A stretch of DNA of 64,000 bases from Haloferax massiliensis (GTDB lineage Archaea; Halobacteriota; Halobacteria; Halobacteriales; Haloferacaceae): the NCBI RefSeq assembly GCF_001368915.1, contig NZ_CSTE01000003.1, forward strand, positions 248,001 to 312,000, written 5' to 3'. The notes under the pieces were generated by a model. It was not told where the DNA came from, ran no database searches, and saw nothing but the letters and a program-made list of their open reading frames with translations. Position 1 is the stretch's first letter, and every line of letters starts with the position of its first letter. This document shows, piece after piece, positions 1 to 64,000 of the stretch. The translations under genes were made by a program, and so were the position numbers.

Positions 1-176
1 ACCGCTTGTTGCGTGACGTCGAAGCGGACATCGACCACGCCCTCTCCGACGAAGGGACAGTTCCCGGGCCGAGACCGGGTCGGGACCCCTACTGGCGTCA
101 CCAACTCGAACAAGTCGGCCTCGATGCCGAGCGGGCCGACGACGCAACCATCGGTGAGGGAACGGAGGGCCCCTGA
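1..176 (+). CDS. C-terminal end of an unidentified protein (truncated by window edge)
   Basis: Frame 3 is open from the first base to a TGA at 174-176 and gives an acidic 57-residue tail (ending EGTEGP) with haloarchaeal composition. It contains a WRHQLEQVGLD stretch that I do not assign to a family. The alternative overlapping frame starting at 13 is rich in Ser/Thr/Arg/Pro and looks like a shadow. The start lies outside the window. No function is proposed. Confidence 0.5.
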   Translation, partial: RLLRDVEADIDHALSDEGTVPGPRPGRDPYWRHQLEQVGLDAERADDATIGEGTEGP

Positions 177-237
177 CGCAACCCGACGGCCCTGACGACC
201 CTGACGACTCCCAACGGCACCGACGCAGGTCTCGGCT

Positions 238-267
238 CTCGGCTCACCTCGGCTCACCTCGGCTCAC
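238..267. repeat. three tandem copies of a 10-base unit (CTCGGCTCAC)
   Basis: Units lie at 238-247, 248-257 and 258-267 without mismatches. The last copy contains the stop codon of the leftward membrane-protein gene (264-266). A short tandem duplication at a gene end is most simply replication slippage. A second tiny duplication (CCCTGACGA twice) lies near 190-208. Confidence 0.7.
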
Positions 268-932
268 CGGTTCGGCGACCTGCCTTCGAGCCTCTCCGCG
301 AGGTCCGTGGAGAGACCGGTCAGGTGGGCCGTCCCGAAGGCGGCGACCAGTAGACCGCCGAGCGTGTTGTAACACAGGTCGAGGACGGTATCGTCGAGGC
401 CGTACTGCGTGAGCACCTCCGCGGTGCCAAACACCCGGGCCGCGACGCTGATGTAGAACTCAAGGAGTTCCCACAGGACGCCGAACGCCATGACGAACAG
501 GAGGAGGTACGCGAACATGAACTTCGGCGGCATGTTGATGTTCGCCGTGCGCACTTGGAAGGTCCGAGTCACGGCGTAGGCGGCCCCCGCGACGAGGGAC
601 GACGACAGCGCGTGGGTCATATGATCCCACCACCAGACCGCCGTGTACGCGCTCAGGAAGTCGAGGCCGGGAAGCGGGAGCGTTCCCAGCGCGTGGAGGA
701 ACATCGCGACGGTAATCCAGAGGACGATTCCGACGTGCATCGTGAACGCGTATCTGCGCTCGATGACCGCCGGGAGGAGCGTCACGAGCAGCCCGACCGC
801 GGCGTTGACGGCGACCCCCGAGTTCCCGTAGGAGACGCCGACGGCGAAGATGAGAAGCATCAGAACCTGCAGCGCGCGAGTGACGGCTCGCTGGGCGGTG
901 AGCGAGACGCTCGACCCCCGTTCTTGAATCAT
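264..932 (-). CDS. DUF2238/YjdF-like integral membrane protein
   Basis: A protein of 222 residues with about six hydrophobic segments. The stretch WWWDHMTHALSSSLVAG followed by a later LLELLEFY-like segment (WELLEFYIS) resembles the conserved histidine/aspartate membrane motifs of the YjdF/DUF2238 family, whose function is unknown. The ATG at 932 overlaps the TGA of the upstream gene in an ATGA arrangement, so the two are co-translated. A longer reading in this frame back to 1604 runs antisense-like through the neighbour and is rejected. Family assignment is from pattern recognition only. Confidence 0.75.
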   Translation of the reverse strand: MIQERGSSVSLTAQRAVTRALQVLMLLIFAVGVSYGNSGVAVNAAVGLLVTLLPAVIERRYAFTMHVGIVLWITVAMFLHALGTLPLPGLDFLSAYTAVWWWDHMTHALSSSLVAGAAYAVTRTFQVRTANINMPPKFMFAYLLLFVMAFGVLWELLEFYISVAARVFGTAEVLTQYGLDDTVLDLCYNTLGGLLVAAFGTAHLTGLSTDLAERLEGRSPNR

Positions 933-1531
933 CCCGCCACCCCCTCGTCGGGACCGCGTTCGAGGTTCGCGGCGAGTTGCCGGCGGAAGTACCAGCGGAA
1001 GACCAGCCCTGCCGTGACGCCCGCGAGCAACGCCGCGGTGAAAATCACCATGAGTTCGTCGTTGGTCTCGACGAATCTCGTCCCGAGATACGCGGCCGAG
1101 GCCGCGGAGCCGACGGTCCAGAATCCCGTCGTTGCGAGCGTCGTCAGCACGACGAAAACGATTGCGAACCCCGGCGTCATCCGGACCGTCGTCGTCATCT
1201 GGAGCGCGACGACCACGAGCATCGCGAGGGTGGCGATGCTGAGACCGACGACGACGTCGCGGAAGAACGACGGCTGGACCGCTCCGGCCGCGAGTGGCAG
1301 CGACGCGAGGAGCAAGAGGGGCCAAGAGACGATTCGCGTCCAGTCCCCGCCGGTAACCGCCGGCACGACGGCGACGACCGCCGCGATCCCGGCGACTGTC
1401 GCGTGTACCAACAGGCCGTTTCGGACGCTCAGAACCGAGATTCCGACGAGTAGCGCGACGAGCATCCAAGCGATGACCGCGTTCGTTCGGTCGGCTCTCA
1501 CAAACCACTCTTCGGGTAGCTGTTGACTCAT
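929..1531 (-). CDS. hypothetical six-TM membrane protein
   Basis: A protein of 200 residues starting MSQQLPEEWFVRADRTNAV, with about six hydrophobic helices and a short acidic C-terminus. No catalytic motif is visible and I do not recognise a family. It is the first gene of a two-gene unit with the YjdF-like gene (four-base ATGA overlap), which suggests the two proteins act together in the membrane. A TATA-like element at 1609-1620 would drive the pair with a leader of about 55 bases. Confidence 0.75.
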   Translation of the reverse strand: MSQQLPEEWFVRADRTNAVIAWMLVALLVGISVLSVRNGLLVHATVAGIAAVVAVVPAVTGGDWTRIVSWPLLLLASLPLAAGAVQPSFFRDVVVGLSIATLAMLVVVALQMTTTVRMTPGFAIVFVVLTTLATTGFWTVGSAASAAYLGTRFVETNDELMVIFTAALLAGVTAGLVFRWYFRRQLAANLERGPDEGVAG

Positions 1532-1604
1532 GGGTAGGCACCGACCACCGAGGGAGTCCGTCCGTGGCTCCGCTCTGCGGGTTCGTACGGTACCGACTAT
1601 TCAC

Positions 1605-1622
1605 TGCGAATATTAATAAAGA
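1605..1622 (-). promoter_or_regulatory. TATA-type promoter for the 1531 gene pair
   Basis: On the minus strand the sequence reads TTTATTAATATTCGCAG, an AT-rich box in GC-rich surroundings about 75-80 bases before the ATG at 1531. The expected start site, about 25 bases downstream, would leave a leader of roughly 55 bases. Confidence 0.4.
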
Positions 1623-1677
1623 TTCTCGCGTCGGTTCGTGGCGGTCGGGAGGCGGTCAGTCGGCAGTTAGTCGGTAG

Positions 1678-2648
1678 TCAGCCGGTGGCACCGGAGACGA
1701 CACAGCGGAACCCGACGTGCGTCGTCGTGGTGTCGATGGGCTCGGGGTAGCGCGCGGCGGGGCGGTACCGAACGCAGTAGTTCGGAGCGCAGAGGTGGGA
1801 CCCGCCTTTCAGCACTTTCCGCGGTATCCGACTCGGGTCCCGCGGGCCCACGCTCTGCGCCCTGGTCCCGCCGCGGGGGTTCTTCGGCGCAAGCACGCGG
1901 GCGTCTCGCCGCCGGTTCGGGCGCGGAACCAGTCGTTCGTCCACTCCCACACGTTCCCGATGATGTCTTCGAGACCGTACCCGTTCGCGGGGAACGCGCC
2001 GACCGGCGACGTGCGGACGTATCCGTCCACCTCCGTGTTCTCGTAGGGGAACGTCCCCTGCCACGTGTTGGCCATCGGGTTCCCGTCCGGCATGAACTCG
2101 TCTCCCCACGCGAACTCTTTTGCTTCGAGCCCGCCGCGCGACGCCCGCTCGTGTTCGGCCTCCGTCGGGAGTCGCTTGTCCGCCCACTCGGCGTAGGCCG
2201 CGGCGTCCTCGTGTGCGACGTGGACCACCGGGTGGTTCGAGCGGTCCGTCTCGTCGCCGTCCGGTCCGAGCGGCTGTCGCCAGTTCGCCCCGGGGACGTA
2301 CGCCCACCAGTTACTCGGCTCTCTGAGGCTGACCGGCCGGTCGGGTTGGACGAACACAGCGGAGCCGGGAACCAGCATCTCCGGGTCCGCGCCCGGGTAG
2401 TCCGCCGGATCGGGGTCTCGCTCCGCCAGCGTGACGTAGCCGGTGTCTTCGACGAACTCGCGAAACTCCGCGGTCGTCACCGGCGTTCTGTCCATCCAGA
2501 CTCCGTCGACTTCGACCCGACGAGTCGGTCCCTCCTCGGGGTAGTGGTCGTCCGAACCCATGGTGAAGGTCCCGCCGGGAACCCATACCATCCCCTCGCG
2601 TGGTGGGTCAGTCGGCGCGTCCGTCTGCGGTGAACTCTCGTGGCTCAT
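1678..2648 (-). pseudogene. formylglycine-generating enzyme (SUMF1/FGE-sulfatase family), frameshifted
   Basis: The gene starts at the ATG at 2648 (MSHESSPQTD). The first frame carries the FGE fold hallmarks: WVPGGTFTMGSDD near residue 22, [15 protein letters not shown] and [15 protein letters not shown]. Near 1889-1895 the meaningful reading moves to the next frame, which carries the family's C-terminal core, including [16 protein letters not shown] and HVGFRC, and ends at 1678. The C-x4-C pair matches the copper-binding catalytic cysteines of FGE, which oxidises a cysteine of CxPxR sulfatases to formylglycine. A single missing base in TGC-TGC-GCG-like DNA would explain the shift. Unrepaired, the product is 279 residues and lacks both catalytic cysteines. 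Either the gene has recently died or there is a base-call error. Confidence 0.85.
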
Positions 2649-2951
2649 AGTCGTGCTGTTGCGCCGCCAGTCTCCACCGGGAGTACGGCGACGCTCTCGA
2701 CACGAGTACAGCGGCAGCCGACTTAATCCTTGTTCGCCGCCGACAGGTCGAACCCCCGAGCGCCGCCTCGGACACGTCGCGTCCAGCTCCGACGGGGGTC
2801 TGCTCTCCGGTCGTCGCGGCGACGGCTACGAAACGCGCGTCGGTCTCTCAGCGCGAATTCGGAGCGAACCGCGCCATTCTTCGGACGCGGAGTTTCACGA
2901 CCAGTGCGCTTTCCCTTTATTGTCCGGTCCGTCGTACACCAACTTGTCGCT
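2649..2951. other. intergenic region between divergent genes
   Basis: This region separates the leftward FGE gene from the rightward HdeD-like gene. A TTTATT stretch at about 2914-2920 lies some 33 bases before the ATG at 2952 and is the best promoter candidate for that gene. Open frames here are shadows or upstream extensions. No RNA gene is apparent. Confidence 0.4.
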
Positions 2952-3578
2952 ATGAGCACTGACACGCAGGCGGAGTCGGAGATGCCCGCCACGTCCGAGG
3001 TATCGCTATCGAACGCGCTCCAGAACGAGGGCCGGACGCTGATGGTCGTCGGCGGCCTGCTCGCAGTCTTGGGGTTCGGCGCGTTGCTCTTTCCCCTGCT
3101 TTCCTCGCTGAGCGTCGGACTGTTCTTCGGTGCCGCGCTCGCGGTCGCCGGGTTCGCCCACGTCGCACACGCCTTCTCGGCACCCGGCTGGAAGGGCGCG
3201 CTCGGCGAAATCGCCCTCGCCGTCGTCTTCCTCGTCGCCGGCCTCGTGATGCTGGTCAATCCCGTCCTTACGCTGGCGACCCTGACGCTCCTCATCGTCT
3301 CGTACTTCGCGGTCGAGGGCGTCGTCCTCCTGTACTTCGCGTGGTCGCTCCGGAGCGAGCGGGGTTGGGTCTGGTCCGCGGTGAGCGGCGCGCTCTCGTT
3401 AGCTCTCGCCGGACTCCTCTTCGTGGGGCTCCCCGCGACCGCCGCGTGGGCGCTCGGACTGTTATTCGGCGTCAACCTCCTCGCGACCGGCCTGTCGATG
3501 ATTGTCGTCGGGAACGGCGCTAGAACGACCGATGTCGCGTCGTCGCCGTCGGTGACCCGTCCCGATACGGGTGACTGA
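2952..3578 (+). CDS. HdeD/DUF308-family membrane protein
   Basis: A protein of 208 residues starting MSTDTQAESEMPATSEVSL. After an acidic, Ser/Thr-rich 25-residue head come six closely packed hydrophobic helices in three pairs, the pattern of the HdeD/DUF308 family. The family name comes from the bacterial acid-resistance protein HdeD; its archaeal role is unknown. The frame stays open upstream to 2730, but the Arg/Pro-rich composition there is non-coding, so the ATG at 2952 is chosen. It stands alone with no operon partner. Confidence 0.8.
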   Translation: MSTDTQAESEMPATSEVSLSNALQNEGRTLMVVGGLLAVLGFGALLFPLLSSLSVGLFFGAALAVAGFAHVAHAFSAPGWKGALGEIALAVVFLVAGLVMLVNPVLTLATLTLLIVSYFAVEGVVLLYFAWSLRSERGWVWSAVSGALSLALAGLLFVGLPATAAWALGLLFGVNLLATGLSMIVVGNGARTTDVASSPSVTRPDTGD

Positions 3579-3990
3579 GGCCCCCGCGGCGCTCGACCTG
3601 CGTGTACCCTCCAATTTCTGCGCTGTTCTCGTCAGTTGACACACCGTCCGGCCTCGCTCCCTCCGGTAGTTTGCGAAGCAGAGCAGGCCGGTGTCCCGAA
3701 ATAAATGTGGACGAAAGCGTACTTTCCATTACATACTTAATTCTGTAATGTCTGACGTTCCGAACAACCGCGAGAGACCGCGTTCGGGCCGACTCGGAGC
3801 GTCCACGCGGCCCCGAACCGATGACTCTCGGCTATCTCCCCGGCTGTCACGCCCGAGCGCCGCCTCGCTGGTGTCCCGACGGGCGTGTCTCGCATCGGTG
3901 ACGTACGGCCCCTCATCGCCGCGGAAAGAGCTATCTGTCGGACACGCGTTATGACGTGTATTCCGCGGGTAAGCGCCCGCTCACACACTC
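3579..3990. other. 412-base intergenic region
   Basis: This region contains only short shadow frames. An AT-rich patch at 3700-3745 (CATTACATACTTAATTCTG) could be a promoter for an unrecognised short transcript, but no coding frame follows it. No repeat or RNA gene was recognised. Confidence 0.3.
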
Positions 3991-5316
3991 ATGCCGGAAG
4001 AACCCACCCGCGACTCGACGGCGTCGGCACCGACGGACGACTCACCGCTGGAGCGACTCGCGGCGGCGCTCCGGTCGCTCTCGTTCGAACGGGCGCGTGT
4101 GGCTCTCTGGTTCGTCGCCATCGCCCTCGTCTTTGAGCTCATCTACCTCGGCTGGCGGTTCGTCGGGACCGTCGTCATCGGCCTGTTCGTGTACTACGTC
4201 ACGCGTCCGATATTCAGACGCATCAACGCTCGCATCGAATCGCGGACCGTCGCCGTCGCCGTGACGTTGGTGACGGTGGCACTCCCGCTGCTCTTCGTGG
4301 TCGGCTGGGCGTTCGCGATTCTCGCGGGGTCGCTGAACGAACTGCTCGAATCGGACGCCTTCGACGACTTCGAGATACTCTTACAGCCCTATTTCGACTT
4401 CACCGCGCTCGTCGCCGAGACGGGGCAGTTCGTCGACGACGTGGTCGCCGACCCGAGTCGACTCGCCGACCTCCAATTCGGGTCGGTCCTCGGTGAGGTA
4501 GTCGGAGTCGCTCTCTCCTGGCTCGGCGTGGTGTTCAACGCGGGGATTCACGGCTTTATCGTCCTCATCTTCGTCTTCTATCTCCTGCGGGACGACTATC
4601 GCCTCGCCCGCTGGGCGCGGGCCAACTTCATCGAAGACGGCGGGGTACTGGACACGTACTTCACGGCGGTCGACAGCGACCTCCACAACGTCTACTTCGG
4701 CAACATCCTGAACGCGCTGTTGACCGGGGTCCTCGCGGCGGTGGTGTACACGGTTCTCAACCTCTTTGCACCCCTCAGCGTTGGGATTCCCCAGGCGGCC
4801 TTCCTCGGTCTGCTCGTCGGCATCGCGAGCCTCGTTCCGGTCATCGGCATCAAACTCGTGACCTGGCCGGTCGCCGCCTACCTCCTCGGACGCGCGCTCT
4901 GGCTGGACCCGGAAGCGCTCTGGTTCCCCGTCGTCTTCCTCCTCGTCTCGTTCGTCATCGTGGACTACATCCCGGACCAGGTGCTCCGTCCGTACGTCAG
5001 CGGGCGAACCCTCCACGTCGGAGCGGTGATGCTCGCGTACACCGTCGGTCCACTGCTTTTCGGCTGGTACGGCATCTTCTTGGCCCCGTTGCTGTTCGTC
5101 GTGACGTTCGAGTTCGGACGGATGGTCTTCCCGTGGCTACTCCATCCGGAGCGCCCCCTCGTCGCGACACCGGGCCTCTCCGGGGAGTCCTCCGAAGGAA
5201 GACCAGAGACGAGCGCGCCGACCGAGTCGCTCCTGACGGGCGGAGCCGCCAACGACAGTTCGGCAGTCGACGAGCACGTCACCGACTCAGTTGAGGGGAC
5301 GAAAAGCGACCAGTAA
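3991..5316 (+). CDS. AI-2E family transporter (PerM/YdiK-like permease)
   Basis: A protein of 441 residues. A hydrophilic head of about 30 residues is followed by two helices, a periplasm-facing loop (about 115-185), then a cluster of five or six helices with GIPQAAFLGLLVGIASLVPVIG, and DYIPDQVLRPYVSG near residue 330. This topology and the Pro/Gly motifs are typical of the AI-2E transporter family. Members export small molecules or ions, and substrates are mostly unknown. The tail (about 395-441) is acidic and Ser/Thr-rich, as in many haloarchaeal proteins. Length is usual for the family. Confidence 0.88.
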   Translation: MPEEPTRDSTASAPTDDSPLERLAAALRSLSFERARVALWFVAIALVFELIYLGWRFVGTVVIGLFVYYVTRPIFRRINARIESRTVAVAVTLVTVALPLLFVVGWAFAILAGSLNELLESDAFDDFEILLQPYFDFTALVAETGQFVDDVVADPSRLADLQFGSVLGEVVGVALSWLGVVFNAGIHGFIVLIFVFYLLRDDYRLARWARANFIEDGGVLDTYFTAVDSDLHNVYFGNILNALLTGVLAAVVYTVLNLFAPLSVGIPQAAFLGLLVGIASLVPVIGIKLVTWPVAAYLLGRALWLDPEALWFPVVFLLVSFVIVDYIPDQVLRPYVSGRTLHVGAVMLAYTVGPLLFGWYGIFLAPLLFVVTFEFGRMVFPWLLHPERPLVATPGLSGESSEGRPETSAPTESLLTGGAANDSSAVDEHVTDSVEGTKSDQ

Positions 5317-6395
5317 TCGACGTGCCGGCGGAGCATCGGCTGGTTTCCCGTCCTTCGAAACTGCGGTGGCGACCGGCTACTCCCTTCGGTATCGCGGCAT
5401 TCGATATATCGACCGGAGCGGTCGGTCATTTCAACCTCCCTCTCGGTTCACCCGCCGTCGTTCCTGCCACGGGCCGCCGAACAGCGTGTCCGCAGAGCCC
5501 GACACTCGAACCTACGCCGATAGTATAGCACATATCAGTCACAACACCCCACTTAGAATTGTAGTGATTTTCTCAACTGGTGGGAGAGTACCGGCTGATT
5601 CGAAACTGTCGCTGAGATCAAATGACTAGATAGTGAAAGAAAGGCCGGCAGAATATCGCGATGCTCGCATATTTTGTAGGGAAGTAACCAAAGACTGATT
5701 ATATGATCATTACTCCACTCAGCTCTCGAATACTAAAACGTCGTTCGCCGACGAAGTATATAGTGGAGGAACCACAACAGCAACTACTTCACGGAGAGTA
5801 GCATTGGATAACTAACGCATTCGTGTCGTGGCGTCGGTACGCACAGACAGTGTGGGCGGGGCGCTCAGACCAGCTATTCAGTCGCGTTCCGGACCCCGGT
5901 CGCCGCCGCGGAGCGCTTGATTACCCTGAGGTAGCGGCTCCCGTGCTTGGGGGAAGGCCCGGTCGAGACTACGCGCCCGCGTCAGACTTCATCCGCGCGG
6001 CGCGTCGGCCAGGCGGACGGTGTCACCATAAAGAGGTACCGGGTGCCCTCCAACCGGATCATCTGCGAGAGCGATATTTCCCGGTTCGGAAGCGCCCGAG
6101 CCAACTCGACGAGCGGGAGCGCCTCCAACGACAGGAAAATCTCTGCGACGATAGCCATACACGCCAATCGGGTCGAGCCGTATAACTCCTGTTCGGTCGG
6201 CTCAGCCGAACGCCGAACCGTCGAGCGAGTTTCCCGCCCGACGTTCGGCGTCCGTCGATAACAGGCCTACCCGTGTAACTCCGCTGTGTACGTCGATTCG
6301 GCGATGATATACCCATCTCGACGGGATTCACTTCTGACGACGACCGACGAAGTGGCTGCGACGCTGAGTATCGTCCGCAAGGTACCGAGCCCCGG
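5317..6395. other. 1.08-kb intergenic region, AT-rich in the middle
   Basis: Sequence at 5560-5790 is clearly richer in A+T than its surroundings and holds no credible frame. The only protein-like signal is the short relic at 5982-6167, listed separately. The region lies between the 3' ends of the AI-2E gene and the EcfT gene, so it needs no promoter for them. It may be the site of a lost gene. Confidence 0.4.
5982..6167 (-). pseudogene. possible N-terminal fragment of a Bat/HTH-10-type haloarchaeal regulator
   Basis: The 61-residue frame begins MACMAIVAEIFLSLEALPLV and continues with ISLSQMIRLEGTRYLFMV. This resembles the first 50 residues of haloarchaeal bacterio-opsin-activator-like regulators, which typically start with a beta strand 'VAEF-IP', then a helix 'LG-L' and a 'VELE-IVP' strand. 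It stops after Trp-Pro-Thr-Arg, and no downstream frame resumes the expected GAF and HTH parts. If this reading is right, it is a decayed relic. The match is to a loose consensus, so a chance frame is possible. Confidence 0.35.
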
Positions 6396-7355
6396 TCAGG
6401 TGAAGGCCCAGACCGCGGCGACGAACAGCAGCGACCCGAAGACGAAGGTGACGTCTCGGGTCCGAACCATCATGCCCTCGGTCCGGAGGGCTTGGCTCCG
6501 TTCGTCGCCCAGCGAGCGCGAGAACCCCTTCGTCTCCATCGCTTCCACGGTGACCCGCGAGCGCTTCGCCACGTTGAAAATCAGCGGATAAAACGCCTTG
6601 ACCGAGAGCGTCAGCAGGTAGTAGAAGTAGCGCCACCTGAACAGTCCTTGTTTCTCGGGGACCTTACTTCGAAGGCGGAACGAGTTGATCAGCGCGTGGT
6701 ACTCCTCGACGAGGAGCGGCATCATCCGGTAGCCGTACGCGATTGCGAACGTGAGCTGTCGGGGGACGCCCAGACGCAACATCCCCTTGCTGAGTTTCTG
6801 CGGGCTCATCGCCGAGAAGACGGCGAGGCTGATGACCGAGATAATCGTGAGCTTGAGGAAGAACGGGACGAGCGCCCCGACGGCGTCGATACCGACCTCT
6901 TGGCTGGTCGTGGCGGTGTGGACGCCTCGGCCGACCGCGGCCGCGACGATCGTGCCGGTCTCGGCGAACGCGCTCACATCGCCGGTCGTGACGCCTTCGA
7001 CGACCCGACCGGCGTTGTCACCCAAGTGACCCACCGCTCGCATCGCCCCGCCGATGAGCGGGACTAACACCACGAAGAAGCCGACGTTGGTGACTTGTCC
7101 GAACAGGAGCAACGCGAGCAGGTATTTGCTGACCTGCGAGAGCGCGGCGAGCGCGAAGGCCGCCGCGAGCAGGATAGCCAGCGGGAGCGTGTCGTAGAAC
7201 AGCCACGGGATAATCATGAACAGCACGGTCCACAGCAGGACGACCCGCGGGTCGAAGCTGTTCAACAGCGCGTCCTCGTTGTCGTAGGCGGTCCGCATCA
7301 AGTCGACCTTGACGTCGGCGACAGAGATGTCGGTGAGCGCGTCGACGTACTTCAT
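6396..7355 (-). CDS. ecfT: ECF transporter transmembrane (T) component
   Basis: A protein of 319 residues starting MKYVDALTDISVADVKVDLM, with five to six hydrophobic segments. The long cytoplasmic C-terminal helices contain FRLRSKVPEKQGLF and KRSRVTVEAMETKGF, which match the coupling-helix arrangement of EcfT (CbiQ-like), where 'Ala-Arg' type motifs contact the ATPases. Its ATG overlaps the TGA of the ATPase gene by four bases (ATGA). It is the last gene of the S-A-A-T unit running leftward from 10055. Substrate specificity lies in the S component. Confidence 0.85.
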   Translation of the reverse strand: MKYVDALTDISVADVKVDLMRTAYDNEDALLNSFDPRVVLLWTVLFMIIPWLFYDTLPLAILLAAAFALAALSQVSKYLLALLLFGQVTNVGFFVVLVPLIGGAMRAVGHLGDNAGRVVEGVTTGDVSAFAETGTIVAAAVGRGVHTATTSQEVGIDAVGALVPFFLKLTIISVISLAVFSAMSPQKLSKGMLRLGVPRQLTFAIAYGYRMMPLLVEEYHALINSFRLRSKVPEKQGLFRWRYFYYLLTLSVKAFYPLIFNVAKRSRVTVEAMETKGFSRSLGDERSQALRTEGMMVRTRDVTFVFGSLLFVAAVWAFT

Positions 7356-9172
7356 CGCGCCCCTCCGTTCGGCTCGGCGTCGCCACCCACGTCGCCGACA
7401 CCGCCGTCGGCGAACGCGTCGTCCTCGAACGAACGAGCCAGCGTCTCGCACATCGCGTCGGTGCTGAGCGCGGGGGATTCCAGCCCGAGTCGCCGGCTCA
7501 GTTCGACCACCTGCGGCTGTCGCAAACCGGTCTCCGCGAGGAGGTCCGGGTCGGAGAACACGGCCGCCGGCGGCGCGTCCGCGAGCACCTCGCCCTCGCC
7601 CATGACGAGGACGCGGTTGGCCCACGCCGCGACCAGTTGCAGGTCGTGCGAGGCGACGACGACGGTCTCGACGCGGCTCTCCGCCTTTCGGAGCATTCCG
7701 GTCACCTCGCGGCGGCTCTGGAGGTCGAGGCTGCCCGTGGGTTCGTCCAGGAGGACGACCGTCGGGTCGGTCGCGAGGCCGATGCCGAGCGACGCGCGGC
7801 GCTGTTGGCCGAGGCTCATCAGGCGGCCGTCGCGGTCGGCGAGGTGTTCGAGGTCCAGATACGCGAGAATCTCGTCGACGCGTTCGTCAACGTTCGGGGC
7901 GTCGCGGTTTTCGAGGTAGTAGGCGACGTCCTTGCGGACGGTGTCCTCGACGAACATCTCCTCGGGGTTCTGGTGGATGTAGACGGTGTCGTCGGCCAGT
8001 TGCTCGGGGAGCGTCTCGCTCGTGTCGCGGCCGAGGACCGTCACCCTCCCTTCGTCCGGGGACTCCAATCCCGTCATCAACCGCAACAGCGTCGACTTGC
8101 CAGAGCCGTTGGCACCGACGAGCGCGACCCGGTCGCCCGCGTGCAGTTCGAGGTCCAGCCCATCGAGGACGCGGTTGTACCCCTCTCGAAGCGTGGGGTA
8201 GCCGTGGCCGACACCGCGCATCGTCACCAGCGCGTCCCCGTCCCGCTCGCGCCCGGTCAGCCCGGCCGCGGCGTCTGTACCTGTTGCCACCGCGCCACCG
8301 TCGACGGCGGCCCGCGACTCGCGCGTCGTGGCGGGCTGAAACGCCGTCGCCGCCTCGTCGACGGTCACGGGGTACCGTCCGTCGGGCAGGGTCCCCACCT
8401 CGGGCGGCAGGCCGTCGGCGATTTGCGTGACCTGCGGGGGGTGGATGTCGTGTGCGAGTAAGTCGTCGAGCCTGTTGAGTCCGACCTCGACCGGTTCCTT
8501 CCAGGCGACTCCGCCGTCGGAGACGAGCACCATCTCGTCGCAGTAGTCGGCGATGAACTCGGAGTGGTGTTCGATGACGATTATCGTCTTGTCGCGCTCC
8601 TCGTTGAGTCGTCGGAGCTGTTCGTACGTCTCGCGGGCGTTTCGGGGGTCGAGCTGTGCGGCCGGCTCGTCGACGAAGATGAACTCGGGGTCCATCGCGA
8701 GCACCCCCGCGAGGGCGACGAGGTGTTGCTGGCCGCCGCTCAGCTCCCAGATGAATCGGTCTTCGAGATGATCGAGACCGAGGGTTTCGAGCGCTCGCGT
8801 CGCCCGTTCGGCGTAGTCGTCGAGCCCGTGGTTGAGGGGCGCGAACTCCACGTCGTCGCGGACCGTCTCCTGGACGAGTTGGTTCTCGAAGTCCTGGAAG
8901 ACGTAGCCGACCGTCTTCGAGAGCTCGGCGACGTCCGACTCGCGGGTGTCGGTGCCGGCGACGGTGACTCGCCCGTCGAACGTCCCCTCGAAGAAGTGCG
9001 GGATGAGGCCGTTAAACGTCTTACACAGGGTCGTCTTTCCGCTTCCGTTGCCGCCGACGACGGCCGTGAACTCGCCCGGCTCTATCGTCACGCTCGCATC
9101 GCGCAATACCGCCTCGTCGCCGCCGGGGTACTGAAACGTCAGGTTCTCGACGACGATGTTGTTGCTGCTCAT
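7352..9172 (-). CDS. ECF transporter ATPase with two fused ABC domains
   Basis: A protein of 606 residues carrying two ATP-binding cassettes, equal to EcfA1 and EcfA2 joined in one chain. Domain 1 has Walker A GGNGSGKTT (about 39-47), Q-loop region VFQDFENQL, signature LSGGQQH and Walker B FIFVDEPAA. Domain 2 has GANGSGKST, a weaker signature MSLGQQR, and VVLLDEPTG. The linker (about 250-315) is Ala/Thr-rich. The C-terminal tail is acidic and ends GGDAEPNGGAR. It follows the S-like gene by 19 bases and overlaps ecfT by four, indicating one transcript. Its role is to energise uptake by the neighbouring S and T proteins. Confidence 0.92.
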   Translation of the reverse strand: MSSNNIVVENLTFQYPGGDEAVLRDASVTIEPGEFTAVVGGNGSGKTTLCKTFNGLIPHFFEGTFDGRVTVAGTDTRESDVAELSKTVGYVFQDFENQLVQETVRDDVEFAPLNHGLDDYAERATRALETLGLDHLEDRFIWELSGGQQHLVALAGVLAMDPEFIFVDEPAAQLDPRNARETYEQLRRLNEERDKTIIVIEHHSEFIADYCDEMVLVSDGGVAWKEPVEVGLNRLDDLLAHDIHPPQVTQIADGLPPEVGTLPDGRYPVTVDEAATAFQPATTRESRAAVDGGAVATGTDAAAGLTGRERDGDALVTMRGVGHGYPTLREGYNRVLDGLDLELHAGDRVALVGANGSGKSTLLRLMTGLESPDEGRVTVLGRDTSETLPEQLADDTVYIHQNPEEMFVEDTVRKDVAYYLENRDAPNVDERVDEILAYLDLEHLADRDGRLMSLGQQRRASLGIGLATDPTVVLLDEPTGSLDLQSRREVTGMLRKAESRVETVVVASHDLQLVAAWANRVLVMGEGEVLADAPPAAVFSDPDLLAETGLRQPQVVELSRRLGLESPALSTDAMCETLARSFEDDAFADGGVGDVGGDAEPNGGAR

Positions 9173-9191
9173 AAAATCAAAGCGATGGGGT

Positions 9192-10055
9192 TCAGTCCTG
9201 TAGGCCGTCGACCTTGCGCTGGCGGTAGGCGACGAGCCCGAACGAGACGACCGCCGCGATGACGATGGGCACGAACAGGAACGCTTGGCCGTACGTTTCG
9301 ACGAACTCCGGCGTGAACGTGATGAGCCCGCCGCTGGTCTCGCTCAGCGTCTCGAACGCGAACGCGACGGGAATCAGCGCCACCCACGCGATGAGTCGCT
9401 TCAGAGACGTCCGCGTGAACATCGGACCGTCGCGGCCCTCGACGGGACTCATTCCGAGCAGCGGCTCGATTTTCCCGCGGAGTCGCGGGTAGAGGAACAG
9501 CGTCGGAATCGCCCCGAAGACGACGCCGGCGATGATAATCTGCAGCAGGGCACCGATTCCCTCGGTGGCCCACACGGTCTCGGGGAGCCACGAAATCGCT
9601 TCGAGCTCTTCGACGCCGACGTAGAACTTCCCGACGTCGATGAACCACGCCGCGGTCTCCTCCATCGCCTTCGCGAGGAAGCCCAGCGCCGCGATTTGTT
9701 TGACGTCTTTCGGGTCCGTGATGAGCGACATCACGAAGAACCACGACAGCGTGACGACGATGAGCCCCTCGACCGCCCCGAGGGCGCTGAAGTCGCCGAT
9801 GAGAATCTCTCCGAAGACGATGCCGCCGACCGGAATCGCGAGACAGGCCCAAAACGAGCGGAACAGAAGGACGACCGACATCGCAACGAACCAGAACGGT
9901 CCGATAGAGACGCCTAACCCGCCTATCGAGAACTCCGGAAGGAGTTCCGTAATCATACTCTGCAGACCGTGTAGCGACATGACGAGGATGAACGCCATCA
10001 TGTCCCGATGGTCGAAACTGAACGCACTACCCGAGTTGTTGGACGTTGTCACCAT
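9192..10055 (-). CDS. probable substrate-binding (S) component of the ECF transporter
   Basis: A protein of 287 residues with about seven hydrophobic segments and no ABC or enzyme motifs. The role is assigned by position: it lies directly before the fused EcfA and EcfT genes on the same strand. The N-terminal region SFDHRDMMAFILVMSLHGLQ and the GPFWFVAMSVVLL segment are not a vitamin-type S signature I can name, so the ligand is open. A TATA box at 10081-10088 sits about 27 bases from the ATG, so the message is probably leaderless and starts the importer operon here. Confidence 0.65.
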   Translation of the reverse strand: MVTTSNNSGSAFSFDHRDMMAFILVMSLHGLQSMITELLPEFSIGGLGVSIGPFWFVAMSVVLLFRSFWACLAIPVGGIVFGEILIGDFSALGAVEGLIVVTLSWFFVMSLITDPKDVKQIAALGFLAKAMEETAAWFIDVGKFYVGVEELEAISWLPETVWATEGIGALLQIIIAGVVFGAIPTLFLYPRLRGKIEPLLGMSPVEGRDGPMFTRTSLKRLIAWVALIPVAFAFETLSETSGGLITFTPEFVETYGQAFLFVPIVIAAVVSFGLVAYRQRKVDGLQD

Positions 10056-10078
10056 CCGGGTGGTGGTGGTTAAGCAAC

Positions 10079-10090
10079 CTGTTTAATCGT
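10079..10090 (-). promoter_or_regulatory. TATA box of the ECF importer operon
   Basis: On the minus strand the sequence reads CGATTAAACAGG, centred about 29 bases before the ATG at 10055. This is the distance expected for a leaderless archaeal transcript. An imperfect GGT/ACC-rich inverted repeat lies between the box and the start (10051-10070). Confidence 0.45.
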
Positions 10091-10242
10091 TGGTATGAGT
10101 ATAGCGTACGACTGTATATCGAACTATACTCTGCGTATCGATCGGTGGACGTACATAGAAATCGCGGTGGTATGTTCCGCTCCGGATACTACCCGGTCGC
10201 GGCGCTCGCGGACCGATTCGGACGCTACTGAGCGTGACTGCC

Positions 10243-10262
10243 GGTCTCGAAAAAACCGAGCG
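10243..10262 (-). terminator. hairpin plus T-run after the TIM-barrel gene
   Basis: On the minus strand, about 30 bases after the stop at 10291, CTCGGTTTTTTCGAG occurs: a CTCG/CGAG stem enclosing a run of six T. Archaeal transcription often ends at such T-runs, so this probably separates the ComB/TIM-barrel transcript from the ECF operon that starts at 10055. Confidence 0.45.
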
Positions 10263-10290
10263 ACGGCGACGCCGACGTCGACGCCGACCG

Positions 10291-11088
10291 TCAGGCGTCG
10301 CTCGCGCCCACGCAGCGTTCGACGTCCGCGCGGGACTTCATCTCCAAGACGTTGTACGGGGCGTCGATGTCCGCGGCGACCGACCGGAACGACGGAAGCG
10401 GTTCGTGTGCGTCTTCGGTGCCGTCGTTGTCGTGGAGGTGCGCGACCCGAATGCGGTCGCCGAACCGCTCGACGAACCGCCGGTAGTCGACGCCCGTCGC
10501 CTTCGCGTGGCCCACGTCGAGCGTCAGCTTCAGGAACTCGTCGCCGACGCCGACGTCGTCGAGGAACGCGGCGAGTCGGTCGGGAGTCGCCGTGTGCCGA
10601 CGCGTCTCCCGTTTGTCGCGCTGGTTTTCGAGGCAGACCGGAACGCCCGCCTCGGCGGCGAACTCGGCGCACTCGCGGAGCGTCTGGACCGCCTGCTCGC
10701 GGGTGTGCTCGCGGACGTGGTCGGGATAGCGGGTCCGAACCGACCCCCCGTGGACGATGACGCCGCCGGCGTCGATTGCCGCGGCGAGTTCGATTGCCTC
10801 TTTGGTCGCCGCGACCGTGGCCTCTCGAAGTCGCTCGTTGACGTTCCCGGGCGCGACATCGAGGTGTGGGCCGTGGACCGTGTACGTCACGTCGAACTCC
10901 TCGGCGACCGCCCGCAGGCGCTCGGCGTCTCGCTCGTTCGCCCGAACGTCCAGATAGCCCGCGCGGAGTTCGACGTGGTTCAGGTCGAATCCGCGGAGGA
11001 ACTCGGCGAACGAGGCGACCTCGTCGGCGTAGCGGATGTCCATCGACGCGCCGAACCGCGGTCGCTGGACGGGCGTCGCCTCAGACAT
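10291..11088 (-). CDS. sugar phosphate isomerase/epimerase-type TIM-barrel protein
   Basis: A protein of 265 residues starting MSEATPVQRPRFGASMDIRY. It carries features of the xylose-isomerase-like (AP endonuclease 2) TIM barrel: TVHGPHLDVAPGN, GGVIVHGGS, VCLENQRDK, KLTLDVGHAKATG and VAHLHDNDG. The Glu, Asp-x-Gly-His and His-x-His-Asp-Asn motifs are the usual divalent-metal ligands. The ATG at 11088 overlaps the stop of the ComB-like gene by eight bases, so both are made from one message. The exact substrate is unknown; members isomerise sugars or hydroxy-ketones. The 276-residue version would need a less likely upstream start. Confidence 0.85.
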   Translation of the reverse strand: MSEATPVQRPRFGASMDIRYADEVASFAEFLRGFDLNHVELRAGYLDVRANERDAERLRAVAEEFDVTYTVHGPHLDVAPGNVNERLREATVAATKEAIELAAAIDAGGVIVHGGSVRTRYPDHVREHTREQAVQTLRECAEFAAEAGVPVCLENQRDKRETRRHTATPDRLAAFLDDVGVGDEFLKLTLDVGHAKATGVDYRRFVERFGDRIRVAHLHDNDGTEDAHEPLPSFRSVAADIDAPYNVLEMKSRADVERCVGASDA

Positions 11089-11818
11089 CGACCCGGCTCG
11101 CGGGGACGAGGCGGTCGCCACGGAGGACGGGCACGACCGACCGGGAGTCGATTGCCGTCTCGAACTCGTGGAGGTCGCGCCGCCGAATCTCGTGTTTCTC
11201 CTCGTATCGCGGTCCCTTCGCGGTCACGAGGAGGCGCGCGTAGCGCTCGCGCTCGCGGTCGGTGAGACCGTCGCCGTGGAGGTAGTCGTCGATGAGCGCC
11301 GCGCCGAGCGTGTCGTCGGGCGTCGGCTGGCCGCTCGACCCGCTGGCGACGATGGTGACCGGCCGCCCGCGGTCGTCGAGCAGGTCCGCGACCGCCGCGG
11401 CGTTCGTGTAGCCGCCGACGAACACCTCGACGTCGGACCCGCCGCGCTCGCGGAGCGTCGAGACTGCCCGCCCGCCGTTCGTGGAGGTCATCGCGGTCGG
11501 CCGCCCGTCGAGGTCCAGTCGCTGGACGTAGCTCGGCGAGTTGAAGAAGTCGTAGCCGGGGTTCGGTTCGTAGTCGTCGGTCTTGCCGCCGCCGATGAGG
11601 CACTCGGGGTGGTCCTCCCGATACGCCGGTTCGTCGCCGCGCTCGTCGGTCACGTGAACGTACTCCGCGCCGAGCGCGAGCAGTTCCGCCACGGTCGCCG
11701 AGAAGTGAGTCACGTCCACTACCACGTAGTCGCCCGGTGTCGGCTCCGGCGGGATGTTCTCACAGCCCTCTATCAACGTCTCTGCGAACGCCGCTGTCTG
11801 TCGTCCATCTGCGGACAT
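11081..11818 (-). CDS. ComB-like 2-phosphosulfolactate phosphatase family protein
   Basis: A protein of 245 residues from the ATG at 11818 (MSADGRQTAAF); an upstream GTG at 11839 is possible. It contains YVVVDVTHFSATVAELLALG, GGGKTDDYEPNPGYDFFNSP, TSTNGGRAV and VTIVASGSSGQPTPDDTLGA, which follow the ComB fold order, including the family's 'T-T-N-G-t' and 'cAG..G..s.eD...aG' positions. ComB converts 2-phospho-3-sulfolactate to sulfolactate in coenzyme M synthesis, but haloarchaea do not make methane, so the real substrate here may differ. It is the first gene before the TIM-barrel gene and close to the ECF importer. A TATATATA element at 11866-11876 is the likely promoter. Confidence 0.75.
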   Translation of the reverse strand: MSADGRQTAAFAETLIEGCENIPPEPTPGDYVVVDVTHFSATVAELLALGAEYVHVTDERGDEPAYREDHPECLIGGGKTDDYEPNPGYDFFNSPSYVQRLDLDGRPTAMTSTNGGRAVSTLRERGGSDVEVFVGGYTNAAAVADLLDDRGRPVTIVASGSSGQPTPDDTLGAALIDDYLHGDGLTDRERERYARLLVTAKGPRYEEKHEIRRRDLHEFETAIDSRSVVPVLRGDRLVPASRVDV

Positions 11819-12503
11819 GGCCCACGGTCTCGACAACACCTACAAGTCGATTGCTAGTAGCGATATATATCGGGGCGTACTATCCGTAGTTCGCTTCGCC
11901 CGCTGGCGGGCTCTCGACTATCGCCTTCGATGGAGAAATAGTCAGAGAGAGATACTAAAATAAAACTGGAGAATTACATAGCTAACTCACCAGTTCCATC
12001 TCGAAATCAGGTGCCGAACGCGCCGTCGGTCGCGAGGAAATCGAGCCGTCTTGACCGCGTTCTCGAACCACGACTACGAGTTCGACTCGTTCGGCATATC
12101 CCCGGAAAACGGAGTAGCTCTGGCATGAGAACACGTTTTCAGGTGCGAGCGGCGTCGGCGGATTGCTCGCACTCGGGAGCACGGTTCTCTGGGACGGGTG
12201 TGACGGGTACGCTCCTTCGAACGCCTGGAGACGCCGAAAAGAGCGGTTGCGACGAATGGAACGAGCCCGACTGCGAAGTTTCGCGCCCGTCGCGGTCGCC
12301 CGGGGAGCACGCCCGAGTGGAACCGCAATCGCACAGCGGGAGTCCTCAGATTCGGTGACGGATATGATGGAATTTCTACATCAGTACTGTACGACTATTG
12401 ATTTTCGAATACGCGGTCTCGGCTCCCGGTTCAGTACCGACCGCCGCTTCGCCGAAACCGACGCCGACAGCGTCTTTGACCGCCGGTCCAACGTCGAGTC
12501 GAG
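11819..12503. other. 685-base intergenic region
   Basis: Aside from the promoter near 11870, I see no gene. Frames at 11982-12182 and 12011-12358 are short, conflict with each other and show no recognisable motif. An AT-rich part at 12365-12410 (GAATTTCTACATC...GATTTTCG) is more than 90 bases before the DoxX-like gene and may hold its promoter. Confidence 0.35.
11864..11878 (-). promoter_or_regulatory. TATA box for the ComB-like/TIM-barrel unit
   Basis: The palindromic GATATATATC lies about 50 bases upstream of the ATG at 11818 (and about 30 before the alternative GTG at 11839). A start site near 11842 gives a leader of about 25 bases for the ATG. Confidence 0.45.
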
Positions 12504-12944
12504 ATGGCCTTCGCCGCCGAACGACTCACTCGACTCAAGACGCCGCTCCGGTACGCGATGGGTGCGCTCTACGTCCTCGCCGGCGTGATGCACTTCGTCG
12601 TACCCGACGCGTACGCGCAGGTCGTCCCGCCGGTCTTCCCGGCGGCGCTCGCGCTCGTCTACGTCTCGGGCGTCGCCGAAATCGCTCTCGGCGTCGGCGT
12701 CGTCTTCCGCCGCACCCAACGCATCGCCGCGTGGGGGCTCATCGCGCTGCTGGTCGCGGTCTTCCCCGCGAACGTCTACATGGCGACGAGCGATATCGCC
12801 CTCGAAGGCGTTCCGTCGGCGCTTCGGGAGCCCTCCGACGCCGCCCTGTGGCTCCGACTGCCGCTTCAGGGCGTGCTCGTCGCGTGGGCGTGGTGGTACA
12901 CGCGACCGGAGTCCGACGGCGTCGACCCGTCTCCGAGCCGGTGA
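12504..12944 (+). CDS. DoxX-family membrane protein
   Basis: A protein of 146 residues, usual for DoxX, with four hydrophobic helices. It shows GALYVLAGVMHFVVPDAYAQ near the N-terminus and VAEIALGVGVVF in the middle, matching the 'aGv-HF--P--y--ivPp--p' pattern of DoxX/YphA-type proteins. Relatives are subunits of quinone-linked redox enzymes or stand alone in oxidative-stress settings. No redox partner is next to it. It lies 96 bases before the deoxyhypusine synthase gene on the same strand. Confidence 0.82.
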   Translation: MAFAAERLTRLKTPLRYAMGALYVLAGVMHFVVPDAYAQVVPPVFPAALALVYVSGVAEIALGVGVVFRRTQRIAAWGLIALLVAVFPANVYMATSDIALEGVPSALREPSDAALWLRLPLQGVLVAWAWWYTRPESDGVDPSPSR

Positions 12945-13040
12945 CCGTCACCGAGTGAATCGGTGTCGAGCCCCACGCTGTCCGGCTGTTTTCGGGACCG
13001 AACGGAACTGATTCAAGCGCGCCGGTGCGAGCCGTACCCG

Positions 13041-14015
13041 ATGACCGAAGACGACACTCACGACCACGTCGTCCCCGGAAGCGACGAGGCCATCAATTCG
13101 GCCGACGTTCGGGGCTACGACTTCGACGGCCCGTTCGACTTCGACGAGTTCCTCGACGCGTACGCGACGACCGGCTTTCAGGCGACGCAGCTCGCCGAGG
13201 CCATCGACATCGCCGAGGAGATGCAGGAGGCGGACGCGACCGTCTATCTGACGTTCACCTCGAACATCGTCTCGTCGGGCCTGCGCGAGGCCGTCGCCTA
13301 CCTCGTCCGCGAGGGGTTCGTCGACGTGCTCATCACCACCTCCGGCTCGCTGACCGAGGACGTCATCAAGACCGCCAAGCCGTTCAAGATGGGCTCGTGG
13401 GACGCCGACGAAGGCGCGCTCCGCGAGCGCGGCATCAACCGCCTCGGGAATATCTACGTCCCCTCCGACCGGTACGTCTGGCTCGAAGAGTACCTCTACG
13501 ACTTCTTCGAGGACTTCTTCGCGGAGGAGAAGGTGCGGACGCCGACGGCGTTCGCCCGCGAGCTGGGCGAGACGCTCGACGACGAACATTCGGTGTTGAA
13601 GCAGGCGGCCGACAACGACGTGCCGGTCTACTGCCCGGCGCTCACCGACGCCGAGGTGGGTAACTTCCTCTACTACTACCGACAGGGCTACGACAAGGAC
13701 GTCGGCATCGAGATTCTCGACGACTACGACTCGCTCATCCAAAACGGCCTCCTCGCGGACGAAACCGGTCTTATCGCCGTCGGCGGCGGCGTCCCCAAAC
13801 ACCACGCAATCATGACGAACCTCTTCCGCGGCGGCGCGGACTACGTCGTCTACATCTCGACGGGGATGGAGGGCGACGGCTCGCTGTCCGGCGCGCCCCC
13901 GAACGAAGCCGTGTCGTGGGGGAAAATCAAGGACCACGACACGAACTACACGCAGATCGAAGCCGAGGCGACGCTCGTCTTCCCGCTCCTCGTTGCGGGC
14001 GCGTTCAAGAGCTAG
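13041..14015 (+). CDS. dys: deoxyhypusine synthase
   Basis: A protein of 324 residues starting MTEDDTHDHVVPGSDEAI. It has the NAD-binding and catalytic landmarks of the family: FTSNIVSSGLREAVAYL (about 72-88), TTSGSLTEDVIKT and the active-site VGGGVPKHH with Lys253. The enzyme builds the deoxyhypusine side chain on translation factor aIF5A. In haloarchaea the aminobutyl donor is thought to be agmatine, not spermidine. The ATG at 13041 is chosen because the upstream part of the frame is basic and unlike the protein. It is monocistronic. Confidence 0.95.
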   Translation: MTEDDTHDHVVPGSDEAINSADVRGYDFDGPFDFDEFLDAYATTGFQATQLAEAIDIAEEMQEADATVYLTFTSNIVSSGLREAVAYLVREGFVDVLITTSGSLTEDVIKTAKPFKMGSWDADEGALRERGINRLGNIYVPSDRYVWLEEYLYDFFEDFFAEEKVRTPTAFARELGETLDDEHSVLKQAADNDVPVYCPALTDAEVGNFLYYYRQGYDKDVGIEILDDYDSLIQNGLLADETGLIAVGGGVPKHHAIMTNLFRGGADYVVYISTGMEGDGSLSGAPPNEAVSWGKIKDHDTNYTQIEAEATLVFPLLVAGAFKS

Positions 14016-14131
14016 CGCGCCGCCGCGCCCTATTGTCCCCTTTGTAGCGGTATGTGGGTGTCCCAACCGTCGAAACGGCTACGTTAGGCTCATAGCAATC
14101 CCCTTTAGGGGTCGGTCGTGTTGCCCGAGTG

Positions 14132-15280
14132 ATGGTATCAACGAGGCGAAGTTTCATCGGGGGTTCTGCCGCTGCGGTGGCGGGTCTCGCCGGCTGTCTG
14201 ACGACGAGCAGTTCCGAGAGTGACGCCGACGCGACGGGTTCCGGTGGCGGCGACGCGGAGACGTACGAGGTCGGGTATCAGGACTTCCAGACGAACATCG
14301 AGGCCACCGCGTTCCCCGATATGCTGTACTTCTACTGCGTGCAGTCCGGGTGGATGAACTGGCCGTCGCTGATGCAGTCGTTCGAGGATTCCTACGGCGT
14401 GGCCGTCCACGACGACGACCGCTCGTCGGGCGAGGCGCTCCAGCACATGCGCTCGCACTCGAACAACATGACGCACTCCGGGTACAACGGCGGCTACACC
14501 TACGGCATCGTCGCCCGGAACGAGGGCTTCACGCAGGCGTACAAGCCACAGGGGTGGGACAAGGTTCCTGACTCGCTCAAGACCGACGACGGCCACGTCA
14601 CGGCGACCCGCCGGGTGACGACGGCCGTGACCTACCGGAAGGACATCTACGAGGAACGCGGCCTCGACGAGCCGACCACGTGGGAGGACCTGCTCCAGCC
14701 CGAAATCATGCAGGACCTCGCGCTCCAGACCCCGCAGGCGGCGGTCGGGCTCGCGGCGGCGCTGTCGGTCAACAACGCCCGCGGCGGCAGCATGGACGAC
14801 CTCCAGCCCGTCATCGACTACTACGAGCGGATTCAGGAGGGCGGCGCTGAGTTCACCGACAACTTCCTCGCGCAGTTCTCCCGCGGCGAGTACGCGACGT
14901 TCATCCGGTACGACTACTCCGGGCTCGACCTCAAGTACAACAACGACGAGGTCGCAGAAGAGAACGTCGGCGTCGCGCTCTTGGGCGGCGAGAACGGCGA
15001 TAAGGGCGCGCTCAACATGCCGTACGGCTACGCGCTCTTGGAGGGCGCGCCGAACCCGGCGGCGGGGAAGCTGTTCATGGACTACGTCCTCTCGCTGGAG
15101 GGCCAACAGCAGTTCCTCGACGCCTACGTCAGGCCGATTCGCTCCTCGGAGCTGGAGCTTCCCGACGAGTTCATCGACCCGAGCGAGTACGACCGGACCG
15201 AATTTCAAGTCGACTACGGTCAGTTGGTCGAGAAACAGGAGGGCATCATCCGAGAGATAACGCGCGGCGCGAACATCTGA
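14132..15280 (+). CDS. ABC transporter substrate-binding lipoprotein (spermidine/iron/thiamine-type)
   Basis: A protein of 382 residues. RRSFIGG at residues 5-11 is a twin-arginine signal and LAGC at 19-22 a lipobox, so it is exported folded and anchored by Cys22. The body resembles class of family-1/PotD-AfuA-like binding proteins: a Ser/Gly/Asp-rich linker, TYGIVARNEG, TTAVTYRKDIYEERGL with PTTWEDLLQP, and PYGYALLEGAPNP near the C-terminus. It is the first gene of a binding protein-permease-permease-ATPase cassette. The ligand is unknown. The ATG at 14132 directly precedes the Tat motif; a GTG one codon upstream is less likely. Confidence 0.88.
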   Translation: MVSTRRSFIGGSAAAVAGLAGCLTTSSSESDADATGSGGGDAETYEVGYQDFQTNIEATAFPDMLYFYCVQSGWMNWPSLMQSFEDSYGVAVHDDDRSSGEALQHMRSHSNNMTHSGYNGGYTYGIVARNEGFTQAYKPQGWDKVPDSLKTDDGHVTATRRVTTAVTYRKDIYEERGLDEPTTWEDLLQPEIMQDLALQTPQAAVGLAAALSVNNARGGSMDDLQPVIDYYERIQEGGAEFTDNFLAQFSRGEYATFIRYDYSGLDLKYNNDEVAEENVGVALLGGENGDKGALNMPYGYALLEGAPNPAAGKLFMDYVLSLEGQQQFLDAYVRPIRSSELELPDEFIDPSEYDRTEFQVDYGQLVEKQEGIIREITRGANI

Positions 15281-15282
15281 GG

Positions 15283-16220
15283 ATGTCCGACCGACACGCC
15301 GGGAACAGTCCGCTCTCGACGCTCCGGGCGCTCGCGGCGCGGGTGGTCGGCGCGTCGAGAGCGTCGCGAACCCCGTCACCGAACGAGAGCGCGAGTACCG
15401 CCGCATCGTCGCGCTGTGCGCGCCGTTTTCGGTGCTGTTGCTCGTCGCGGGGCTGTACCCCCTCTCGGAAGTCGTTCGCATCAGCGTCTCGACGGCCCAG
15501 TACCGGTCGGTCGGGTTCTCGCTCGACGCCTACGCGACGCTGTTCGGCGACCCCTACTACCGCCGGGTGGCGTTCAACTCCCTGTGGCTGACCACGGGAA
15601 CGACGCTCGTCTCGGTCGGGCTCGCCGTCCCCATCGCGCACGCCCTCGAAAAGTACGACCTGCCCGGCGAGGACCTCCTCGTCACGCTCGTCTCGTTTCC
15701 CATCAGCCTCCCCGGCATCGTCGCCGCGTTCATGATTCTGGTGCTGTTCGGGAACAACGGCGTCGTCACGGCGCTCGCGGCCGCCCTCACCGGGAGTCGG
15801 CCCACCGACCTCGCCTTTGCGGTCAGCGTCCCGGGGCTGTTCGTCGCCTTCGTGTACTCGATGGTGCCGCGCGCGACGCTCATCCTCCGCGGGACGTACG
15901 CCGAGGTCGACTCGGCCGCCGAGGAGGCCGCGCAAGCCCTCGGCGCGACGCCGTTCGAGACGTTCCGGTACGTCACCCTCCCGCAGATTCGACCGGGCAT
16001 CACCGGGGCGCTGATTCTCACGTTCCGGACGGGACTGGCGATTTTCGGGACGCTCGTCGTCATCCAGACGCTCGTCGTCTGGACGCTCCAACTCTCGCGG
16101 GAACTCGGCGTCGGCTACGACGTGCAGGTCGCCGGCGCGATGGCGACCGTCTACTTCGCGTTCACGTTCCTGTTCACCGTCCTCGGGCTTCGGTACACCA
16201 GCGCGGAGGTCGGGATATGA
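15283..16220 (+). pseudogene. ABC transporter permease (first of pair), apparent frameshift near the N-terminus
   Basis: The ATG at 15283 starts MSDRHAGNSPLSTLRALAARVVG, but after about 15350 the sensible reading (RVESVANPVTEREREYRRIV, then the first membrane helix VLLLVAGLYPLSEVVRI) is in the next frame and continues to the TGA at 16220. One missing C in GGCCGCGTCGAG-type DNA would join the two. The remainder is a normal inner-membrane permease with six helices and the EAA loop EEAAQALGATPFETFRYVTLPQIRPG. A GTG at 15432 could give a shorter product lacking the cytoplasmic head. It is followed with ATGA overlap by the second permease. Confidence 0.8.
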
Positions 16221-17098
16221 CGCCGTCCCTCTCGCGTCGGTTCGGACGGTCGGCCGTGACGCTGGCCCTGTTTTCGACGGTCGCGTTCCTCATCGCGCCC
16301 ATCGTACTCACGATCGTCGCCTCGTTCGCCGCGAGTTGGACCGGCGTCCTCCCTTCCGGGTTCGTCACCTTCGAGAACTGGCGGGCGGTGCTGGGGCTCG
16401 CGGATACGATTGGCTCACAGCGCAGTATGGGATGGGACCCCCTGTTCAGCCTCCCGCTCGGCGGCGAGACGCTTTCGGTGTTGGTCCCGGCGGAGCTGGC
16501 GTTCAGCATCGGATTGGCGCTCGGCGGCGTTCTCATCAACCTCGTCGTCGGCGTGCCCATCGCGTACGCAGTCTCTCGCTACGAGTTCCCGGGGAAAGAG
16601 TGGGTCAACGCCGTCTCGGTGCTCCCGCTCGTTCCGGGCGTCATCTTGGGCGTCGCGTTCCTCCGGGCCTACCCGGACCTCTCGGCGACGAGCTTCGGGC
16701 TCATCGTCGGTTACTCGCTTTTGAAAGCGCCGTTCATGGTGATGGCCGCCCAAAGCGAGTTCGAGTCGATGCCGCTGCGACAACTGGAGGAATCGGCCCG
16801 CTCGCTGGGGGCGTCGTGGCCGCGGACGTTCCTGACGGTCATCGTGCCGAACGCCCGCTCGGGCATCGTCTCGGGAGCCATCATCTGTTGGGCGCTCGCG
16901 GCCGCGGAGTTCAACTTCTCGTACATCGTCTGGGCGAAAGGCACCCAGCCGCTGGCGCTCTTCTTGCAGCGACACATCTCGAACAGTTCGTTCACCAAGG
17001 CGGCGGCCGCCGTGTCGATGTTCTTTTTCATCATCGTCGCGGTCACCCTCTTCCTACAGCGGGTCGGTCGCCGCGGATTCGACACCAGAGGTAGCTAA
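16217..17098 (+). CDS. ABC transporter permease (second of pair)
   Basis: A protein of 293 residues starting MTPSLSRRFGRSAVTLALF. It has six predicted helices and an extended first periplasmic part (about 40-75, WENWRAVLG-type). The EAA loop RQLEESARSLGASWPRTFLTVIVPNARSG contacts the ATPase. Similarity is to PotC/ThiP-half permeases. The ATG overlaps the upstream TGA (ATGA), and the TAA overlaps the ATPase ATG (TAATG), so translation is coupled on both sides. The frame is open much further upstream, but that part is antisense-like noise. Confidence 0.9.
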   Translation: MTPSLSRRFGRSAVTLALFSTVAFLIAPIVLTIVASFAASWTGVLPSGFVTFENWRAVLGLADTIGSQRSMGWDPLFSLPLGGETLSVLVPAELAFSIGLALGGVLINLVVGVPIAYAVSRYEFPGKEWVNAVSVLPLVPGVILGVAFLRAYPDLSATSFGLIVGYSLLKAPFMVMAAQSEFESMPLRQLEESARSLGASWPRTFLTVIVPNARSGIVSGAIICWALAAAEFNFSYIVWAKGTQPLALFLQRHISNSSFTKAAAAVSMFFFIIVAVTLFLQRVGRRGFDTRGS

Positions 17099-17838
17099 TG
17101 GCAGACGTGACACTAGACGCGGTCCGAAAGGACTACCACGACACGACGGCGCTGAACGGCGTTTCACTGACTGTCTCGGACGGCGAGATTCTGGGCGTGC
17201 TCGGCCCCTCGGGGTGCGGGAAGACGACGACGCTTCGAACCGTCGCCGGCTTCGAGACGCCGACCGACGGCGCGGTCAGGTTCGACGGCGAGGACGTGAC
17301 GAACGTCCCCCCGGAGAACCGAAACGTCGGATTGGTCTTCCAGGAGTACGCCCTGTTCGACAACATGACGGTCGCCGAGAACGTCGCGTTCGGGCTGAAG
17401 ATGCGGGGCGTCGGGAAGCGCGAGCGACGGAACCGAGCCGAGGAGCTGCTCGAAATGCTCGACATCGGCGAGATGGGCGACCGCGACCCGACGACGCTCT
17501 CCGGCGGCCAACAACAGCGCGTCGGGCTGGCTCGCGCGCTCGCCATCGAGCCGAACGTCCTTCTCTTGGACGAGCCGATGACGGGGCTCGACGCCCAACT
17601 GAAGGCGCGCCTGCGGACCGAAATCGGCGCGCTCCTCGCCGAGTTGGACGTCACCGGCCTCTACGTCACCCACGACCAGGAGGAGGCGATGGTGATGTGC
17701 GACCGCGTCGCGGTGCTGAACGAGGGTCGCGTCGAACAGGTCGGCACGCCCCGAGAGATCTACGAATCGCCGGCGAACGAGTTCGTCTCGGAGTTCGTCG
17801 CGCTCGACGCGCCCGACCTCCCGTTCGTCAGCTGGTGA
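17098..17838 (+). CDS. ABC transporter ATP-binding protein
   Basis: A protein of 246 residues with Walker A GPSGCGKTT (about 38-46), Q-loop GLVFQEYALFDNMTVAENV, signature LSGGQQQRVGLARALA, Walker B VLLLDEPMTGLD and the H-loop YVTHDQEEAM. These are hallmarks of the PotA/FbpC/ThiQ class, but the chain ends after REIYESPANEFVSEFVA and lacks the C-terminal TOBE domains that such ATPases often carry, giving a short form. It is the last gene of the importer beginning at 14132. Its 3' end overlaps the convergent neighbour by 79 bases. Confidence 0.93.
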   Translation: MADVTLDAVRKDYHDTTALNGVSLTVSDGEILGVLGPSGCGKTTTLRTVAGFETPTDGAVRFDGEDVTNVPPENRNVGLVFQEYALFDNMTVAENVAFGLKMRGVGKRERRNRAEELLEMLDIGEMGDRDPTTLSGGQQQRVGLARALAIEPNVLLLDEPMTGLDAQLKARLRTEIGALLAELDVTGLYVTHDQEEAMVMCDRVAVLNEGRVEQVGTPREIYESPANEFVSEFVALDAPDLPFVSW

Positions 17839-19055
17839 TTCGACCGTGGCGACGCGATATCGACGGCGTCCGAGGAGAGGTGCGGCAGTCGGTACACGCG
17901 GTCATCGCGTTCGAGCCGAAGCGTCTCGGTTCCGAACAGTCGGTCGGTGGCGCTCCGGACGCGCTCTAGTTCGGACCGCGGCTCGGAAGCGAGTCGCCAC
18001 TGCGGCCCGAACAGCCGGTCGTAGCCGACGAGTCGCCCGTTCCCGCCGTCCTCGTCGTCGACGCGGTACTCCATCGCCAGATACCGGAACGACCAGTCGA
18101 AGACGCCCAGTGCGGCGAATCCCACCGCAATCACCACGGCTCCCCCGAGCAGTTCGACCGCGACCCCGTCGGTCGTCGCGGTGCTGAACAGGCCAATCAG
18201 CGTCAATCCGGCCACCAGCAGGACCGAAAGCGGGGAGCGAAGCCCGCGGACGACTCCGCCAACGACGACCGCCGACGGCCTCGGTCGGACGAGGTCTGAG
18301 CCGTCCCGCGTGCTCTCGATTCGCTCCCACTCGGGGAGGTCGGGAGCGAGTCCGAGTTCGACCGACGTGCGCTCGTCGTACGCTTCCAGTTGGTCGCGGT
18401 AGACGTCGACGATATCGGCGAGCAGTTTCACCGCGAGGACGAACGCCAGCACGAACGGCGGCGGGGCACCCGCGATGACGAATCCCCCGCCGATGAGGAG
18501 CGCCGAGCCGGTTCCCGCCATCGACACGAGCGCCGACTGAAGCGGTTGCTGCGGCGGGACCGACGCGTAGGTTCCGCTGAGGACGTACCGACCCACGTCG
18601 ACGGCGCGGCCGAAGATAACGGCGAGCACGCCCAAGCCGACAGAGAGCGATTCGGCGTCGGTCATCGTCGTGCCCGTGGTCTCCCCGACGCCGCCGACAC
18701 CGATTGCACCGAAGAGGGCCCAGCCCACGCTTCCGATGGCGAGGGCCACCAGGATGGCCGGGAGATTCGCGACCTGAATCGACAGCGGCAGGACGGGGAG
18801 ACCGATTCGCCCGCGCTTTTCCGACAGAGCACCGAACACGAGCCACGAAAAGCCGTTCGCGTCGTAGGTCGGCTTGCCCTCCGCGAACAGCGCCTCCACC
18901 GCGGCACCGACGAGGCACGCGCCGAGTTCGACCCAGTAGACCGCCAACAGCGCCACGAGCGACCAGTCAAGCGCGAGCACGCCGACGAGGGGCACGGCGT
19001 TGACCGCCATCAACACCGCCACTTTCGCTCGCCGCCTCTCGCTGGGAGTGAGCAT
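17760..19055 (-). CDS. DUF6498-like polytopic membrane protein
   Basis: A protein of 431 residues. The N-terminal two-thirds contains about nine hydrophobic segments, with LLAVYWVELGACLVGAAVEALFA near residue 35, which resembles the haloarchaeal DUF6498 proteins. The C-terminal part (about 335-431) is soluble and charged. The last 27 residues (SNHQLTNGRSGASSATN...) are encoded antisense to the C-terminus of the ABC ATPase gene, so this extension may come from loss of an earlier stop. No function is known. Confidence 0.75.
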   Translation of the reverse strand: MLTPSERRRAKVAVLMAVNAVPLVGVLALDWSLVALLAVYWVELGACLVGAAVEALFAEGKPTYDANGFSWLVFGALSEKRGRIGLPVLPLSIQVANLPAILVALAIGSVGWALFGAIGVGGVGETTGTTMTDAESLSVGLGVLAVIFGRAVDVGRYVLSGTYASVPPQQPLQSALVSMAGTGSALLIGGGFVIAGAPPPFVLAFVLAVKLLADIVDVYRDQLEAYDERTSVELGLAPDLPEWERIESTRDGSDLVRPRPSAVVVGGVVRGLRSPLSVLLVAGLTLIGLFSTATTDGVAVELLGGAVVIAVGFAALGVFDWSFRYLAMEYRVDDEDGGNGRLVGYDRLFGPQWRLASEPRSELERVRSATDRLFGTETLRLERDDRVYRLPHLSSDAVDIASPRSNHQLTNGRSGASSATNSETNSFAGDS

Positions 19056-19176
19056 TGTTAGTGCAGAGACATTTCGCTCGGAACAGTTAGGTGGTCTGAC
19101 TCGCGTCGGGCGGTCGGAACCGCGCCTCCGCGACCGGAAAACAAGATTGATACTGTCAACTAATCATCTAGAATGC

Positions 19177-19524
19177 GTGCGTCCCTTCATTCGATACCTC
19201 GCCTCGCTCGTCGTCGGTCTCGTTGTCGCCGGTGTGGCCGTCTCGGCCGCCGACGCGCCGGGGTTGCTTCCCGTGGCAATCGCTCCGCTGTACGCGGCGA
19301 CGACCGCACTCGTCCTCCGCCACCGCGACGGTTGGGGGCGACTCTTTCGGTTCGGAGACCAACGCTGGAGCGACCGGAAGCGGGGTGCGCTCGGGGGCGG
19401 CATCTGTGCGATCAGTTTCTCGCTGCTGCTCTCCCTCTCGGTCCCGGCTGGCATCACCGGAATCGGGCTGATGCTCTTCGGACAGGCGCTGACGGTCGCC
19501 GACTACGAATCGCTCCCCGGGTAG
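19177..19524 (+). CDS. small hypothetical membrane protein
   Basis: A protein of 115 residues from a GTG at 19177 (VRPFIRYLASLVVG read with Met). It has two pairs of hydrophobic helices separated by a basic loop RFGDQRWSDRKRG. The frame is open further upstream to 19000, but that part overlaps the divergent gene's start and lacks protein-like character. An AT-rich patch at 19144-19172 (GATTGATACTGTC...ATCATCTAG) fits a promoter with a very short leader. No family is recognised. Confidence 0.6.
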   Translation: MRPFIRYLASLVVGLVVAGVAVSAADAPGLLPVAIAPLYAATTALVLRHRDGWGRLFRFGDQRWSDRKRGALGGGICAISFSLLLSLSVPAGITGIGLMLFGQALTVADYESLPG

Positions 19525-19687
19525 TCGCGCGCCGTCGAGACCGGTCGAGAGCGTTTTATCAGATATATGATTGGATGGGCGAAACGGCGCGTACGATGGC
19601 CCCTCCACGGTGGTCGGCGTCGTCCCCACGCTCCGGGAGCTCGCGCACCCGTGAGGCGGGCTTCGGACCTGTCGCTTCAGGGTTGAC

Positions 19688-19772
19688 GACGAGTGAACGA
19701 TGTTAGTCACGAGTGAGCGATGAATGAGCGACGAGTGAGGAGAGAGTGCGAGGTGAACGTGAGTGGGGAGTA
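19688..19772. repeat. degenerate CGA(T/C)GAGTGAG-type short repeats
   Basis: The segment between the small membrane gene and the DUF7521-like gene contains several imperfect copies of ACGAGTGAG/CGATGAATGAG in the same direction. It is probably slippage-derived intergenic sequence. No coding frame crosses it convincingly. Confidence 0.5.
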
Positions 19773-19808
19773 GCCCCGGTGGGACCGCCGCGACGGCCCG
19801 CGAACGGA

Positions 19809-20120
19809 CTACCCTCGCGAATGTAACGAGTAGGCGATGAGGAGGACGCCGCAGAACTGGAACAGCCGCGTGACGAGCGTGAGCGGCTGCTGGTACTGGA
19901 GGCCGATGTAGCCCTGACGCAGGAGCACCGAGCCGACGAAGGCGACGCCGAACGCGACGGCCGTGAGGAGGAACAGCCCCGCGGAGAGCGCCCGCATCGT
20001 CCGGCTGTCGTGACGGCGGTAGCCGCGGTAGGCCTGATAGCCGACGTAGCTCCCGACGAGCGTCGACCCGAGGGCGAGCGCGACGATGAGCCAGTCGAGG
20101 ACGGCCGACGGGGTCGCCAT
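19809..20120 (-). CDS. DUF7521-like small membrane protein
   Basis: A protein of 103 residues starting MATPSAVLDWLIVALALGS. It has three hydrophobic helices with GSYVGYQAYRGYRRHDSRTMR after the first, a layout typical of the small haloarchaeal membrane proteins encoded directly after a winged-helix regulator. It starts one base after the regulator's stop, so the pair is a single operon. A role as a membrane partner of the regulator is inferred from this recurring pairing, not proven. Confidence 0.75.
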   Translation of the reverse strand: MATPSAVLDWLIVALALGSTLVGSYVGYQAYRGYRRHDSRTMRALSAGLFLLTAVAFGVAFVGSVLLRQGYIGLQYQQPLTLVTRLFQFCGVLLIAYSLHSRG

Positions 20121-20121
20121 C

Positions 20122-20493
20122 TCAGAGGTCCTCCCACATCCGTTTGAAGCGGTCGGCGGTGTCGGGTTCCCCCTCGCCGGGGAACGACTCGTCGCCGGTG
20201 CGCGTCAGGGACGCCTCGAACGACCCGTCGTCTAATTCGACGGCGAACTCCGAGAGCGTGGCGGTGTAGACGCTGTAGTGGTTATTACTGGTTCGAATCT
20301 CGGTCTGTTCGTCGAGGAGTCCGTACGCCTGTAATCGTTCCACTCGGCGGTAGACCGTCGGTTTGGACATCTCACACTCGTCGGCAAGCTCTTGTGCGGA
20401 CATTGGTCTGGTACTCGTTGCTGCGAGGATGTCCCGGGCGTACTCGTCACTGAGGAGATCGAGAACATCACCCAACGCCGGATCCTCACTCAC
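20122..20493 (-). CDS. ArsR-like winged-helix transcriptional regulator
   Basis: A protein of 123 residues from a GTG at 20493 (V/M-SEDPALGDVLDLLSDEYA). The winged-helix DNA-binding fold covers about residues 5-75. It has DEYARDILAATSTRPMSAQELADE, then the recognition helix SKPTVYRRVERLQAYGLL, and the wing TEIRTSNNHYSVYTA. The C-terminal 45 residues are acidic. It is co-transcribed with the downstream DUF7521-like gene. Two palindromes sharing the half-site CAGTAC lie upstream (20624-20640 and 20710-20722) and may be its own operators. An ATTAAT-like box near 20517-20523 is the likely promoter. Confidence 0.8.
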   Translation of the reverse strand: MSEDPALGDVLDLLSDEYARDILAATSTRPMSAQELADECEMSKPTVYRRVERLQAYGLLDEQTEIRTSNNHYSVYTATLSEFAVELDDGSFEASLTRTGDESFPGEGEPDTADRFKRMWEDL

Positions 20494-20623
20494 GGTGGTC
20501 GAATGACTGCTCGGCGGATTAATAGGCCCACGGGTTTCCACCCCTGTTGGTCGCGGCGACCGGCTCGGGACGGGGGTGCGGTGGGGCTGTCGGGATAGCA
20601 CGGTGGTTCGGATTACTGCGACG

Positions 20624-20640
20624 GTACTGCGGGGCAGTAC
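20624..20640. repeat. perfect inverted repeat GTACTGC-GGG-GCAGTAC
   Basis: Seven-base arms with a three-base spacer. A further half-site (ATTACTGC) lies ten bases to the left. The site is about 130 bases upstream of the winged-helix regulator gene and shares its half-site with the palindrome at 20710-20722. Confidence 0.6.
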
Positions 20641-20709
20641 GGCGATGCCGTGGAGGGACTGCCGCGTCAGCGATGACCGCGATGGGTGCCGGAGTGCTGT
20701 CAGAGGGCA

Positions 20710-20722
20710 CAGTACGGTACTG
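20710..20722. repeat. perfect inverted repeat CAGTAC-G-GTACTG
   Basis: Six-base arms around one base. It uses the same half-site as the palindrome at 20624-20640, with centres about 84 bases (eight helical turns) apart, which would suit looping or cooperative binding by a dimeric regulator. Confidence 0.6.
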
Positions 20723-20787
20723 CTCGGGAGGGCAGCCCGATATCAGTTCGGCGGGGCCCATCGCAGTTCGACCGACGCGACGTGAGA

Positions 20788-20826
20788 TTATATAAAAAGG
20801 GGGCCAGTTTCTGACCCAGAAACTCG
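20788..20826 (-). terminator. intrinsic-type terminator after the LolA-like gene
   Basis: Reading the minus strand after the stop at 20834, AGTTTCTG-GGT-CAGAAACT forms a perfect eight-base stem (20806-20824). It is followed by GGCCCCCTTTTTATATAAT. A stem followed by a T-run immediately after a stop codon is a strong terminator signal. Confidence 0.75.
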
Positions 20827-20833
20827 CGCGATT

Positions 20834-22018
20834 TCAGGCCGGACAGCCGACGGAGCGACCGACTTCGACGAGGCGGTCCGTCTCGACGCCGGTCCCCCGG
20901 ACGGTGTAGCCGTAGCCGTCGCAGTTCCACGACAGCGACGTGGTCGGCCCGTAGTCGAGCGTCGCCGGCCGCCCGCCGACCGTCGCGTCGCGCTCGTCGG
21001 CGTCGATATCGAGGGTGTAGTTGAACTTCGCGACCGTGAGTTCGCGGCTGCCGGCGGCGTAGCGGAGTCCGACCCCCTCGATGCGGCCGGTGGTCCGCGT
21101 GGCGTAGACCAGTTCGTACGCGGGCGGGACCGTCGGCTCCGGAACAGAAATCGAACTCCGCGCTTCCAAGTCGGCTCTGTTCCGGAACCACTCCGTGTTC
21201 GGTGTCCGCTTGCGCTCTACGGTCGTGTTAGCGTCGATGTCAGGTCGGAACGCGTCGGCCGACAGCGACGCGTCGAACGTCACGTTCGTATACGTCGTCG
21301 TCACCGACCGCCGAGTCCCGTCGGCCGTCCACGCGGTCTGTTTGCGAAGCGGGTAGAACCGCTCGGTGTCGAGCCACAACCGCTGGTGGTAGCCCGCCTC
21401 GCTCCGATTCGTCTCGGGCGCGATGTCGAGGACGTACGCCTCGCGCCCGCCGACGGTATCGGTCTCGACGAACTCGACGGCGTAGCTGCGGTTCGCGTCG
21501 GCTCGCGGGGCGGCACCGGCGTGCCGCGGCACGACGGGGAGCGGTGACACGCCGATGGACTGCGGGCGACCGGCGTCGTCGGTCAGCCCCGCGGCCGCGA
21601 CGAGCAGTTGGAGCCGTTCGGCCGTCCGCGACTCGGCCGGCGGGCCCGTCAGTTCGATGACGGTGACCTCAGCACCGTCTGTGTCGTGAAGCCAGAGCGT
21701 CGACCCGTTCGAGACCTGCCGGTCGTACTGTCGATTCGCGGCGCTCCGGAAGTCCACGCGCTTCCGCTCGGTCTCCGGGACGAGCGTCACGTCGGCGACG
21801 GTCCGGGACGTCGTCGTGCCGTTGGCTCGAACTTCGACCGTCTGCGTTCCGGTGAGCGTGTCGATGCCGCGGTAGCGCTCGGTCACGTTCGCGTCGACCG
21901 AGGGGTTCGCGTCACCTATCGCGCCCCCCGTCGTCCAGAGGACCGCGGAGAGCGCGACGGCGAGAAGCACGAACGCGGCGAGCGTGCGTCGGTTGAGGCG
22001 GAGTGGAGGGCGGGTCAT
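20834..22018 (-). CDS. secreted LolA/DUF4367-like outer-membrane-lipoprotein-carrier fold protein
   Basis: A protein of 394 residues starting MTRPPLRLNRRTLAAFVLLA; a single N-terminal hydrophobic helix serves as signal or anchor. The exterior domain is Thr/Asn-rich with beta character: ERYRGIDTLTGTQTVEVRANG, VDFRSAANRQYDRQVSNGSTLWLHD, GYHQRLWLDTERFYPLRKQTAW and TTYTNVTFD. This 'measure lipid, parse conversion' pattern is typical of LolA/RseB-like beta half-barrels in haloarchaea. Many N-x-S/T sequons (such as NGT, NGS, NRS and NVT) suggest N-glycosylation outside the cell. Its cargo is unknown. Only two cysteines are seen, near the C-terminus (NCDGYGY, VGCPA). Confidence 0.7.
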   Translation of the reverse strand: MTRPPLRLNRRTLAAFVLLAVALSAVLWTTGGAIGDANPSVDANVTERYRGIDTLTGTQTVEVRANGTTTSRTVADVTLVPETERKRVDFRSAANRQYDRQVSNGSTLWLHDTDGAEVTVIELTGPPAESRTAERLQLLVAAAGLTDDAGRPQSIGVSPLPVVPRHAGAAPRADANRSYAVEFVETDTVGGREAYVLDIAPETNRSEAGYHQRLWLDTERFYPLRKQTAWTADGTRRSVTTTYTNVTFDASLSADAFRPDIDANTTVERKRTPNTEWFRNRADLEARSSISVPEPTVPPAYELVYATRTTGRIEGVGLRYAAGSRELTVAKFNYTLDIDADERDATVGGRPATLDYGPTTSLSWNCDGYGYTVRGTGVETDRLVEVGRSVGCPA

Positions 22019-22318
22019 GCTGGTTGCACCCTGACAGGGAGTTCGACTGCGTGTCTGGGAGCCGACGGCTAAATACTTCTGGACGACGGGGACGGTCGAA
22101 CCGACACCGACCGACAGCGATAGCTCCGTCGCGGGGGTCAGTTCGGCCATCCCATCCACTCGCTTTCGCGGGATATCCGGCGTTCGGTCCGAAACGACGT
22201 TCGTGACGCAGTTTCCCGGCGACAAGCACTCGACGTCCGTGAACGAACAGGCATCCGAGTGGTTCACCCGCCGAGTCTCGGGTAGATTAATGCACGCCTA
22301 GGAGGTATACAAACAGTA
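22019..22318. other. divergent promoter region of the LolA-like and histidine kinase genes
   Basis: The 300 bases hold a GATTAATG box at 22285-22292 for the kinase, giving a start site about seven bases before its ATG. GCTAAATAC near 22069-22077 suits the leftward gene. The frame of the LolA-like gene stays open through here but has no credible start or composition. Confidence 0.4.
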
Positions 22319-23884
22319 ATGTCAGACGAGCCGGTTGGATTGTTCGAACACGTCGAAGCCGACCTCATTCTCCGAGAGTTCTTTCAGGAGGTGACCGAAT
22401 ACGCGATATTTCTCCTCGACGCGGACGGGTTCGTGGCGACGTGGAACGAGGGTGCGAAGCGGATCAAAGGCTACGAGCGCGACGAGATTATCGGTCGCCA
22501 CCTCTCCGTGTTTTACCCCGACGAGGGCGACGGCACGTCCCCCGAGACGGTGCTCTCAATCGCCGAATCCGAGGGGAGTTACGAGGAGAAGGGGTGGCGC
22601 GTCCGGAAAGACGGGTCGCGCATCCTCGCGCACGTGACCGTCCGCGCGCTGAACGACGACGCCGGGGAACTCAAGGGCTTCACGAAGATCGTCCGGGACG
22701 TCACAGAGACCTACGAGTACCGACAAGAGTTGGAGCGAAGCCGAGACCGACTCGAACGCACCGAGCAACTGGCCGATATCGGCGGGTGGGAAGTCGACTA
22801 CGAGACCGACGACCTACAGCTGACCGATGGAACCAAACGGCTGGTGGATATCCCGCCCGACGCGGAACTGACGCTCGACGAACTCAGAGACCACTTTCAC
22901 GAAGACGACCACGAGATTATCGACGGGGCTATCGAGGGCGCGCGAACCGACGGCGAGCCGTTCGACATCGAGATGCGAGTGGTAACGGCGACGGGGCGAA
23001 CGCGGTGGGTCCAAGTCCGCGGCGAGCCGACGGGCGACCGGATGAACGTCCGCGGCGCGGTGCGCGATATCTCGGACAGAAAGGAGCGCGAAGAGCGACT
23101 CATGGTGCTGAATCGAGTGCTTCGCCACAACCTTCGGAACAACCTCAACATCGTCAGCGGCTACGCGCGGGAGCTTCGTCGGGACCTCGACGGGGTCGAT
23201 ATCCCGGCGCTGGGCGATGACGACCACAAACGGTTACACGAAACGCTGGAGAACATCAGCGAGACGACCAAGGGCATCGACACGGAACTGCGGACGCTCG
23301 ACAAGTTGGTCGACGCGGCGAGCAAGTTCTCGGCGGACGCGATGGTGTCGAAGACGAACCGAATCATCGAGAACGCCGACGGGCTCATGGCGACCGGCGA
23401 GAAGGCTCGTCGATTCGAGAGCGTCGTGAAGGAGGACGCCGACAGACGCCCGGTTCGCGTCGACGACGTGTTCACCGACCTCAAACAGATCTACGAGCGG
23501 AAATACCCCGAGGTAGAGATTCGACTCGAACCGGGCGAACAGACCGTACTCGCGGGCGAACACTCGCTGTACCTCGCGCTCGACGAACTCGTACAGAACG
23601 CCATCGTCCACAACGACGAGGACTGTCCCGTGGTTGCGGTCGCGTCGCGCCGACTCTCCGGCGAGCGAGTCGCAATCACGGTCGAGGACAACGGCCCCGG
23701 CATCCCGCGGATCGAACGCGAGATTCTGAAACGCGGGAAAGAGACCCAGCTGGCACACGGGAGCGGGATGGGGCTGTGGACCGTCCACTGGTTCGTCACG
23801 CAGTTCGACGGCGAAGTCTCTATCGCGGATCGCGACGAACGCGGGTCGTCGGTCGAAGTGAGGCTCCCCACGCCGGAGAACTGA
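22319..23884 (+). CDS. double-PAS sensor histidine kinase
   Basis: A soluble protein of 521 residues without membrane helices. PAS domain 1 spans about 20-130 (YAIFLLDADGFVATWNEGAK, GFTKIVRDVTE). A short coiled coil at about 131-152 follows, then PAS domain 2 at about 153-255 (IGGWEVDYETDD, MNVRGAVRDISDRKERE). The dimerisation helix has the phospho-acceptor His270 in LNRVLRHNLRNNLN. The ATPase has an N box LDELVQNAIVHND, DNGPGIP, and GSGMGLWTVHW. It phosphorylates an unknown partner; no response regulator is adjacent, as is common in haloarchaea. A GGAGGT lies 12 bases before the ATG, but the TATA box implies a near-leaderless message. Confidence 0.93.
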   Translation: MSDEPVGLFEHVEADLILREFFQEVTEYAIFLLDADGFVATWNEGAKRIKGYERDEIIGRHLSVFYPDEGDGTSPETVLSIAESEGSYEEKGWRVRKDGSRILAHVTVRALNDDAGELKGFTKIVRDVTETYEYRQELERSRDRLERTEQLADIGGWEVDYETDDLQLTDGTKRLVDIPPDAELTLDELRDHFHEDDHEIIDGAIEGARTDGEPFDIEMRVVTATGRTRWVQVRGEPTGDRMNVRGAVRDISDRKEREERLMVLNRVLRHNLRNNLNIVSGYARELRRDLDGVDIPALGDDDHKRLHETLENISETTKGIDTELRTLDKLVDAASKFSADAMVSKTNRIIENADGLMATGEKARRFESVVKEDADRRPVRVDDVFTDLKQIYERKYPEVEIRLEPGEQTVLAGEHSLYLALDELVQNAIVHNDEDCPVVAVASRRLSGERVAITVEDNGPGIPRIEREILKRGKETQLAHGSGMGLWTVHWFVTQFDGEVSIADRDERGSSVEVRLPTPEN

Positions 23885-23997
23885 CGACCGATTCGGACCG
23901 TGCACCACGTTCTGCACGGACGGAGAACTCGGGTCGACAACGACGGCGTTCTGGATTACGGTGGGATGATGAGGCAGACGACGTTCCCCAGATACGC

Positions 23998-24620
23998 TCA
24001 ATTATTTAGATTATCCGGGAGTTTCTGAATTTCTGAACGATGTGGATTATGCGGATATTTCATACTATTTCGATAGCGTCGATTCCGTAGATTCGGTGCC
24101 CACGATTGAAGAGATACGTAACCAGGAACACCCCAATTATTCACATACCTCAAATAATTTGCAATATCCACTGAACTTGGATTACCCACATAATCACCGA
24201 TTCAGCCGCGTCGAATCTGTGTCCGAACGCGAATCGCGGGGAGGCGCTCGATTTTCCAGAGTATCCGAATTATCCAGATACTATCGCTTATCGGGGTTGC
24301 GTAACTCGTCCGCCGTCGCCAAGAAATCTCTCCGAGAGAGATTATGAACGCAGTCTGGGAAATATACATAATTCGGATTACTTGGCTTTGTCAGATAATC
24401 CATATAGCGATGACTAGTCACGGGTGCGGAACTCGGATAACGCATTATATCTGAGTGTCGTGGATTATTCAGATTACCAAAAGTAGGTGAGTGACTCAGA
24501 TACTTCTTCTAGTCGAGAAATCTATCGACTGTCGATTCTCCAGAGAACTCGGGAGCCTCGAATAACCGAGGAAATCTGCTAAATCCACGCTCTCTAGATA
24601 ATCTGAAGTATTCAGATTGT
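23998..24620. repeat. decayed array of GATTATYC/GRATAATC motifs
   Basis: Recurring words include TAGATTATCCGG (24007), GGATTATGCGGATA (24044), AATTATTCACATA (24136), GGATTACCCACATAATC (24179), GAATTATCCAGATA (24267), GGATTACTTGG, AGATAATCCATATA (24392), GGATTATTCAGATTACC (24462) and AATCTGAAGTATTCAGATT (24600). Several occurrences read as a 9-base unit NATTATYCN in tandem, both orientations occur, and the last is a perfect inverted repeat. Spacing is irregular, so it looks like an eroded minisatellite or a cluster of protein-binding sites. Confidence 0.55.
24600..24618. repeat. perfect inverted repeat AATCTGAA-GTA-TTCAGATT
   Basis: Eight-base arms with a three-base spacer, about 50 bases before the deaminase GTG. 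The arm TTCAGATT also occurs at 24468-24475 in the repeat tract. It could be an operator or a remnant of the array. Confidence 0.6.
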
Positions 24621-24669
24621 TCGAGCGCCGTTCGATTTAACTCGCGTTCGAGCGTGGCAGTAGGCGACT

Positions 24670-25131
24670 GTGACGACTCACTTCGACGACTTCGACCACG
24701 AGACACACATGCGCGAGAGTTTCGAGCTCGCTCGGGAGGCCGCCGCTCGCGGCGACGAGCCGTTCGGGTCCGTGCTCGTCCGCGACGACGAGGTCATCAT
24801 GCGCGACTCGAACCGCATCGTGACGGAGTCCGACATCCGACGCCATCCCGAGTTTCACCTCGCCTACCGAGCGTGCCGGGAGTACGACGCTGACGAGCGA
24901 GCGGCGATGGTGATGTACACCAGTACTGAGCCCTGTCCCATGTGCGCCGGCGGAATGGCGACCGCCGGGTTCGCACGCGTCGTGTACGGCGTCGGCGGCG
25001 ACGAAATCGGAGAGTTCGTCGGGTCGGCTCCGGGCGTTCGGTCGGCCGCGGTTCTCGACGGCGTCACCGAAGTCGTCGGCCCTGTGCTGAACGAGGAGGC
25101 CCGGCGAGTTCACCGAGCGTACGAGTGGTAG
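24670..25131 (+). CDS. nucleoside deaminase (CMP/dCMP deaminase fold)
   Basis: A protein of 153 residues from a GTG at 24670 (TTHFDDFDHETHM). It carries the zinc motifs of the cytidine-deaminase superfamily: His59-Pro-Glu61 (the H-x-E zinc ligand and catalytic Glu) and PCPMC with Cys89 and Cys92. The PCPMCAGGMATAGFARVVYG stretch is typical of the guanine/tRNA-adenosine deaminase branch. HPE followed by FHLAYRA departs from the usual HAE-x-A-L, which makes the substrate uncertain. It stands alone, directly after the AT-rich repeat tract. Confidence 0.88.
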   Translation: MTTHFDDFDHETHMRESFELAREAAARGDEPFGSVLVRDDEVIMRDSNRIVTESDIRRHPEFHLAYRACREYDADERAAMVMYTSTEPCPMCAGGMATAGFARVVYGVGGDEIGEFVGSAPGVRSAAVLDGVTEVVGPVLNEEARRVHRAYEW

Positions 25132-26774
25132 GAATCTGCCCGGCTTTCACTGCGACTAAACACCGACTCGGCCGGAGCGCGAACGCCCGAAACCCGGGAG
25201 CTTCGAACAATAGAAAATCCGATATTATTTTCGAATACCTTGGTCTAGAACCTATTCTTACTTCACCCACAGGTTGATCCCGGATGGACGGACGTTCGGG
25301 CCCACCTGTCGAGATATTTATTCCGATAGAGGCCTGTTCTATCCCTGAAATTCACGTTCTGCCGACGAAACTGTATTTGAACTGAACGAGCCATTCGCTT
25401 TCTCACGTCGGTCTCCGAATAGCTCTCTTTTTCACGCTTAACGGGTGTTTGAGGGCTATTGTGGGTGCTTTACCGGTTCGACGATAGACGAGATGCGTTC
25501 GACAACAGTAGTCGTTCGGAAATCTGTGGTAGCTATTTGACTAGTCTCTTAGTAGTATTTGAAATTGATATGACTGGGTGACACGGAGGGGTTGGTGTCG
25601 AATTACGGACCGACCCGTAGTCGGTTGGTATCGAGATGCTCACTCGACCGAGAGGCGACGAACCGATGCCGATTAACGAGAGCTTGTTCCGAATCGCAGA
25701 ATGATTTTCGGAGACGGGCCTACATCCCTCTGTGGGCCCTTTACGGCTAATAATGAGTTTGAGTGAGAAATTCATTACACCACTATATCCGTAATTTCAG
25801 GTGCGAGAATGGGGACCTTCAGACCAAATAATCAGAGTGGTACAGAGGAGTTCGCGCGGATGGGTTCTGAAAACGAGAACTAGATATCAACGTACTAACA
25901 CCGCCATACGGCTCGAACAGTAGGTCAACTCAAAGATAGCTCGAACGTCTAACAACGGATAGCTCTACTGTCACCCGACGAGAGCGGCGAGGTGTCCTGC
26001 TTAGTCTCAGTTACGCACCCGGACCCGCACTCACGCACAACGGAGCCACCAGTATTCTGTAACTCAGAACGAGTGCGCTTATCTCCCGGACTGCGGAGAC
26101 GACGCGTGGTACGAGTCCCACAGAACAGAAGTTCAGTAGATTCGATTATAAGCGAGGTTTTGAATGGAGTACCACCAGCTTGAGGTGTCGAGAGAGCGCC
26201 GACGCCGACCTTCGGACGTTCGGGGACGTGGCTCAGGTGGCGAGTCCCTCCCACAGGCGAAGGTCTACCACCGCTGTTGTTCTATCGGCCCGTCCGTGGT
26301 CACGTCCGAAGGTGTGGATGGCCCGCACGGATTAGCCACGAACACGAGCGAGATGGTCCGGGGCTGTGAGGAACTCGTGTCGTATGTCACGCGCCACAAC
26401 GCGGTCCCCGAACTGGCGGTCATCCTCACGGGTACCTCGCTCGACCCCGAACAGCCGTTCGACCTCCAAGCGGGCGACCGCGCCGATATCACCGTCGAAG
26501 GAGTCGGGGCCCTCTCGAACTCCGTCATCACCGTATGAGTTCCACACCGACAGCTATCACGGGGGCCCAGTCTTCCGCCGGGTTGAACACACGGGGCCCA
26601 CGGGACCGTCGATAGGGTCACCGCGCCCGGTCGTGTGCGCTGAATACCGACGACAGGTCGTTTGGCGACGAGTCAGGCCCGCCTCACTTGCGTCTCGCTC
26701 GGGGGAAACGCTGGTTTCAGTCGGTCATCTTCGCTGGCGCGCTGAATCGTCGAGTTGACAGGACTGCTATCGGC
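25132..26774. other. 1.64-kb gene-poor region before the sugar locus
   Basis: No intact gene is seen. G+C is lowered in 25180-25960. The only recognisable item is the dehydratase relic at 26245-26538. Frames at 25533-25775 and 25992-26183 show no family motif. Together with the relic, the region looks like the site of a decayed operon extension. Confidence 0.45.
26164..26538 (+). pseudogene. remnant of an FAH-family sugar-acid dehydratase (2-keto-3-deoxy-pentonate type)
   Basis: The C-terminal half of this frame carries PQAKVYHRCCSIGPSVVTSE, then NTSEMVRGCEELVSYVTRHN, LTGTSLDPEQPFDLQAGD and VEGVGALSNSV. These are the order and wording of the C-terminus of fumarylacetoacetate-hydrolase-fold dehydratases that act on 2-keto-3-deoxy-pentonates in haloarchaea. 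Between VTSEGVDGPHGL and ATNTSEMV about 20-25 residues expected in intact enzymes are missing, and the N-terminal metal-binding half is absent, so it is a deletion relic. MEYHQLEV at the start may be the original N-terminus. It lies next to an intact pentose-oligomer locus, suggesting the pathway enzyme moved or was lost. Confidence 0.7.
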
Positions 26775-27908
26775 CTATTGGCCCGCCGCCGCCTCTAACG
26801 GCTGTTCGCCGCGAGAGAGAATGTTAATGCCGTCCGAGCGCCGAAAGAGATGCAGTCGCTCCTCGTCGAAGGCCAACGAGAGTTCCTGATTCGTGTCGGG
26901 TTTGACGTCCCCGGGCACGCGGACCCAACACTCGTCGCCGTTGATGTCGAAATGGAGGTAGTTGTCCGAACCCACCGGCTCGCGGACGTCGAGGTACGCG
27001 CGAACCGCGTTCGGCTCGCCGCCGTCTGTGAGCGTGATGTTCTCGGGGCGGATACCGAGCACGAACTCGTCGATACCGTCCGCGTATCGGTCGATGCGTT
27101 CGAGGACCCGCTCGGGGAGGTCGTAACTGAAGCCGTCGGCGACCAGCGACGACCCGGACAACTGCACCTCGAACTGGTTCATCGGCGGGTTCCCGACGAA
27201 GTCGCCCACGAACAGGTTCCGCGGTTCGTTGTATATCTCCTCCGGCGTCCCTATCTGCTGGAGTTCGCCGCCGTCGACGACCGCGATGCGGTCGGACATC
27301 GTCATCGCCTCCTCTTGGTCGTGGGTGACGTACACCGTCGTCGTCCCGAGCGTGTCCTGTAGCTGCTGAAGCTCCGTCCGCATGTGCAGTCTGAGTTTGG
27401 CGTCCAGATTCGAGAGCGGTTCGTCGAACAGGAAGACCGACGGCTCGCGCACGATGGCGCGGCCCGTGGCGATGCGCTGTTGCTGCCCCCCCGAGAGGTT
27501 CCCGGGATACTTGTCGAGTTGGTCCGTGACGCCCATCATCTCCGCCGCCTCCGTCACCCGCTTGTCGATCTCCTCTTCCGGGAGGTCGGTCGTCAACTGC
27601 AACCCGTAGCTCATGTTCTTCCGCGCGGTCATGTGCGGGTACAGCGCGTAGTTCTGAAACACCATTGCGACGTCGCGGTCCTGCGGCTGTACCCCGTTGA
27701 CGACCCTGTCTCCGATTCGTATCGTCCCGTCCGTGATATCTTCCAGACCCGCAATCATCCGGAGCAACGTCGACTTACCCGACCCAGAGGGACCGACAAT
27801 CGTCAGAAACTCCCCGTCTGCTATCTCGAAGCTGATGTCGTCGACGGCGACGATGTCCGAGTCGCCGCCGTAGACTTTCCGCACGCTTTCGATGCTAACA
27901 GTACTCAT
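26775..27908 (-). CDS. MalK/UgpC-type sugar ABC transporter ATPase
   Basis: A protein of 377 residues with Walker A GPSGSGKST (about 39-47), VFQNYALYPHMT, signature LSGGQQQRIATGRAIV, Walker B VFLFDEPLSNLD and YVTHDQEEAM. It then has the TOBE/MalK-type C-terminal domain (about 240-377) containing VLGIRPENITL. Such ATPases serve carbohydrate importers. It is transcribed away from the binding-protein and permease genes that start at 28113, and the 200-base gap holds promoters for both. It resembles the ATPases of haloarchaeal xylose/arabinose importers. Confidence 0.92.
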   Translation of the reverse strand: MSTVSIESVRKVYGGDSDIVAVDDISFEIADGEFLTIVGPSGSGKSTLLRMIAGLEDITDGTIRIGDRVVNGVQPQDRDVAMVFQNYALYPHMTARKNMSYGLQLTTDLPEEEIDKRVTEAAEMMGVTDQLDKYPGNLSGGQQQRIATGRAIVREPSVFLFDEPLSNLDAKLRLHMRTELQQLQDTLGTTTVYVTHDQEEAMTMSDRIAVVDGGELQQIGTPEEIYNEPRNLFVGDFVGNPPMNQFEVQLSGSSLVADGFSYDLPERVLERIDRYADGIDEFVLGIRPENITLTDGGEPNAVRAYLDVREPVGSDNYLHFDINGDECWVRVPGDVKPDTNQELSLAFDEERLHLFRRSDGINILSRGEQPLEAAAGQ

Positions 27909-28074
27909 ACTGCGTGGGTTGCCAAGAGAACTAATAATAGTTGTGGTTACGCTTTTCAGACCGAATCAATCGGGAGCAGAATGTGTTCTGAGCTCCGTCC
28001 GCTCCCGTACGTCCGCGGCGGACTACCGACGGGGACGAGTCCGACCACATCTACCGGCAGTATTAGTCACGGAA

Positions 28075-28088
28075 AATAGTTTAATCCA
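28075..28088 (+). promoter_or_regulatory. TATA box for the sugar importer operon
   Basis: The sequence AATAGTTTAATCC is centred about 30 bases before the ATG at 28113 and would give a leader of a few bases. Similar AATAGTT words occur in the boxes of the arabinofuranosidase gene (minus strand near 35005) and the ATPase gene. Confidence 0.45.
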
Positions 28089-28112
28089 TACCCCTACACG
28101 TAGGTACGACAC

Positions 28113-29498
28113 ATGGTTCGAGAAGCCTTCACTAGTAGCACCCGTCGAAAGTTTATCAAGTCGGCAGGAGTCACAGGGACCGTCGCACTCGCAGGCTGCG
28201 CCGGTAACGGCGACAACGGCGACGGCAGTGGCAGTGACGGCGATAGCAGCGGCGGCGATAACACCGACGGCGGCAGTTCCGGCGACACGAGAAGCGAATC
28301 CTACGAGATCACGTTCTGGGAACTGTTCAGCGGTGGCGAAGGGCCGATCATGGAGAGCATCGTCAACAAGTTCAACGAGGAACAGCCGCTCGACACCGAC
28401 GCGGAGGTGACCATCAATCGGCAACGAACACCGTGGAACGAGTACTACAACAAGCTGTTCACCGCGCTCTCGGGAGGGCAAGCGCCCGACATGGCGGTCA
28501 TGCACGCGGCGTATCTTCGAGCGTGGGACGGCGGTATCGACGCGATGGGAACCTACACCGACACGGCCTCCATCGAGAGCGATTACACCGCGAGCCACTG
28601 GGACCTCGTCACGGTCGACGGCAACGTCAACGCGCTGCCGATGGACATGCACCCCATCGGCGTGTACTACAACAAAGACCTATTCGAGCAGGCCGGACTG
28701 GACCCGGAGAGCCCGCCGACGAACTGGTCTGAGTTCCAGCAAGCGGGCAACGCAGTCGCCGAGAACACCGACGCGGCGGCGTTCACCCAGTCGCCGTACA
28801 ACGACGGGTTCGGGTCGTTCCGGACGTGGAGCACGTGGGTCAAACAGCAGGGTGGGAACCTCTACGACGACGAGTGGAACCCGACTTTCGACAACGAGGC
28901 CGGCACGAACATCGCCCAACTGTTCTCAGACATGACCGGCGACATGGGCTGGGCCCCCGCCACGAGCGAGGACACGTGGGGGAACAACGCGTTCCAGAAC
29001 GGGACGTGCGCGATGGCGATGAACGGAACGTGGTACGTCGCGGCACTCTCCGGTGTCGAGGACCTCAACTGGGGCTTCTTCGAGCCGACCGTCGGACCGA
29101 ACAAACAGCAGGATAAGGTCTGGGCCGACGGCCACTCCATCGTCCTCCCGAAGAAGGAGGGCCGGAGCGACGCTAAGTCGGAGATCGCCGCCGAGGTCGC
29201 CCACTGGATGACCACGCAGAACCCCTCGTGGGGTGCCGAGGCCGGTCACCTGCCCGCCGCGAACAGCATCTACGAGTCCGACGCCTTCCAGAACAGCCCG
29301 TACTACGACAAGACGCTCAACAAGTACGTCGAGATGGCCGAGAACGGCGACTACTTCTACCACCCGAAGGTCCCGAACGGCGACCCGAACGCGCAGAACT
29401 GGTACACCTGGCTCGTCGACATCTGGGCGCACAACACCGACCCGCAGTCGGGTATTCAGTCCGGCATCGAGACGGTCTCCAACGGCATCTCGGAGTAA
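28113..29498 (+). CDS. sugar ABC transporter substrate-binding lipoprotein
   Basis: A protein of 461 residues. RRKFIK at residues 11-16 is a twin-arginine signal and LAGC at 26-29 a lipobox. A 30-residue Gly/Asp/Ser linker follows, then a family-1 (MalE/UgpB-like) fold: YEITFWELFSGGEGPIMESIVNKFN, GQAPDMAVMHA, MHPIGVYYNKDLFEQAGLDPE and PTNWSEFQQAGNAV. WGNNAFQNGTCAMAMNGTWY and HSIVLPKKEG are typical late motifs. It is the first gene of a four-gene unit. The neighbouring arabinofuranosidase suggests pentose oligosaccharides as ligand. Confidence 0.93.
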   Translation: MVREAFTSSTRRKFIKSAGVTGTVALAGCAGNGDNGDGSGSDGDSSGGDNTDGGSSGDTRSESYEITFWELFSGGEGPIMESIVNKFNEEQPLDTDAEVTINRQRTPWNEYYNKLFTALSGGQAPDMAVMHAAYLRAWDGGIDAMGTYTDTASIESDYTASHWDLVTVDGNVNALPMDMHPIGVYYNKDLFEQAGLDPESPPTNWSEFQQAGNAVAENTDAAAFTQSPYNDGFGSFRTWSTWVKQQGGNLYDDEWNPTFDNEAGTNIAQLFSDMTGDMGWAPATSEDTWGNNAFQNGTCAMAMNGTWYVAALSGVEDLNWGFFEPTVGPNKQQDKVWADGHSIVLPKKEGRSDAKSEIAAEVAHWMTTQNPSWGAEAGHLPAANSIYESDAFQNSPYYDKTLNKYVEMAENGDYFYHPKVPNGDPNAQNWYTWLVDIWAHNTDPQSGIQSGIETVSNGISE

Positions 29499-29504
29499 GT
29501 ACAC

Positions 29505-30437
29505 ATGGGGATAGCAGAACGCATCACGGGAGGTGAGACCGCGGCGAACAGCAAGACAATCATGGGCTTCCGCAAGGAGACCATCGAGGGTGCCCTCTGG
29601 TCGCTTCCGTACCTCGCCGTATTCACGGTGTTCCTCGTCTGGCCCGCGGTGAGAGGCCTCTACATGAGCCTCCACACCTACCCGAACAAGTTCGACCTCA
29701 CACAGACGGAGTGGGTCGGCCTCCAGAACTACGTCGAACTGTTTCAGGACCCGGTGTTCTACAACGCCATGGAGGGAACGCTCCTCTTCGTCGCCGTCTC
29801 GGTCCCGGCGCTCGTACTCCTCGGACTGGTGATGGCGCTCGGCGTGAACCGAGACGTCGCCGGTAAGCGGACGCTCCGTGCCATCTACTTCAGCCCGTAC
29901 GTTCTGACCGTCGCGGTCGTGGCGCTGGTCTGGGGACAGGTGTACTCCCAGAGCTACGGGCTCATCAACTACTACCTCGGCTTCGTCATGGAGAACCCGC
30001 CGGGGTGGCTCACCTCGTCTGACCTCGTGATGGCGTCGCTCGCGTTCATGACGGTGTGGTGGCTCGTCGGCTTCAACTTCGTCATCTTCCTCGCCGCCCG
30101 GCAGAGCATCCCCGAACGGCTCTACGAGGCCGCCCGGCTCGACGGCGCGACCGGCTGGCGCGCGTTCAAGGACATCACGCTCCCGCAGATGCGAAACTCG
30201 GTCGTGTTCGTCGTCATGGTCCAGTTCATCCTCCAGTTCCAGGTGTTCGCACAGCCCTACATCATGACGCAGGGCGGCCCGAGCGACTCCTCGGACACGC
30301 TGGTCTACTACCTCTACCGGAGCGCGTTCTCCCAACAGCAGTTCGGCTACGGCGCGGCAATGGGGTACGTGCTGGTCGCCATCCTCATCCTCATCGCAAT
30401 CGTGAACTTCAAAGTAATCGGTGATTCAAATGACTGA
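29505..30437 (+). CDS. sugar ABC transporter permease (MalF/UgpA type)
   Basis: A protein of 310 residues with six predicted helices. WSLPYLAVFTVFLVWPAVRGLYMSL is the first helix and its typical start. LYEAARLDGATGWRAFKDITLPQMRNSV is the EAA loop that docks to the ATPase. It begins six bases after the binding-protein stop and overlaps the next permease by eight bases. The N-terminal 30 residues are soluble. Confidence 0.93.
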   Translation: MGIAERITGGETAANSKTIMGFRKETIEGALWSLPYLAVFTVFLVWPAVRGLYMSLHTYPNKFDLTQTEWVGLQNYVELFQDPVFYNAMEGTLLFVAVSVPALVLLGLVMALGVNRDVAGKRTLRAIYFSPYVLTVAVVALVWGQVYSQSYGLINYYLGFVMENPPGWLTSSDLVMASLAFMTVWWLVGFNFVIFLAARQSIPERLYEAARLDGATGWRAFKDITLPQMRNSVVFVVMVQFILQFQVFAQPYIMTQGGPSDSSDTLVYYLYRSAFSQQQFGYGAAMGYVLVAILILIAIVNFKVIGDSND

Positions 30438-31305
30438 AACGACGCAATCGCGCTCGGTCAGCTCCTACCTGACCGAGGACGCCGTTCGAAACGCCCTGTT
30501 GCACGTGTTCCTCTACGGGCTCGCGTTCCTCATGTCGGTCCCGTACCTGTACACGCTTTCACGGTCGTTCCAGCCGAACGAGCTGTTGCGCGACCCGCAG
30601 CCCTACTGGATTCCGCCGCTCGTGGGAGAACCCATCACGCTCGAACACTACCAGTACCTGCTGAACAACACGCTCGTCGTGGAGTGGACCATCAACACGT
30701 TCATCATCGCCGGCGGGGCGACGATTCTCATCGTGGTCATCGACTCGATGATCGCGTTCTCGCTCACCCGGCTGGACTGGCCCGGACAGGGCGTCATCAT
30801 GGGGATAATCCTCGCGAGCTTCATGGTCCCGTACTACATGAACATCGTCCCGCTGTACCAGATCGTCTCGGACCTCGGGCTGATTAACTCCTACTGGGGC
30901 GTGATCATGCCGGCGGCCGCCAGCCCGCTCGGCGTGTTCCTCCTGTATCAGTTCTTCAGAGACATCCCGGTCGAGTACGAGGAGGCGGCCAGACTCGACG
31001 GGTTCACCACCTTCCAAGTGTACACGCGCATCATCCTGCCGCTCGCGAAGCCGATTCTCTCGGCGCTGGCGCTGTTCATGTTCGTCTACAACTGGAACGC
31101 GTTCCTCTGGCCCCTGCTCGTGCTGTCGAACGAGACGGCCTACACGCTCCCAATCGGGCTCGTGAACCTCTATCAGGGGAACATCGACACGCCCGGTCTC
31201 CACATGGCCGTCGCGATTCTGGGGTCCCTGCCGCTGTTCATCATCTACCTCATCTTCCAGGGACAGATCGTGCGCGCGGTGCAGATGCAGGGCGCGACGG
31301 GATGA
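30430..31305 (+). CDS. sugar ABC transporter permease (MalG/UgpE type)
   Basis: A protein of 291 residues from the ATG at 30430 (MTETTQSRSVSSYL); a GTG at 30421 is a less likely start. It has six helices, with VPYEEAARLDGF-like EAA loop wording (EYEEAARLDGFTTFQVYTRIILP) and YNWNAFLWPLLVLSN, both typical of MalG-like permeases. It overlaps the genes on each side (eight and four bases), showing coupled translation with its partner permease and with the YesL-like gene. Confidence 0.93.
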   Translation: MTETTQSRSVSSYLTEDAVRNALLHVFLYGLAFLMSVPYLYTLSRSFQPNELLRDPQPYWIPPLVGEPITLEHYQYLLNNTLVVEWTINTFIIAGGATILIVVIDSMIAFSLTRLDWPGQGVIMGIILASFMVPYYMNIVPLYQIVSDLGLINSYWGVIMPAAASPLGVFLLYQFFRDIPVEYEEAARLDGFTTFQVYTRIILPLAKPILSALALFMFVYNWNAFLWPLLVLSNETAYTLPIGLVNLYQGNIDTPGLHMAVAILGSLPLFIIYLIFQGQIVRAVQMQGATG

Positions 31306-32027
31306 CTACGAGTGACGGCGACGCCGCGGACCCCACCGTCGGCGTTCATCGCGCGCTCGCGACCGCGGCCCGGCAGGTATACCGCCACCCCCTGCCGATG
31401 GTGGCGATCAGCGTCGGGTGGGTCCTCGCGTCCCTCCCGCTCGTCACCATCGGGCCGGCGACGCTGGGCGCGTACGGTGCGGTTCGGTCCGTCCGAGAGA
31501 ACGGTCGGGTCGACCGCGAGGCGGTCAGGGAGACGCTTGCAGCCCACTGGCTTGATTCGGTCCTGTTCAGCGGGCTGCTGGTCGTGTTCCCGGCCATCGC
31601 CGTCCTCTATCTGGGACAGTACGCGGCGACGAGCGACCCCCTTTCGGGCGTCTTCGGTGCGGTCGGCTTCTACCTGGCGTATCACGCCTGGGTCGTCTTC
31701 GCCTTGGCGTTCGTCTCGCTCGCCGACGGCGCGGACGCGGTCGACGCCGTCACGGGAGGATACCGGTGGTCGGTCGAGAACCCGGTCGCGACCGTGCTCG
31801 TCGGTATCGTCACCGGGACGCTCTTGCTCGCGAGTGCGGTGCTGACGATTGCGCTTCCGCTCGTGTTCCCCGCGCTCGCGGCCGCGTTCCACACGGAACT
31901 GGTCGCCTCGACGGACGACTCGTCAGACGGCGAGGAGACGGACGCGACCGAAGCGACCGTCTCGAAGGAGCGTCCTATCGCCGGAGACGGCCGAAAAAAC
32001 GACGTTTCGACGACGTCCGGGCGGTAA
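31302..32027 (+). CDS. YesL/DUF624-like membrane protein of the sugar locus
   Basis: A protein of 241 residues with about five hydrophobic helices. RALATAARQVYRHPLPMVAIS near the start and LPLVTIGPATLGAYGAVR match the YesL/DUF624 pattern (pairs of helices, 'l-t-lp-ltigpa-aal'). Such genes often accompany plant-polysaccharide transporters, with unknown role. The ATG overlaps the permease stop (ATGA). The tail after residue 200 is acidic and Thr/Ser-rich. It converges on the secreted hydrolase gene with only nine bases between stops. Confidence 0.75.
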   Translation: MTTSDGDAADPTVGVHRALATAARQVYRHPLPMVAISVGWVLASLPLVTIGPATLGAYGAVRSVRENGRVDREAVRETLAAHWLDSVLFSGLLVVFPAIAVLYLGQYAATSDPLSGVFGAVGFYLAYHAWVVFALAFVSLADGADAVDAVTGGYRWSVENPVATVLVGIVTGTLLLASAVLTIALPLVFPALAAAFHTELVASTDDSSDGEETDATEATVSKERPIAGDGRKNDVSTTSGR

Positions 32028-32036
32028 ACGCCCCCG

Positions 32037-33365
32037 TCAGTCGTTCAACCGTAACGAGGCCACTCCGTAGTTAATCTCACACAGCTCCGCGTCGGCCGCG
32101 GTCGACGTCAGTTGAAGCAGTTCGTCGCCGTGCCGGGAGGGAAGCAGCGGCGTCGTCCAACCGACGAACGCCCGGCCGCCGAGTTCGCTCTCCGTCTCGA
32201 ACGACAGCGGGGCGTCGACCGCCTCCCAGTCGCCGCTCCCGTCGAGGTTCGAGTTCGCGAGCACGACCTCACCGTTCCCCTCGGCGAGGTCTCGGTTCCC
32301 GTCGACGAGCTGTTTTCCAGACACGAGTATCGTTCCGTCTTTGCCGCCGGCCCGCGTCCACGTCACGTACGGACCGTTGATGAACCGCCGACCGTCGGCC
32401 GTCGAGACGAGGGTCCCCACGTCGGTCGGGTCGCCCCAGTCGCGGCCGTCCGGCGAGGTCTTGACGTGGACCTCGCCGTACAGGTAGTCCGGCCCGATGA
32501 CCTCGTAGCTCATCATGTACGTGCCGTTGGGGAGCGGGGTGACGGTCGGCATCCCCGGGCGCGTCGTCTCGTCCGGGACGGCCGCGACCAACTGCTCGTC
32601 GCCCCACGTCTGGCCGCCGTCCGCAGAGGCCTTGTACGCGACAAGCTGATTGTAGTCGTCGTCGCTCCCCATCCGTTCGTCGGCGAAGTAACAGACGAGG
32701 TTCCCGTCGTCGTCGAGCCCCAGTTCCGGCTCCCAGACGGGGCTGTTCCCGTCGTAGGGGACGGCCTTGCCGCCCGTGACGACGGTGCTCACGAACTCCC
32801 AGGACTCCCCGCAGTCGGTGCTGGCGTACAGGTCGATGCTCGTCTCGCCGAGTTTGCCGATCTCGCCCTCGGGGACGTCTTCGGGGTCGTCGAGTATCGG
32901 GATGGAGTTCCCGGCGGCGAGGACCGTCCCGGCCGGCCACGAACCGACCGCGTGCGGGAGTTCGAACAGCGTCGGCTGGTACCGAAGTCCCCAGTCCTTC
33001 CCGCTCGTGTCGTGAATCTCGGAGAACTTCGACCAACTCTCCCCTCCGTCGGTGCTCCGGTAGACGGGGAAGTACGGCTCCGACCCGCCGCTCATCGACG
33101 GGTAGTACTCGAAGGTCGCGAGCAGTTGCTTCTCGCCGCCAGTTCCCGACCCGTGTTTCAGTCGCGTGACTCGGGGATACAGCGCGCCGGGCGCAGGCGC
33201 GCCCGACGGGGGCGAGTACAGCGTTCCTTCGACGTCTGTCTGTTCGTCGTCGCGCCCGCGGCCCGCGATAACGCCCGTGGACCCGACCGCTGTGGCCCCG
33301 ACGGCGCCGACCGCGGCGAGGTACTTCCGGCGGCTGTGCTGGCGGCTGGAATCGCGTTCGTTCAT
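32037..33365 (-). CDS. Tat-exported sialidase-fold hydrolase, probably GH93-like exo-arabinanase
   Basis: A protein of 442 residues. RRKYLAAVGAVGATAVG (residues 12-28) is a Tat signal, with no lipobox, so the enzyme is released or membrane-held by its signal helix. The body shows beta-propeller repeats with Asp-box-like words: YRSTDGGESWSKF, YASTDCGESWEFV, YKASADGGQTWGDE and VKTSPDGRDWGDP. YPRVTRLKHGSG and YQPTLFELP resemble the first blades of GH93 exo-alpha-1,5-arabinanases and sialidases. Position beside GH51 and the importer favours an arabinan substrate. Sialidase-like activity on another glycan cannot be excluded. It has its own TATA box near 33391-33400. Confidence 0.72.
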   Translation of the reverse strand: MNERDSSRQHSRRKYLAAVGAVGATAVGSTGVIAGRGRDDEQTDVEGTLYSPPSGAPAPGALYPRVTRLKHGSGTGGEKQLLATFEYYPSMSGGSEPYFPVYRSTDGGESWSKFSEIHDTSGKDWGLRYQPTLFELPHAVGSWPAGTVLAAGNSIPILDDPEDVPEGEIGKLGETSIDLYASTDCGESWEFVSTVVTGGKAVPYDGNSPVWEPELGLDDDGNLVCYFADERMGSDDDYNQLVAYKASADGGQTWGDEQLVAAVPDETTRPGMPTVTPLPNGTYMMSYEVIGPDYLYGEVHVKTSPDGRDWGDPTDVGTLVSTADGRRFINGPYVTWTRAGGKDGTILVSGKQLVDGNRDLAEGNGEVVLANSNLDGSGDWEAVDAPLSFETESELGGRAFVGWTTPLLPSRHGDELLQLTSTAADAELCEINYGVASLRLND

Positions 33366-33388
33366 GACGCTGTTATGCGTTCACACGA

Positions 33389-33402
33389 TACGATAATAAC
33401 TG
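33389..33402 (-). promoter_or_regulatory. TATA box for the secreted hydrolase gene
   Basis: On the minus strand AGTTATTATCG lies about 30 bases before the ATG at 33365. Just upstream, between this box and the GH51 stop, TTCTTTTTCG (33423-33432 on the minus strand) is a T-run likely to end the GH51 transcript. Confidence 0.45.
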
Positions 33403-33443
33403 TATCCCCGCTGTCAGCTCGAAAAAGAACGACGACGGCTCCG

Positions 33444-34979
33444 TTACTCCGTCAGCGTCAGGCCGACGACGGACGCCGGGGGCGCGTCGAACGTGACGGT
33501 TCCGTCGCCTTCGTCGGTGACGTCCAGAGGGCTGGCTTCGAACGATTCCGCGTTCTCCTTCGTAGAGTACTCGCGGATGTCGTTGCCCTCGAACAGGACG
33601 GTGGCCGTGGACACCGAGTACGACGACGACCCGACGTCGACGGTGAGCGACTCCGGTTCGTCGTGACGGCGGTTCGAGGCCGTGACGAACAGTTCTCCGT
33701 CGCCCTCAGAGGCCGACGCCGAGACCATCGGAACGTCGTGGTCCTCGCCCTCGATAGTGCGATTTTCCGTGTCGACGCTCGTTTCGAGCGCCGTCTGGCC
33801 GATGTGGTTCTCGTAGAGGTCGAAGACGTGATACGTCGGCGTGCGCCACGCGGCCTCTTCGTCGGTCTGGACGAGACACTGCAGGACGTTGACCAACTGT
33901 GCGATGTTCGCCATCGAGACGACGTCGGCCCGCGCGTGGATGAGGTCGAGGACGCCCGCGGTCGTCAGCGCGTCCCGAACTGTGTTCTCCTGCTCCAGTC
34001 CGTTGTCGCTCCGCGCCTCGGGGTGCCACACGCCCCACTCGTCGACGATGATTCCGATTTCGCCCTCCGGAACGTACTGCGAGATGGTCTCGGCCGCTCG
34101 GTCGATGTCCCCGCCGACCTTCTGTGCGCGCGCGAAAATCTTGTAGTACTGCTCGTCGGTGAAATCGGTGTCTCCGCCCGCCTGATAGTAGCGGTGGACG
34201 GAGAAGTGGTCCATCAGGTTGAACGGCGACCCCATGCCGAGGAACGACCCCGGACCGTACTCCATGCCGCCGTTGAGGCTGTCGAAGAAGACCTCGTTCC
34301 AGTCGTCCGTGAGGTGTCCGCAGGCGATGAACTCGGTGGACTCCTCGTTCATCAGCTTATCGAAGCCGTTGAAGTAGTTCGCGAACCGGCGGTACTCGTC
34401 GGCGTACTCGTCCGGCGCGAACCGACCGCCACAGCCCCAGTTCTCGTTCCCGATGCCCCAGTACTTCACCCCGTACGGCTCCTCCTGTCCGTTCTCTCGC
34501 CGCCTGTCGGCGAGTTCCGTGTCGCCGCCGTAGTTGCAGTACTCGATCCAGTCGAGCGCCTCCTGCGGCGTCGACGACCCGACGTTGACCGCGATGTACG
34601 GGTCCGTATCGAGGAGTTGGCAGAGGCGAAGGAACTCGTCGGTCCCGAACTCGTTGGACTCTTCCGGGACGTTTTCGCGCCCCTGCGTCCACCACAGGTT
34701 TCGGCGGCGGGGGCGCTCGTCGCGCGGGCCGATACCGTCTTCCCAATGGTAGTCGTCGGCGAAACAGCCCCCCGGCCAGCGGAGCACCGGCATATTCAGT
34801 CCGCGGAGCAGCGACACGGTGTCCATTCGGAGGCCGTCTTCGGTCTCGACCCTGTCGTCATCACCGACCCAGAGGCCACCGTAGATACACCGCCCGAGGT
34901 GTTCGGCGAAGTGACCGTAGATGTTCTTCGAGATGTAATCTATCGGCTCGTGGCTGCTAACGCGTACTTCACTCTGCAT
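33444..34979 (-). CDS. alpha-L-arabinofuranosidase, GH51 family
   Basis: A cytosolic protein of 511 residues with no signal peptide. The (beta/alpha)8 barrel begins near GHFAEHLGRCIYGGLW (22-37) and has VLRWPGGCFADDYHW (65-79). WGIGNENWGCGG holds the acid/base Glu179 and IIVDEWGVWHP the nucleophile Glu314. The C-terminal jelly-roll domain (about 385-511) ends with VVGLTLTE. The enzyme removes terminal arabinose from imported arabino-oligosaccharides. A TATA box at 35001-35010 suggests a leaderless message. It is separated from the hydrolase gene by 78 bases on the same strand. Confidence 0.95.
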   Translation of the reverse strand: MQSEVRVSSHEPIDYISKNIYGHFAEHLGRCIYGGLWVGDDDRVETEDGLRMDTVSLLRGLNMPVLRWPGGCFADDYHWEDGIGPRDERPRRRNLWWTQGRENVPEESNEFGTDEFLRLCQLLDTDPYIAVNVGSSTPQEALDWIEYCNYGGDTELADRRRENGQEEPYGVKYWGIGNENWGCGGRFAPDEYADEYRRFANYFNGFDKLMNEESTEFIACGHLTDDWNEVFFDSLNGGMEYGPGSFLGMGSPFNLMDHFSVHRYYQAGGDTDFTDEQYYKIFARAQKVGGDIDRAAETISQYVPEGEIGIIVDEWGVWHPEARSDNGLEQENTVRDALTTAGVLDLIHARADVVSMANIAQLVNVLQCLVQTDEEAAWRTPTYHVFDLYENHIGQTALETSVDTENRTIEGEDHDVPMVSASASEGDGELFVTASNRRHDEPESLTVDVGSSSYSVSTATVLFEGNDIREYSTKENAESFEASPLDVTDEGDGTVTFDAPPASVVGLTLTE

Positions 34980-37343
34980 ACATTTTCACATTAGTAGCCG
35001 GTTAAATAACTATTGTGCCTTGTGTTCAGTGTACACGAGTCAGACCTGACACCGCGCAGTTTCGCGGCGAACGGATGAAACGCTCGCGAGTCAGACCACG
35101 GTAAGCACGCCTTGCGGCAGTCTCGACACCCCGACGGACGGGTCACGAGTCCAGACGCGGAGGTCATCTCCACACCGGACGACATGTGTAGTCGACCAGA
35201 CACCGGTCCGAGACACGACCACGAGACGAATCCGCACCGTCGGAACGAGAAGACGGCCGAGCCGGACGTACGTCGCCCCCGGTCTGGACGTGATGCGCTA
35301 CAGACGATAGTCCGTGACGGAGAGTCCAAACTGTCCCAAGTACGGCGATACGGTAAGAAGCCACGACTAGTAAATCCGTCGCCGACACGACCATTCTGCT
35401 CTCGATTAAATTCCCTATGTCAGAACCGGACTACACCATCCTACGACGTAGGATTACAGACTTATATGTGTAATTATCATCGGTCCACCAACGGATATTC
35501 TACGAAGATGGAGTTTTCAGTCGATGTCACGACAATCGAGATACTGTTCCGTCATACTGAACAGTCGCCGATGGTCGACGGAACGAGCAGTCAGACTGAG
35601 TTCGACAGCGTTGATGCAACTGTGATTCCATTCGAGGCGTTCCCGTCGTCGGCATCTCGTCGGCGTCCGCGAACCACCTTCAGTATACCAAAACTCCGTC
35701 AGGCCTCCAGCCCCTCACCGTCCCGTCCGAGGCGATTGCTCGATACTCCCATCGGTCGCATCAGGTAGCCACCATCTCTGTACTTCCACACCGATTTCGA
35801 CAGTCTCAACCGATTCTGGGAACCGTCGTCGCCTCGGAATCGTGATTTGCGATACGCACCCGTTATTCGAAGCGTCGTCGATCGGTTGGGTCCGCGTTTC
35901 CCCGCGTCGAAACCGTTGAACACTGCGAGGAACAGTAGACGGAACCGATGTGTCGGCTCAGATGCCACGGCGATTGGTAGGCGGGGGTTCTATCATCGAG
36001 AACAATATCGCGTCTGGGGAAAACGGAACGGAACTACTATCGCGAGAGCTCGGTCGGAGTTCGACTGGTTCACGACTGGGTAGCTTTCAATCGACATCGG
36101 GGAGCGCTAACCCGACTCCGAGACTCGTGACTGAGGCCGTCGTCGATCGAGAGCAAAAGATGAGTAGCGGTGGTGTGCTGAACTCGACGTGATGCTGTCA
36201 GGCGTTCATGAGTTTCGGGACAGACCTACTCGTCGCGTACTGACACGTCGAGATATGACTGACACGCTGGCTCACGTTGGTCGGTTACGCAGTCGACCAC
36301 GTACACCTAAGACTGGCCCCCATATTATTTTTTCCCCCGCCATTTTTCAGCGGGAGTACGATAAACCGGCGCGTAATCACGATAACCGCCGGTGAGTTCA
36401 CGTGGTTACCGACAGTTTGGGTGCGTTCTCATCGAGACGATACCGCGACCGAGATGTAGTGACCTGCATTTCTGAGGAACGCTCGTCCGCTACAGAGAAC
36501 CGAGCGTTCTATCTGCGTCTAGCACGCTGGCAGACCGAAAACGAGTAGAGAACGGCAACTCCGGGTTCTGCGATACCGTCGCGAAGACGAGCGAGCGAGC
36601 CTGTATACTCCGACTGCCGTGTTTCCACAATACCTGCGACACACCGATTCTCACTGAAAGTCAGACTCGTTCGAGATGGATATTGCGGTATACGGTTCAT
36701 CGAACTTTCGGGCCTCCCCCGACTGCGACTGAGACAGCCGATATCGAACGCGAACAGGCTGAAGGCGTAGGTCCACCGTAGTATACCAAAACGGTAGTAC
36801 CGTCACCGGACAGAGAGACGTTCGCCCGAGCATCGGGTAGATACAGGACGAGAGCGCCGACACGGCAGTGTCAGACAGTACTGAGTCACGATACGGTCCA
36901 CGAGCGAACCGTAGGGTTGAGTCTTCGGCCCACGAACCGGGGCCGAAACCCACCAAAGTAGTTCTCCACAGATTGATCCGAGTCTAGATATGCGATTTTC
37001 GCGAGCGTCAACGATTATGTTGAATTTCTTATTTGAACACTAGTGTCGTTGTCTGTATTAGACAATGAGGTTAAGCTCTCCGTCGCCGGTTACTCCCACA
37101 CCACACATAAATCACATTCTGCTATATCAAATCGGTGTCGTGAGACAGAAGCGTTTTGCAATCGAATACCGAGAGAGAGTGACCGTCACACCCGCGTTTC
37201 ACGGTGAATTCCGCCGAACACCGAGAGTCTCACGTCCCGAAATGGCCGTCCACAGCAAGTCGGTACCGGTAAGCGAATTCGAGCGAGACGCGGGCTTCCG
37301 CATACACAATAGCTAACACACGACAGGTCGAAGGTCACAACTG
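34980..37343. other. 2.36-kb gene desert
   Basis: Apart from the GH51 promoter, no gene is supported. Frames up to 218 codons exist (35112-35768), but they have biased Arg/Ser/Pro composition, conflict across frames and show no domain. Base composition is nearer 50% G+C than the neighbouring genes, and stop codons are scattered in all frames, as expected for decayed or foreign DNA. A CCCGC...GCGGG hairpin with a T/C run lies at 36329-36352. No insertion-sequence ends or tRNA are recognised. Confidence 0.45.
35000..35011 (-). promoter_or_regulatory. TATA box for the GH51 gene
   Basis: On the minus strand AGTTATTTAACCGG is centred about 27 bases before the ATG at 34979, the distance of a leaderless transcript. 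A palindromic GTGTACAC lies at 35027-35034, just upstream of the box, and could be a regulator site. Confidence 0.5.
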
Positions 37344-38648
37344 ATGTCTGAAAAGCCTGCTGAGACACTCGAGGTAGACGAGTTCACGCTCGGACTCGTC
37401 GGGCCCGAACAGGAGTGGGCGGGAACGGTCCGCGACGGCGGGACGGTCAAGACGCACACGCCCGCCGGCTGTTGGGGACCGATGATCACTCCGTCGTTCC
37501 GCGGCGGACACGAGGTCACGCGACCGATTCGAGTCGAAAACGCCGAACCGGGCGACGCGCTCGTCGTCCGAATCAAGGACGTCGAGGTGACGAGCGTCGC
37601 GACGAGCACCGGGAGCATGGCGGAGCGAGCGGACGCGTTTGGTGACGACCCGTTCGTCGACCACCGCTGTCCCGAGTGCGGGACGCCGTGGCCCGAGACC
37701 GTCGTCGAAGGGACGGGAGAGGAGTCGATTCGCTGTGCGGAGTGCGGCGCCAACGCGTCGTCGTTCGGGTTCGAGTACGGTTACACCGTCGTCTTCGACG
37801 ACGACCGAACCGTCGGCATCACCGTCGGCGCGGACGGTGCTCACCAGTTAGCCGAGCGCGCCGACGAGGCGATGGCGCTCCCCGAGAACTCGCGGCAACA
37901 CCCGATTTTGCTGTACGAACCCGACGAGATGCCCGGAGCGCTCGGGCGTCTCCGCCCGTTTATCGGCAACATCGGGACGACGCCGGCCGTCGAACTCCCC
38001 GACTCGCACAACGCGGGGGACTTCGGGCAGTTCCTCATCGGTGCCGAACACGACTGGGGACTCCCGGACGAAGCGGCGCTCGAAGCCCGGACCGACGGCC
38101 ACCTCGACTCGAACGAGGTGCGGCCCGGGGCGGTGCTCATCTGCCCCGTTCGGGTCGACGGTGCCGGGCTGTACGTCGGCGACCTCCACGCAAATCAGGG
38201 TGACGGCGAACTCTCGCTCCACACGACGGACGTGAGCGGGCGGACCGAACTCGAAGTGGAGGTCATCAAGGGCCTCGACCTGCCGGGACCGTTGTTGCTC
38301 CCGAACGAAGAAGACCTCCCGCACATCGCGAAACCCTACACCGACGCCGAGCGTGCCGCCGGCACTGCGCTCGCAGACGAGTACGACGTCGGGACGCTCC
38401 ACGACGCCCTGCCGCTCCAGGTCATCGGGTCGGGGGCGACCATCAACGAGGCGACGGAAAACGCGTTCGCGAGGGCGAGTTCGCTGTTCGGTATCAGCGA
38501 GGGAGAGGTCCGCTCTCGGTGCACGTTCACCGGCGGCGTCGAAATCGCTCGCCTGCCGGGGGTCGTCCAGTTGTCGATGTTGGTCCCGGTCGAACTCCTC
38601 GACGAGGTCGGCCTCGCGGAGACCGTCCGCGAGCAGTACGGGGCGTAG
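37344..38648 (+). CDS. acetamidase/formamidase with internal zinc ribbon
   Basis: A protein of 434 residues. Family wording includes GPMITPSFRGGHEV, IRVENAEPGDALVVRIKDVEV, HPILLYEPDEMPG-type loops and PVRVDGAGLYVGDLHANQGDGE, the last being the characteristic metal-site region of FmdA/AmdA amidases, which release ammonia from formamide or acetamide. At about 109-134 an inserted Cys109-x2-Cys112 ... Cys131-x2-Cys134 unit forms a probable zinc ribbon, which the short family members lack. It probably acts in the cytosol; no signal is seen. Its stop abuts the convergent MoaD-like gene. Confidence 0.88.
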   Translation: MSEKPAETLEVDEFTLGLVGPEQEWAGTVRDGGTVKTHTPAGCWGPMITPSFRGGHEVTRPIRVENAEPGDALVVRIKDVEVTSVATSTGSMAERADAFGDDPFVDHRCPECGTPWPETVVEGTGEESIRCAECGANASSFGFEYGYTVVFDDDRTVGITVGADGAHQLAERADEAMALPENSRQHPILLYEPDEMPGALGRLRPFIGNIGTTPAVELPDSHNAGDFGQFLIGAEHDWGLPDEAALEARTDGHLDSNEVRPGAVLICPVRVDGAGLYVGDLHANQGDGELSLHTTDVSGRTELEVEVIKGLDLPGPLLLPNEEDLPHIAKPYTDAERAAGTALADEYDVGTLHDALPLQVIGSGATINEATENAFARASSLFGISEGEVRSRCTFTGGVEIARLPGVVQLSMLVPVELLDEVGLAETVREQYGA

Positions 38649-38909
38649 TCAGCCGCCCCGCATCGCCGGGAACAGTTTCACCGTCTCTCCGTCCGGTACC
38701 GCGTCGTCCAACGAGACGGGACGGTCTCCGATCATCACCCGGACGCTCGGACGGACGTCGCCTTCGTCGTCGCAGAGATGCGTTTCCGCGTTGGGATAGC
38801 GGGCGACGAACGCGTCGAGCAGGTCGCGAACCGTCTCGCCGCTCGGGGCCACGTCGGCCGTCTTTCCGCCTGCTGCGGACCGAAGCGGCCCGAAAACGGT
38901 TATCTGCAT
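38649..38909 (-). CDS. MoaD/ThiS-family ubiquitin-like protein (SAMP-like)
   Basis: A protein of 86 residues, usual for MoaD/SAMP beta-grasp proteins. It ends in Gly-Gly (FPAMRGG), the group that is adenylated and then thiolated or joined to lysines. The core has VTVFGPLRSAAGG-type beta start (ITVFGPLRSAAGG), SGETVRDLLDAFVARYP and VKLFPAMRGG. In haloarchaea such proteins serve either in molybdopterin/tRNA thiolation or as small archaeal modifiers. No MoeB/UbaA-type E1 gene is nearby. The stop codons of this gene and the acetamidase gene touch. Confidence 0.88.
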   Translation of the reverse strand: MQITVFGPLRSAAGGKTADVAPSGETVRDLLDAFVARYPNAETHLCDDEGDVRPSVRVMIGDRPVSLDDAVPDGETVKLFPAMRGG

Positions 38910-39689
38910 ACGGATTGCAGGGAGTCAACGCACAAATTACTACGGGTCCAGATACGTGGACTGAACTGGCCGTCCGACTACTCCCAGAATCCGATAATTG
39001 CCCATCGAACGCGGTTGTGGGCGTTCTGAGTGCGACTCGACGGCCTTCGTGTTCCGCATACGAGTGTTGAACCACCGGAATCGGGTCGCGTGATTGGAGC
39101 GAAGTGACGTGGAGTGGCCGACTACAGGGACGCGCAACGTAGTCGCTGTCGTAGTGACGGCGGGCCACGGCGTCCGTCAGAGTCTCACGTTGTTTTTGGA
39201 CGTTTTTACTACGTATAAATGGTAGATTAATCGGTCAGCAGACGTGAGTTACGTCGGCGATTTCGCATCGATGGCACGGCTGCGACGAGAGGTTCGGGGA
39301 GGCAAATCGCGGGTCAGACACCCGTGCCGTCTACAGGACGCGACTGTTTTCGCGAGGCGTGGACAGCTATTCGAAGAGCCCGCATACCTGCGGTGAGTTT
39401 CGCGGACGCGCGAGGGGAGGGCGAACGCCCCGCCGAGCGTCGACGGGGCGCGTCGCGTACCGGTGTGCAGACCAGACAGGGCGTCCGTCGCCCCGACGAC
39501 TCGCGGAGAACGCGTCTCTCCGGACGGCACGTACGCGTTCGCGTGTAATTCAGGGAACCGACTTCGTCACGCGCGCAAAAAATACTGTAAAGATTATAAA
39601 TAAATTTAGAATAAACTTCTAGAATATAACCGTTGTGGAGAGAGTATATGTCATCTCAACCCATATTATCATGGTAACGCATAGCACCC
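38910..39689. other. 780-base intergenic region with an AT-rich promoter zone
   Basis: The left part has normal composition and no gene. From 39565 to 39680 it is strongly AT-rich (TATAAATAAATTTAGAATAAACTTC), with several TATA candidates, and leads into the four-gene glycan operon starting at 39690. Short frames at 39249-39622 are shadows. Confidence 0.4.
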
Positions 39690-40490
39690 ATGAGTCAGCC
39701 CGAACCACACTACAGAGAGGTATCTTTCGGTACCCATACGGCCGCTCACTCGGCCGTACGGGAGGAGGCGACGCCCGCCACCCCACGAGTGTCTGTCATC
39801 ATTCCGACGTACAACGAAGCGGAGAACATCCTGCAGGCGATCGACCGCTGTCTCGACGCCCTCGCCGACCACCCCTCCGAGATCATCGTCGTCGACGACG
39901 ACTCCCCGGACGGGACGTGGCGACTCGTCGAACGGCGGTACGACGCGACTGACCACGTTCGCGTCCTCCGGCGCGAGGGAGCGCGCGGGCTGGCAACCGC
40001 TGTCGCCTACGGATTCGCTCACGCCACCGCCGACTGCTGTGCGGTCATCGACGCGGACTTACAGCACCCGCCCGAGTTGCTGCCCGTCCTCGTCGACACG
40101 GTCGCCAACGACGTTGACATCGCCATCGCCAGTCGGTACGTCTCCCGCGGCGGCGTCGCCGCCTGGCCGTGGCACCGCCGGGTCGTCAGTTACGGCGCGA
40201 CGGTTCTCGCTCGGCTCTGTATCCCGTCGGCGAGAGGCGTCGCAGACCCGCTCAGCGGCTACTTCGTCGTCCGCCGCGACCTGCTCCGGGAGGCGACGCT
40301 CAGCCCGACCGGGTACAAGATCCTCTTAGAACTGCTCACGCGCTGTGACGGGGCGCAGGTCCGGGAGGTCCCGTACGTCTTCGTGGACCGGCGAAACGGC
40401 GACTCGAAGCTCTCGTCTCGGGAGTACCTCGAATATCTGCTGCACCTCGCGAAGCTTTCGTACCACAGTCACCGGCGGGTTCGCGCATGA
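39690..40490 (+). CDS. GT2 glycosyltransferase, dolichyl-phosphate mannosyltransferase type
   Basis: A protein of 266 residues. SVIIPTYNEAENI (about 35-47), VVDDDSPDGTW (nucleotide binding) and VIDADLQHPPELLP (the DxD metal site) follow the DPM1 pattern. DPLSGYFVVRRDLL and GYKILLELLTR are also characteristic. No membrane helix is evident, so it acts at the inner face and charges a dolichyl-phosphate with a sugar. The stop overlaps the GT4 start by four bases (ATGA). It opens an operon for surface glycan making. Confidence 0.9.
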   Translation: MSQPEPHYREVSFGTHTAAHSAVREEATPATPRVSVIIPTYNEAENILQAIDRCLDALADHPSEIIVVDDDSPDGTWRLVERRYDATDHVRVLRREGARGLATAVAYGFAHATADCCAVIDADLQHPPELLPVLVDTVANDVDIAIASRYVSRGGVAAWPWHRRVVSYGATVLARLCIPSARGVADPLSGYFVVRRDLLREATLSPTGYKILLELLTRCDGAQVREVPYVFVDRRNGDSKLSSREYLEYLLHLAKLSYHSHRRVRA

Positions 40491-41608
40491 CCGACTTTCC
40501 ACCCGTCCCGTTCGGTGACGACCGCGGCGCGTCGCGCGCGGCACCCCCCGCCCAACCCGCTACCGCGACCGCCACCGATATGCGCGTTGCGCTCTGTCCG
40601 CACCTCTCGCTCGAACACTACCGCGGCGGCGAGAAGTGGACCGCCGCCCTCGCGAACCGACTCGTCGCCGACGGCGTGAACGTCGCCGTCCACGCGCTCC
40701 CGTACGCGCCCGGGAACACGCGCCGCGTCGCCGTCAGAGACGTTCTCGACGCGGCCGTCCCGTACCGCGAGGCGTGGCGACACGACCTCTCGGCGTACGA
40801 TACCGCGTACGTGTTCTACGCGCCGCTTTCCGAACTGTTCTTCACCGGAGCGAGTCGGACCATCGCCGGCATTCACTCGTGGGTCTACGTCTCGCCGCGG
40901 CTGTTCGAATCGCACTACGGACCGGTTCCGACGGTCGTGAAGGCGCTCTACCGAACCATCGGTGCGACCGACATCAGACGGTACACCGCCGTCCACACCG
41001 TGACGCCCGCGTTCAGGTCGCCGCACCCGAACACGGTGTACATCCCCAACTTCGTCGACACAGACCGCTTCTATCCCGGGCGGGTCCCGCTCGACGACGA
41101 GTTCACCGTGCTCGTTACCGCCGCGCGCATCCGCGAGAAGGGATGGGACACGGTGCGAGCGGTCGCCCGTCGCCTCCCGCCGAACGTTCGGTTACTGGCG
41201 ACCGGAACGGGGAGTGACCCGCACGTCACGGACCTCGGGTTCCTTACGGAAGACGAACTCGCGGACGCGTACGCCCGAGCGCACGTCGTCCTCCACGCGG
41301 CCCGCGTCGACACCGACAGCATGGTGATAAACGAGGCGTGCGCCTCCGGAACGCCGGTCGTCACCACGTCGCTGCCGACCCACGACGTCGAAAACGAGGC
41401 GGTTCTCCACCGGGACACGCCGGACGAGATACTCGGCGCGATAGCGATGCTGTACGACGAGTGGGAACGCGGCGACGGCTACGACGAGCGGTGTCGCGTC
41501 TCGCGCCGCGAGGGCGAGACGCACGGGTTCGACGTCGTCTACCCGCAACTCAAGCGGTTACTGCTCGGGCAGACGGTCCCGGCGTCTCGCCCGGAGGTCG
41601 TCGGATGA
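40487..41608 (+). CDS. GT4-family glycosyltransferase
   Basis: A protein of 373 residues with the GT-B fold. The N-terminal domain begins at MRVALCPHLSLEHYRGGEKW (about 32-51), so the first 31 residues are a disordered Ala/Pro-rich head; the ATG inside may be the true start. The C-terminal donor domain has VYIPNFVDTDRFYPG, VLVTAARIREKGWDTV and DTDSMVINEACASGTPVVTT, with the E-x7-E-type motif. It probably adds a sugar to a lipid-linked glycan. It overlaps both neighbours by four bases. Confidence 0.88.
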   Translation: MTDFPPVPFGDDRGASRAAPPAQPATATATDMRVALCPHLSLEHYRGGEKWTAALANRLVADGVNVAVHALPYAPGNTRRVAVRDVLDAAVPYREAWRHDLSAYDTAYVFYAPLSELFFTGASRTIAGIHSWVYVSPRLFESHYGPVPTVVKALYRTIGATDIRRYTAVHTVTPAFRSPHPNTVYIPNFVDTDRFYPGRVPLDDEFTVLVTAARIREKGWDTVRAVARRLPPNVRLLATGTGSDPHVTDLGFLTEDELADAYARAHVVLHAARVDTDSMVINEACASGTPVVTTSLPTHDVENEAVLHRDTPDEILGAIAMLYDEWERGDGYDERCRVSRREGETHGFDVVYPQLKRLLLGQTVPASRPEVVG

Positions 41609-44328
41609 GCGGCGACCAATCGGTCGCCGACCGACTCCGTTCGCTCCCGCTCACCGGGCGTAACAGGCGGTTCGTCCAGTACCTCATCGTCGGCCTCGTC
41701 GGTATCAGTATCAACGAGGGGTTACTGTTCCTCGTGAGCGGCATCGGCGGCCTCTCGTACGTGATCGGGGGCACGGTCGGTCGGGTAGTGAGCACGTTCG
41801 TCAACTTCGTCATCAACGACCGCTGGACGTGGCGGTCCTACGGGGGCATCGGACACCGGCCGTGGGCGTGGCGGGCGACGAAGTACGGGATGACGCGGCT
41901 CGTCGGTATCGCCATCGGCGTCGTCGCGCTCGTCGCGTTCGTCGAACTCCTCGGACTGCACTACCTCGTGGCCAACGTCGCCGCTATCGGCGTCGGCGCG
42001 CTCTGGGGCTTCACCGCCAGCGACCGATTCGTCTGGCAGGCGAGTCGAGAGGGCGCGGTCGCGGGCGACCTCGATTGGCCCGCGGTGCAGGAGCGACTGG
42101 CGAAGGTCGACAGACCGACGTGGTCCGTCGTGGCCGTCTCGGCCGGGGTGTTCGTCGTGTTCAGCCTCCTCACGGTCCAACTCTACCGGGGTTACTGGAC
42201 GACGGGGTCCGACTTCGGCTCGTACGTCCACATGCTCTCGACGACCCTCGATGGACAGGGATTTCTCATCCACGGGAAGTACCGCGTGAGTCACCCGGAG
42301 GGCTCCTACTGGGGTGCGCACTTCTCGTTGACGCTCCTGTTATTCCTCCCGCTTTTCGCGGTCGTTCGGTCGCCGATGACGCTCCTCGTCGCGAAGTCGT
42401 TCCTCCTCGCGTCCAGCGTGCTGGCCCTCTGGTTCGTCGCCCGAACGCACATCCGGAGCGACCGCCTCGCCGGGGCGGTCGTCCTCTCGTACGCGCTCAA
42501 CCCGTTCCTCTGGTCGGCGTGGCTGTTCGACTTCCAGGAGCAGTCGCTGCTCCCGGTTCTCATCTTCGGCGCGTACTACGCGTACGCCCGCCGCCGATAC
42601 GTCGCGTTCTTGGGCCTTCTCGCGCTCGTACTCCTCACGAACGAGTTCGTCATCTTCATCGTCATCGGCGCGCTCTCCGGCCTCGTCGTCGCGGCGTACC
42701 GCGGCGGCCGACTCGACGACGAGCGCTGGGTGCTCCTCGCCGGCTTCCTGTTCGTCCTGTTCGCGCAGGTGCTCTCCGGGGCGGTCATGGACCGATTCAG
42801 CCTCTACGGCGGTATCCCGATGGCGTCCATCGCCGGCCCGCTCAAGCCGTACGTCGGTCCGCGGGTGGGCGTCGGCGAGCTACTCGCGCTCGGCGTGCGC
42901 GACCCGACGCTCATCGTCAGCGCGCTCGGCGTGAACCTCTCCGACAAGCTGCTCTACTTCGTCGTCTTTCTCGTCCCCGTCGTCTTCCTCTCGCTGAACG
43001 ACGAGGTGTCGGTCGGTGCGCTCGCCCCGTACCTCCTGTTTTCGTGGTTCTTCGCGGGGCGGTCGATTTACTACATGTTCGGCGCGCACTACCCGCTTTA
43101 CCTCCTCCCGTTTCTCTACGTCGGAGCCGTCCGCGTCGTGGGCCGGAGCGCGATTTCGATACCGTCTCAGGAGCTCCTGTTTCGGTTGCTGGCGACCGTC
43201 ATCGCCATCAACATCGTCACGGGAGCCGTCGTCGGGTTCGACCTGAACGTCGTCCCGGTACCGACGCAGAACGAACACACTGAGACGCTCGAACGCGCCA
43301 TCGACGGCATTCCGGCCGACGCGTCGTTGCTCACGCAGAACGATATCTACCCCCACGTCGCGATGCGGCCGAACGCGACCTACGTCGTTCGACCCGATAT
43401 GTTCCACCAGTACCAACTGGAGTACGGGGCTATCACGCCGGAGTACGTCCTCTACGATACCCGCCTCACCGGCCGGCCGTACGACTGGTCGCGGGCCGTT
43501 CAAGCGGCGTTCGGCGACCGCCTCGGAACCGAGTACGGTCTCTATCAGTACCAAGACGGCATCTACGTCTACAAACGGGGCTACAGCGGGCGGATTGCTC
43601 TCATCGACGACGACTACGAGTTCGACGAGCGGTTCGACGCCGGCGAGTTCGAACTCAGTCAGGAGAACGCGCGAGTCGTCGGTGACGACATCGTCGGCAG
43701 CGGGGCGGGCGAGGGCAACCTCTGGTTCGGTCCCTATATCGAACTCCCGCCGGGGAACTACACCGCGACCTACCGCGTGAACGTCGAGAGCACCGGCGAC
43801 GACCCCGTGTTGCGACTGAACGTCGGCGCGGGCCACAACAGCCGGGTCGTCGCCGAGCGGACCGTCGGCGCGACCGACGGTTGGGAGAACGTGACGCTCG
43901 CGTTCACGCTCGACCGACCCACGACGGGCGTCGAGTTCCGCGGGGCACAGGCGGGCGGCAACGGGACGGTTCGGTTCGACGCCGTCCGCGTCGTGCTCCA
44001 GTCGACCGACTACGAAACCGGCGGCCCGGGGAACGGAACGACCGCAGCGGGAAGCGCGGTGCCTCCCGAGCTGTGGATGGAACTGAACTCGGTCCCGGCC
44101 GAGGACGACCCGTCCGTCGACGCGAACGAAAGCGACGCCGACGTGAACGCGAACGAAAGCGACGCCGAAACTGACGATACCGGTCCCGCCGAGACAGGCG
44201 GGTCCGGCGTGGCTCGACTGGCGGCGTTTCCCGCGGGGCTGACCACCGGTCCGCCACCTGCGTCCCCCGCTCGCCCGTCACGAATCGACAGCGACCGCGC
44301 ACCGTCCGCCGAGGTATCCGACGAATGA
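41605..44328 (+). CDS. GtrA domain fused to DUF2079 membrane protein with beta-rich tail
   Basis: A protein of 907 residues with three parts. Residues about 20-145 form a GtrA-like four-helix domain (RFVQYLIVGLVGISINEGLL, TFVNFVINDRWTW, GFTASDRFVW) thought to flip lipid-linked sugars. Residues about 170-690 are a DUF2079 polytopic region with GSYWGAHFSLTLLL and FQEQSLLPVLIFGAYYA, resembling GT-C-type glycan enzymes. Residues about 700-830 are a beta-sandwich (PGNYTATYRVNVEST) like a carbohydrate-binding module. The tail repeats DANESDAD/NANESDAE and is disordered. It overlaps both neighbours (ATGA). The fusion supports flipping and outside sugar transfer by one chain. Confidence 0.85.
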   Translation: MSGDQSVADRLRSLPLTGRNRRFVQYLIVGLVGISINEGLLFLVSGIGGLSYVIGGTVGRVVSTFVNFVINDRWTWRSYGGIGHRPWAWRATKYGMTRLVGIAIGVVALVAFVELLGLHYLVANVAAIGVGALWGFTASDRFVWQASREGAVAGDLDWPAVQERLAKVDRPTWSVVAVSAGVFVVFSLLTVQLYRGYWTTGSDFGSYVHMLSTTLDGQGFLIHGKYRVSHPEGSYWGAHFSLTLLLFLPLFAVVRSPMTLLVAKSFLLASSVLALWFVARTHIRSDRLAGAVVLSYALNPFLWSAWLFDFQEQSLLPVLIFGAYYAYARRRYVAFLGLLALVLLTNEFVIFIVIGALSGLVVAAYRGGRLDDERWVLLAGFLFVLFAQVLSGAVMDRFSLYGGIPMASIAGPLKPYVGPRVGVGELLALGVRDPTLIVSALGVNLSDKLLYFVVFLVPVVFLSLNDEVSVGALAPYLLFSWFFAGRSIYYMFGAHYPLYLLPFLYVGAVRVVGRSAISIPSQELLFRLLATVIAINIVTGAVVGFDLNVVPVPTQNEHTETLERAIDGIPADASLLTQNDIYPHVAMRPNATYVVRPDMFHQYQLEYGAITPEYVLYDTRLTGRPYDWSRAVQAAFGDRLGTEYGLYQYQDGIYVYKRGYSGRIALIDDDYEFDERFDAGEFELSQENARVVGDDIVGSGAGEGNLWFGPYIELPPGNYTATYRVNVESTGDDPVLRLNVGAGHNSRVVAERTVGATDGWENVTLAFTLDRPTTGVEFRGAQAGGNGTVRFDAVRVVLQSTDYETGGPGNGTTAAGSAVPPELWMELNSVPAEDDPSVDANESDADVNANESDAETDDTGPAETGGSGVARLAAFPAGLTTGPPPASPARPSRIDSDRAPSAEVSDE

Positions 44329-45677
44329 AAACGCTACTCATCACCGTCGACGCGTGGCGCGCCAGCCACGCGTCGTTCATGCCGAACAGCACAGCGTCAC
44401 GAACGCCGGCCCTGGAGTCGCTCGCCGAGCGCGGCGCGGTCTTCACGCAGGCCGTCAGCCACGGCCCGGCGACGCCGTACGCGTTTCCGGCGCTGTTGAC
44501 ATCGACGTATCCGCTCGATTTCGGGGGGTACGAGCGGATTCGAGAGGACCGGACGCTCCTGAGCGAACGGCTCGCCGACGCCGGATACACCTGTACCGGG
44601 ATTCACGCGAACCCGTGGCTCGGCGAGAGATACGGCTACGCGCGCGGCTACGAGAGCTACCGCGATGTCGGGGCGTTCAGTTCCCCGACGCTCGATAGCG
44701 GCCGGGAGTTCCTTATCAACCGATTCGGCCTCGACCACCCGGTGTACCGGGCGGCACAGTACCTGTTCCGGTTCGGCAGTGCCCCGCTGTACCGCCTTCG
44801 CGGCGGGGCCGACGAGGTGTCGCTGGCGCGGCGAGCGCTCGCCGATGCGCCGGCGGACAGTTTCGTCTGGGTCCACCTCCTCGACCCGCACGCTCCCTAC
44901 ACGCCGCCGAAGCGACACCGCGAGGCCGTCGGCGTCCGGTTGGGTCGGTCGTCGGCAACCCAGTTGACGACGCGGGCGCAACACGCCCCGGACAGCCTCA
45001 GCGAACGGGAACGCGAGTTGGTTCGCAAACTCTACGACGCCTCGGTCCGGCACGCGGACGAGCGCGTCGGAGCGCTCCTCTCGGAGGTCGGCGACGACGC
45101 GCTCGTCGTCGTCACGGCCGACCACGGCGAGGCGCTCTTCGAGCACGGACAGGTCGGTCACGAACCCGCGCTGTACGACGAGTTGGTTCACGTCCCGCTT
45201 TTGATTCGCCCGCCCGCGAGCGGAATCGCCGGCCCGCTCGTCGTCGACACGCAGGTCAGACACGTCGACATCGCGCCCACCGTCCTCGATTACGCCGGCG
45301 TCGACGCCCCGTCGTCGTTCAGGGGGCGGTCGCTCCGGCCCGCAATCGAGGGGAGGGCGATTCCGGAACGACCGGCCGTGACGGAAGTCGCGTCGACCCG
45401 GCAGACGCCCGGTCGCATCGACGAGTCCGCGTTACAGATCGGCGTCAGACTGCCCACGCACAAACTCATTTCGCGGGGAGACGAACTGTACGGGTTCGAC
45501 CTGCAGGCCGACGCGGGTGAACTCGCCCCGATTCCGAACCCCGAGGGTGCCGACTGGCGGCCGCTGCACCGTCAGCTACGCGAGCGCCGCGACGCCATCG
45601 ACTTCACCGGGACGGTCGCCGCCGAGCGCGACGCGGCCGTCGAGGAGCGACTCCGCGAACTCGGCTATCTCGACTGA
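44325..45677 (+). CDS. sulfatase-like alkaline phosphatase superfamily enzyme
   Basis: A protein of 450 residues without signal peptide. ITVDAWRASHASFM supplies the first metal Asp8 and VVVTADHGEALFEHGQVGHE the second metal His/Asp set. The nucleophile region HGPATPYAFPALLTSTYP has Thr (about 50) where classic sulfatases have the Cys/Ser of CxPxR, so it cannot be a formylglycine sulfatase. It is closer to phospho-/sulfo-transferring members. Its C-terminal ERLRELGYLD is common in haloarchaeal sulfatases of surface-glycan loci. It is the last gene of the operon begun at 39690. Confidence 0.88.
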   Translation: MKTLLITVDAWRASHASFMPNSTASRTPALESLAERGAVFTQAVSHGPATPYAFPALLTSTYPLDFGGYERIREDRTLLSERLADAGYTCTGIHANPWLGERYGYARGYESYRDVGAFSSPTLDSGREFLINRFGLDHPVYRAAQYLFRFGSAPLYRLRGGADEVSLARRALADAPADSFVWVHLLDPHAPYTPPKRHREAVGVRLGRSSATQLTTRAQHAPDSLSERERELVRKLYDASVRHADERVGALLSEVGDDALVVVTADHGEALFEHGQVGHEPALYDELVHVPLLIRPPASGIAGPLVVDTQVRHVDIAPTVLDYAGVDAPSSFRGRSLRPAIEGRAIPERPAVTEVASTRQTPGRIDESALQIGVRLPTHKLISRGDELYGFDLQADAGELAPIPNPEGADWRPLHRQLRERRDAIDFTGTVAAERDAAVEERLRELGYLD

Positions 45678-46127
45678 CCCGCTCTGTGTCCCGTGGGGTC
45701 GCCCGGCGAGCGCGTGGCTCGGCCCGCGTTCGCCCCCATCTCGTGCGAAGACGACGGCCACTCACGGGACCCCACATATTGTGACAATCAACTACCAAAC
45801 TCATTATTAATAGTAAATTTATGTTGTATATATACCATATGATACTCGAACTGAGTCGTTCTACAGAGTCTGACCAGACGACGTCAGTCGCGGATATCGA
45901 GCGTCGAGATTTGACCGAGATACGAGGCGGAACGTCGGCGGCGGGGACGGCATCATTGGCCGGTTGTGCGGGCGAGGCGGTGACGGTGTTCGCCGAGCCC
46001 GCACACCCGTACGCGCGGGCGCTTCTGTCGGGCATCCTCAGTCCAGACCCGTCGGCGTCGGCGGCGGAGAGACAGAAGCGCTGTCCGCTGTCCGAGGCTT
46101 TTTCTCGCCGCGTAATGCACAGTCGTC
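45678..46127. other. 450-base interval holding an ABC-operon deletion scar
   Basis: The interval has an AT-rich centre at 45775-45840 (TATTAATAGTAAATTTATGTTGTATATATACC) that looks like a strong promoter. It is followed by the chimeric relic at 45839-46090. The TATA box is likely that of the lost binding-protein gene. Confidence 0.5.
45839..46090 (+). pseudogene. in-frame scar: N-terminus of a peptide-binding lipoprotein joined to the C-terminus of an OppF/DppF ATPase
   Basis: The frame reads VADIERRDLTEIRGGTSAAG and TASLAGCAG, a Tat signal with lipobox as found on dipeptide-binding proteins. It then passes without a break into GEAVTVFAEPAHPYARALLSG and ILSPDPS. The latter is the hallmark C-terminal segment of oligopeptide-importer ATPases ('vF--P-HPYt-aLLsa-p-pdp'). 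Binding-protein and OppF-type genes normally sit at opposite ends of one operon, so the join records deletion of everything between. The frame stays open to 46216, but the part after about 46090 overlaps the next gene and is meaningless. Confidence 0.75.
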
Positions 46128-46931
46128 ATGGACGCAGACCCCCGCGAAGCAGTCGCAGTCGCCGCCGCGGAAGTGGGAGCAGAGCACGCGTCGGCGCGGT
46201 TCAGGACCGAACTTGACATCGAACAGAAGGACGACGAAATCGACCTCGTGACCGAGGTCGACCGCGAGACGCAACGGCGGGTCATCGCGGAGATTCGAGA
46301 GCGGTTCCCCGACGACGCGGTCGTCGGCGAGGAGGAAGACGAACTGAAGACCGTCCCCGAGTCGGGCTACGCGTGGATTATCGACCCGATAGACGGGACG
46401 CAAAACTACACGCGGGGGGCCCGCGAGTGGGTGACGAGCGTCGCCGTCGTCGAAGACCAGACGCCGATTGCGGCGGTGAACGTCTCCCCCGAGACGGGCG
46501 ACACGTACGTCGCCACGGAGGCGCGAGTCGAGCGGAACGGACGGCCCATCTCGGTCAACGACGAACCGAACACCAGCGCCTTTCTCGTCTCCTCGACGCT
46601 TCGGTACCGGGAGGGTGACAGACCGGGAATCGAACGGCTTTCGGGGGACGTCTTCGGGACGTTCGGGGAGATGCGGAAGCTCGGAACGACGCAGCTAACG
46701 CTTTCGAGACTCGCCGACGGCTCGATAGACGCCGTCATCGGACTCGACGAGCATCCGAACGCGTGGGACACCGTCGCCGGAGCCTACCTCGTCGAGCGCG
46801 CGGGCGGGATAGTAACCGACATTCACGGGAACGGGTGGGGACCGGGGCAGCCCGGCCTCGTCGCGTCCAACGGGCGCGCACACGACGAGGTACTCGACGC
46901 GGCGCAGGCGGCGTTCGAGGCGACGCGATAG
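46128..46931 (+). CDS. inositol monophosphatase / FBPase-IV-like sugar phosphatase
   Basis: A protein of 267 residues. Metal-binding residues are visible: GEEE at 67-70, DPIDGT at 86-91 and WDTVAG near residue 213 (usually WDxAAG). DLVTEVDRETQRRVIAEI matches the family's start of the fold. Archaeal members dephosphorylate myo-inositol-1-phosphate, fructose-1,6-bisphosphate or PAP-like substrates, and the sequence alone does not decide. An N-terminal DADPREAVAVAAAEVGAEHAS helix is usual. It is monocistronic. Confidence 0.9.
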   Translation: MDADPREAVAVAAAEVGAEHASARFRTELDIEQKDDEIDLVTEVDRETQRRVIAEIRERFPDDAVVGEEEDELKTVPESGYAWIIDPIDGTQNYTRGAREWVTSVAVVEDQTPIAAVNVSPETGDTYVATEARVERNGRPISVNDEPNTSAFLVSSTLRYREGDRPGIERLSGDVFGTFGEMRKLGTTQLTLSRLADGSIDAVIGLDEHPNAWDTVAGAYLVERAGGIVTDIHGNGWGPGQPGLVASNGRAHDEVLDAAQAAFEATR

Positions 46932-47616
46932 CGGCGTCAACGCTCCGGCGTCTACGACAACCGCCCGTGGCGGCGTGACCGTGACCAACCGAATTACACA
47001 GTTACGCCTGTAATGGGGCGGGAGAGCGAGCGGGCCGAGGACGACAGCGGCGGCAAGAGAGCGACGACAGCAGCGGGACGATGCCGGCCGACCGTGGCGA
47101 CACCTCAGTTCCGTTATGAATCGGTGCGAAGGGGACGCGCGGTGAATCGACGACGAACGAACACCACGGCGACGGCGCGTCAGCGGACTGGACGGGGGAC
47201 GAGTCGGGGGGAGTCTCCGGTCGCAGAGGTTACTTAAACGTTCACGCGTCCAAAAATCTAGTCGAAAGCGGTCGTTTCGGGCGCTCGTTCGCCCCTGAAA
47301 CCCGATTTCGCGCGACTCGGGACAGGCGGCGTTCCTCGCTTCCGAATACGTATATACAGACGAGCCGAGACGCCCGCCGAGGAACGGATAATTCCAATCT
47401 CGGTGCTTCGTAATCAGCTTAGAGTCGCGTGTTAACTATTGTCACACTCGGCGATTGCTGATAAATGTTCGACCCTGCGGAACGGTCAGATGGCAGATGA
47501 GTCGGGGCGATTCGTTCACAAGCGAGCGCCCAGTTCGAGCGTCGCCGTCGCCGGTCGGCACGACGGCAGCCTCGAACGGAGGTACAGCTTTAACCCCTGA
47601 CCGTTGACTCCCCTCC
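46932..47616. other. 685-base intergenic region
   Basis: No gene is supported. TATA-like stretches occur at 47223-47232 (TACTTAAACG) and 47348-47355 (ACGTATATAC), but no credible frame follows either. The CTTTAACC box at 47588-47595 serves the IclR gene, whose ATG is about 25 bases on. The reverse-strand frame here is a shadow of that gene. Confidence 0.35.
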
Positions 47617-48414
47617 ATGAATAGACACGACCCGTCCGGCGTGCTCAAGACGACCGCCGCCTCGCTGGCGCTCGTCGATCACATCCTCGAACTGGAGGGG
47701 GCGACGATGAGCGAGCTGGTCGAGGCGACGGGCCTCGCGAAGAGCACGGTCCACGCTCACCTCAAGACGCTCGCCGAGTACGGCTACGTCGTGAACGTCG
47801 ACAACGAGTACCACCTCGGGGCGAAGTTCTGCCACCTCGGCGACTACGTCAGGACGCGCAAGGAGTACTACCGCGTCGCGCAGGAGACCGTCTCGTGGCT
47901 CGACAGCGAGTCGTCGATGGACGCGGACTTCGCGGTCGAAGAACACGGTCGCATCGTCTCGTTGTACGGCGACCTCGAATTCGCGAACTCTCCGCGGTTT
48001 CTCATCGACGGCAGTCCGTTCCACGTCCACACGACGTGTTCCGGCAAGGCGATTATCGCCGAGTACCCGGAGACGCGGGTGCGGGAAATCATCGACCGGT
48101 GGGGGCTTCCGGCGGCGACGGACGACTCCATCACGACCGAGGACGAGCTGTTCGCGGAGCTGGCGACCGTCCGCGAGCGGGGGTACGCCGAGAACAGCGG
48201 CGAGGCGGTCGAGGGGTTTTGGGCCATCGGGAAGGCCGTAAAGTCGCCGCGCGGCGAGGTGTACGGGTCGCTGAACCTGAGCGGCCCGGCGTACGTCGTC
48301 GACGAGGAGACGCGGGCGACGCAGGTGGAACTGCTCGAACGCGCCGCCGAGCGGTTCGAACAGGGCGTCGCGGAACTGTACCAGACCCAAGCGAGCGAGC
48401 CGAACGAAGAGTGA
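47617..48414 (+). CDS. IclR-family transcriptional regulator
   Basis: A protein of 265 residues. The N-terminal winged helix (about 8-75) has LALVDHILELEGATMSELVEAT and the recognition helix AKSTVHAHLKTLAEYGYV. The C-terminal GAF-like effector domain has FHVHTTCSGKAIIAEYPETRV, matching the IclR 'H-t-a-GkaiLA' core, and GYAENSGEAVEGFWAIG. Its TATA box position implies a leaderless message. It lies tail-to-tail with the AOR gene. IclR proteins often control an adjoining catabolic gene set, so the AOR/aminotransferase/BCCT cluster is the likely target. Confidence 0.9.
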   Translation: MNRHDPSGVLKTTAASLALVDHILELEGATMSELVEATGLAKSTVHAHLKTLAEYGYVVNVDNEYHLGAKFCHLGDYVRTRKEYYRVAQETVSWLDSESSMDADFAVEEHGRIVSLYGDLEFANSPRFLIDGSPFHVHTTCSGKAIIAEYPETRVREIIDRWGLPAATDDSITTEDELFAELATVRERGYAENSGEAVEGFWAIGKAVKSPRGEVYGSLNLSGPAYVVDEETRATQVELLERAAERFEQGVAELYQTQASEPNEE

Positions 48415-48465
48415 AAACGAGAGGGCGAGAGAGGCGGTGAATCCGTCGGGCGGTACTCGGACGCG

Positions 48466-50133
48466 TTACGCCGGGACGTTTCCGGACGGAACGACGCCGT
48501 CGTCAGTCCAGCCGCGACGCTCGTAGTACGCTTCGAGCGCCGCCTCGAACCCGTCTAACTCGTCGGCGTACGGGAGCGTGTCGTCGCCGCGGTCGAAGCC
48601 GCGCTGGTTGTTGAAGTGCCGTTCGAGCGTGACGATGCGGTCGCCGACCGCCAGCAGGTCCTCGAAGTCGGCACCGAACAGCATCTCGTAGCGCTCGGGG
48701 GTCATGAAGTCCCGCGAGAACTTGCAGACGATGCCGCTGTCGTTGAGCGCCATCTGGTTTTCCTTCTCGATGAGGCGCTTGGGCTTGCCCTCGAACCCCT
48801 CCGGCGGGTAGGCGTCGTCTTTACCCACCAGCGGGTACTCCTGGGAGTAGAACACCGCGTACATGTGGTCCGCGCCGCGGTTGGCGACGGCGTACGACAG
48901 GCCCTGTCCGTGGAGGACGCGCCCCTCGTGGGCGGCGAAGTCCATCCCCTTGACCGTCCAGTTCTCCACCCCGAGGTCGTCGTGGACGCGGGCGATTCCC
49001 TCCGCGAGGTCGTCGCCGACGCCCTCCCGGAGCGCGATTTTCTCCACGAGGTCGTGGATGAGGTCGGTGTTGCCGAACTCGTCTTCGCTGGCGAGGTAGG
49101 CCGCGACGGTGTTGCCGGCCGAGATGGCGTCGAGGCCGTAGCGGTCGCACAGCTCGTTCGACTTCATCACCTCGACGATGTCGTCGACGCCGGAGTTCGA
49201 CCCGAACGCCATGGTGACTTCGAACTCGGGGCCCTCGGTCTCGACGCCCGCTTCCTCGTCTCTCGTTGGGAGCTTACACGCGAACGCGCAGGCCGAGCAG
49301 GTTCCCTTCTTGTACTTCTTCTCCTCGACGGCGTCGCCGTTGATACCCTCCGCGCCCTCGAAGTGGCGCTCGGAGAAGTAGTACGACGGGAGCCCGTCCA
49401 TCTCGTTTGCGAGGTCCAGCACGGCGACCGTCCCCTGACGCTTCATGATGTGGTCGTCGGTGGCGGCCTCGCGGTGAATCTCCATCTGCGACGACGGAAT
49501 CTCGATGTCCGGCGCAGAGTCGCCGCCGAAGGTGAGCGCCTTCACGTTCTTCGACCCGAGGACCGCGCCGAGACCGCCGCGGCCGAACGCGCGCTCCTCG
49601 CTCGTCATGATAGAGGCGAAGCGCACGAGGTTCTCGCCGGCGGGGCCGACGACCATCGTCCGGTCGGCCTCGATGCCGTGTTCGTCGTCGAGGTACGCGA
49701 CCGTCTCGGGGACCGTCGCGCCGGCGAGGTCCGGGACGGCCTCGAACTCGACGCCCTCGTCGGTGACGTGGAGGACGACCAGTTCGTCGCTCGTGCCCGT
49801 CAGTTCGACCGCCGAGTAGCCCGCGTCCGCGAAGTTCCGCGAGACGAACCCGCCGGCGTTCGACGAGCAGAGGCCGCCGGTCAAAGGCGAGACGCTGGTG
49901 CAGTTCGTCCGGCCGGTGAAGCTCATGTTCGACGCCTGCATCGGGCCGGTACTGAAGTAGACCCGGTTGTCCGGGCTGAACGGGTCCACGTCGAAGGGAA
50001 CGCGCTCGTGGGCGAGTCGGGTGGCCACCCCGCGTCCGCCGACGTAGGATTCGAGAATCCCGTCGATGTCTTCCGTCCGACTCGTCTCGTCTCCCAAGTC
50101 GACCGTGAGAAGCGGACCTTTCGAGTGTAACAT
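48466..50133 (-). CDS. aor: tungsten-type aldehyde ferredoxin oxidoreductase
   Basis: A protein of 555 residues, slightly shorter than the usual 600-620. The N-terminal domain shows VDLGDETSRTEDI, SYVGGRGVATRL and FSTGPMQASNMSFTGRTN, the bis-pterin-binding part. The 4Fe-4S cluster ligands are Cys279-x2-Cys282-x3-Cys286 (CSACAFACK) and Cys470 (SGIVCKFS). It oxidises an aldehyde to the acid with reduction of ferredoxin. It lies divergently from a class-III aminotransferase gene, whose product aldehyde could be its substrate. Ferredoxin-linked AOR enzymes need tungsten or molybdenum cofactor. Confidence 0.95.
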   Translation of the reverse strand: MLHSKGPLLTVDLGDETSRTEDIDGILESYVGGRGVATRLAHERVPFDVDPFSPDNRVYFSTGPMQASNMSFTGRTNCTSVSPLTGGLCSSNAGGFVSRNFADAGYSAVELTGTSDELVVLHVTDEGVEFEAVPDLAGATVPETVAYLDDEHGIEADRTMVVGPAGENLVRFASIMTSEERAFGRGGLGAVLGSKNVKALTFGGDSAPDIEIPSSQMEIHREAATDDHIMKRQGTVAVLDLANEMDGLPSYYFSERHFEGAEGINGDAVEEKKYKKGTCSACAFACKLPTRDEEAGVETEGPEFEVTMAFGSNSGVDDIVEVMKSNELCDRYGLDAISAGNTVAAYLASEDEFGNTDLIHDLVEKIALREGVGDDLAEGIARVHDDLGVENWTVKGMDFAAHEGRVLHGQGLSYAVANRGADHMYAVFYSQEYPLVGKDDAYPPEGFEGKPKRLIEKENQMALNDSGIVCKFSRDFMTPERYEMLFGADFEDLLAVGDRIVTLERHFNNQRGFDRGDDTLPYADELDGFEAALEAYYERRGWTDDGVVPSGNVPA

Positions 50134-50208
50134 TGGAAAAAGAAGGAGTTGCCTCGCACAAATCCATTGTGGTTACTGTCGTGTCGCTAACCAAACCACC
50201 ACGGGAAG

Positions 50209-50224
50209 CCGGTTCCGAAACCGG
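50209..50224. repeat. inverted repeat CCGGTT-CCGA-AACCGG between divergent genes
   Basis: A perfect palindrome with six-base arms and a four-base centre in the 158-base gap between the aor and aminotransferase starts. It is about 40 bases upstream of the TATA box of the aminotransferase gene, which suits a shared activator or repressor site, for example for the IclR protein. Confidence 0.5.
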
Positions 50225-50258
50225 ATACTGTGTACGTTATCAATAGGAATCGTGGACA

Positions 50259-50270
50259 AATTATTTATGA
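50259..50270 (+). promoter_or_regulatory. TATA box deciding the aminotransferase start
   Basis: AATTATTTATG is centred near 50264. A start site 25-28 bases on falls at about 50290, just before the ATG at 50292, so the message is leaderless there. The in-frame ATG at 50280 would lie upstream of the transcript start. Confidence 0.5.
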
Positions 50271-50291
50271 CTGTTCTACATGGGTGGAGGT

Positions 50292-51671
50292 ATGGTCGCA
50301 GGTCCGCCGATTCACGAGTTGCACTTCGACGACGCGCCGAGCGTGGGCGACGTTCCGGGGCCGAAGTCGACGCGACTCCTCGAAAAGCAACAGCGAATCG
50401 ACAGCAGCGCCGTCTCGTACCCCGAAGACATCCCCATCGCGTTCGAAAGCGGGAAGGGCGCGACGGTGCGCGACGCCGACGGCAACACCTTCATCGACAT
50501 GTTCGCCGGCATCGGCGTGCTGAACGTCGGGCACTCGAACCCGTACGTCCTCGACGCGGTCCACGAGCAGACGGACAAGTTCGTCCACACCGTCGACTTC
50601 CCGACGGAGGCGCGACTCGACCTCATCGAGAAGTTGGACGAAATCGCGCCCGAGGGACTCCGCGGGAACAACCGCGTCGTCTTCGGCGGCCCGACGGGGA
50701 GCGACGCCATCGAGGCGTCCATCAAACTCGCCAAGTACAACACCGGGGGGACCGGTCTCGTCGCCTTCCGCGGCGCGTACCACGGCGCGACGAGCGGCGC
50801 GATGAGCCTCACCGGCAACAAGAAGTTCAAGGGCGATTACTCGCCGCTCCTCCCCGACGTGGTCCACGCGCCCTACCCGAACACCGTCGAGATGGGCAAG
50901 GGACCGCAGGAGGCGGTCGACCACTGTCTCGAAGAGGTCAAGGCCATCTTCGAGGACCCCTACGGCGGCCTCGCCAACCCGGCGGGCATCTTCGTCGAGC
51001 CGATTCAGGGCGAAGGCGGCGTCGTCACCCCGCCGAAGGGCTTCCTGAAGGGTCTCCGCGACATCGCCGACGACAACGACGTGCCGCTGGTGTTCGACGA
51101 GATTCAGAGCGGCCTCGGGCGCACCGGCGAGTGGTGGGCCAGCGAGTGGTACGGCGTCACGCCGGACGTGATGACCTCGGCGAAGGCGCTCGGCGGGACC
51201 GGCTTCCCGCTGTCGGCGACCATCTACCACGAGGACCTCGACACGTGGGGGTCGGGCGACCACGCGGGCACGTACCGCGGCCACGTCGTCGGGATGCGCG
51301 CCGGCACCCGCGCCATCGAGTACATCCAGGAACACGACCTCCTCGCGCACGCTCGCGACCTCGGCCAGTACATCCGCGGTCGGCTCTCCGAGGTCGCAGA
51401 GGACAACCCCCGAGTCGTGGACGTTCGCGGGAGGGGGCTGTTCATCGCCGCGGAGTTCGTCGACGCCGACGGCAACCCCGACGGCGACGCGGCCGACGCG
51501 CTCCAGCAGTACTGCTTCGAGCGCGGCGTGCTGGTGTGGAAGGCCGGCCGGCACGGCAACATCCTGCGTCTGCTTCCGCCGCTCGTGCTCACCCGCGACC
51601 TCGCGGAGACGGCGCTCGACGTCATCACCGACGGTATCGAGGCGGTCACGGCCGAGAAACAGCGGCTCTGA
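50292..51671 (+). CDS. class-III PLP aminotransferase (GABA/ornithine-type)
   Basis: A protein of 459 residues from [16 protein letters not shown]-fold signs are [18 protein letters not shown] (phosphate cup), [50 protein letters not shown] (cofactor Asp) and [15 protein letters not shown] with the Schiff-base lysine. Class-III members move an amino group from omega-amino acids or diamines to 2-oxoglutarate or pyruvate, giving an aldehyde. The aor gene next door would oxidise it. The RidA gene follows 42 bases later on the same strand. Confidence 0.93.
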
Positions 51672-51713
51672 GTCGCGCGCTAAGCGCACACCACACGATT
51701 CACGCACACCACG

Positions 51714-52100
51714 ATGCCACCGGAACGAGTCACCACGGACGACGCCCCGCGCACGGACAACCCCTACTCGCAGGGCGTCGTCGCCGGCGACACGCTCTAC
51801 GTCTCGGGCTACGGCCCGGTCGACCCCGAGACGGGCGAGGAGGTCGACGGCGACATCGAGGCACAGACCGACCGCGTGCTCGACAACATCGCGGCCGTCG
51901 TCTCCGAGGCCGGCGGCGACGGTCTCGACGACGCGGTGAAACTGACGGTGTACGTCGCCGACCTCGACGATTACGAGCGGGTCAACGAGGCGTACGGCGC
52001 GCGGTTCGACGAGGTGCCGCCGGCCCGCGTCTGCGTCGAGGTCGCGCGACTGCCCGGCGACGTGCGGGTCGAGATGGACGCGATAGCGTATCTCGGGTAG
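51714..52100 (+). CDS. ridA: RidA (YjgF/YER057c) family enamine/imine deaminase
   Basis: A protein of 128 residues, usual length. YSQGVVAGDTLYVSGYGPVDPETG is the standard first third, and Arg105 in PPARVCVEVARLP is the catalytic arginine that positions the substrate carboxylate. RidA speeds hydrolysis of reactive 2-aminoacrylate-type intermediates released by PLP enzymes. Its placement after the aminotransferase and close to a threonine ammonia-lyase gene fits that job. Confidence 0.95.
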   Translation: MPPERVTTDDAPRTDNPYSQGVVAGDTLYVSGYGPVDPETGEEVDGDIEAQTDRVLDNIAAVVSEAGGDGLDDAVKLTVYVADLDDYERVNEAYGARFDEVPPARVCVEVARLPGDVRVEMDAIAYLG

Positions 52101-52176
52101 GTCGCGGGGCCTGGGGCGCACCCGGCCGCGTCCCGGCCGCACGGCCGCCGACCCGTGGAGGCCGACGAACCGCGGT

Positions 52177-52830
52177 TCAGTCGTTCAGTTCGTCGACCCG
52201 GCGGTCGCGCCGCTCGTTCGCGGCGTCGATTCGGTCGACGAACTCGGACATCTGCGCTTTCATGTCGGCGCGCAGGTCGGTCGCGGAGAAGTCGTCGGAC
52301 TCCGCGAGGAGCCTGACGAACGCCTGTAACTCCTCGTCGGTGAGCTGGTCGAACGCGCCGCGTTCGAGCTTATCGATGACGGCGTCGACGTCGATTTGAC
52401 CGACCGGTTCGACGTTGAAATCGACCGTGACCATCCGGTAGTCGGAGCCAGCGAGCTCCTGTTCGGCCTTGTTGACGCCCTCGGCGAGCATGTCCTTGAA
52501 CGGCGTGTAGTAGCCCATCGTCCCGAGGTGGAGAAAGGCGAGCATATCGGTGATGCCCCGAGTGTACGCCTCGCGGTCGGCGGCGTCGGGGTTGAACACC
52601 GTCTCTCGGTCGCGGTCTTCGAGCGACTCGAAGAGGATGGTGAAATCGAGTATCGCGTTGCGGAGGCGGCGCCGAATCCGGTTTCGCTTCTGCTTTTTCG
52701 AGTGGTCGGTGTAGTCGGTCTTCCGGCCGAGCAGGAACTCGCGGTCGCTCGGCGTCAGGATACCGCGACCGCGGTCGGCGGCGTAAGCGAGGTCGTCGGT
52801 GCCGTCCGTTCCGTCGCCGTCGTTTGCCAT
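52177..52830 (-). CDS. haloarchaeal coiled-coil/helical domain protein of unknown function
   Basis: A protein of 217 residues from the ATG at 52830 (MANDGDGTDGTDDLAYAADR). RGILTPSDREFLLGRKTDY with KKQKRNRIRRRLRNAILDF is a recognisable haloarchaeal signature of a conserved but uncharacterised family. The basic helix could bind nucleic acid. After about 100 the chain is helical and acidic (ELNDxE-type tail). No signal peptide or membrane helix is seen. Upstream codons in this frame (to 53076) are Arg/Ser-rich and not included. Confidence 0.82.
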   Translation of the reverse strand: MANDGDGTDGTDDLAYAADRGRGILTPSDREFLLGRKTDYTDHSKKQKRNRIRRRLRNAILDFTILFESLEDRDRETVFNPDAADREAYTRGITDMLAFLHLGTMGYYTPFKDMLAEGVNKAEQELAGSDYRMVTVDFNVEPVGQIDVDAVIDKLERGAFDQLTDEELQAFVRLLAESDDFSATDLRADMKAQMSEFVDRIDAANERRDRRVDELND

Positions 52831-53282
52831 ATACAGAACGCGTGTACGAATTCGATTAAGCGTTACGAACGGACCGGATATTCGGCCGAAACGGGCCAAA
52901 GTCCGGCGAGTTCCGGCGGTCTGTCTACAGTTCGTGTGAAACGGGCGAGCGAGGAGGAGACAACGGGCGTCGAGAGCGCCGCCCCGACTGCGACGAGACG
53001 GCTCACCCGCGCCGTGTCGGCGACTTTTCGACCGTTTGTAAACGGATTTCGTTCTCGGCGTTACCGATAACCACAAATTTTATTGGGAATGTACGCACTT
53101 GTCGTGATGTGAGACATCACGTAGCATGGTGTCCGGCGGAGCGATAGTATGACAGATCATACCATAGCACACGCGTGCAACGGTCGTCGTGTCGCACAGC
53201 ACGGGGCGCGGGCCTCGACCAGACAGTTGAGAGGTGGCGGTCCCGTCCAGACGGGGGCCGAGGGCGCTCCCGCGCTCGGGGG
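52831..53282. other. 452-base promoter region of the BCCT gene
   Basis: It holds AAATTTTATTGGG at 53074-53086, a good TATA box, followed by the perfect palindrome at 53103-53121 just where transcription should begin. The remaining 160 bases to the BCCT start would be an unusually long leader for a haloarchaeon. A short upstream open frame or riboregulator cannot be excluded, but none is recognised. Confidence 0.45.
53103..53121. promoter_or_regulatory. candidate operator CGTGATGT-GAG-ACATCACG
   Basis: A perfect inverted repeat with eight-base arms and a three-base spacer, located about 24-42 bases downstream of the TATA box centre at 53080. A protein bound here would block transcription of the transporter gene. 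A second use as an RNA hairpin at the 5' end of the leader is also possible. Confidence 0.6.
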
Positions 53283-54917
53283 GTGTCGGCGGTGAGTTCC
53301 TCGAACGGCGCGGTCGGTGAGTTCCTCGACGAAATCGAGCCGGTGGTGTTCGCGTTCGGGGCGGCGATAACGCTGCTCTTCGTCGGCGCGTTCAGTCTCA
53401 ACCCCGAGGCCTCCTACGACTTCGTCCTCGGGATTCGCCGGTGGATTCTCGCCACGTTCAACTGGTTCTTCCTGTTGGCGATGCTCGGGTTCGTCCTGTT
53501 CTTGGGCTTCGTCATCTTCGGGCCGTGGGGGAACCTGAAGCTCGGCGACGAGGACCCCGAGTACAGCTTCCTCTCGTACTTCGCGATGATGTACTCCGCC
53601 GGGCTCGCGGCGGGTATCGTCTTCTGGGGGCCCGCCGAGGCGCTGTTCCACTACTCGTCGGTCCCGCCGCTGTACGGGGCCCAAGCCGAGTCGGCGGCGG
53701 CGATGCCGCTCGCGGTCCAGTACTCAATCTTCCACTGGAGTCTGACCCAGTGGTCGTGTTTCACCGTGATGGGCCTCGCCATCGGGTACTTCGTCTACAA
53801 CTACGACGCGCCGCTTCGAGTGTCGGCGGTTCTGACGCCGATTCTCGGCGCGGACAACGTGGACGGCGCGATAGGGAAAGTCGTCGATATCCTCGCCGTG
53901 TTCGCGACGCTCGGCGGCGTCGCCACCTCGCTGGGCTTCATCGGGAGCCAGTTCATCACCGGCCTGAACTTCCAGTGGGGTATCCAACTCGGCGACGTGG
54001 GGACCGTCCTCGTCATCACCGGCATGGTGGTCATCTTCACCGTCTCGCTGGTGTTGGGCGTCGACAAGGGGATTCGCCGGCTCTCGAACTTCAACATGGC
54101 TCTGTTTTCCCTGTTGATGCTGGCGACGCTGATATTCGGGCCGACCTTCCGTATCCTCGAACTCGGCACGCAGGCGACCGGTGGCTTCGTCGGCGACTTC
54201 TTCGAGATGAGCCTGTTCACGCAGGCCACCGCGACCAGCGCCACCAAGTGGGTCAACGCGTGGACCGTGTTCTACTGGCTCTGGCCGCTGGCGTGGTCGC
54301 CCTTCGCGGGCCTGTTCATCGCCCGCATCTCGCGCGGTCGGAGCGTCCGCGAAGTCGCGTTCGCCGGTATCGGCGCGACCTCGCTGGCGACGGTCCCGTG
54401 GTTCGCCATCGTCGGCGGCGCGGGCGTCATCATGCAGCACACGGGCGCGGCGAACGTCCTCGGACCGGTCTCGGAGTACGGCGAGGCGGTCTCGGGGTAC
54501 GTCCTCTTCGGTAACCTCCCCATCGCCGGGCCGCTCCTCCTGTTCGCGTTCCTCGTGCTCGTGACGACGTTCTTCGTTACCTCCGCCGACTCGTCGACCC
54601 TCGCGGTGTCGATGATGACGACCGGCGGAAAGGAAGAGCCGTCGGCACTCAACCGCATCTTCTGGGCCGTGCTTCAGGGCGCGGTCGCGTCCATCCTGAT
54701 GGTCGTCGGCGGCGTGAACGCCCTGCAGTCCGCGGCGATTATCACGGGCGCGCCGTTCGCGATTATCTGCGTGGTTGCGACGCTCGGGCTCATCAACACC
54801 TTCCAAGACGACTACGGGAGCCTCCTCCTCCAAGACGAGACGAGCCTCTGGGGGAAATCGGAGTCGACCGGCGGGCAAGCGCCGGCCGCGAACGTCTCCA
54901 GCCACGACGACGACTGA
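53283..54917 (+). CDS. BCCT-family transporter (betaine/choline/carnitine type)
   Basis: A protein of 544 residues from a GTG at 53283, or 541 from a GTG at 53292; neither has a ribosome site. Twelve helices are expected, with the BCCT pattern GPWGNLKLGDEDPEYSFLSY, AGIVFWGPAEALFHY, HWSLTQWSCFTVMGLAIGYF (the conserved Trp region of TM4/5), ATLGGVATSLGFIGSQ and VTSADSSTLAVSMMTTGG. HWxLTQW replaces the usual HWGLHGW, so ligand preference may differ from glycine betaine. The transporter could take up the amine or amino acid handled by the surrounding enzymes, or an osmoprotectant. Confidence 0.9.
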   Translation: MSAVSSSNGAVGEFLDEIEPVVFAFGAAITLLFVGAFSLNPEASYDFVLGIRRWILATFNWFFLLAMLGFVLFLGFVIFGPWGNLKLGDEDPEYSFLSYFAMMYSAGLAAGIVFWGPAEALFHYSSVPPLYGAQAESAAAMPLAVQYSIFHWSLTQWSCFTVMGLAIGYFVYNYDAPLRVSAVLTPILGADNVDGAIGKVVDILAVFATLGGVATSLGFIGSQFITGLNFQWGIQLGDVGTVLVITGMVVIFTVSLVLGVDKGIRRLSNFNMALFSLLMLATLIFGPTFRILELGTQATGGFVGDFFEMSLFTQATATSATKWVNAWTVFYWLWPLAWSPFAGLFIARISRGRSVREVAFAGIGATSLATVPWFAIVGGAGVIMQHTGAANVLGPVSEYGEAVSGYVLFGNLPIAGPLLLFAFLVLVTTFFVTSADSSTLAVSMMTTGGKEEPSALNRIFWAVLQGAVASILMVVGGVNALQSAAIITGAPFAIICVVATLGLINTFQDDYGSLLLQDETSLWGKSESTGGQAPAANVSSHDDD

Positions 54918-55077
54918 CGCCGAATCAAGCCGAACGTCGTTCCGTCCCCGTCTCTGTCCCCGTCGCCGTCCGTCTCCGTTCTCTGCGGCCCGGTTCCGAC
55001 CGCGAGCGCCGGCGGCGCGGCCGATGCGGTCGACCCGACCGTCGCGAACAGACCCACACGGTCGTTCCTGAGATACC

Positions 55078-55089
55078 AAGTTTTAATGT
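55078..55089 (+). promoter_or_regulatory. TATA box of the second aminotransferase gene
   Basis: AGTTTTAATGTA is centred near 55084, 28 bases before the ATG at 55112, giving a leaderless message. Confidence 0.5.
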
Positions 55090-55111
55090 ACACCATTAAC
55101 AAATCCTGTGT

Positions 55112-56470
55112 ATGGATAGGGATACCGCAGAGCCGGACGCAGCAGCGCTGCCCGGACCCAACGCCGAGAAGTGGGTCGAGTTCCACCACGAGCACGCCGC
55201 GCCCAGCGAGTACTCCCACGAGTTCGTCTGGGACGTGACCGCCGAGGCCGACGGCCCGTTCGTCACCGACGTGGACGGAAACGTCCTCCTAGACTTCACC
55301 TGTCACATCGGGGCCGCCCCGCTCGGCTACAACAACGAGAAGGTGCTGTCGAAGCTCCGGGAGTTCGACCTCGTCGAGCCGATGAAAATCGCCGGTCAGG
55401 ACATGTACTTCGGCGCGGGACCGGACCCCGAGACCGCCGAGTTCCCGGGGTCGAGTCACCTGATGGACAAGCTCACCGACGTGTCCTCTCACTACGGGAT
55501 GGACACGGTGTTCCTGTCGAACTCCGGGGCCGAGGCCGTCGAGAACGCGATGAAGATAACCCACGACCGCAAGGCCCCCGCGAAGTACGGCTACGCCTTC
55601 GAGGGGAGCTTCCACGGGCGGACGCTCGGGACGCTCTCGCTCACGAAGTCGAAGGAGGTCTACACCCGCCACTACCCGCAGGTCGCGGGCATCGAGACGG
55701 TGCCGTTCTGCGCGGATTCGGGCTGTTCGACCGAGACCTGCGACTGCGGCTTCTTCGCCGGCGACGGGTCGCAGTTGCGGAGCTCGCTGTCGCCGGAGGG
55801 CGGCCACGTCAACCCCGACGAGGTGGCGTTCGCGATTCTCGAACCGATTCAGGGCGTCGGGGGGTACCGCTTCCCGAGCGAGGCGTTCATGGCCGAGGTG
55901 GGCGACGTCTGCGACACCTACGACATCCCGCTCGTCGTGGACGAGATTCAGTCCGGCGTCGGTCGCACCGGCGAGATGTGGGCCGCCGACCACTACCCCA
56001 TCGAACCCGACGTCATCGCCAGCGCGAAGGGCCTCCGCGTCGGCGCGACCGTCTCGCGGTCCGAGGTCTTCCCGACCGAGAAGAACCGCCTCGGGTCGAC
56101 GTTCGGCGGCGGCGACCTGCTCGCGTCGATGCAGGGCGCGCTCACGCTCGACGCCATCCAGGAGTACGACCTGCTCGACAACGCGACCGAGCGCGGCCGA
56201 CAGGCGAAGGAACTCCTCGCCGACGACGCGCCCGACCACGTGGTCGATATCCGCGGCAAGGGGCTCATGCTCGCCGTCGAGTTCGACACCAAACAGCGCC
56301 GCGACGCCGTCGTCGAGGCGGCGCTCGACCGCGGTCTGCTCACCCTCGGCTGCGGGAAGAAGACGATTCGCCTCCTGCCCCCGCTCGACTCCACGGAGCG
56401 CGAAATCGAGATGGGCGTGGGCATCTTCTGCGAGGCGATGGACGCCGTGGCGACCGAAGTGCCCGCGTGA
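55112..56470 (+). CDS. class-III PLP aminotransferase, second copy
   Basis: A protein of 452 residues, clearly different from the first aminotransferase. It has FVTDVDGNVLLDFTCHIGAAPLG, LSNSGAEAVENAMKITHD, FEGSFHGRTLGTLSLTKS, LEPIQGVGGYRFPSEAF, VVDEIQSGVGRTGEMW and ASAKGLRVGATVS with the PLP lysine. A Cys-rich loop, CSTETCDCGF at about 210, is unusual for the class and may bind metal. A role in GABA, beta-alanine or taurine-type transamination is plausible. It is transcribed alone, towards the convergent threonine ammonia-lyase gene. Confidence 0.92.
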   Translation: MDRDTAEPDAAALPGPNAEKWVEFHHEHAAPSEYSHEFVWDVTAEADGPFVTDVDGNVLLDFTCHIGAAPLGYNNEKVLSKLREFDLVEPMKIAGQDMYFGAGPDPETAEFPGSSHLMDKLTDVSSHYGMDTVFLSNSGAEAVENAMKITHDRKAPAKYGYAFEGSFHGRTLGTLSLTKSKEVYTRHYPQVAGIETVPFCADSGCSTETCDCGFFAGDGSQLRSSLSPEGGHVNPDEVAFAILEPIQGVGGYRFPSEAFMAEVGDVCDTYDIPLVVDEIQSGVGRTGEMWAADHYPIEPDVIASAKGLRVGATVSRSEVFPTEKNRLGSTFGGGDLLASMQGALTLDAIQEYDLLDNATERGRQAKELLADDAPDHVVDIRGKGLMLAVEFDTKQRRDAVVEAALDRGLLTLGCGKKTIRLLPPLDSTEREIEMGVGIFCEAMDAVATEVPA

Positions 56471-56544
56471 GCGTCGGCGTCGCCGAACGAACAGCACAAA
56501 AAGACGCGGACCCGAGACGGGCCACCCTCGTTTTTCCGGACTCG

Positions 56545-57843
56545 TCAGGCCGACTCGGTGGACTCGCCGACGCGCCTGTTCAGCGAGTGTGAGACGACCT
56601 CGACGCCGTCGAGAGCGGCCAGCGAGTCGAGCGCGTCCGCGAGGTGGTCCGGGCCGCTCCCGGCGAGTCGGACCTCGACCGGAACCCGGTTCGGCGCGTC
56701 CGCGGCGGTCCGGGCGGCGCGCTCGACGCTATCGAGTTCGGCTCCCGCGTCGGCGACGGTCTCCGAGAGGTCGCCCAGCGCCGCCGGCCAGCCGTCGAGT
56801 TCGAGACGGGCTTCGACGGCGCGCCCGAGCGCCTGCATCCCGACGCGAGTCAGTTCGGCGTGTTCGGACAGGCCGACGTTGCCGCCGGAGACGACGGCCG
56901 CGACGCGTTCGCCCTCGACGTCGACCGCGCCGGAGAGGAGCGCGGCGACCGGGGCCGCGCCGGCCGGTTCGGCGACCGCCTTCGCCCGCTCGGCGAGGAC
57001 CGTCGTGGCGACCGCGAGGTCCGTGTCTTCGACCGAGACCACGTCGTCGACGCGGTCGCGGACGACAGCGAACGTCCGCTCTAACAGTCGCGCGTCGGCG
57101 ATGCCCTCGGCGACGGTATCGACCTCCGAGAGCATGCGAATCTCGTCGGCCTCCAGCGAGGGCTTGGCGTGGGCCGCGCCCTCGGGTTGGACGCCGACGA
57201 CGCGCACGTCTGGGTTCCGCGCCTTCATCGCGGTGGCGATGCCGGAGATGAGGCCGCCGCCGCCGATAGAGACGAGAACCGTGTCCACGTCGGGCGCGTC
57301 CGCCGCGATTTCCCGCCCGACGGTTCCCTGTCCGGCGATGACGGCCGCGTCGTCGAAGGGATGGACGAACTCCAGCCCCTCCTCGTCGGCGAGGCGCAGG
57401 GCGTGTTCGTACGACTCCTCGTAGATGTCGCCCTCGACGACGACGTCCGCGCCGTAGCCGCGGGTGGCGTCGATTTTCACCGCCGGGGTGATTTCGGGGA
57501 CGACGATGGTCGTGTCGATGCCGAGCAGGTCGCCCGCGAGCGCGACGCCCTGCGCGTGGTTGCCGGCGCTGGAGGCGACGACGCCCCGCTCGCGCACCGA
57601 CTCGGGGAGTCGCGCCATCGCGTTGTACGCGCCGCGAATCTTGAACGACCCCGTCCGCTGGACGTTCTCCAGTTTGAGGTCGACCCGCTCGGCCCCGCAG
57701 CGGTCGGCGATGGTCCGCGAGCTATCGAGCGGCGTCCGGTGGACCACGCCGTCGAGTCGCTCGTGGGCGTCCGCCACGTCGTCGGCGGTGACGACGTCGG
57801 ACGCCGGCGGGGCCGACTCGCCGGTGACGCGCCCGTCGCTCAT
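56545..57843 (-). CDS. ilvA: threonine ammonia-lyase (biodegradative-type, with C-terminal ACT-like domain)
   Basis: A protein of 432 residues from the ATG at 57843. The PLP lysine is Lys68 in RTGSFKIRGAYNAM. SSAGNHAQGVALA, SIGGGGLISGIATAM and VVSGGNVGLS are standard fold-type-II motifs. The last 75 residues, with VPVEVRLAGSGPDHLADALDSL, form a regulatory ACT-like part. It turns threonine or serine into 2-oxobutyrate or pyruvate plus ammonia. The ATG overlaps the stop of the upstream M20 gene by four bases, so both proteins are made together. The very long open reading frame that continues upstream is a shadow. Confidence 0.93.
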   Translation of the reverse strand: MSDGRVTGESAPPASDVVTADDVADAHERLDGVVHRTPLDSSRTIADRCGAERVDLKLENVQRTGSFKIRGAYNAMARLPESVRERGVVASSAGNHAQGVALAGDLLGIDTTIVVPEITPAVKIDATRGYGADVVVEGDIYEESYEHALRLADEEGLEFVHPFDDAAVIAGQGTVGREIAADAPDVDTVLVSIGGGGLISGIATAMKARNPDVRVVGVQPEGAAHAKPSLEADEIRMLSEVDTVAEGIADARLLERTFAVVRDRVDDVVSVEDTDLAVATTVLAERAKAVAEPAGAAPVAALLSGAVDVEGERVAAVVSGGNVGLSEHAELTRVGMQALGRAVEARLELDGWPAALGDLSETVADAGAELDSVERAARTAADAPNRVPVEVRLAGSGPDHLADALDSLAALDGVEVVSHSLNRRVGESTESA

Positions 57844-59147
57844 CGATTCGCTCCCTCGATTTCCGGTGCCGACTCGACGCCGGCGACAGAGAGAATCGAC
57901 CGCGTGAGCACTTCGACGCCGGTTTCGAGGCTTCGCTCGTCCACGTCGAACGTCGCGGTGTGGTGGCTCGTCGGGTGGTCGGTGCCGACGATGGAGTAAC
58001 ACGCGAGGCCGCCGTCCTGCTGGACGCGCTCCATGAGGAACGTCGCGTCCTCGCTCGCGCCGAAGTCGGCGGTCGGCACGACGCGGTCGACGCCCCGCAC
58101 ATCCTCGGCGGCGTCGGCGACCGCCTCGACGAGTTCGGGGTCGCTGTCGGCTCGGGGGCTCTCGCTGACCACGTCCACGGTCGCCTCGCAGTCGTGCAGT
58201 TCGGCCGCCTTCTCGAACCGCCGGCGGAGTTCGGACTTCGCGTACTCCATGAGTTCGGTCGTCTCGCCGCGCGCCTCGGCGACGGCCTCGACCTCGTCGG
58301 CGATGACGTTGCTCGCGGTGCCGCCTTCGACCCGGCCGACGTTGACGCGGGTCATCCCGTCGGAGTGCCGCGGAATCCCGTAGACGCTCTCGATGGCGGT
58401 ACCGAGCGCGTGGATGGCGTTCGCGCCGGCCTCCGGCGCTTTCCCCGCGTGGGCCGTCGTGCCCTCGATTTCCGCGTCGATGTGGCACATGGCGAGCGGT
58501 TTCTCGATGCCGGCGACGACCTCGCCCGTCGGGTGGTCGAGGCCGACGTGGACCGCGAAGAAGTAGTCGATGCCGGCGGCGTACTCGCTTTTCGCCATGG
58601 GCGCGCCGCCGCCCGAAACCTCCTCCGCGGGCTGGAAGAACACGACGAGTCGGCCCGAGAAGTCGCTCTTCTTGACGGCTTCGAGCGTCGCCAGCCCCCA
58701 CGTCATGTGGGTGTCGTGGCCGCAGGCGTGCATCGTCTCGCCCGTCTCCGAGCGGAAGCCCTCGGCCGCGGGGTCGTGGGCCGCGTCGTCCGACTCCTCG
58801 ATGAACAGCCCGTCGATGTCGACCCGGAGGCCGACCGTCGGCCCCTCGCCGCGGTCGAGGACCGCGACACAGCCGGTCGTCCCGCCGCGGAGCGGTTCGA
58901 GGAGGTCCGGGTCGGTCCCGCTGTCGAGCGCCCGCTCGTACCACTCGTCGAGCCGGTCGTCGCTCGGGACGGCCATCCGGTCTGCGGGGTCGTAGGCGTC
59001 CGCGCCGACGGCGAGTTCGTCCACGCCGATGGCGCGCAGTTCCTCGACGAGCCGCGCGGTCGTCCGGAACTCGCACCAGCCGGGTTCGGGGTGGCGGTGG
59101 AGGTCTCTGCGAAGCTCCGCTAATCGCGCTCGAACGGCGTCAGCCAT
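57840..59147 (-). CDS. M20-family amidohydrolase (AbgA/AbgB-like)
   Basis: A protein of 435 residues from the ATG at 59147 (MADAVRARLAELRRDLH). DLHRHPEPGWCEFRTT at the start, ETMHACGHDTHMTWGL (His140, Cys142, His144 metal ligands) and FFQPAEEVSGGGAPM with Glu175/176 are typical of p-aminobenzoyl-glutamate hydrolases and indole-acetyl-amino-acid hydrolases. The region ATSHHTATFD supplies the last histidine. It hydrolyses an N-acyl amino acid in the cytosol. It is co-translated with ilvA, which suggests a hydrolysis product that is then deaminated. Confidence 0.92.
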   Translation of the reverse strand: MADAVRARLAELRRDLHRHPEPGWCEFRTTARLVEELRAIGVDELAVGADAYDPADRMAVPSDDRLDEWYERALDSGTDPDLLEPLRGGTTGCVAVLDRGEGPTVGLRVDIDGLFIEESDDAAHDPAAEGFRSETGETMHACGHDTHMTWGLATLEAVKKSDFSGRLVVFFQPAEEVSGGGAPMAKSEYAAGIDYFFAVHVGLDHPTGEVVAGIEKPLAMCHIDAEIEGTTAHAGKAPEAGANAIHALGTAIESVYGIPRHSDGMTRVNVGRVEGGTASNVIADEVEAVAEARGETTELMEYAKSELRRRFEKAAELHDCEATVDVVSESPRADSDPELVEAVADAAEDVRGVDRVVPTADFGASEDATFLMERVQQDGGLACYSIVGTDHPTSHHTATFDVDERSLETGVEVLTRSILSVAGVESAPEIEGANR

Positions 59148-59276
59148 GCGTACACGTACCACTCGCCACCCACTTAAGCATAAACGGTATCCGTGGACAC
59201 CGGCTACACAAAAAGACTAAGGGAGCGTCACCCAATCGATGTAGCAACCGCGCCCGCGACGCGCGCGACTCACACC

Positions 59277-60245
59277 ATGACCGAGACAGACATCGTCGTC
59301 CTCCGCGAGGGGACCGAGGGCCTTTCGATGGAATCGTACGCCGACGCGCTCCGCGAGCGCCTCCCGGACCGGACCGTCACGCTCGCCCGGACGCCGAAAC
59401 AGGAACGCGAACTCGTCGCCGACGCCCGCGTCGTCACGGGCATCACGATAGACGAGGACCTGCTGGACCGCGCCGACCGACTCGAACTGTTCGCCTGCAC
59501 GTTCGCCGGGACCGACCACGTCCCGATGGACGCGCTCGCGGACCACGGCGTCGCCGTCACCAACGCCGGCGGCATCCACGCGCCCGGCATCGCCGAGCAG
59601 GCCATCGGCAACATGCTCGTGTTCGCCCGCCGGCTCCACGAGGGCTGGCGGCGCAAGCAGAGCGCCGAGTGGCGGCACTTCCAGTCCGGCGAGTTCACCG
59701 ACAGCACGGTGACGATTATCGGTCTCGGCTCCATCGGGCAGGCCGTCGCCCAGCGCTTGCAGGGCTTCGAAGTCGAGACCATCGGCATCCGCTACACCCC
59801 GTCGAAGGGCGGCCCGACCGACGAAGTCGCCGGCTTCGAGGCCGACGCGATTCACGACGCGCTCTCCCGGAGCGAGTACGTCGTCGTCGCGTGCCCGCTG
59901 AACGACCTGACCCGCGGACTCATCGGCGTCGCCGAGTTCGCCACGATGCCGACCGACGCGGTGGTCGTCAACGCCGCCCGCGGCGGCATCGTCGACACCG
60001 ACGCGCTCGTGTCTGCCCTCCGGTCGAACAAGATTCGCGGGGCCGCCCTCGACGTGACCGACCCCGAGCCGCTCCCCGCCGACCACCCGCTGTGGGGGCT
60101 GGAAAACTGCCTCATCACGCCCCACACGGGCGGCCACACGCCCAAACACTGGGACCGCCTCGCCGACATCGTCGCCGGAAACCTCGGGCGACTCGACGAG
60201 GGCGAGGAGTTGGAGAACCAAGTGCTGGCCGCCGAGTCGAACTGA
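59277..60245 (+). CDS. D-2-hydroxyacid dehydrogenase
   Basis: A protein of 322 residues. The NAD-binding motif GLGSIG is at 149-154. Catalytic residues are Arg235 (NAARGGIVDTDAL), Glu264 (DVTDPEPLP) and His283 (PHTGGHT). It interconverts a 2-oxo acid and a D-2-hydroxy acid. The gene ends seven bases before the large FAD/Fe-S oxidase gene, so the two may form a D-hydroxyacid shuttle. It is divergent from the M20/ilvA pair, with 129 bases between starts. The ATG at 59277 is chosen over an earlier start in the promoter region. Confidence 0.92.
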   Translation: MTETDIVVLREGTEGLSMESYADALRERLPDRTVTLARTPKQERELVADARVVTGITIDEDLLDRADRLELFACTFAGTDHVPMDALADHGVAVTNAGGIHAPGIAEQAIGNMLVFARRLHEGWRRKQSAEWRHFQSGEFTDSTVTIIGLGSIGQAVAQRLQGFEVETIGIRYTPSKGGPTDEVAGFEADAIHDALSRSEYVVVACPLNDLTRGLIGVAEFATMPTDAVVVNAARGGIVDTDALVSALRSNKIRGAALDVTDPEPLPADHPLWGLENCLITPHTGGHTPKHWDRLADIVAGNLGRLDEGEELENQVLAAESN

Positions 60246-60251
60246 CTCCCG

Positions 60252-63200
60252 ATGGCGACGCAGGAACGACCCGACGACCCCCGCGGCGACCGGCAGGCCG
60301 ACCCGCCCGCTGACTCGCGGGTCGACCCCAGTAACGACCCGCGCGCCGACTACGACTACGTCGGCGGCGACACCGACCGCGAGGCGCTCGTCTCCGACCT
60401 CGACCGCCTCGTCGACGGAGACGTGCGGTTCGACGAGTACACCCGACAGCTGTACGCGACCGACGCCTCGGCGTACGAAGTGCTCCCCGTCGGCGTCGTC
60501 ATGCCGGCCTCGACCGCCGACGTGGCGGCCGTCGTGGAGTACTGCGCCGACCGCGAGATTCCCGTCCTCCCCCGCGGCGGCGGCACGAGCCTCGCCGGAC
60601 AGGCCGTCAACGAAGCCGTCGTCCTCGACCTCTCGCGGCACATGGACGGCGTCGAGTCGGTGGACGCCGAGGCGGCGACGGCGACCGCGCAGGCCGGAGT
60701 CACGCTCGCGGACCTCAATAACTCCGCGGCCGACCATGGTCTCACGTTCGGCCCGGACCCCGCCGCGGGCGACCGGAGCGTCCTCGGGGGCGCTATCGGC
60801 AACAACTCCACCGGCGCGCACTCCCTGAAGTACGGCAAGACCGACTACTACGTCGAGGAGTGCGAGGTCGTCCTCGCCGACGGGAGCGTCCACCGCTTCG
60901 GCGAGGTGCGCGTGGACGACCTCCGGGAGAAGGCCGACCCCGAGAGCGACGCGTGGGGGGCCGACGGCCCGGCGAGTCCGCTTCTCCCCCGAATCTACGC
61001 CGAGGTCGTCCGCGTGCTCGACGAGGAACGCGACGAAATCGACGCCCGCTACCCGGACCTCAAGCGCAACGTCTCCGGCTACAACCTCGACGCGCTGGTC
61101 GAGGAGGCTCGCGGGGAGCGCCCGCTGGCCGACGGGACCGGTACCGACCCGGACTGCGAGTCCGGGACCGTGAACCTCGCGCGCCTGCTCGCCGGGAGCG
61201 AGGGGACCCTCGCCGTCGTGACCGAGGCGACCGTCTCGCTCGAACCGCTCCCGGAGACGAAGGCGGTCGCGCTCCTCACCTACGAGGACGTGTTCGACGC
61301 CGCCGCCGACGTGGCCTCCATCCTCGACCACGACCCGGCGGCGGTCGAACTCATCGACGACGTGCTCATCGACCTCGCGCTCGACACCGCCGAGTTCCAC
61401 GACGTGGCCGCGTCGCTCCCCGACGGGACCCGCGCGGCCCTGCTGGTCGAGTTCTACGCCGACTCCGACGCCGAGGGCCGGCGGAAAGTCGCCGACCTGC
61501 TGACGGCCCGCGCGCCCTCGGTGACGCCGGAGGCGACGCCGTCTTCGGGCGTCGGCGTCGCCGACGACGCCCGCGCGTTCGACGCGCTGGAGGCCCACGA
61601 CGAGGCGGCCCGCGCGGGGCTCTGGGAGATGCGCAAGGCCGCCGCGCCCATCCTGCTCTCGCGGACGACCGACGAGAAGCACATCTCGTTCATCGAGGAC
61701 TGCGCCGTGCCGGCCGACGAACTGCCGGGGTACGTCGAGCGCTTCCGCGAGGTCATCGACGACCACGACGCCAACACGAGTTTCTACGCCCACGCGGGCC
61801 CGGGCGTGCTGCACGTCCGCCCGCTGGTCAACACGAAGACGCTCGACGGCCTCGACTCGTTCGAGACCATCGCCGACGAGGTGACGGAGTTCGTCGTCGA
61901 GGCCGGCGGGTCGGTGTCGGGCGAACACGGCGACGGCCGCGCGCGGACCCAATGGAACCGCAAGCTGTACGGCGACCGCCTCTGGAACGCCTTCCGCGAC
62001 CTCAAAACCGCGTTCGACCCCGACTGGCTCCTGAATCCGGGGCAGGTCTGCGGCGACGTGTCGATGACCGAGAACCTCCGCTTTTCCCCCGACTACGAGT
62101 TCGACGCCGGTTTCGACCCCGAACTCCACTGGGACACCGAAAACGGCTTTCGGGGGATGGCGGAGCTCTGCCACGGTTGCGGCGGCTGTCGGGGCGACCA
62201 ATCGACCACCGGCGGCGTGATGTGTCCGACCTACCGCGCCACGGAAGAGGAAGGACTGTCGACCCGCGGCCGGGCGAACATGCTCAGACAGGCGATGAGC
62301 GGCGACCTCGACGCCGACGCGACGGACACCGAGTTCATGCGCGAGGTGCTGGACCTCTGTGTCGGCTGTAAGGGCTGCGCCCGCGACTGCCCGAGCGAGG
62401 TCGACATGGCGAAGCTCAAAGCCGAGGTCGAACACGCCCACCACCAGCGCGAGGGCGCGAGCCTCCGGGACCACCTGTTCGCCGAGGTGGACCGCCTGAA
62501 CGAACTGGGGTCGCGGCTCGCCCCGCTTTCGAACTGGGCGGCGAAGATTCCGGGCGCGCGGACGGTCATGGAGAAGACCGTCGGCGTCGCCAAGGAGCGG
62601 TCGCTCCCGACGTTCCACAGCGAGTCGCTGGAAGAGTGGTTCGAGGCGCGCGGCGGCGCTCGCGTCCCCGAGGCCGAGGCGACCGACAAGGTGCTTCTGT
62701 TCCCGGACAGCTACACCAACTACAACCACCCCGACGCGGGGAAGGCCGCGGTTCGCGTCCTCGAAGCCGCCGGCGTCCACGTCTCGATTCCCGACGACGT
62801 GACCGCGACCGGCCGCCCGGCCCACTCGAAGGGCTTTCTCGACCGCTCGCGGGCGCGCGCCGAGACGAACGTCGACGCGCTCGCACCCCGCGTCGAAGCC
62901 GGCTGGAGCGTCGTCCTCGTCGAGCCGTCCGACGCGGTCATGCTCCAGTCGGACTACCTCGACCTGCTTTCGAGCGAGGACGCCGAGCGCGTCGCCGCCG
63001 AGACCTACGGCGTCATGGAGTACCTCGATTCGAAGCGCCTCGTGGAGGACCTCGACTGCGACGCCGCAACGTCGGCGGGCGCGGACGACGAGACGCTGAC
63101 GTACCACGGCCACTGCCACCAGAAGGCGACGCGAAAGGACCACCACGCGGTGGGCGTCCTCCGGCGCGCCGGCTACGACGTGGACCCGCTCGATTCGGGC

Positions 63201-63416
63201 TGTTGCGGCATGGCCGGGAGCTTCGGCTACGAGGCCGAACACCACTCGCTGTCGAAGGCCATCGGCGGCATCCTCTCGGACCAAATCGGCGAGAGCCGCG
63301 GCGACACCGTCGTCGCCCCCGGCGCGTCGTGTCGGACGCAACTCGAAGACATGGACGGCGCGGCCGACGACCCGCCACATCCGATAGAGAAGGTCGCCGA
63401 CGCGGTCGCTGACTGA
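60252..63416 (+). CDS. large FAD-linked oxidase with Fe-S and CCG domains (D-lactate dehydrogenase type)
   Basis: A protein of 1054 residues made of three joined modules. An FAD-binding type-4 domain (about 60-300) has VLPRGGGTSLAGQAVNEAV and an FAD-oxidase C-terminal domain follows to about 600. Two 4Fe-4S motifs lie near 640 (CHGCGGCRG...) and 702 (CVGCKGCARDCPSEV). A cysteine-rich CCG domain has HCHQKAT and GCCGMAGSFGYE near 983. The order is that of GlcD-GlcF or Dld fusion proteins that oxidise D-2-hydroxyacids and pass electrons to the membrane chain. The first 35 residues are Asp/Arg/Pro-rich and disordered. Confidence 0.93.
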   Translation: MATQERPDDPRGDRQADPPADSRVDPSNDPRADYDYVGGDTDREALVSDLDRLVDGDVRFDEYTRQLYATDASAYEVLPVGVVMPASTADVAAVVEYCADREIPVLPRGGGTSLAGQAVNEAVVLDLSRHMDGVESVDAEAATATAQAGVTLADLNNSAADHGLTFGPDPAAGDRSVLGGAIGNNSTGAHSLKYGKTDYYVEECEVVLADGSVHRFGEVRVDDLREKADPESDAWGADGPASPLLPRIYAEVVRVLDEERDEIDARYPDLKRNVSGYNLDALVEEARGERPLADGTGTDPDCESGTVNLARLLAGSEGTLAVVTEATVSLEPLPETKAVALLTYEDVFDAAADVASILDHDPAAVELIDDVLIDLALDTAEFHDVAASLPDGTRAALLVEFYADSDAEGRRKVADLLTARAPSVTPEATPSSGVGVADDARAFDALEAHDEAARAGLWEMRKAAAPILLSRTTDEKHISFIEDCAVPADELPGYVERFREVIDDHDANTSFYAHAGPGVLHVRPLVNTKTLDGLDSFETIADEVTEFVVEAGGSVSGEHGDGRARTQWNRKLYGDRLWNAFRDLKTAFDPDWLLNPGQVCGDVSMTENLRFSPDYEFDAGFDPELHWDTENGFRGMAELCHGCGGCRGDQSTTGGVMCPTYRATEEEGLSTRGRANMLRQAMSGDLDADATDTEFMREVLDLCVGCKGCARDCPSEVDMAKLKAEVEHAHHQREGASLRDHLFAEVDRLNELGSRLAPLSNWAAKIPGARTVMEKTVGVAKERSLPTFHSESLEEWFEARGGARVPEAEATDKVLLFPDSYTNYNHPDAGKAAVRVLEAAGVHVSIPDDVTATGRPAHSKGFLDRSRARAETNVDALAPRVEAGWSVVLVEPSDAVMLQSDYLDLLSSEDAERVAAETYGVMEYLDSKRLVEDLDCDAATSAGADDETLTYHGHCHQKATRKDHHAVGVLRRAGYDVDPLDSGCCGMAGSFGYEAEHHSLSKAIGGILSDQIGESRGDTVVAPGASCRTQLEDMDGAADDPPHPIEKVADAVAD

Positions 63417-63497
63417 GGAGCGCGCCGAAAAAGAAACCGGACCGCACCGCGGCCCTCGGGTCGCGGGTCGATTGGGGGTCGCGCGAGGCTCAGCCGC

Positions 63498-64000
63498 TCA
63501 GGGCCAGAGACCCCGCGTCTCCTTCGCGCCGCCGATGCGGGAGAGCGCGACGACGTAGGCCGCGTCGCGCCACGTCAGGTCGCGTTCTTCGACGTGTTCG
63601 CGGACCGCGTTCCACGCCTTGAGCATCTCGGCTTCGAGTTCCTCGTGGACGCGTTCGAGCGACCACTGGCGGCGGTTGATGTCCTGGAGCCACTCGAAGT
63701 ACGAGACCGTCACGCCGCCGGCGTTGGCGAGGATGTCGGGGAGGACCGGAATCCCGCGCTCTTCGAGGACGGCGTCGGCCGCGAACGTCGTCGGCCCGTT
63801 CGCGCCCTCGACGACCATCTCCGCCGAGACGGCGTCGACGTTCTCGGTCGTGATGACGTTCCCGATGGCCGCGGGGATGAGCACGTCAACGTCGAGTTCG
63901 AGCAGTTCCTCGTTCGTGAGCGACTCGGGGGCGTCGTAGCCCGACACCATGCCGGGGCGCTCGTCGTGGCCCTCGACGTCCTGCGTGTCGAGGCCGGCGG
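63498..64000 (-). CDS. C-terminal part of Glu/Leu/Val dehydrogenase (glutamate dehydrogenase), cut by the window
   Basis: The last 167 residues of the gene are visible, starting beyond 64000 and stopping at 63498. [60 protein letters not shown] and [12 protein letters not shown] are textbook C-terminal wording of NAD(P)-dependent glutamate dehydrogenase. It would recycle glutamate to 2-oxoglutarate for the neighbouring aminotransferases. It converges on the FAD-oxidase gene with 81 bases between stops. Confidence 0.95.

Follow-up and report, generated by a model that had tools for sequence, protein, structure and literature searches.

A relic of a peptide-importer operon was identified between a sulfatase-family gene and an inositol-monophosphatase-family gene in the window, i.e. 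the complete stretch of 64,000 nucleotides of Haloferax massiliensis DNA that was analyzed. With a probability of roughly 0.92, this locus represents an operon pseudogene, which appears to have been eroded in place by different deletions in sister species and would not be functional. On the + strand, a frame containing ...IERRDLTEIRGGTSAAGTASLAGCAG immediately followed by EAVTVFAEPAHPYARALLSGILSPDPSAS... joins the start of a binding protein to the tail of OppF. The frame is present and both homologies were recovered, which verified the chimera of opposite ends of one operon that was reported in the first-pass annotation. The frame opens at an ATG (45821 or 45839) and closes inside the next gene, with a stop codon at 46214-46216; position 46090, initially taken as its end, lies in a CTG and not in a stop codon.

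The left flank of the remnant is the sulfatase-family gene (44325-45677, + strand; Pfam Sulfatase, E 1.8e-31), whose protein is 95% identical to its counterpart in H. sulfurifontis and 94% identical to that in H. denitrificans. Matches of at least 94% were detected in three of 15 Haloferax genomes, a sample that includes the genome of H. massiliensis itself. The right flank is the inositol-monophosphatase-family gene (46128-46931, + strand; Pfam Inositol_P, E 3.6e-49), which is matched at 89% or more in seven of these 15 genomes. Directly upstream of it, positions 46065-46127 form the right-hand edge of the remnant and are conserved in the three Haloferax species (54-57 of 58 alignment columns identical in pairwise comparisons), as expected for the intact upstream region of this gene. 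Similarity to four additional genomes of the genus starts at 46048-46082, and these four do not contain the sulfatase orthologue. A sulfatase orthologue adjoining the inositol-monophosphatase-family gene was found in only three of the 15 genomes, and all three carry remnants. As a separate observation, window positions 40001-45749 have colinear counterparts in H. sulfurifontis and in H. denitrificans, the only two of the 14 other genomes with a sulfatase orthologue at 94% or more, and the stretch may therefore be a lineage-specific island. The right-hand gene also has a second copy in the H. massiliensis genome (G000:C4:47940-48728, 74% protein identity). With regard to a possible derivation of the remnant from another importer of this genome, positions 45700-46200 were searched against it at the DNA level; only the locus itself and, for the right-flank part, a place overlapping the start of a paralogue of the inositol-monophosphatase-family gene were returned.

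No intact operon between these flanks was found in any genome examined. Whole operons from other loci served as yardsticks. A family search of 170 genomes with a joined query matched eight genomes, one being the record of H. sulfurifontis; of the seven others, five were examined. A search of the order covered 392 genomes drawn evenly from a larger group, used parts of the H. sulfurifontis remnant as queries and matched five genomes, from which the weak matches in G028 (E 7e-4) and G394 (E 3e-4) were left out. The closest whole operons found, L108 (genome G222) and L109 (G309), both come from a single genus of a different family within the order. Both encode a family-5 substrate-binding protein (SBP), an M28 peptidase, two permeases, OppD and OppF, in this order; the assignment was made with Pfam for all six genes of L108 and by ORF layout and similarity for L109. 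From the SBP ATG to the OppF stop codon the operons span 7,500 bases in L108, counted from the aligned ATG (the mechanically called ORF opens 23 codons upstream of it), and 7,380 bases in L109. More distant operons, with five genes visible in L066 and spans that fit five genes in L069 and L070, gave way to these closer ones as yardsticks; the five-gene operon assumed at the outset thus becomes a six-gene operon in the closest whole examples. The genomes with only the right-hand gene (G004, G009, G011 and G014; loci L053-L056) were searched as well. There, tblastn with the remnant peptides reached a best E of only 0.27, and queries with whole SBP and OppF matched only L053 (G009), with no SBP; the match is a general ABC ATPase encoded on the opposite strand at a distance of 5.7 kb from that gene.

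The binding-protein part of the remnant (45881-45970, + strand) resembles the N-termini of family-5 SBPs and retains the lipobox LAGC. Its identity to the SBP starts of L108 and L109 is 48-50% over 25 and 24 residues, with E-values of 3e-6 and 7e-5, respectively, which are valid for that small search set. In the alignment it lines up with the SBP starts of both sister species. Homology had previously been drawn from 45839, but the first 14 codons of that frame (45839-45880) are the former leader, outside the ancestral protein, and the matching leader of both sister species contains in-frame stop codons. The OppF part (45971-46064, + strand) corresponds to residues 247-277, approximately, of the 454 residues of the closest whole OppF and is 79% identical to the L108 OppF gene at the DNA level (95 alignment columns, E 2e-16); the match to the L108 OppD gene is poorer (77% over 56, E 1e-6). 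The fusion point is best set at 45971, where similarity to OppF begins, instead of the earlier estimate of about 45965. A second junction lies at about 46064/46065, and approximately 184 bases of operon coding sequence are left in the window.

As both fragments are short, an assembly error or a chance similarity was considered. The letters of each half were shuffled and scored against the ORFs of six loci holding Opp-type operons, and none of 500 shuffles reached the real score of either half, which makes chance unlikely for both, even though the margin for the binding-protein half is small (29.6 bits versus a shuffle maximum of 26.2). Homologous remnants are also found at the same place in the H. 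sulfurifontis and H. denitrificans assemblies, and error or chance is hardly credible as an explanation. The decay of an operon in place is nevertheless not free of difficulties, as the binding-protein half is a short stretch with just 48-50% identity to the closest whole operons, and its assignment depends in part on the alignment with the remnants of the sister species.

Domain searches point to a fragment that would be derived from the OppF/DppF family without being a member of it. The OppF half matched Pfam oligo_HPY (E 3e-5) at profile positions 4-38 of 65 with 24.7 bits, below the gathering cut-off of 27.1; its matches to two NCBIfam OppF models had E-values of 8e-5 and 2e-4 and fell far short of the model cut-offs. 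In a Pfam search up to E 10, oligo_HPY and Septum_form (E 0.081) were the sole matches of the 100-residue chimera; ABC_tran, which is present in the whole OppF proteins of L070, L069 and L108, was not found in it, under HMMER filters that drop most weak matches. Likewise, Pfam detected no SBP_bac_5 domain in the chimera, and one of the H. sulfurifontis pieces matched this domain with E 8e-4, under the curated cut-off. Twenty-four other oligo_HPY domains over the cut-off are encoded in the H. massiliensis genome, so the lost importer was one of many. Compared with the known Opp/Dpp importer operon (family-5 SBP, BPD_transp_1 permeases, OppD and OppF with oligo_HPY), the fragments of the window and the sister species match parts of it in the right order and on the right strand, but the window keeps only about 184 coding bases of 7.4-7.5 kb, and neither an ATPase core nor a permease or binding domain was detected in the window remnant. 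Among the matches found, the M28-peptidase type of L108 and L109 ranks first at the DNA level for the OppF fragment of the window (79%) and at the protein level for an SBP piece of H. sulfurifontis (87%). Unlike the remnant, this operon is whole, with six genes.

The sister species H. sulfurifontis (L012) and H. denitrificans (L013), whose records were taken to be the same as G002 and G001, respectively, were compared with the window over 12 kb. Their flanks are 92-94% identical to the window DNA and only the gap differs; between the flanks drawn by BLAST it measures about 340 bases in the window versus 850 in L012 and about 315 in the window versus 285 in L013. In the alignment, all three species share a promoter-like block, a leader and the gene start, which are followed by different contents. 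H. sulfurifontis retains three binding-protein pieces (codons 1-16 and residues 97-126 and about 272-301 in L109 numbering) and the OppF C-terminus as residues 326-399 and 407-453, which lie in two frames and hence indicate a frameshift, while the only leftover in H. denitrificans is a frameshifted binding-protein start. The window contains OppF residues 247-276 and lacks both OppF 326-453 and the SBP interior that H. sulfurifontis keeps; conversely, OppF 247-276 was not found in L012, and none of these pieces was detected in H. denitrificans. These complementary leftovers indicate that the window and L012 underwent separate deletion events, which came after an ancestor with all these parts. 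One alternative is that already broken operon fragments were inserted by transfer, which would account for the lack of an intact operon at the locus in the genomes examined and for the closest whole operons found being located in another family of the order. However, the three remnants have the promoter block, the leader and the gene start at the same place and differ in the pieces downstream, which fits one longer decaying ancestor better than three insertions, and such a transfer is considered quite improbable. Decay in place is also in line with the divergence of the remnants. The remnant SBP codons are 72, 65 and 84% identical in the three species pairs, similar to adjacent non-coding DNA (74-80%), and in each pair lower than at fourfold-degenerate sites of the flanking genes (94-97% in the sulfatase gene and 84-87% in the inositol-monophosphatase-family gene). 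Judged from these alignments, such divergence would be as expected of DNA that is free from selection.

The following course of events is proposed. An ancestor of the three Haloferax species would have carried an importer operon for a binding lipoprotein, an M28 peptidase, two permeases, OppD and OppF between the sulfatase and inositol-monophosphatase-family genes. The whole operon at this very locus, and the peptidase gene within it, can only be inferred, because the operon was not found between these flanks in any of the genomes examined. Once it was no longer useful, the operon would have suffered internal deletions that differed between the sister lineages. In the lineage of the window, one deletion would have joined codon 30, approximately, of the binding protein to about codon 247 of OppF, and another would have taken away the end of OppF, starting at about codon 277 and reaching past the stop codon. 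As the C-terminus of OppF is also gone, a minimum of two deletions is required, and the single deletion proposed earlier is not sufficient. The first would have removed about 6.8 kb by comparison with L108 or 6.7 kb by comparison with L109; the second would have taken 0.5 kb or more. Coordinate arithmetic with the more distant L066, L070 and L069 gives about 5.5, 5.7 and 6.0 kb for the first deletion, so the previous estimate of 5-6 kb agrees with these operons but falls short of the closest ones. The junction carries the four bases GGCG, which are common to the window, both OppF genes and the L109 SBP gene (GGGG in the L108 SBP gene). The parents are too distant for this sharing to count as evidence for short direct repeats, which the first-pass annotation had advised looking for near the junction, and the window alone cannot reveal such repeats because only one copy survives a deletion. 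The fusion in frame would be a one-in-three accident, and the long open frame may be explained by the scarcity of stop codons in GC-rich DNA.

It was also considered whether the fusion gave birth to a real small exported lipoprotein that is now in use. The frame is stop-free from 45839 to 46213, which is compatible with translation and speaks against mere decay, it encodes a twin arginine and a lipobox, and a promoter-like block lies upstream of it. However, the position of the ancestral start codon (45881-45883, + strand) is ACG in the window, where ATG is aligned in both sister species and in both whole operons (L012, L013, L108 and L109); the old ATG would thus have changed to ACG in this lineage. 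Although RR and LAGC are kept, the stretch between them is degraded by comparison with the whole operons, and the signal core reads RRDLTEIRGG instead of RRQFLKVAGG and RRKFIKIVGG. The frame further overlaps the inositol-monophosphatase-family gene, which starts at 46128. An intact copy of the short gene in close relatives, which would have contradicted the first-pass annotation, was not found in the two named sister species: the binding-protein frame is stopped after 16 codons in H. sulfurifontis and after 14 codons in H. denitrificans, with stop codons in the leader as well as in the gene start of both. With ACG at the ancestral start and the ATG chosen at first located in the old leader, translation of the chimera into an exported lipoprotein, as envisaged at first, is unlikely, and a lipoprotein in present use is very unlikely. 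As far as sequence comparison can tell, no protein function is expected of the remnant. Its assignment as an operon pseudogene is based on the whole operons present elsewhere (L108 and L109) and on the two deletions and the start codon loss here.

An AT-rich, promoter-like block (45802-45834, + strand) is common to the three Haloferax species and probably belonged to the lost operon. Its pairwise identities are 27/33, 25/33 and 30/33 (76-91%), and those of the leader just after it are 25/45, 20/45 and 30/45 (44-67%) for the same three pairs; the limits of both were chosen after the alignment was seen. Aligned to the L108 and L109 leaders, the leader of the window scores no higher than shuffled sequences (724 and 762 of 1,000 shuffles were as good, respectively). 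The leaders of H. sulfurifontis and H. denitrificans fail in the same manner against L108 (733/1,000 and 740/1,000), but against L109 the former gives a clear signal (2/1,000) and the latter a weak one (39/1,000). The survival of the original promoter at about 45800, as previously proposed, is therefore plausible with regard to the shared block, but the leader of the window could not be linked to those of the whole operons. As the block was spared from erosion in three species, selection might have preserved the dead operon's promoter and leader, and the block could drive a small RNA or aid the downstream inositol-monophosphatase-family gene, an idea that is regarded as improbable.

The remnant is of an ordinary kind, and the case for it is well documented. 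Many prokaryotic pseudogenes are reported to stem from failed horizontal transfers (PMC522871). The remnant resembles such pseudogenes in being disabled by deletions and a lost start codon, with a frameshift and stop codons in the sister species, and differs from them in that a whole operon was cut down to its two ends and is found in three states at one locus. No publication describing this locus was found among titles and the openings of abstracts, and a description may still be in print. One operon in three states of loss at one locus of sister species provides a gauge of how unused genes are erased in archaea, and the open frame is a warning to annotators that it should not be called a lipoprotein gene. 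Ideas on peptide transport are left unchanged by the remnant.

Two further observations concern the importer proteins. Some haloarchaeal OppF proteins contain a stretch of roughly 75 residues past oligo_HPY (residues 326-400 of the L108 OppF and its relatives), and a remnant copy of it in H. sulfurifontis (L012:10793-11074) matched no Pfam or NCBIfam family. The M28 peptidase gene within the L108 and L109 operons suggests that peptide uptake may be coupled to cleavage. ORFs resembling an M28-type peptidase were also seen by eye near the SBP gene at L066:9080-10426 and L067:10828-12189.
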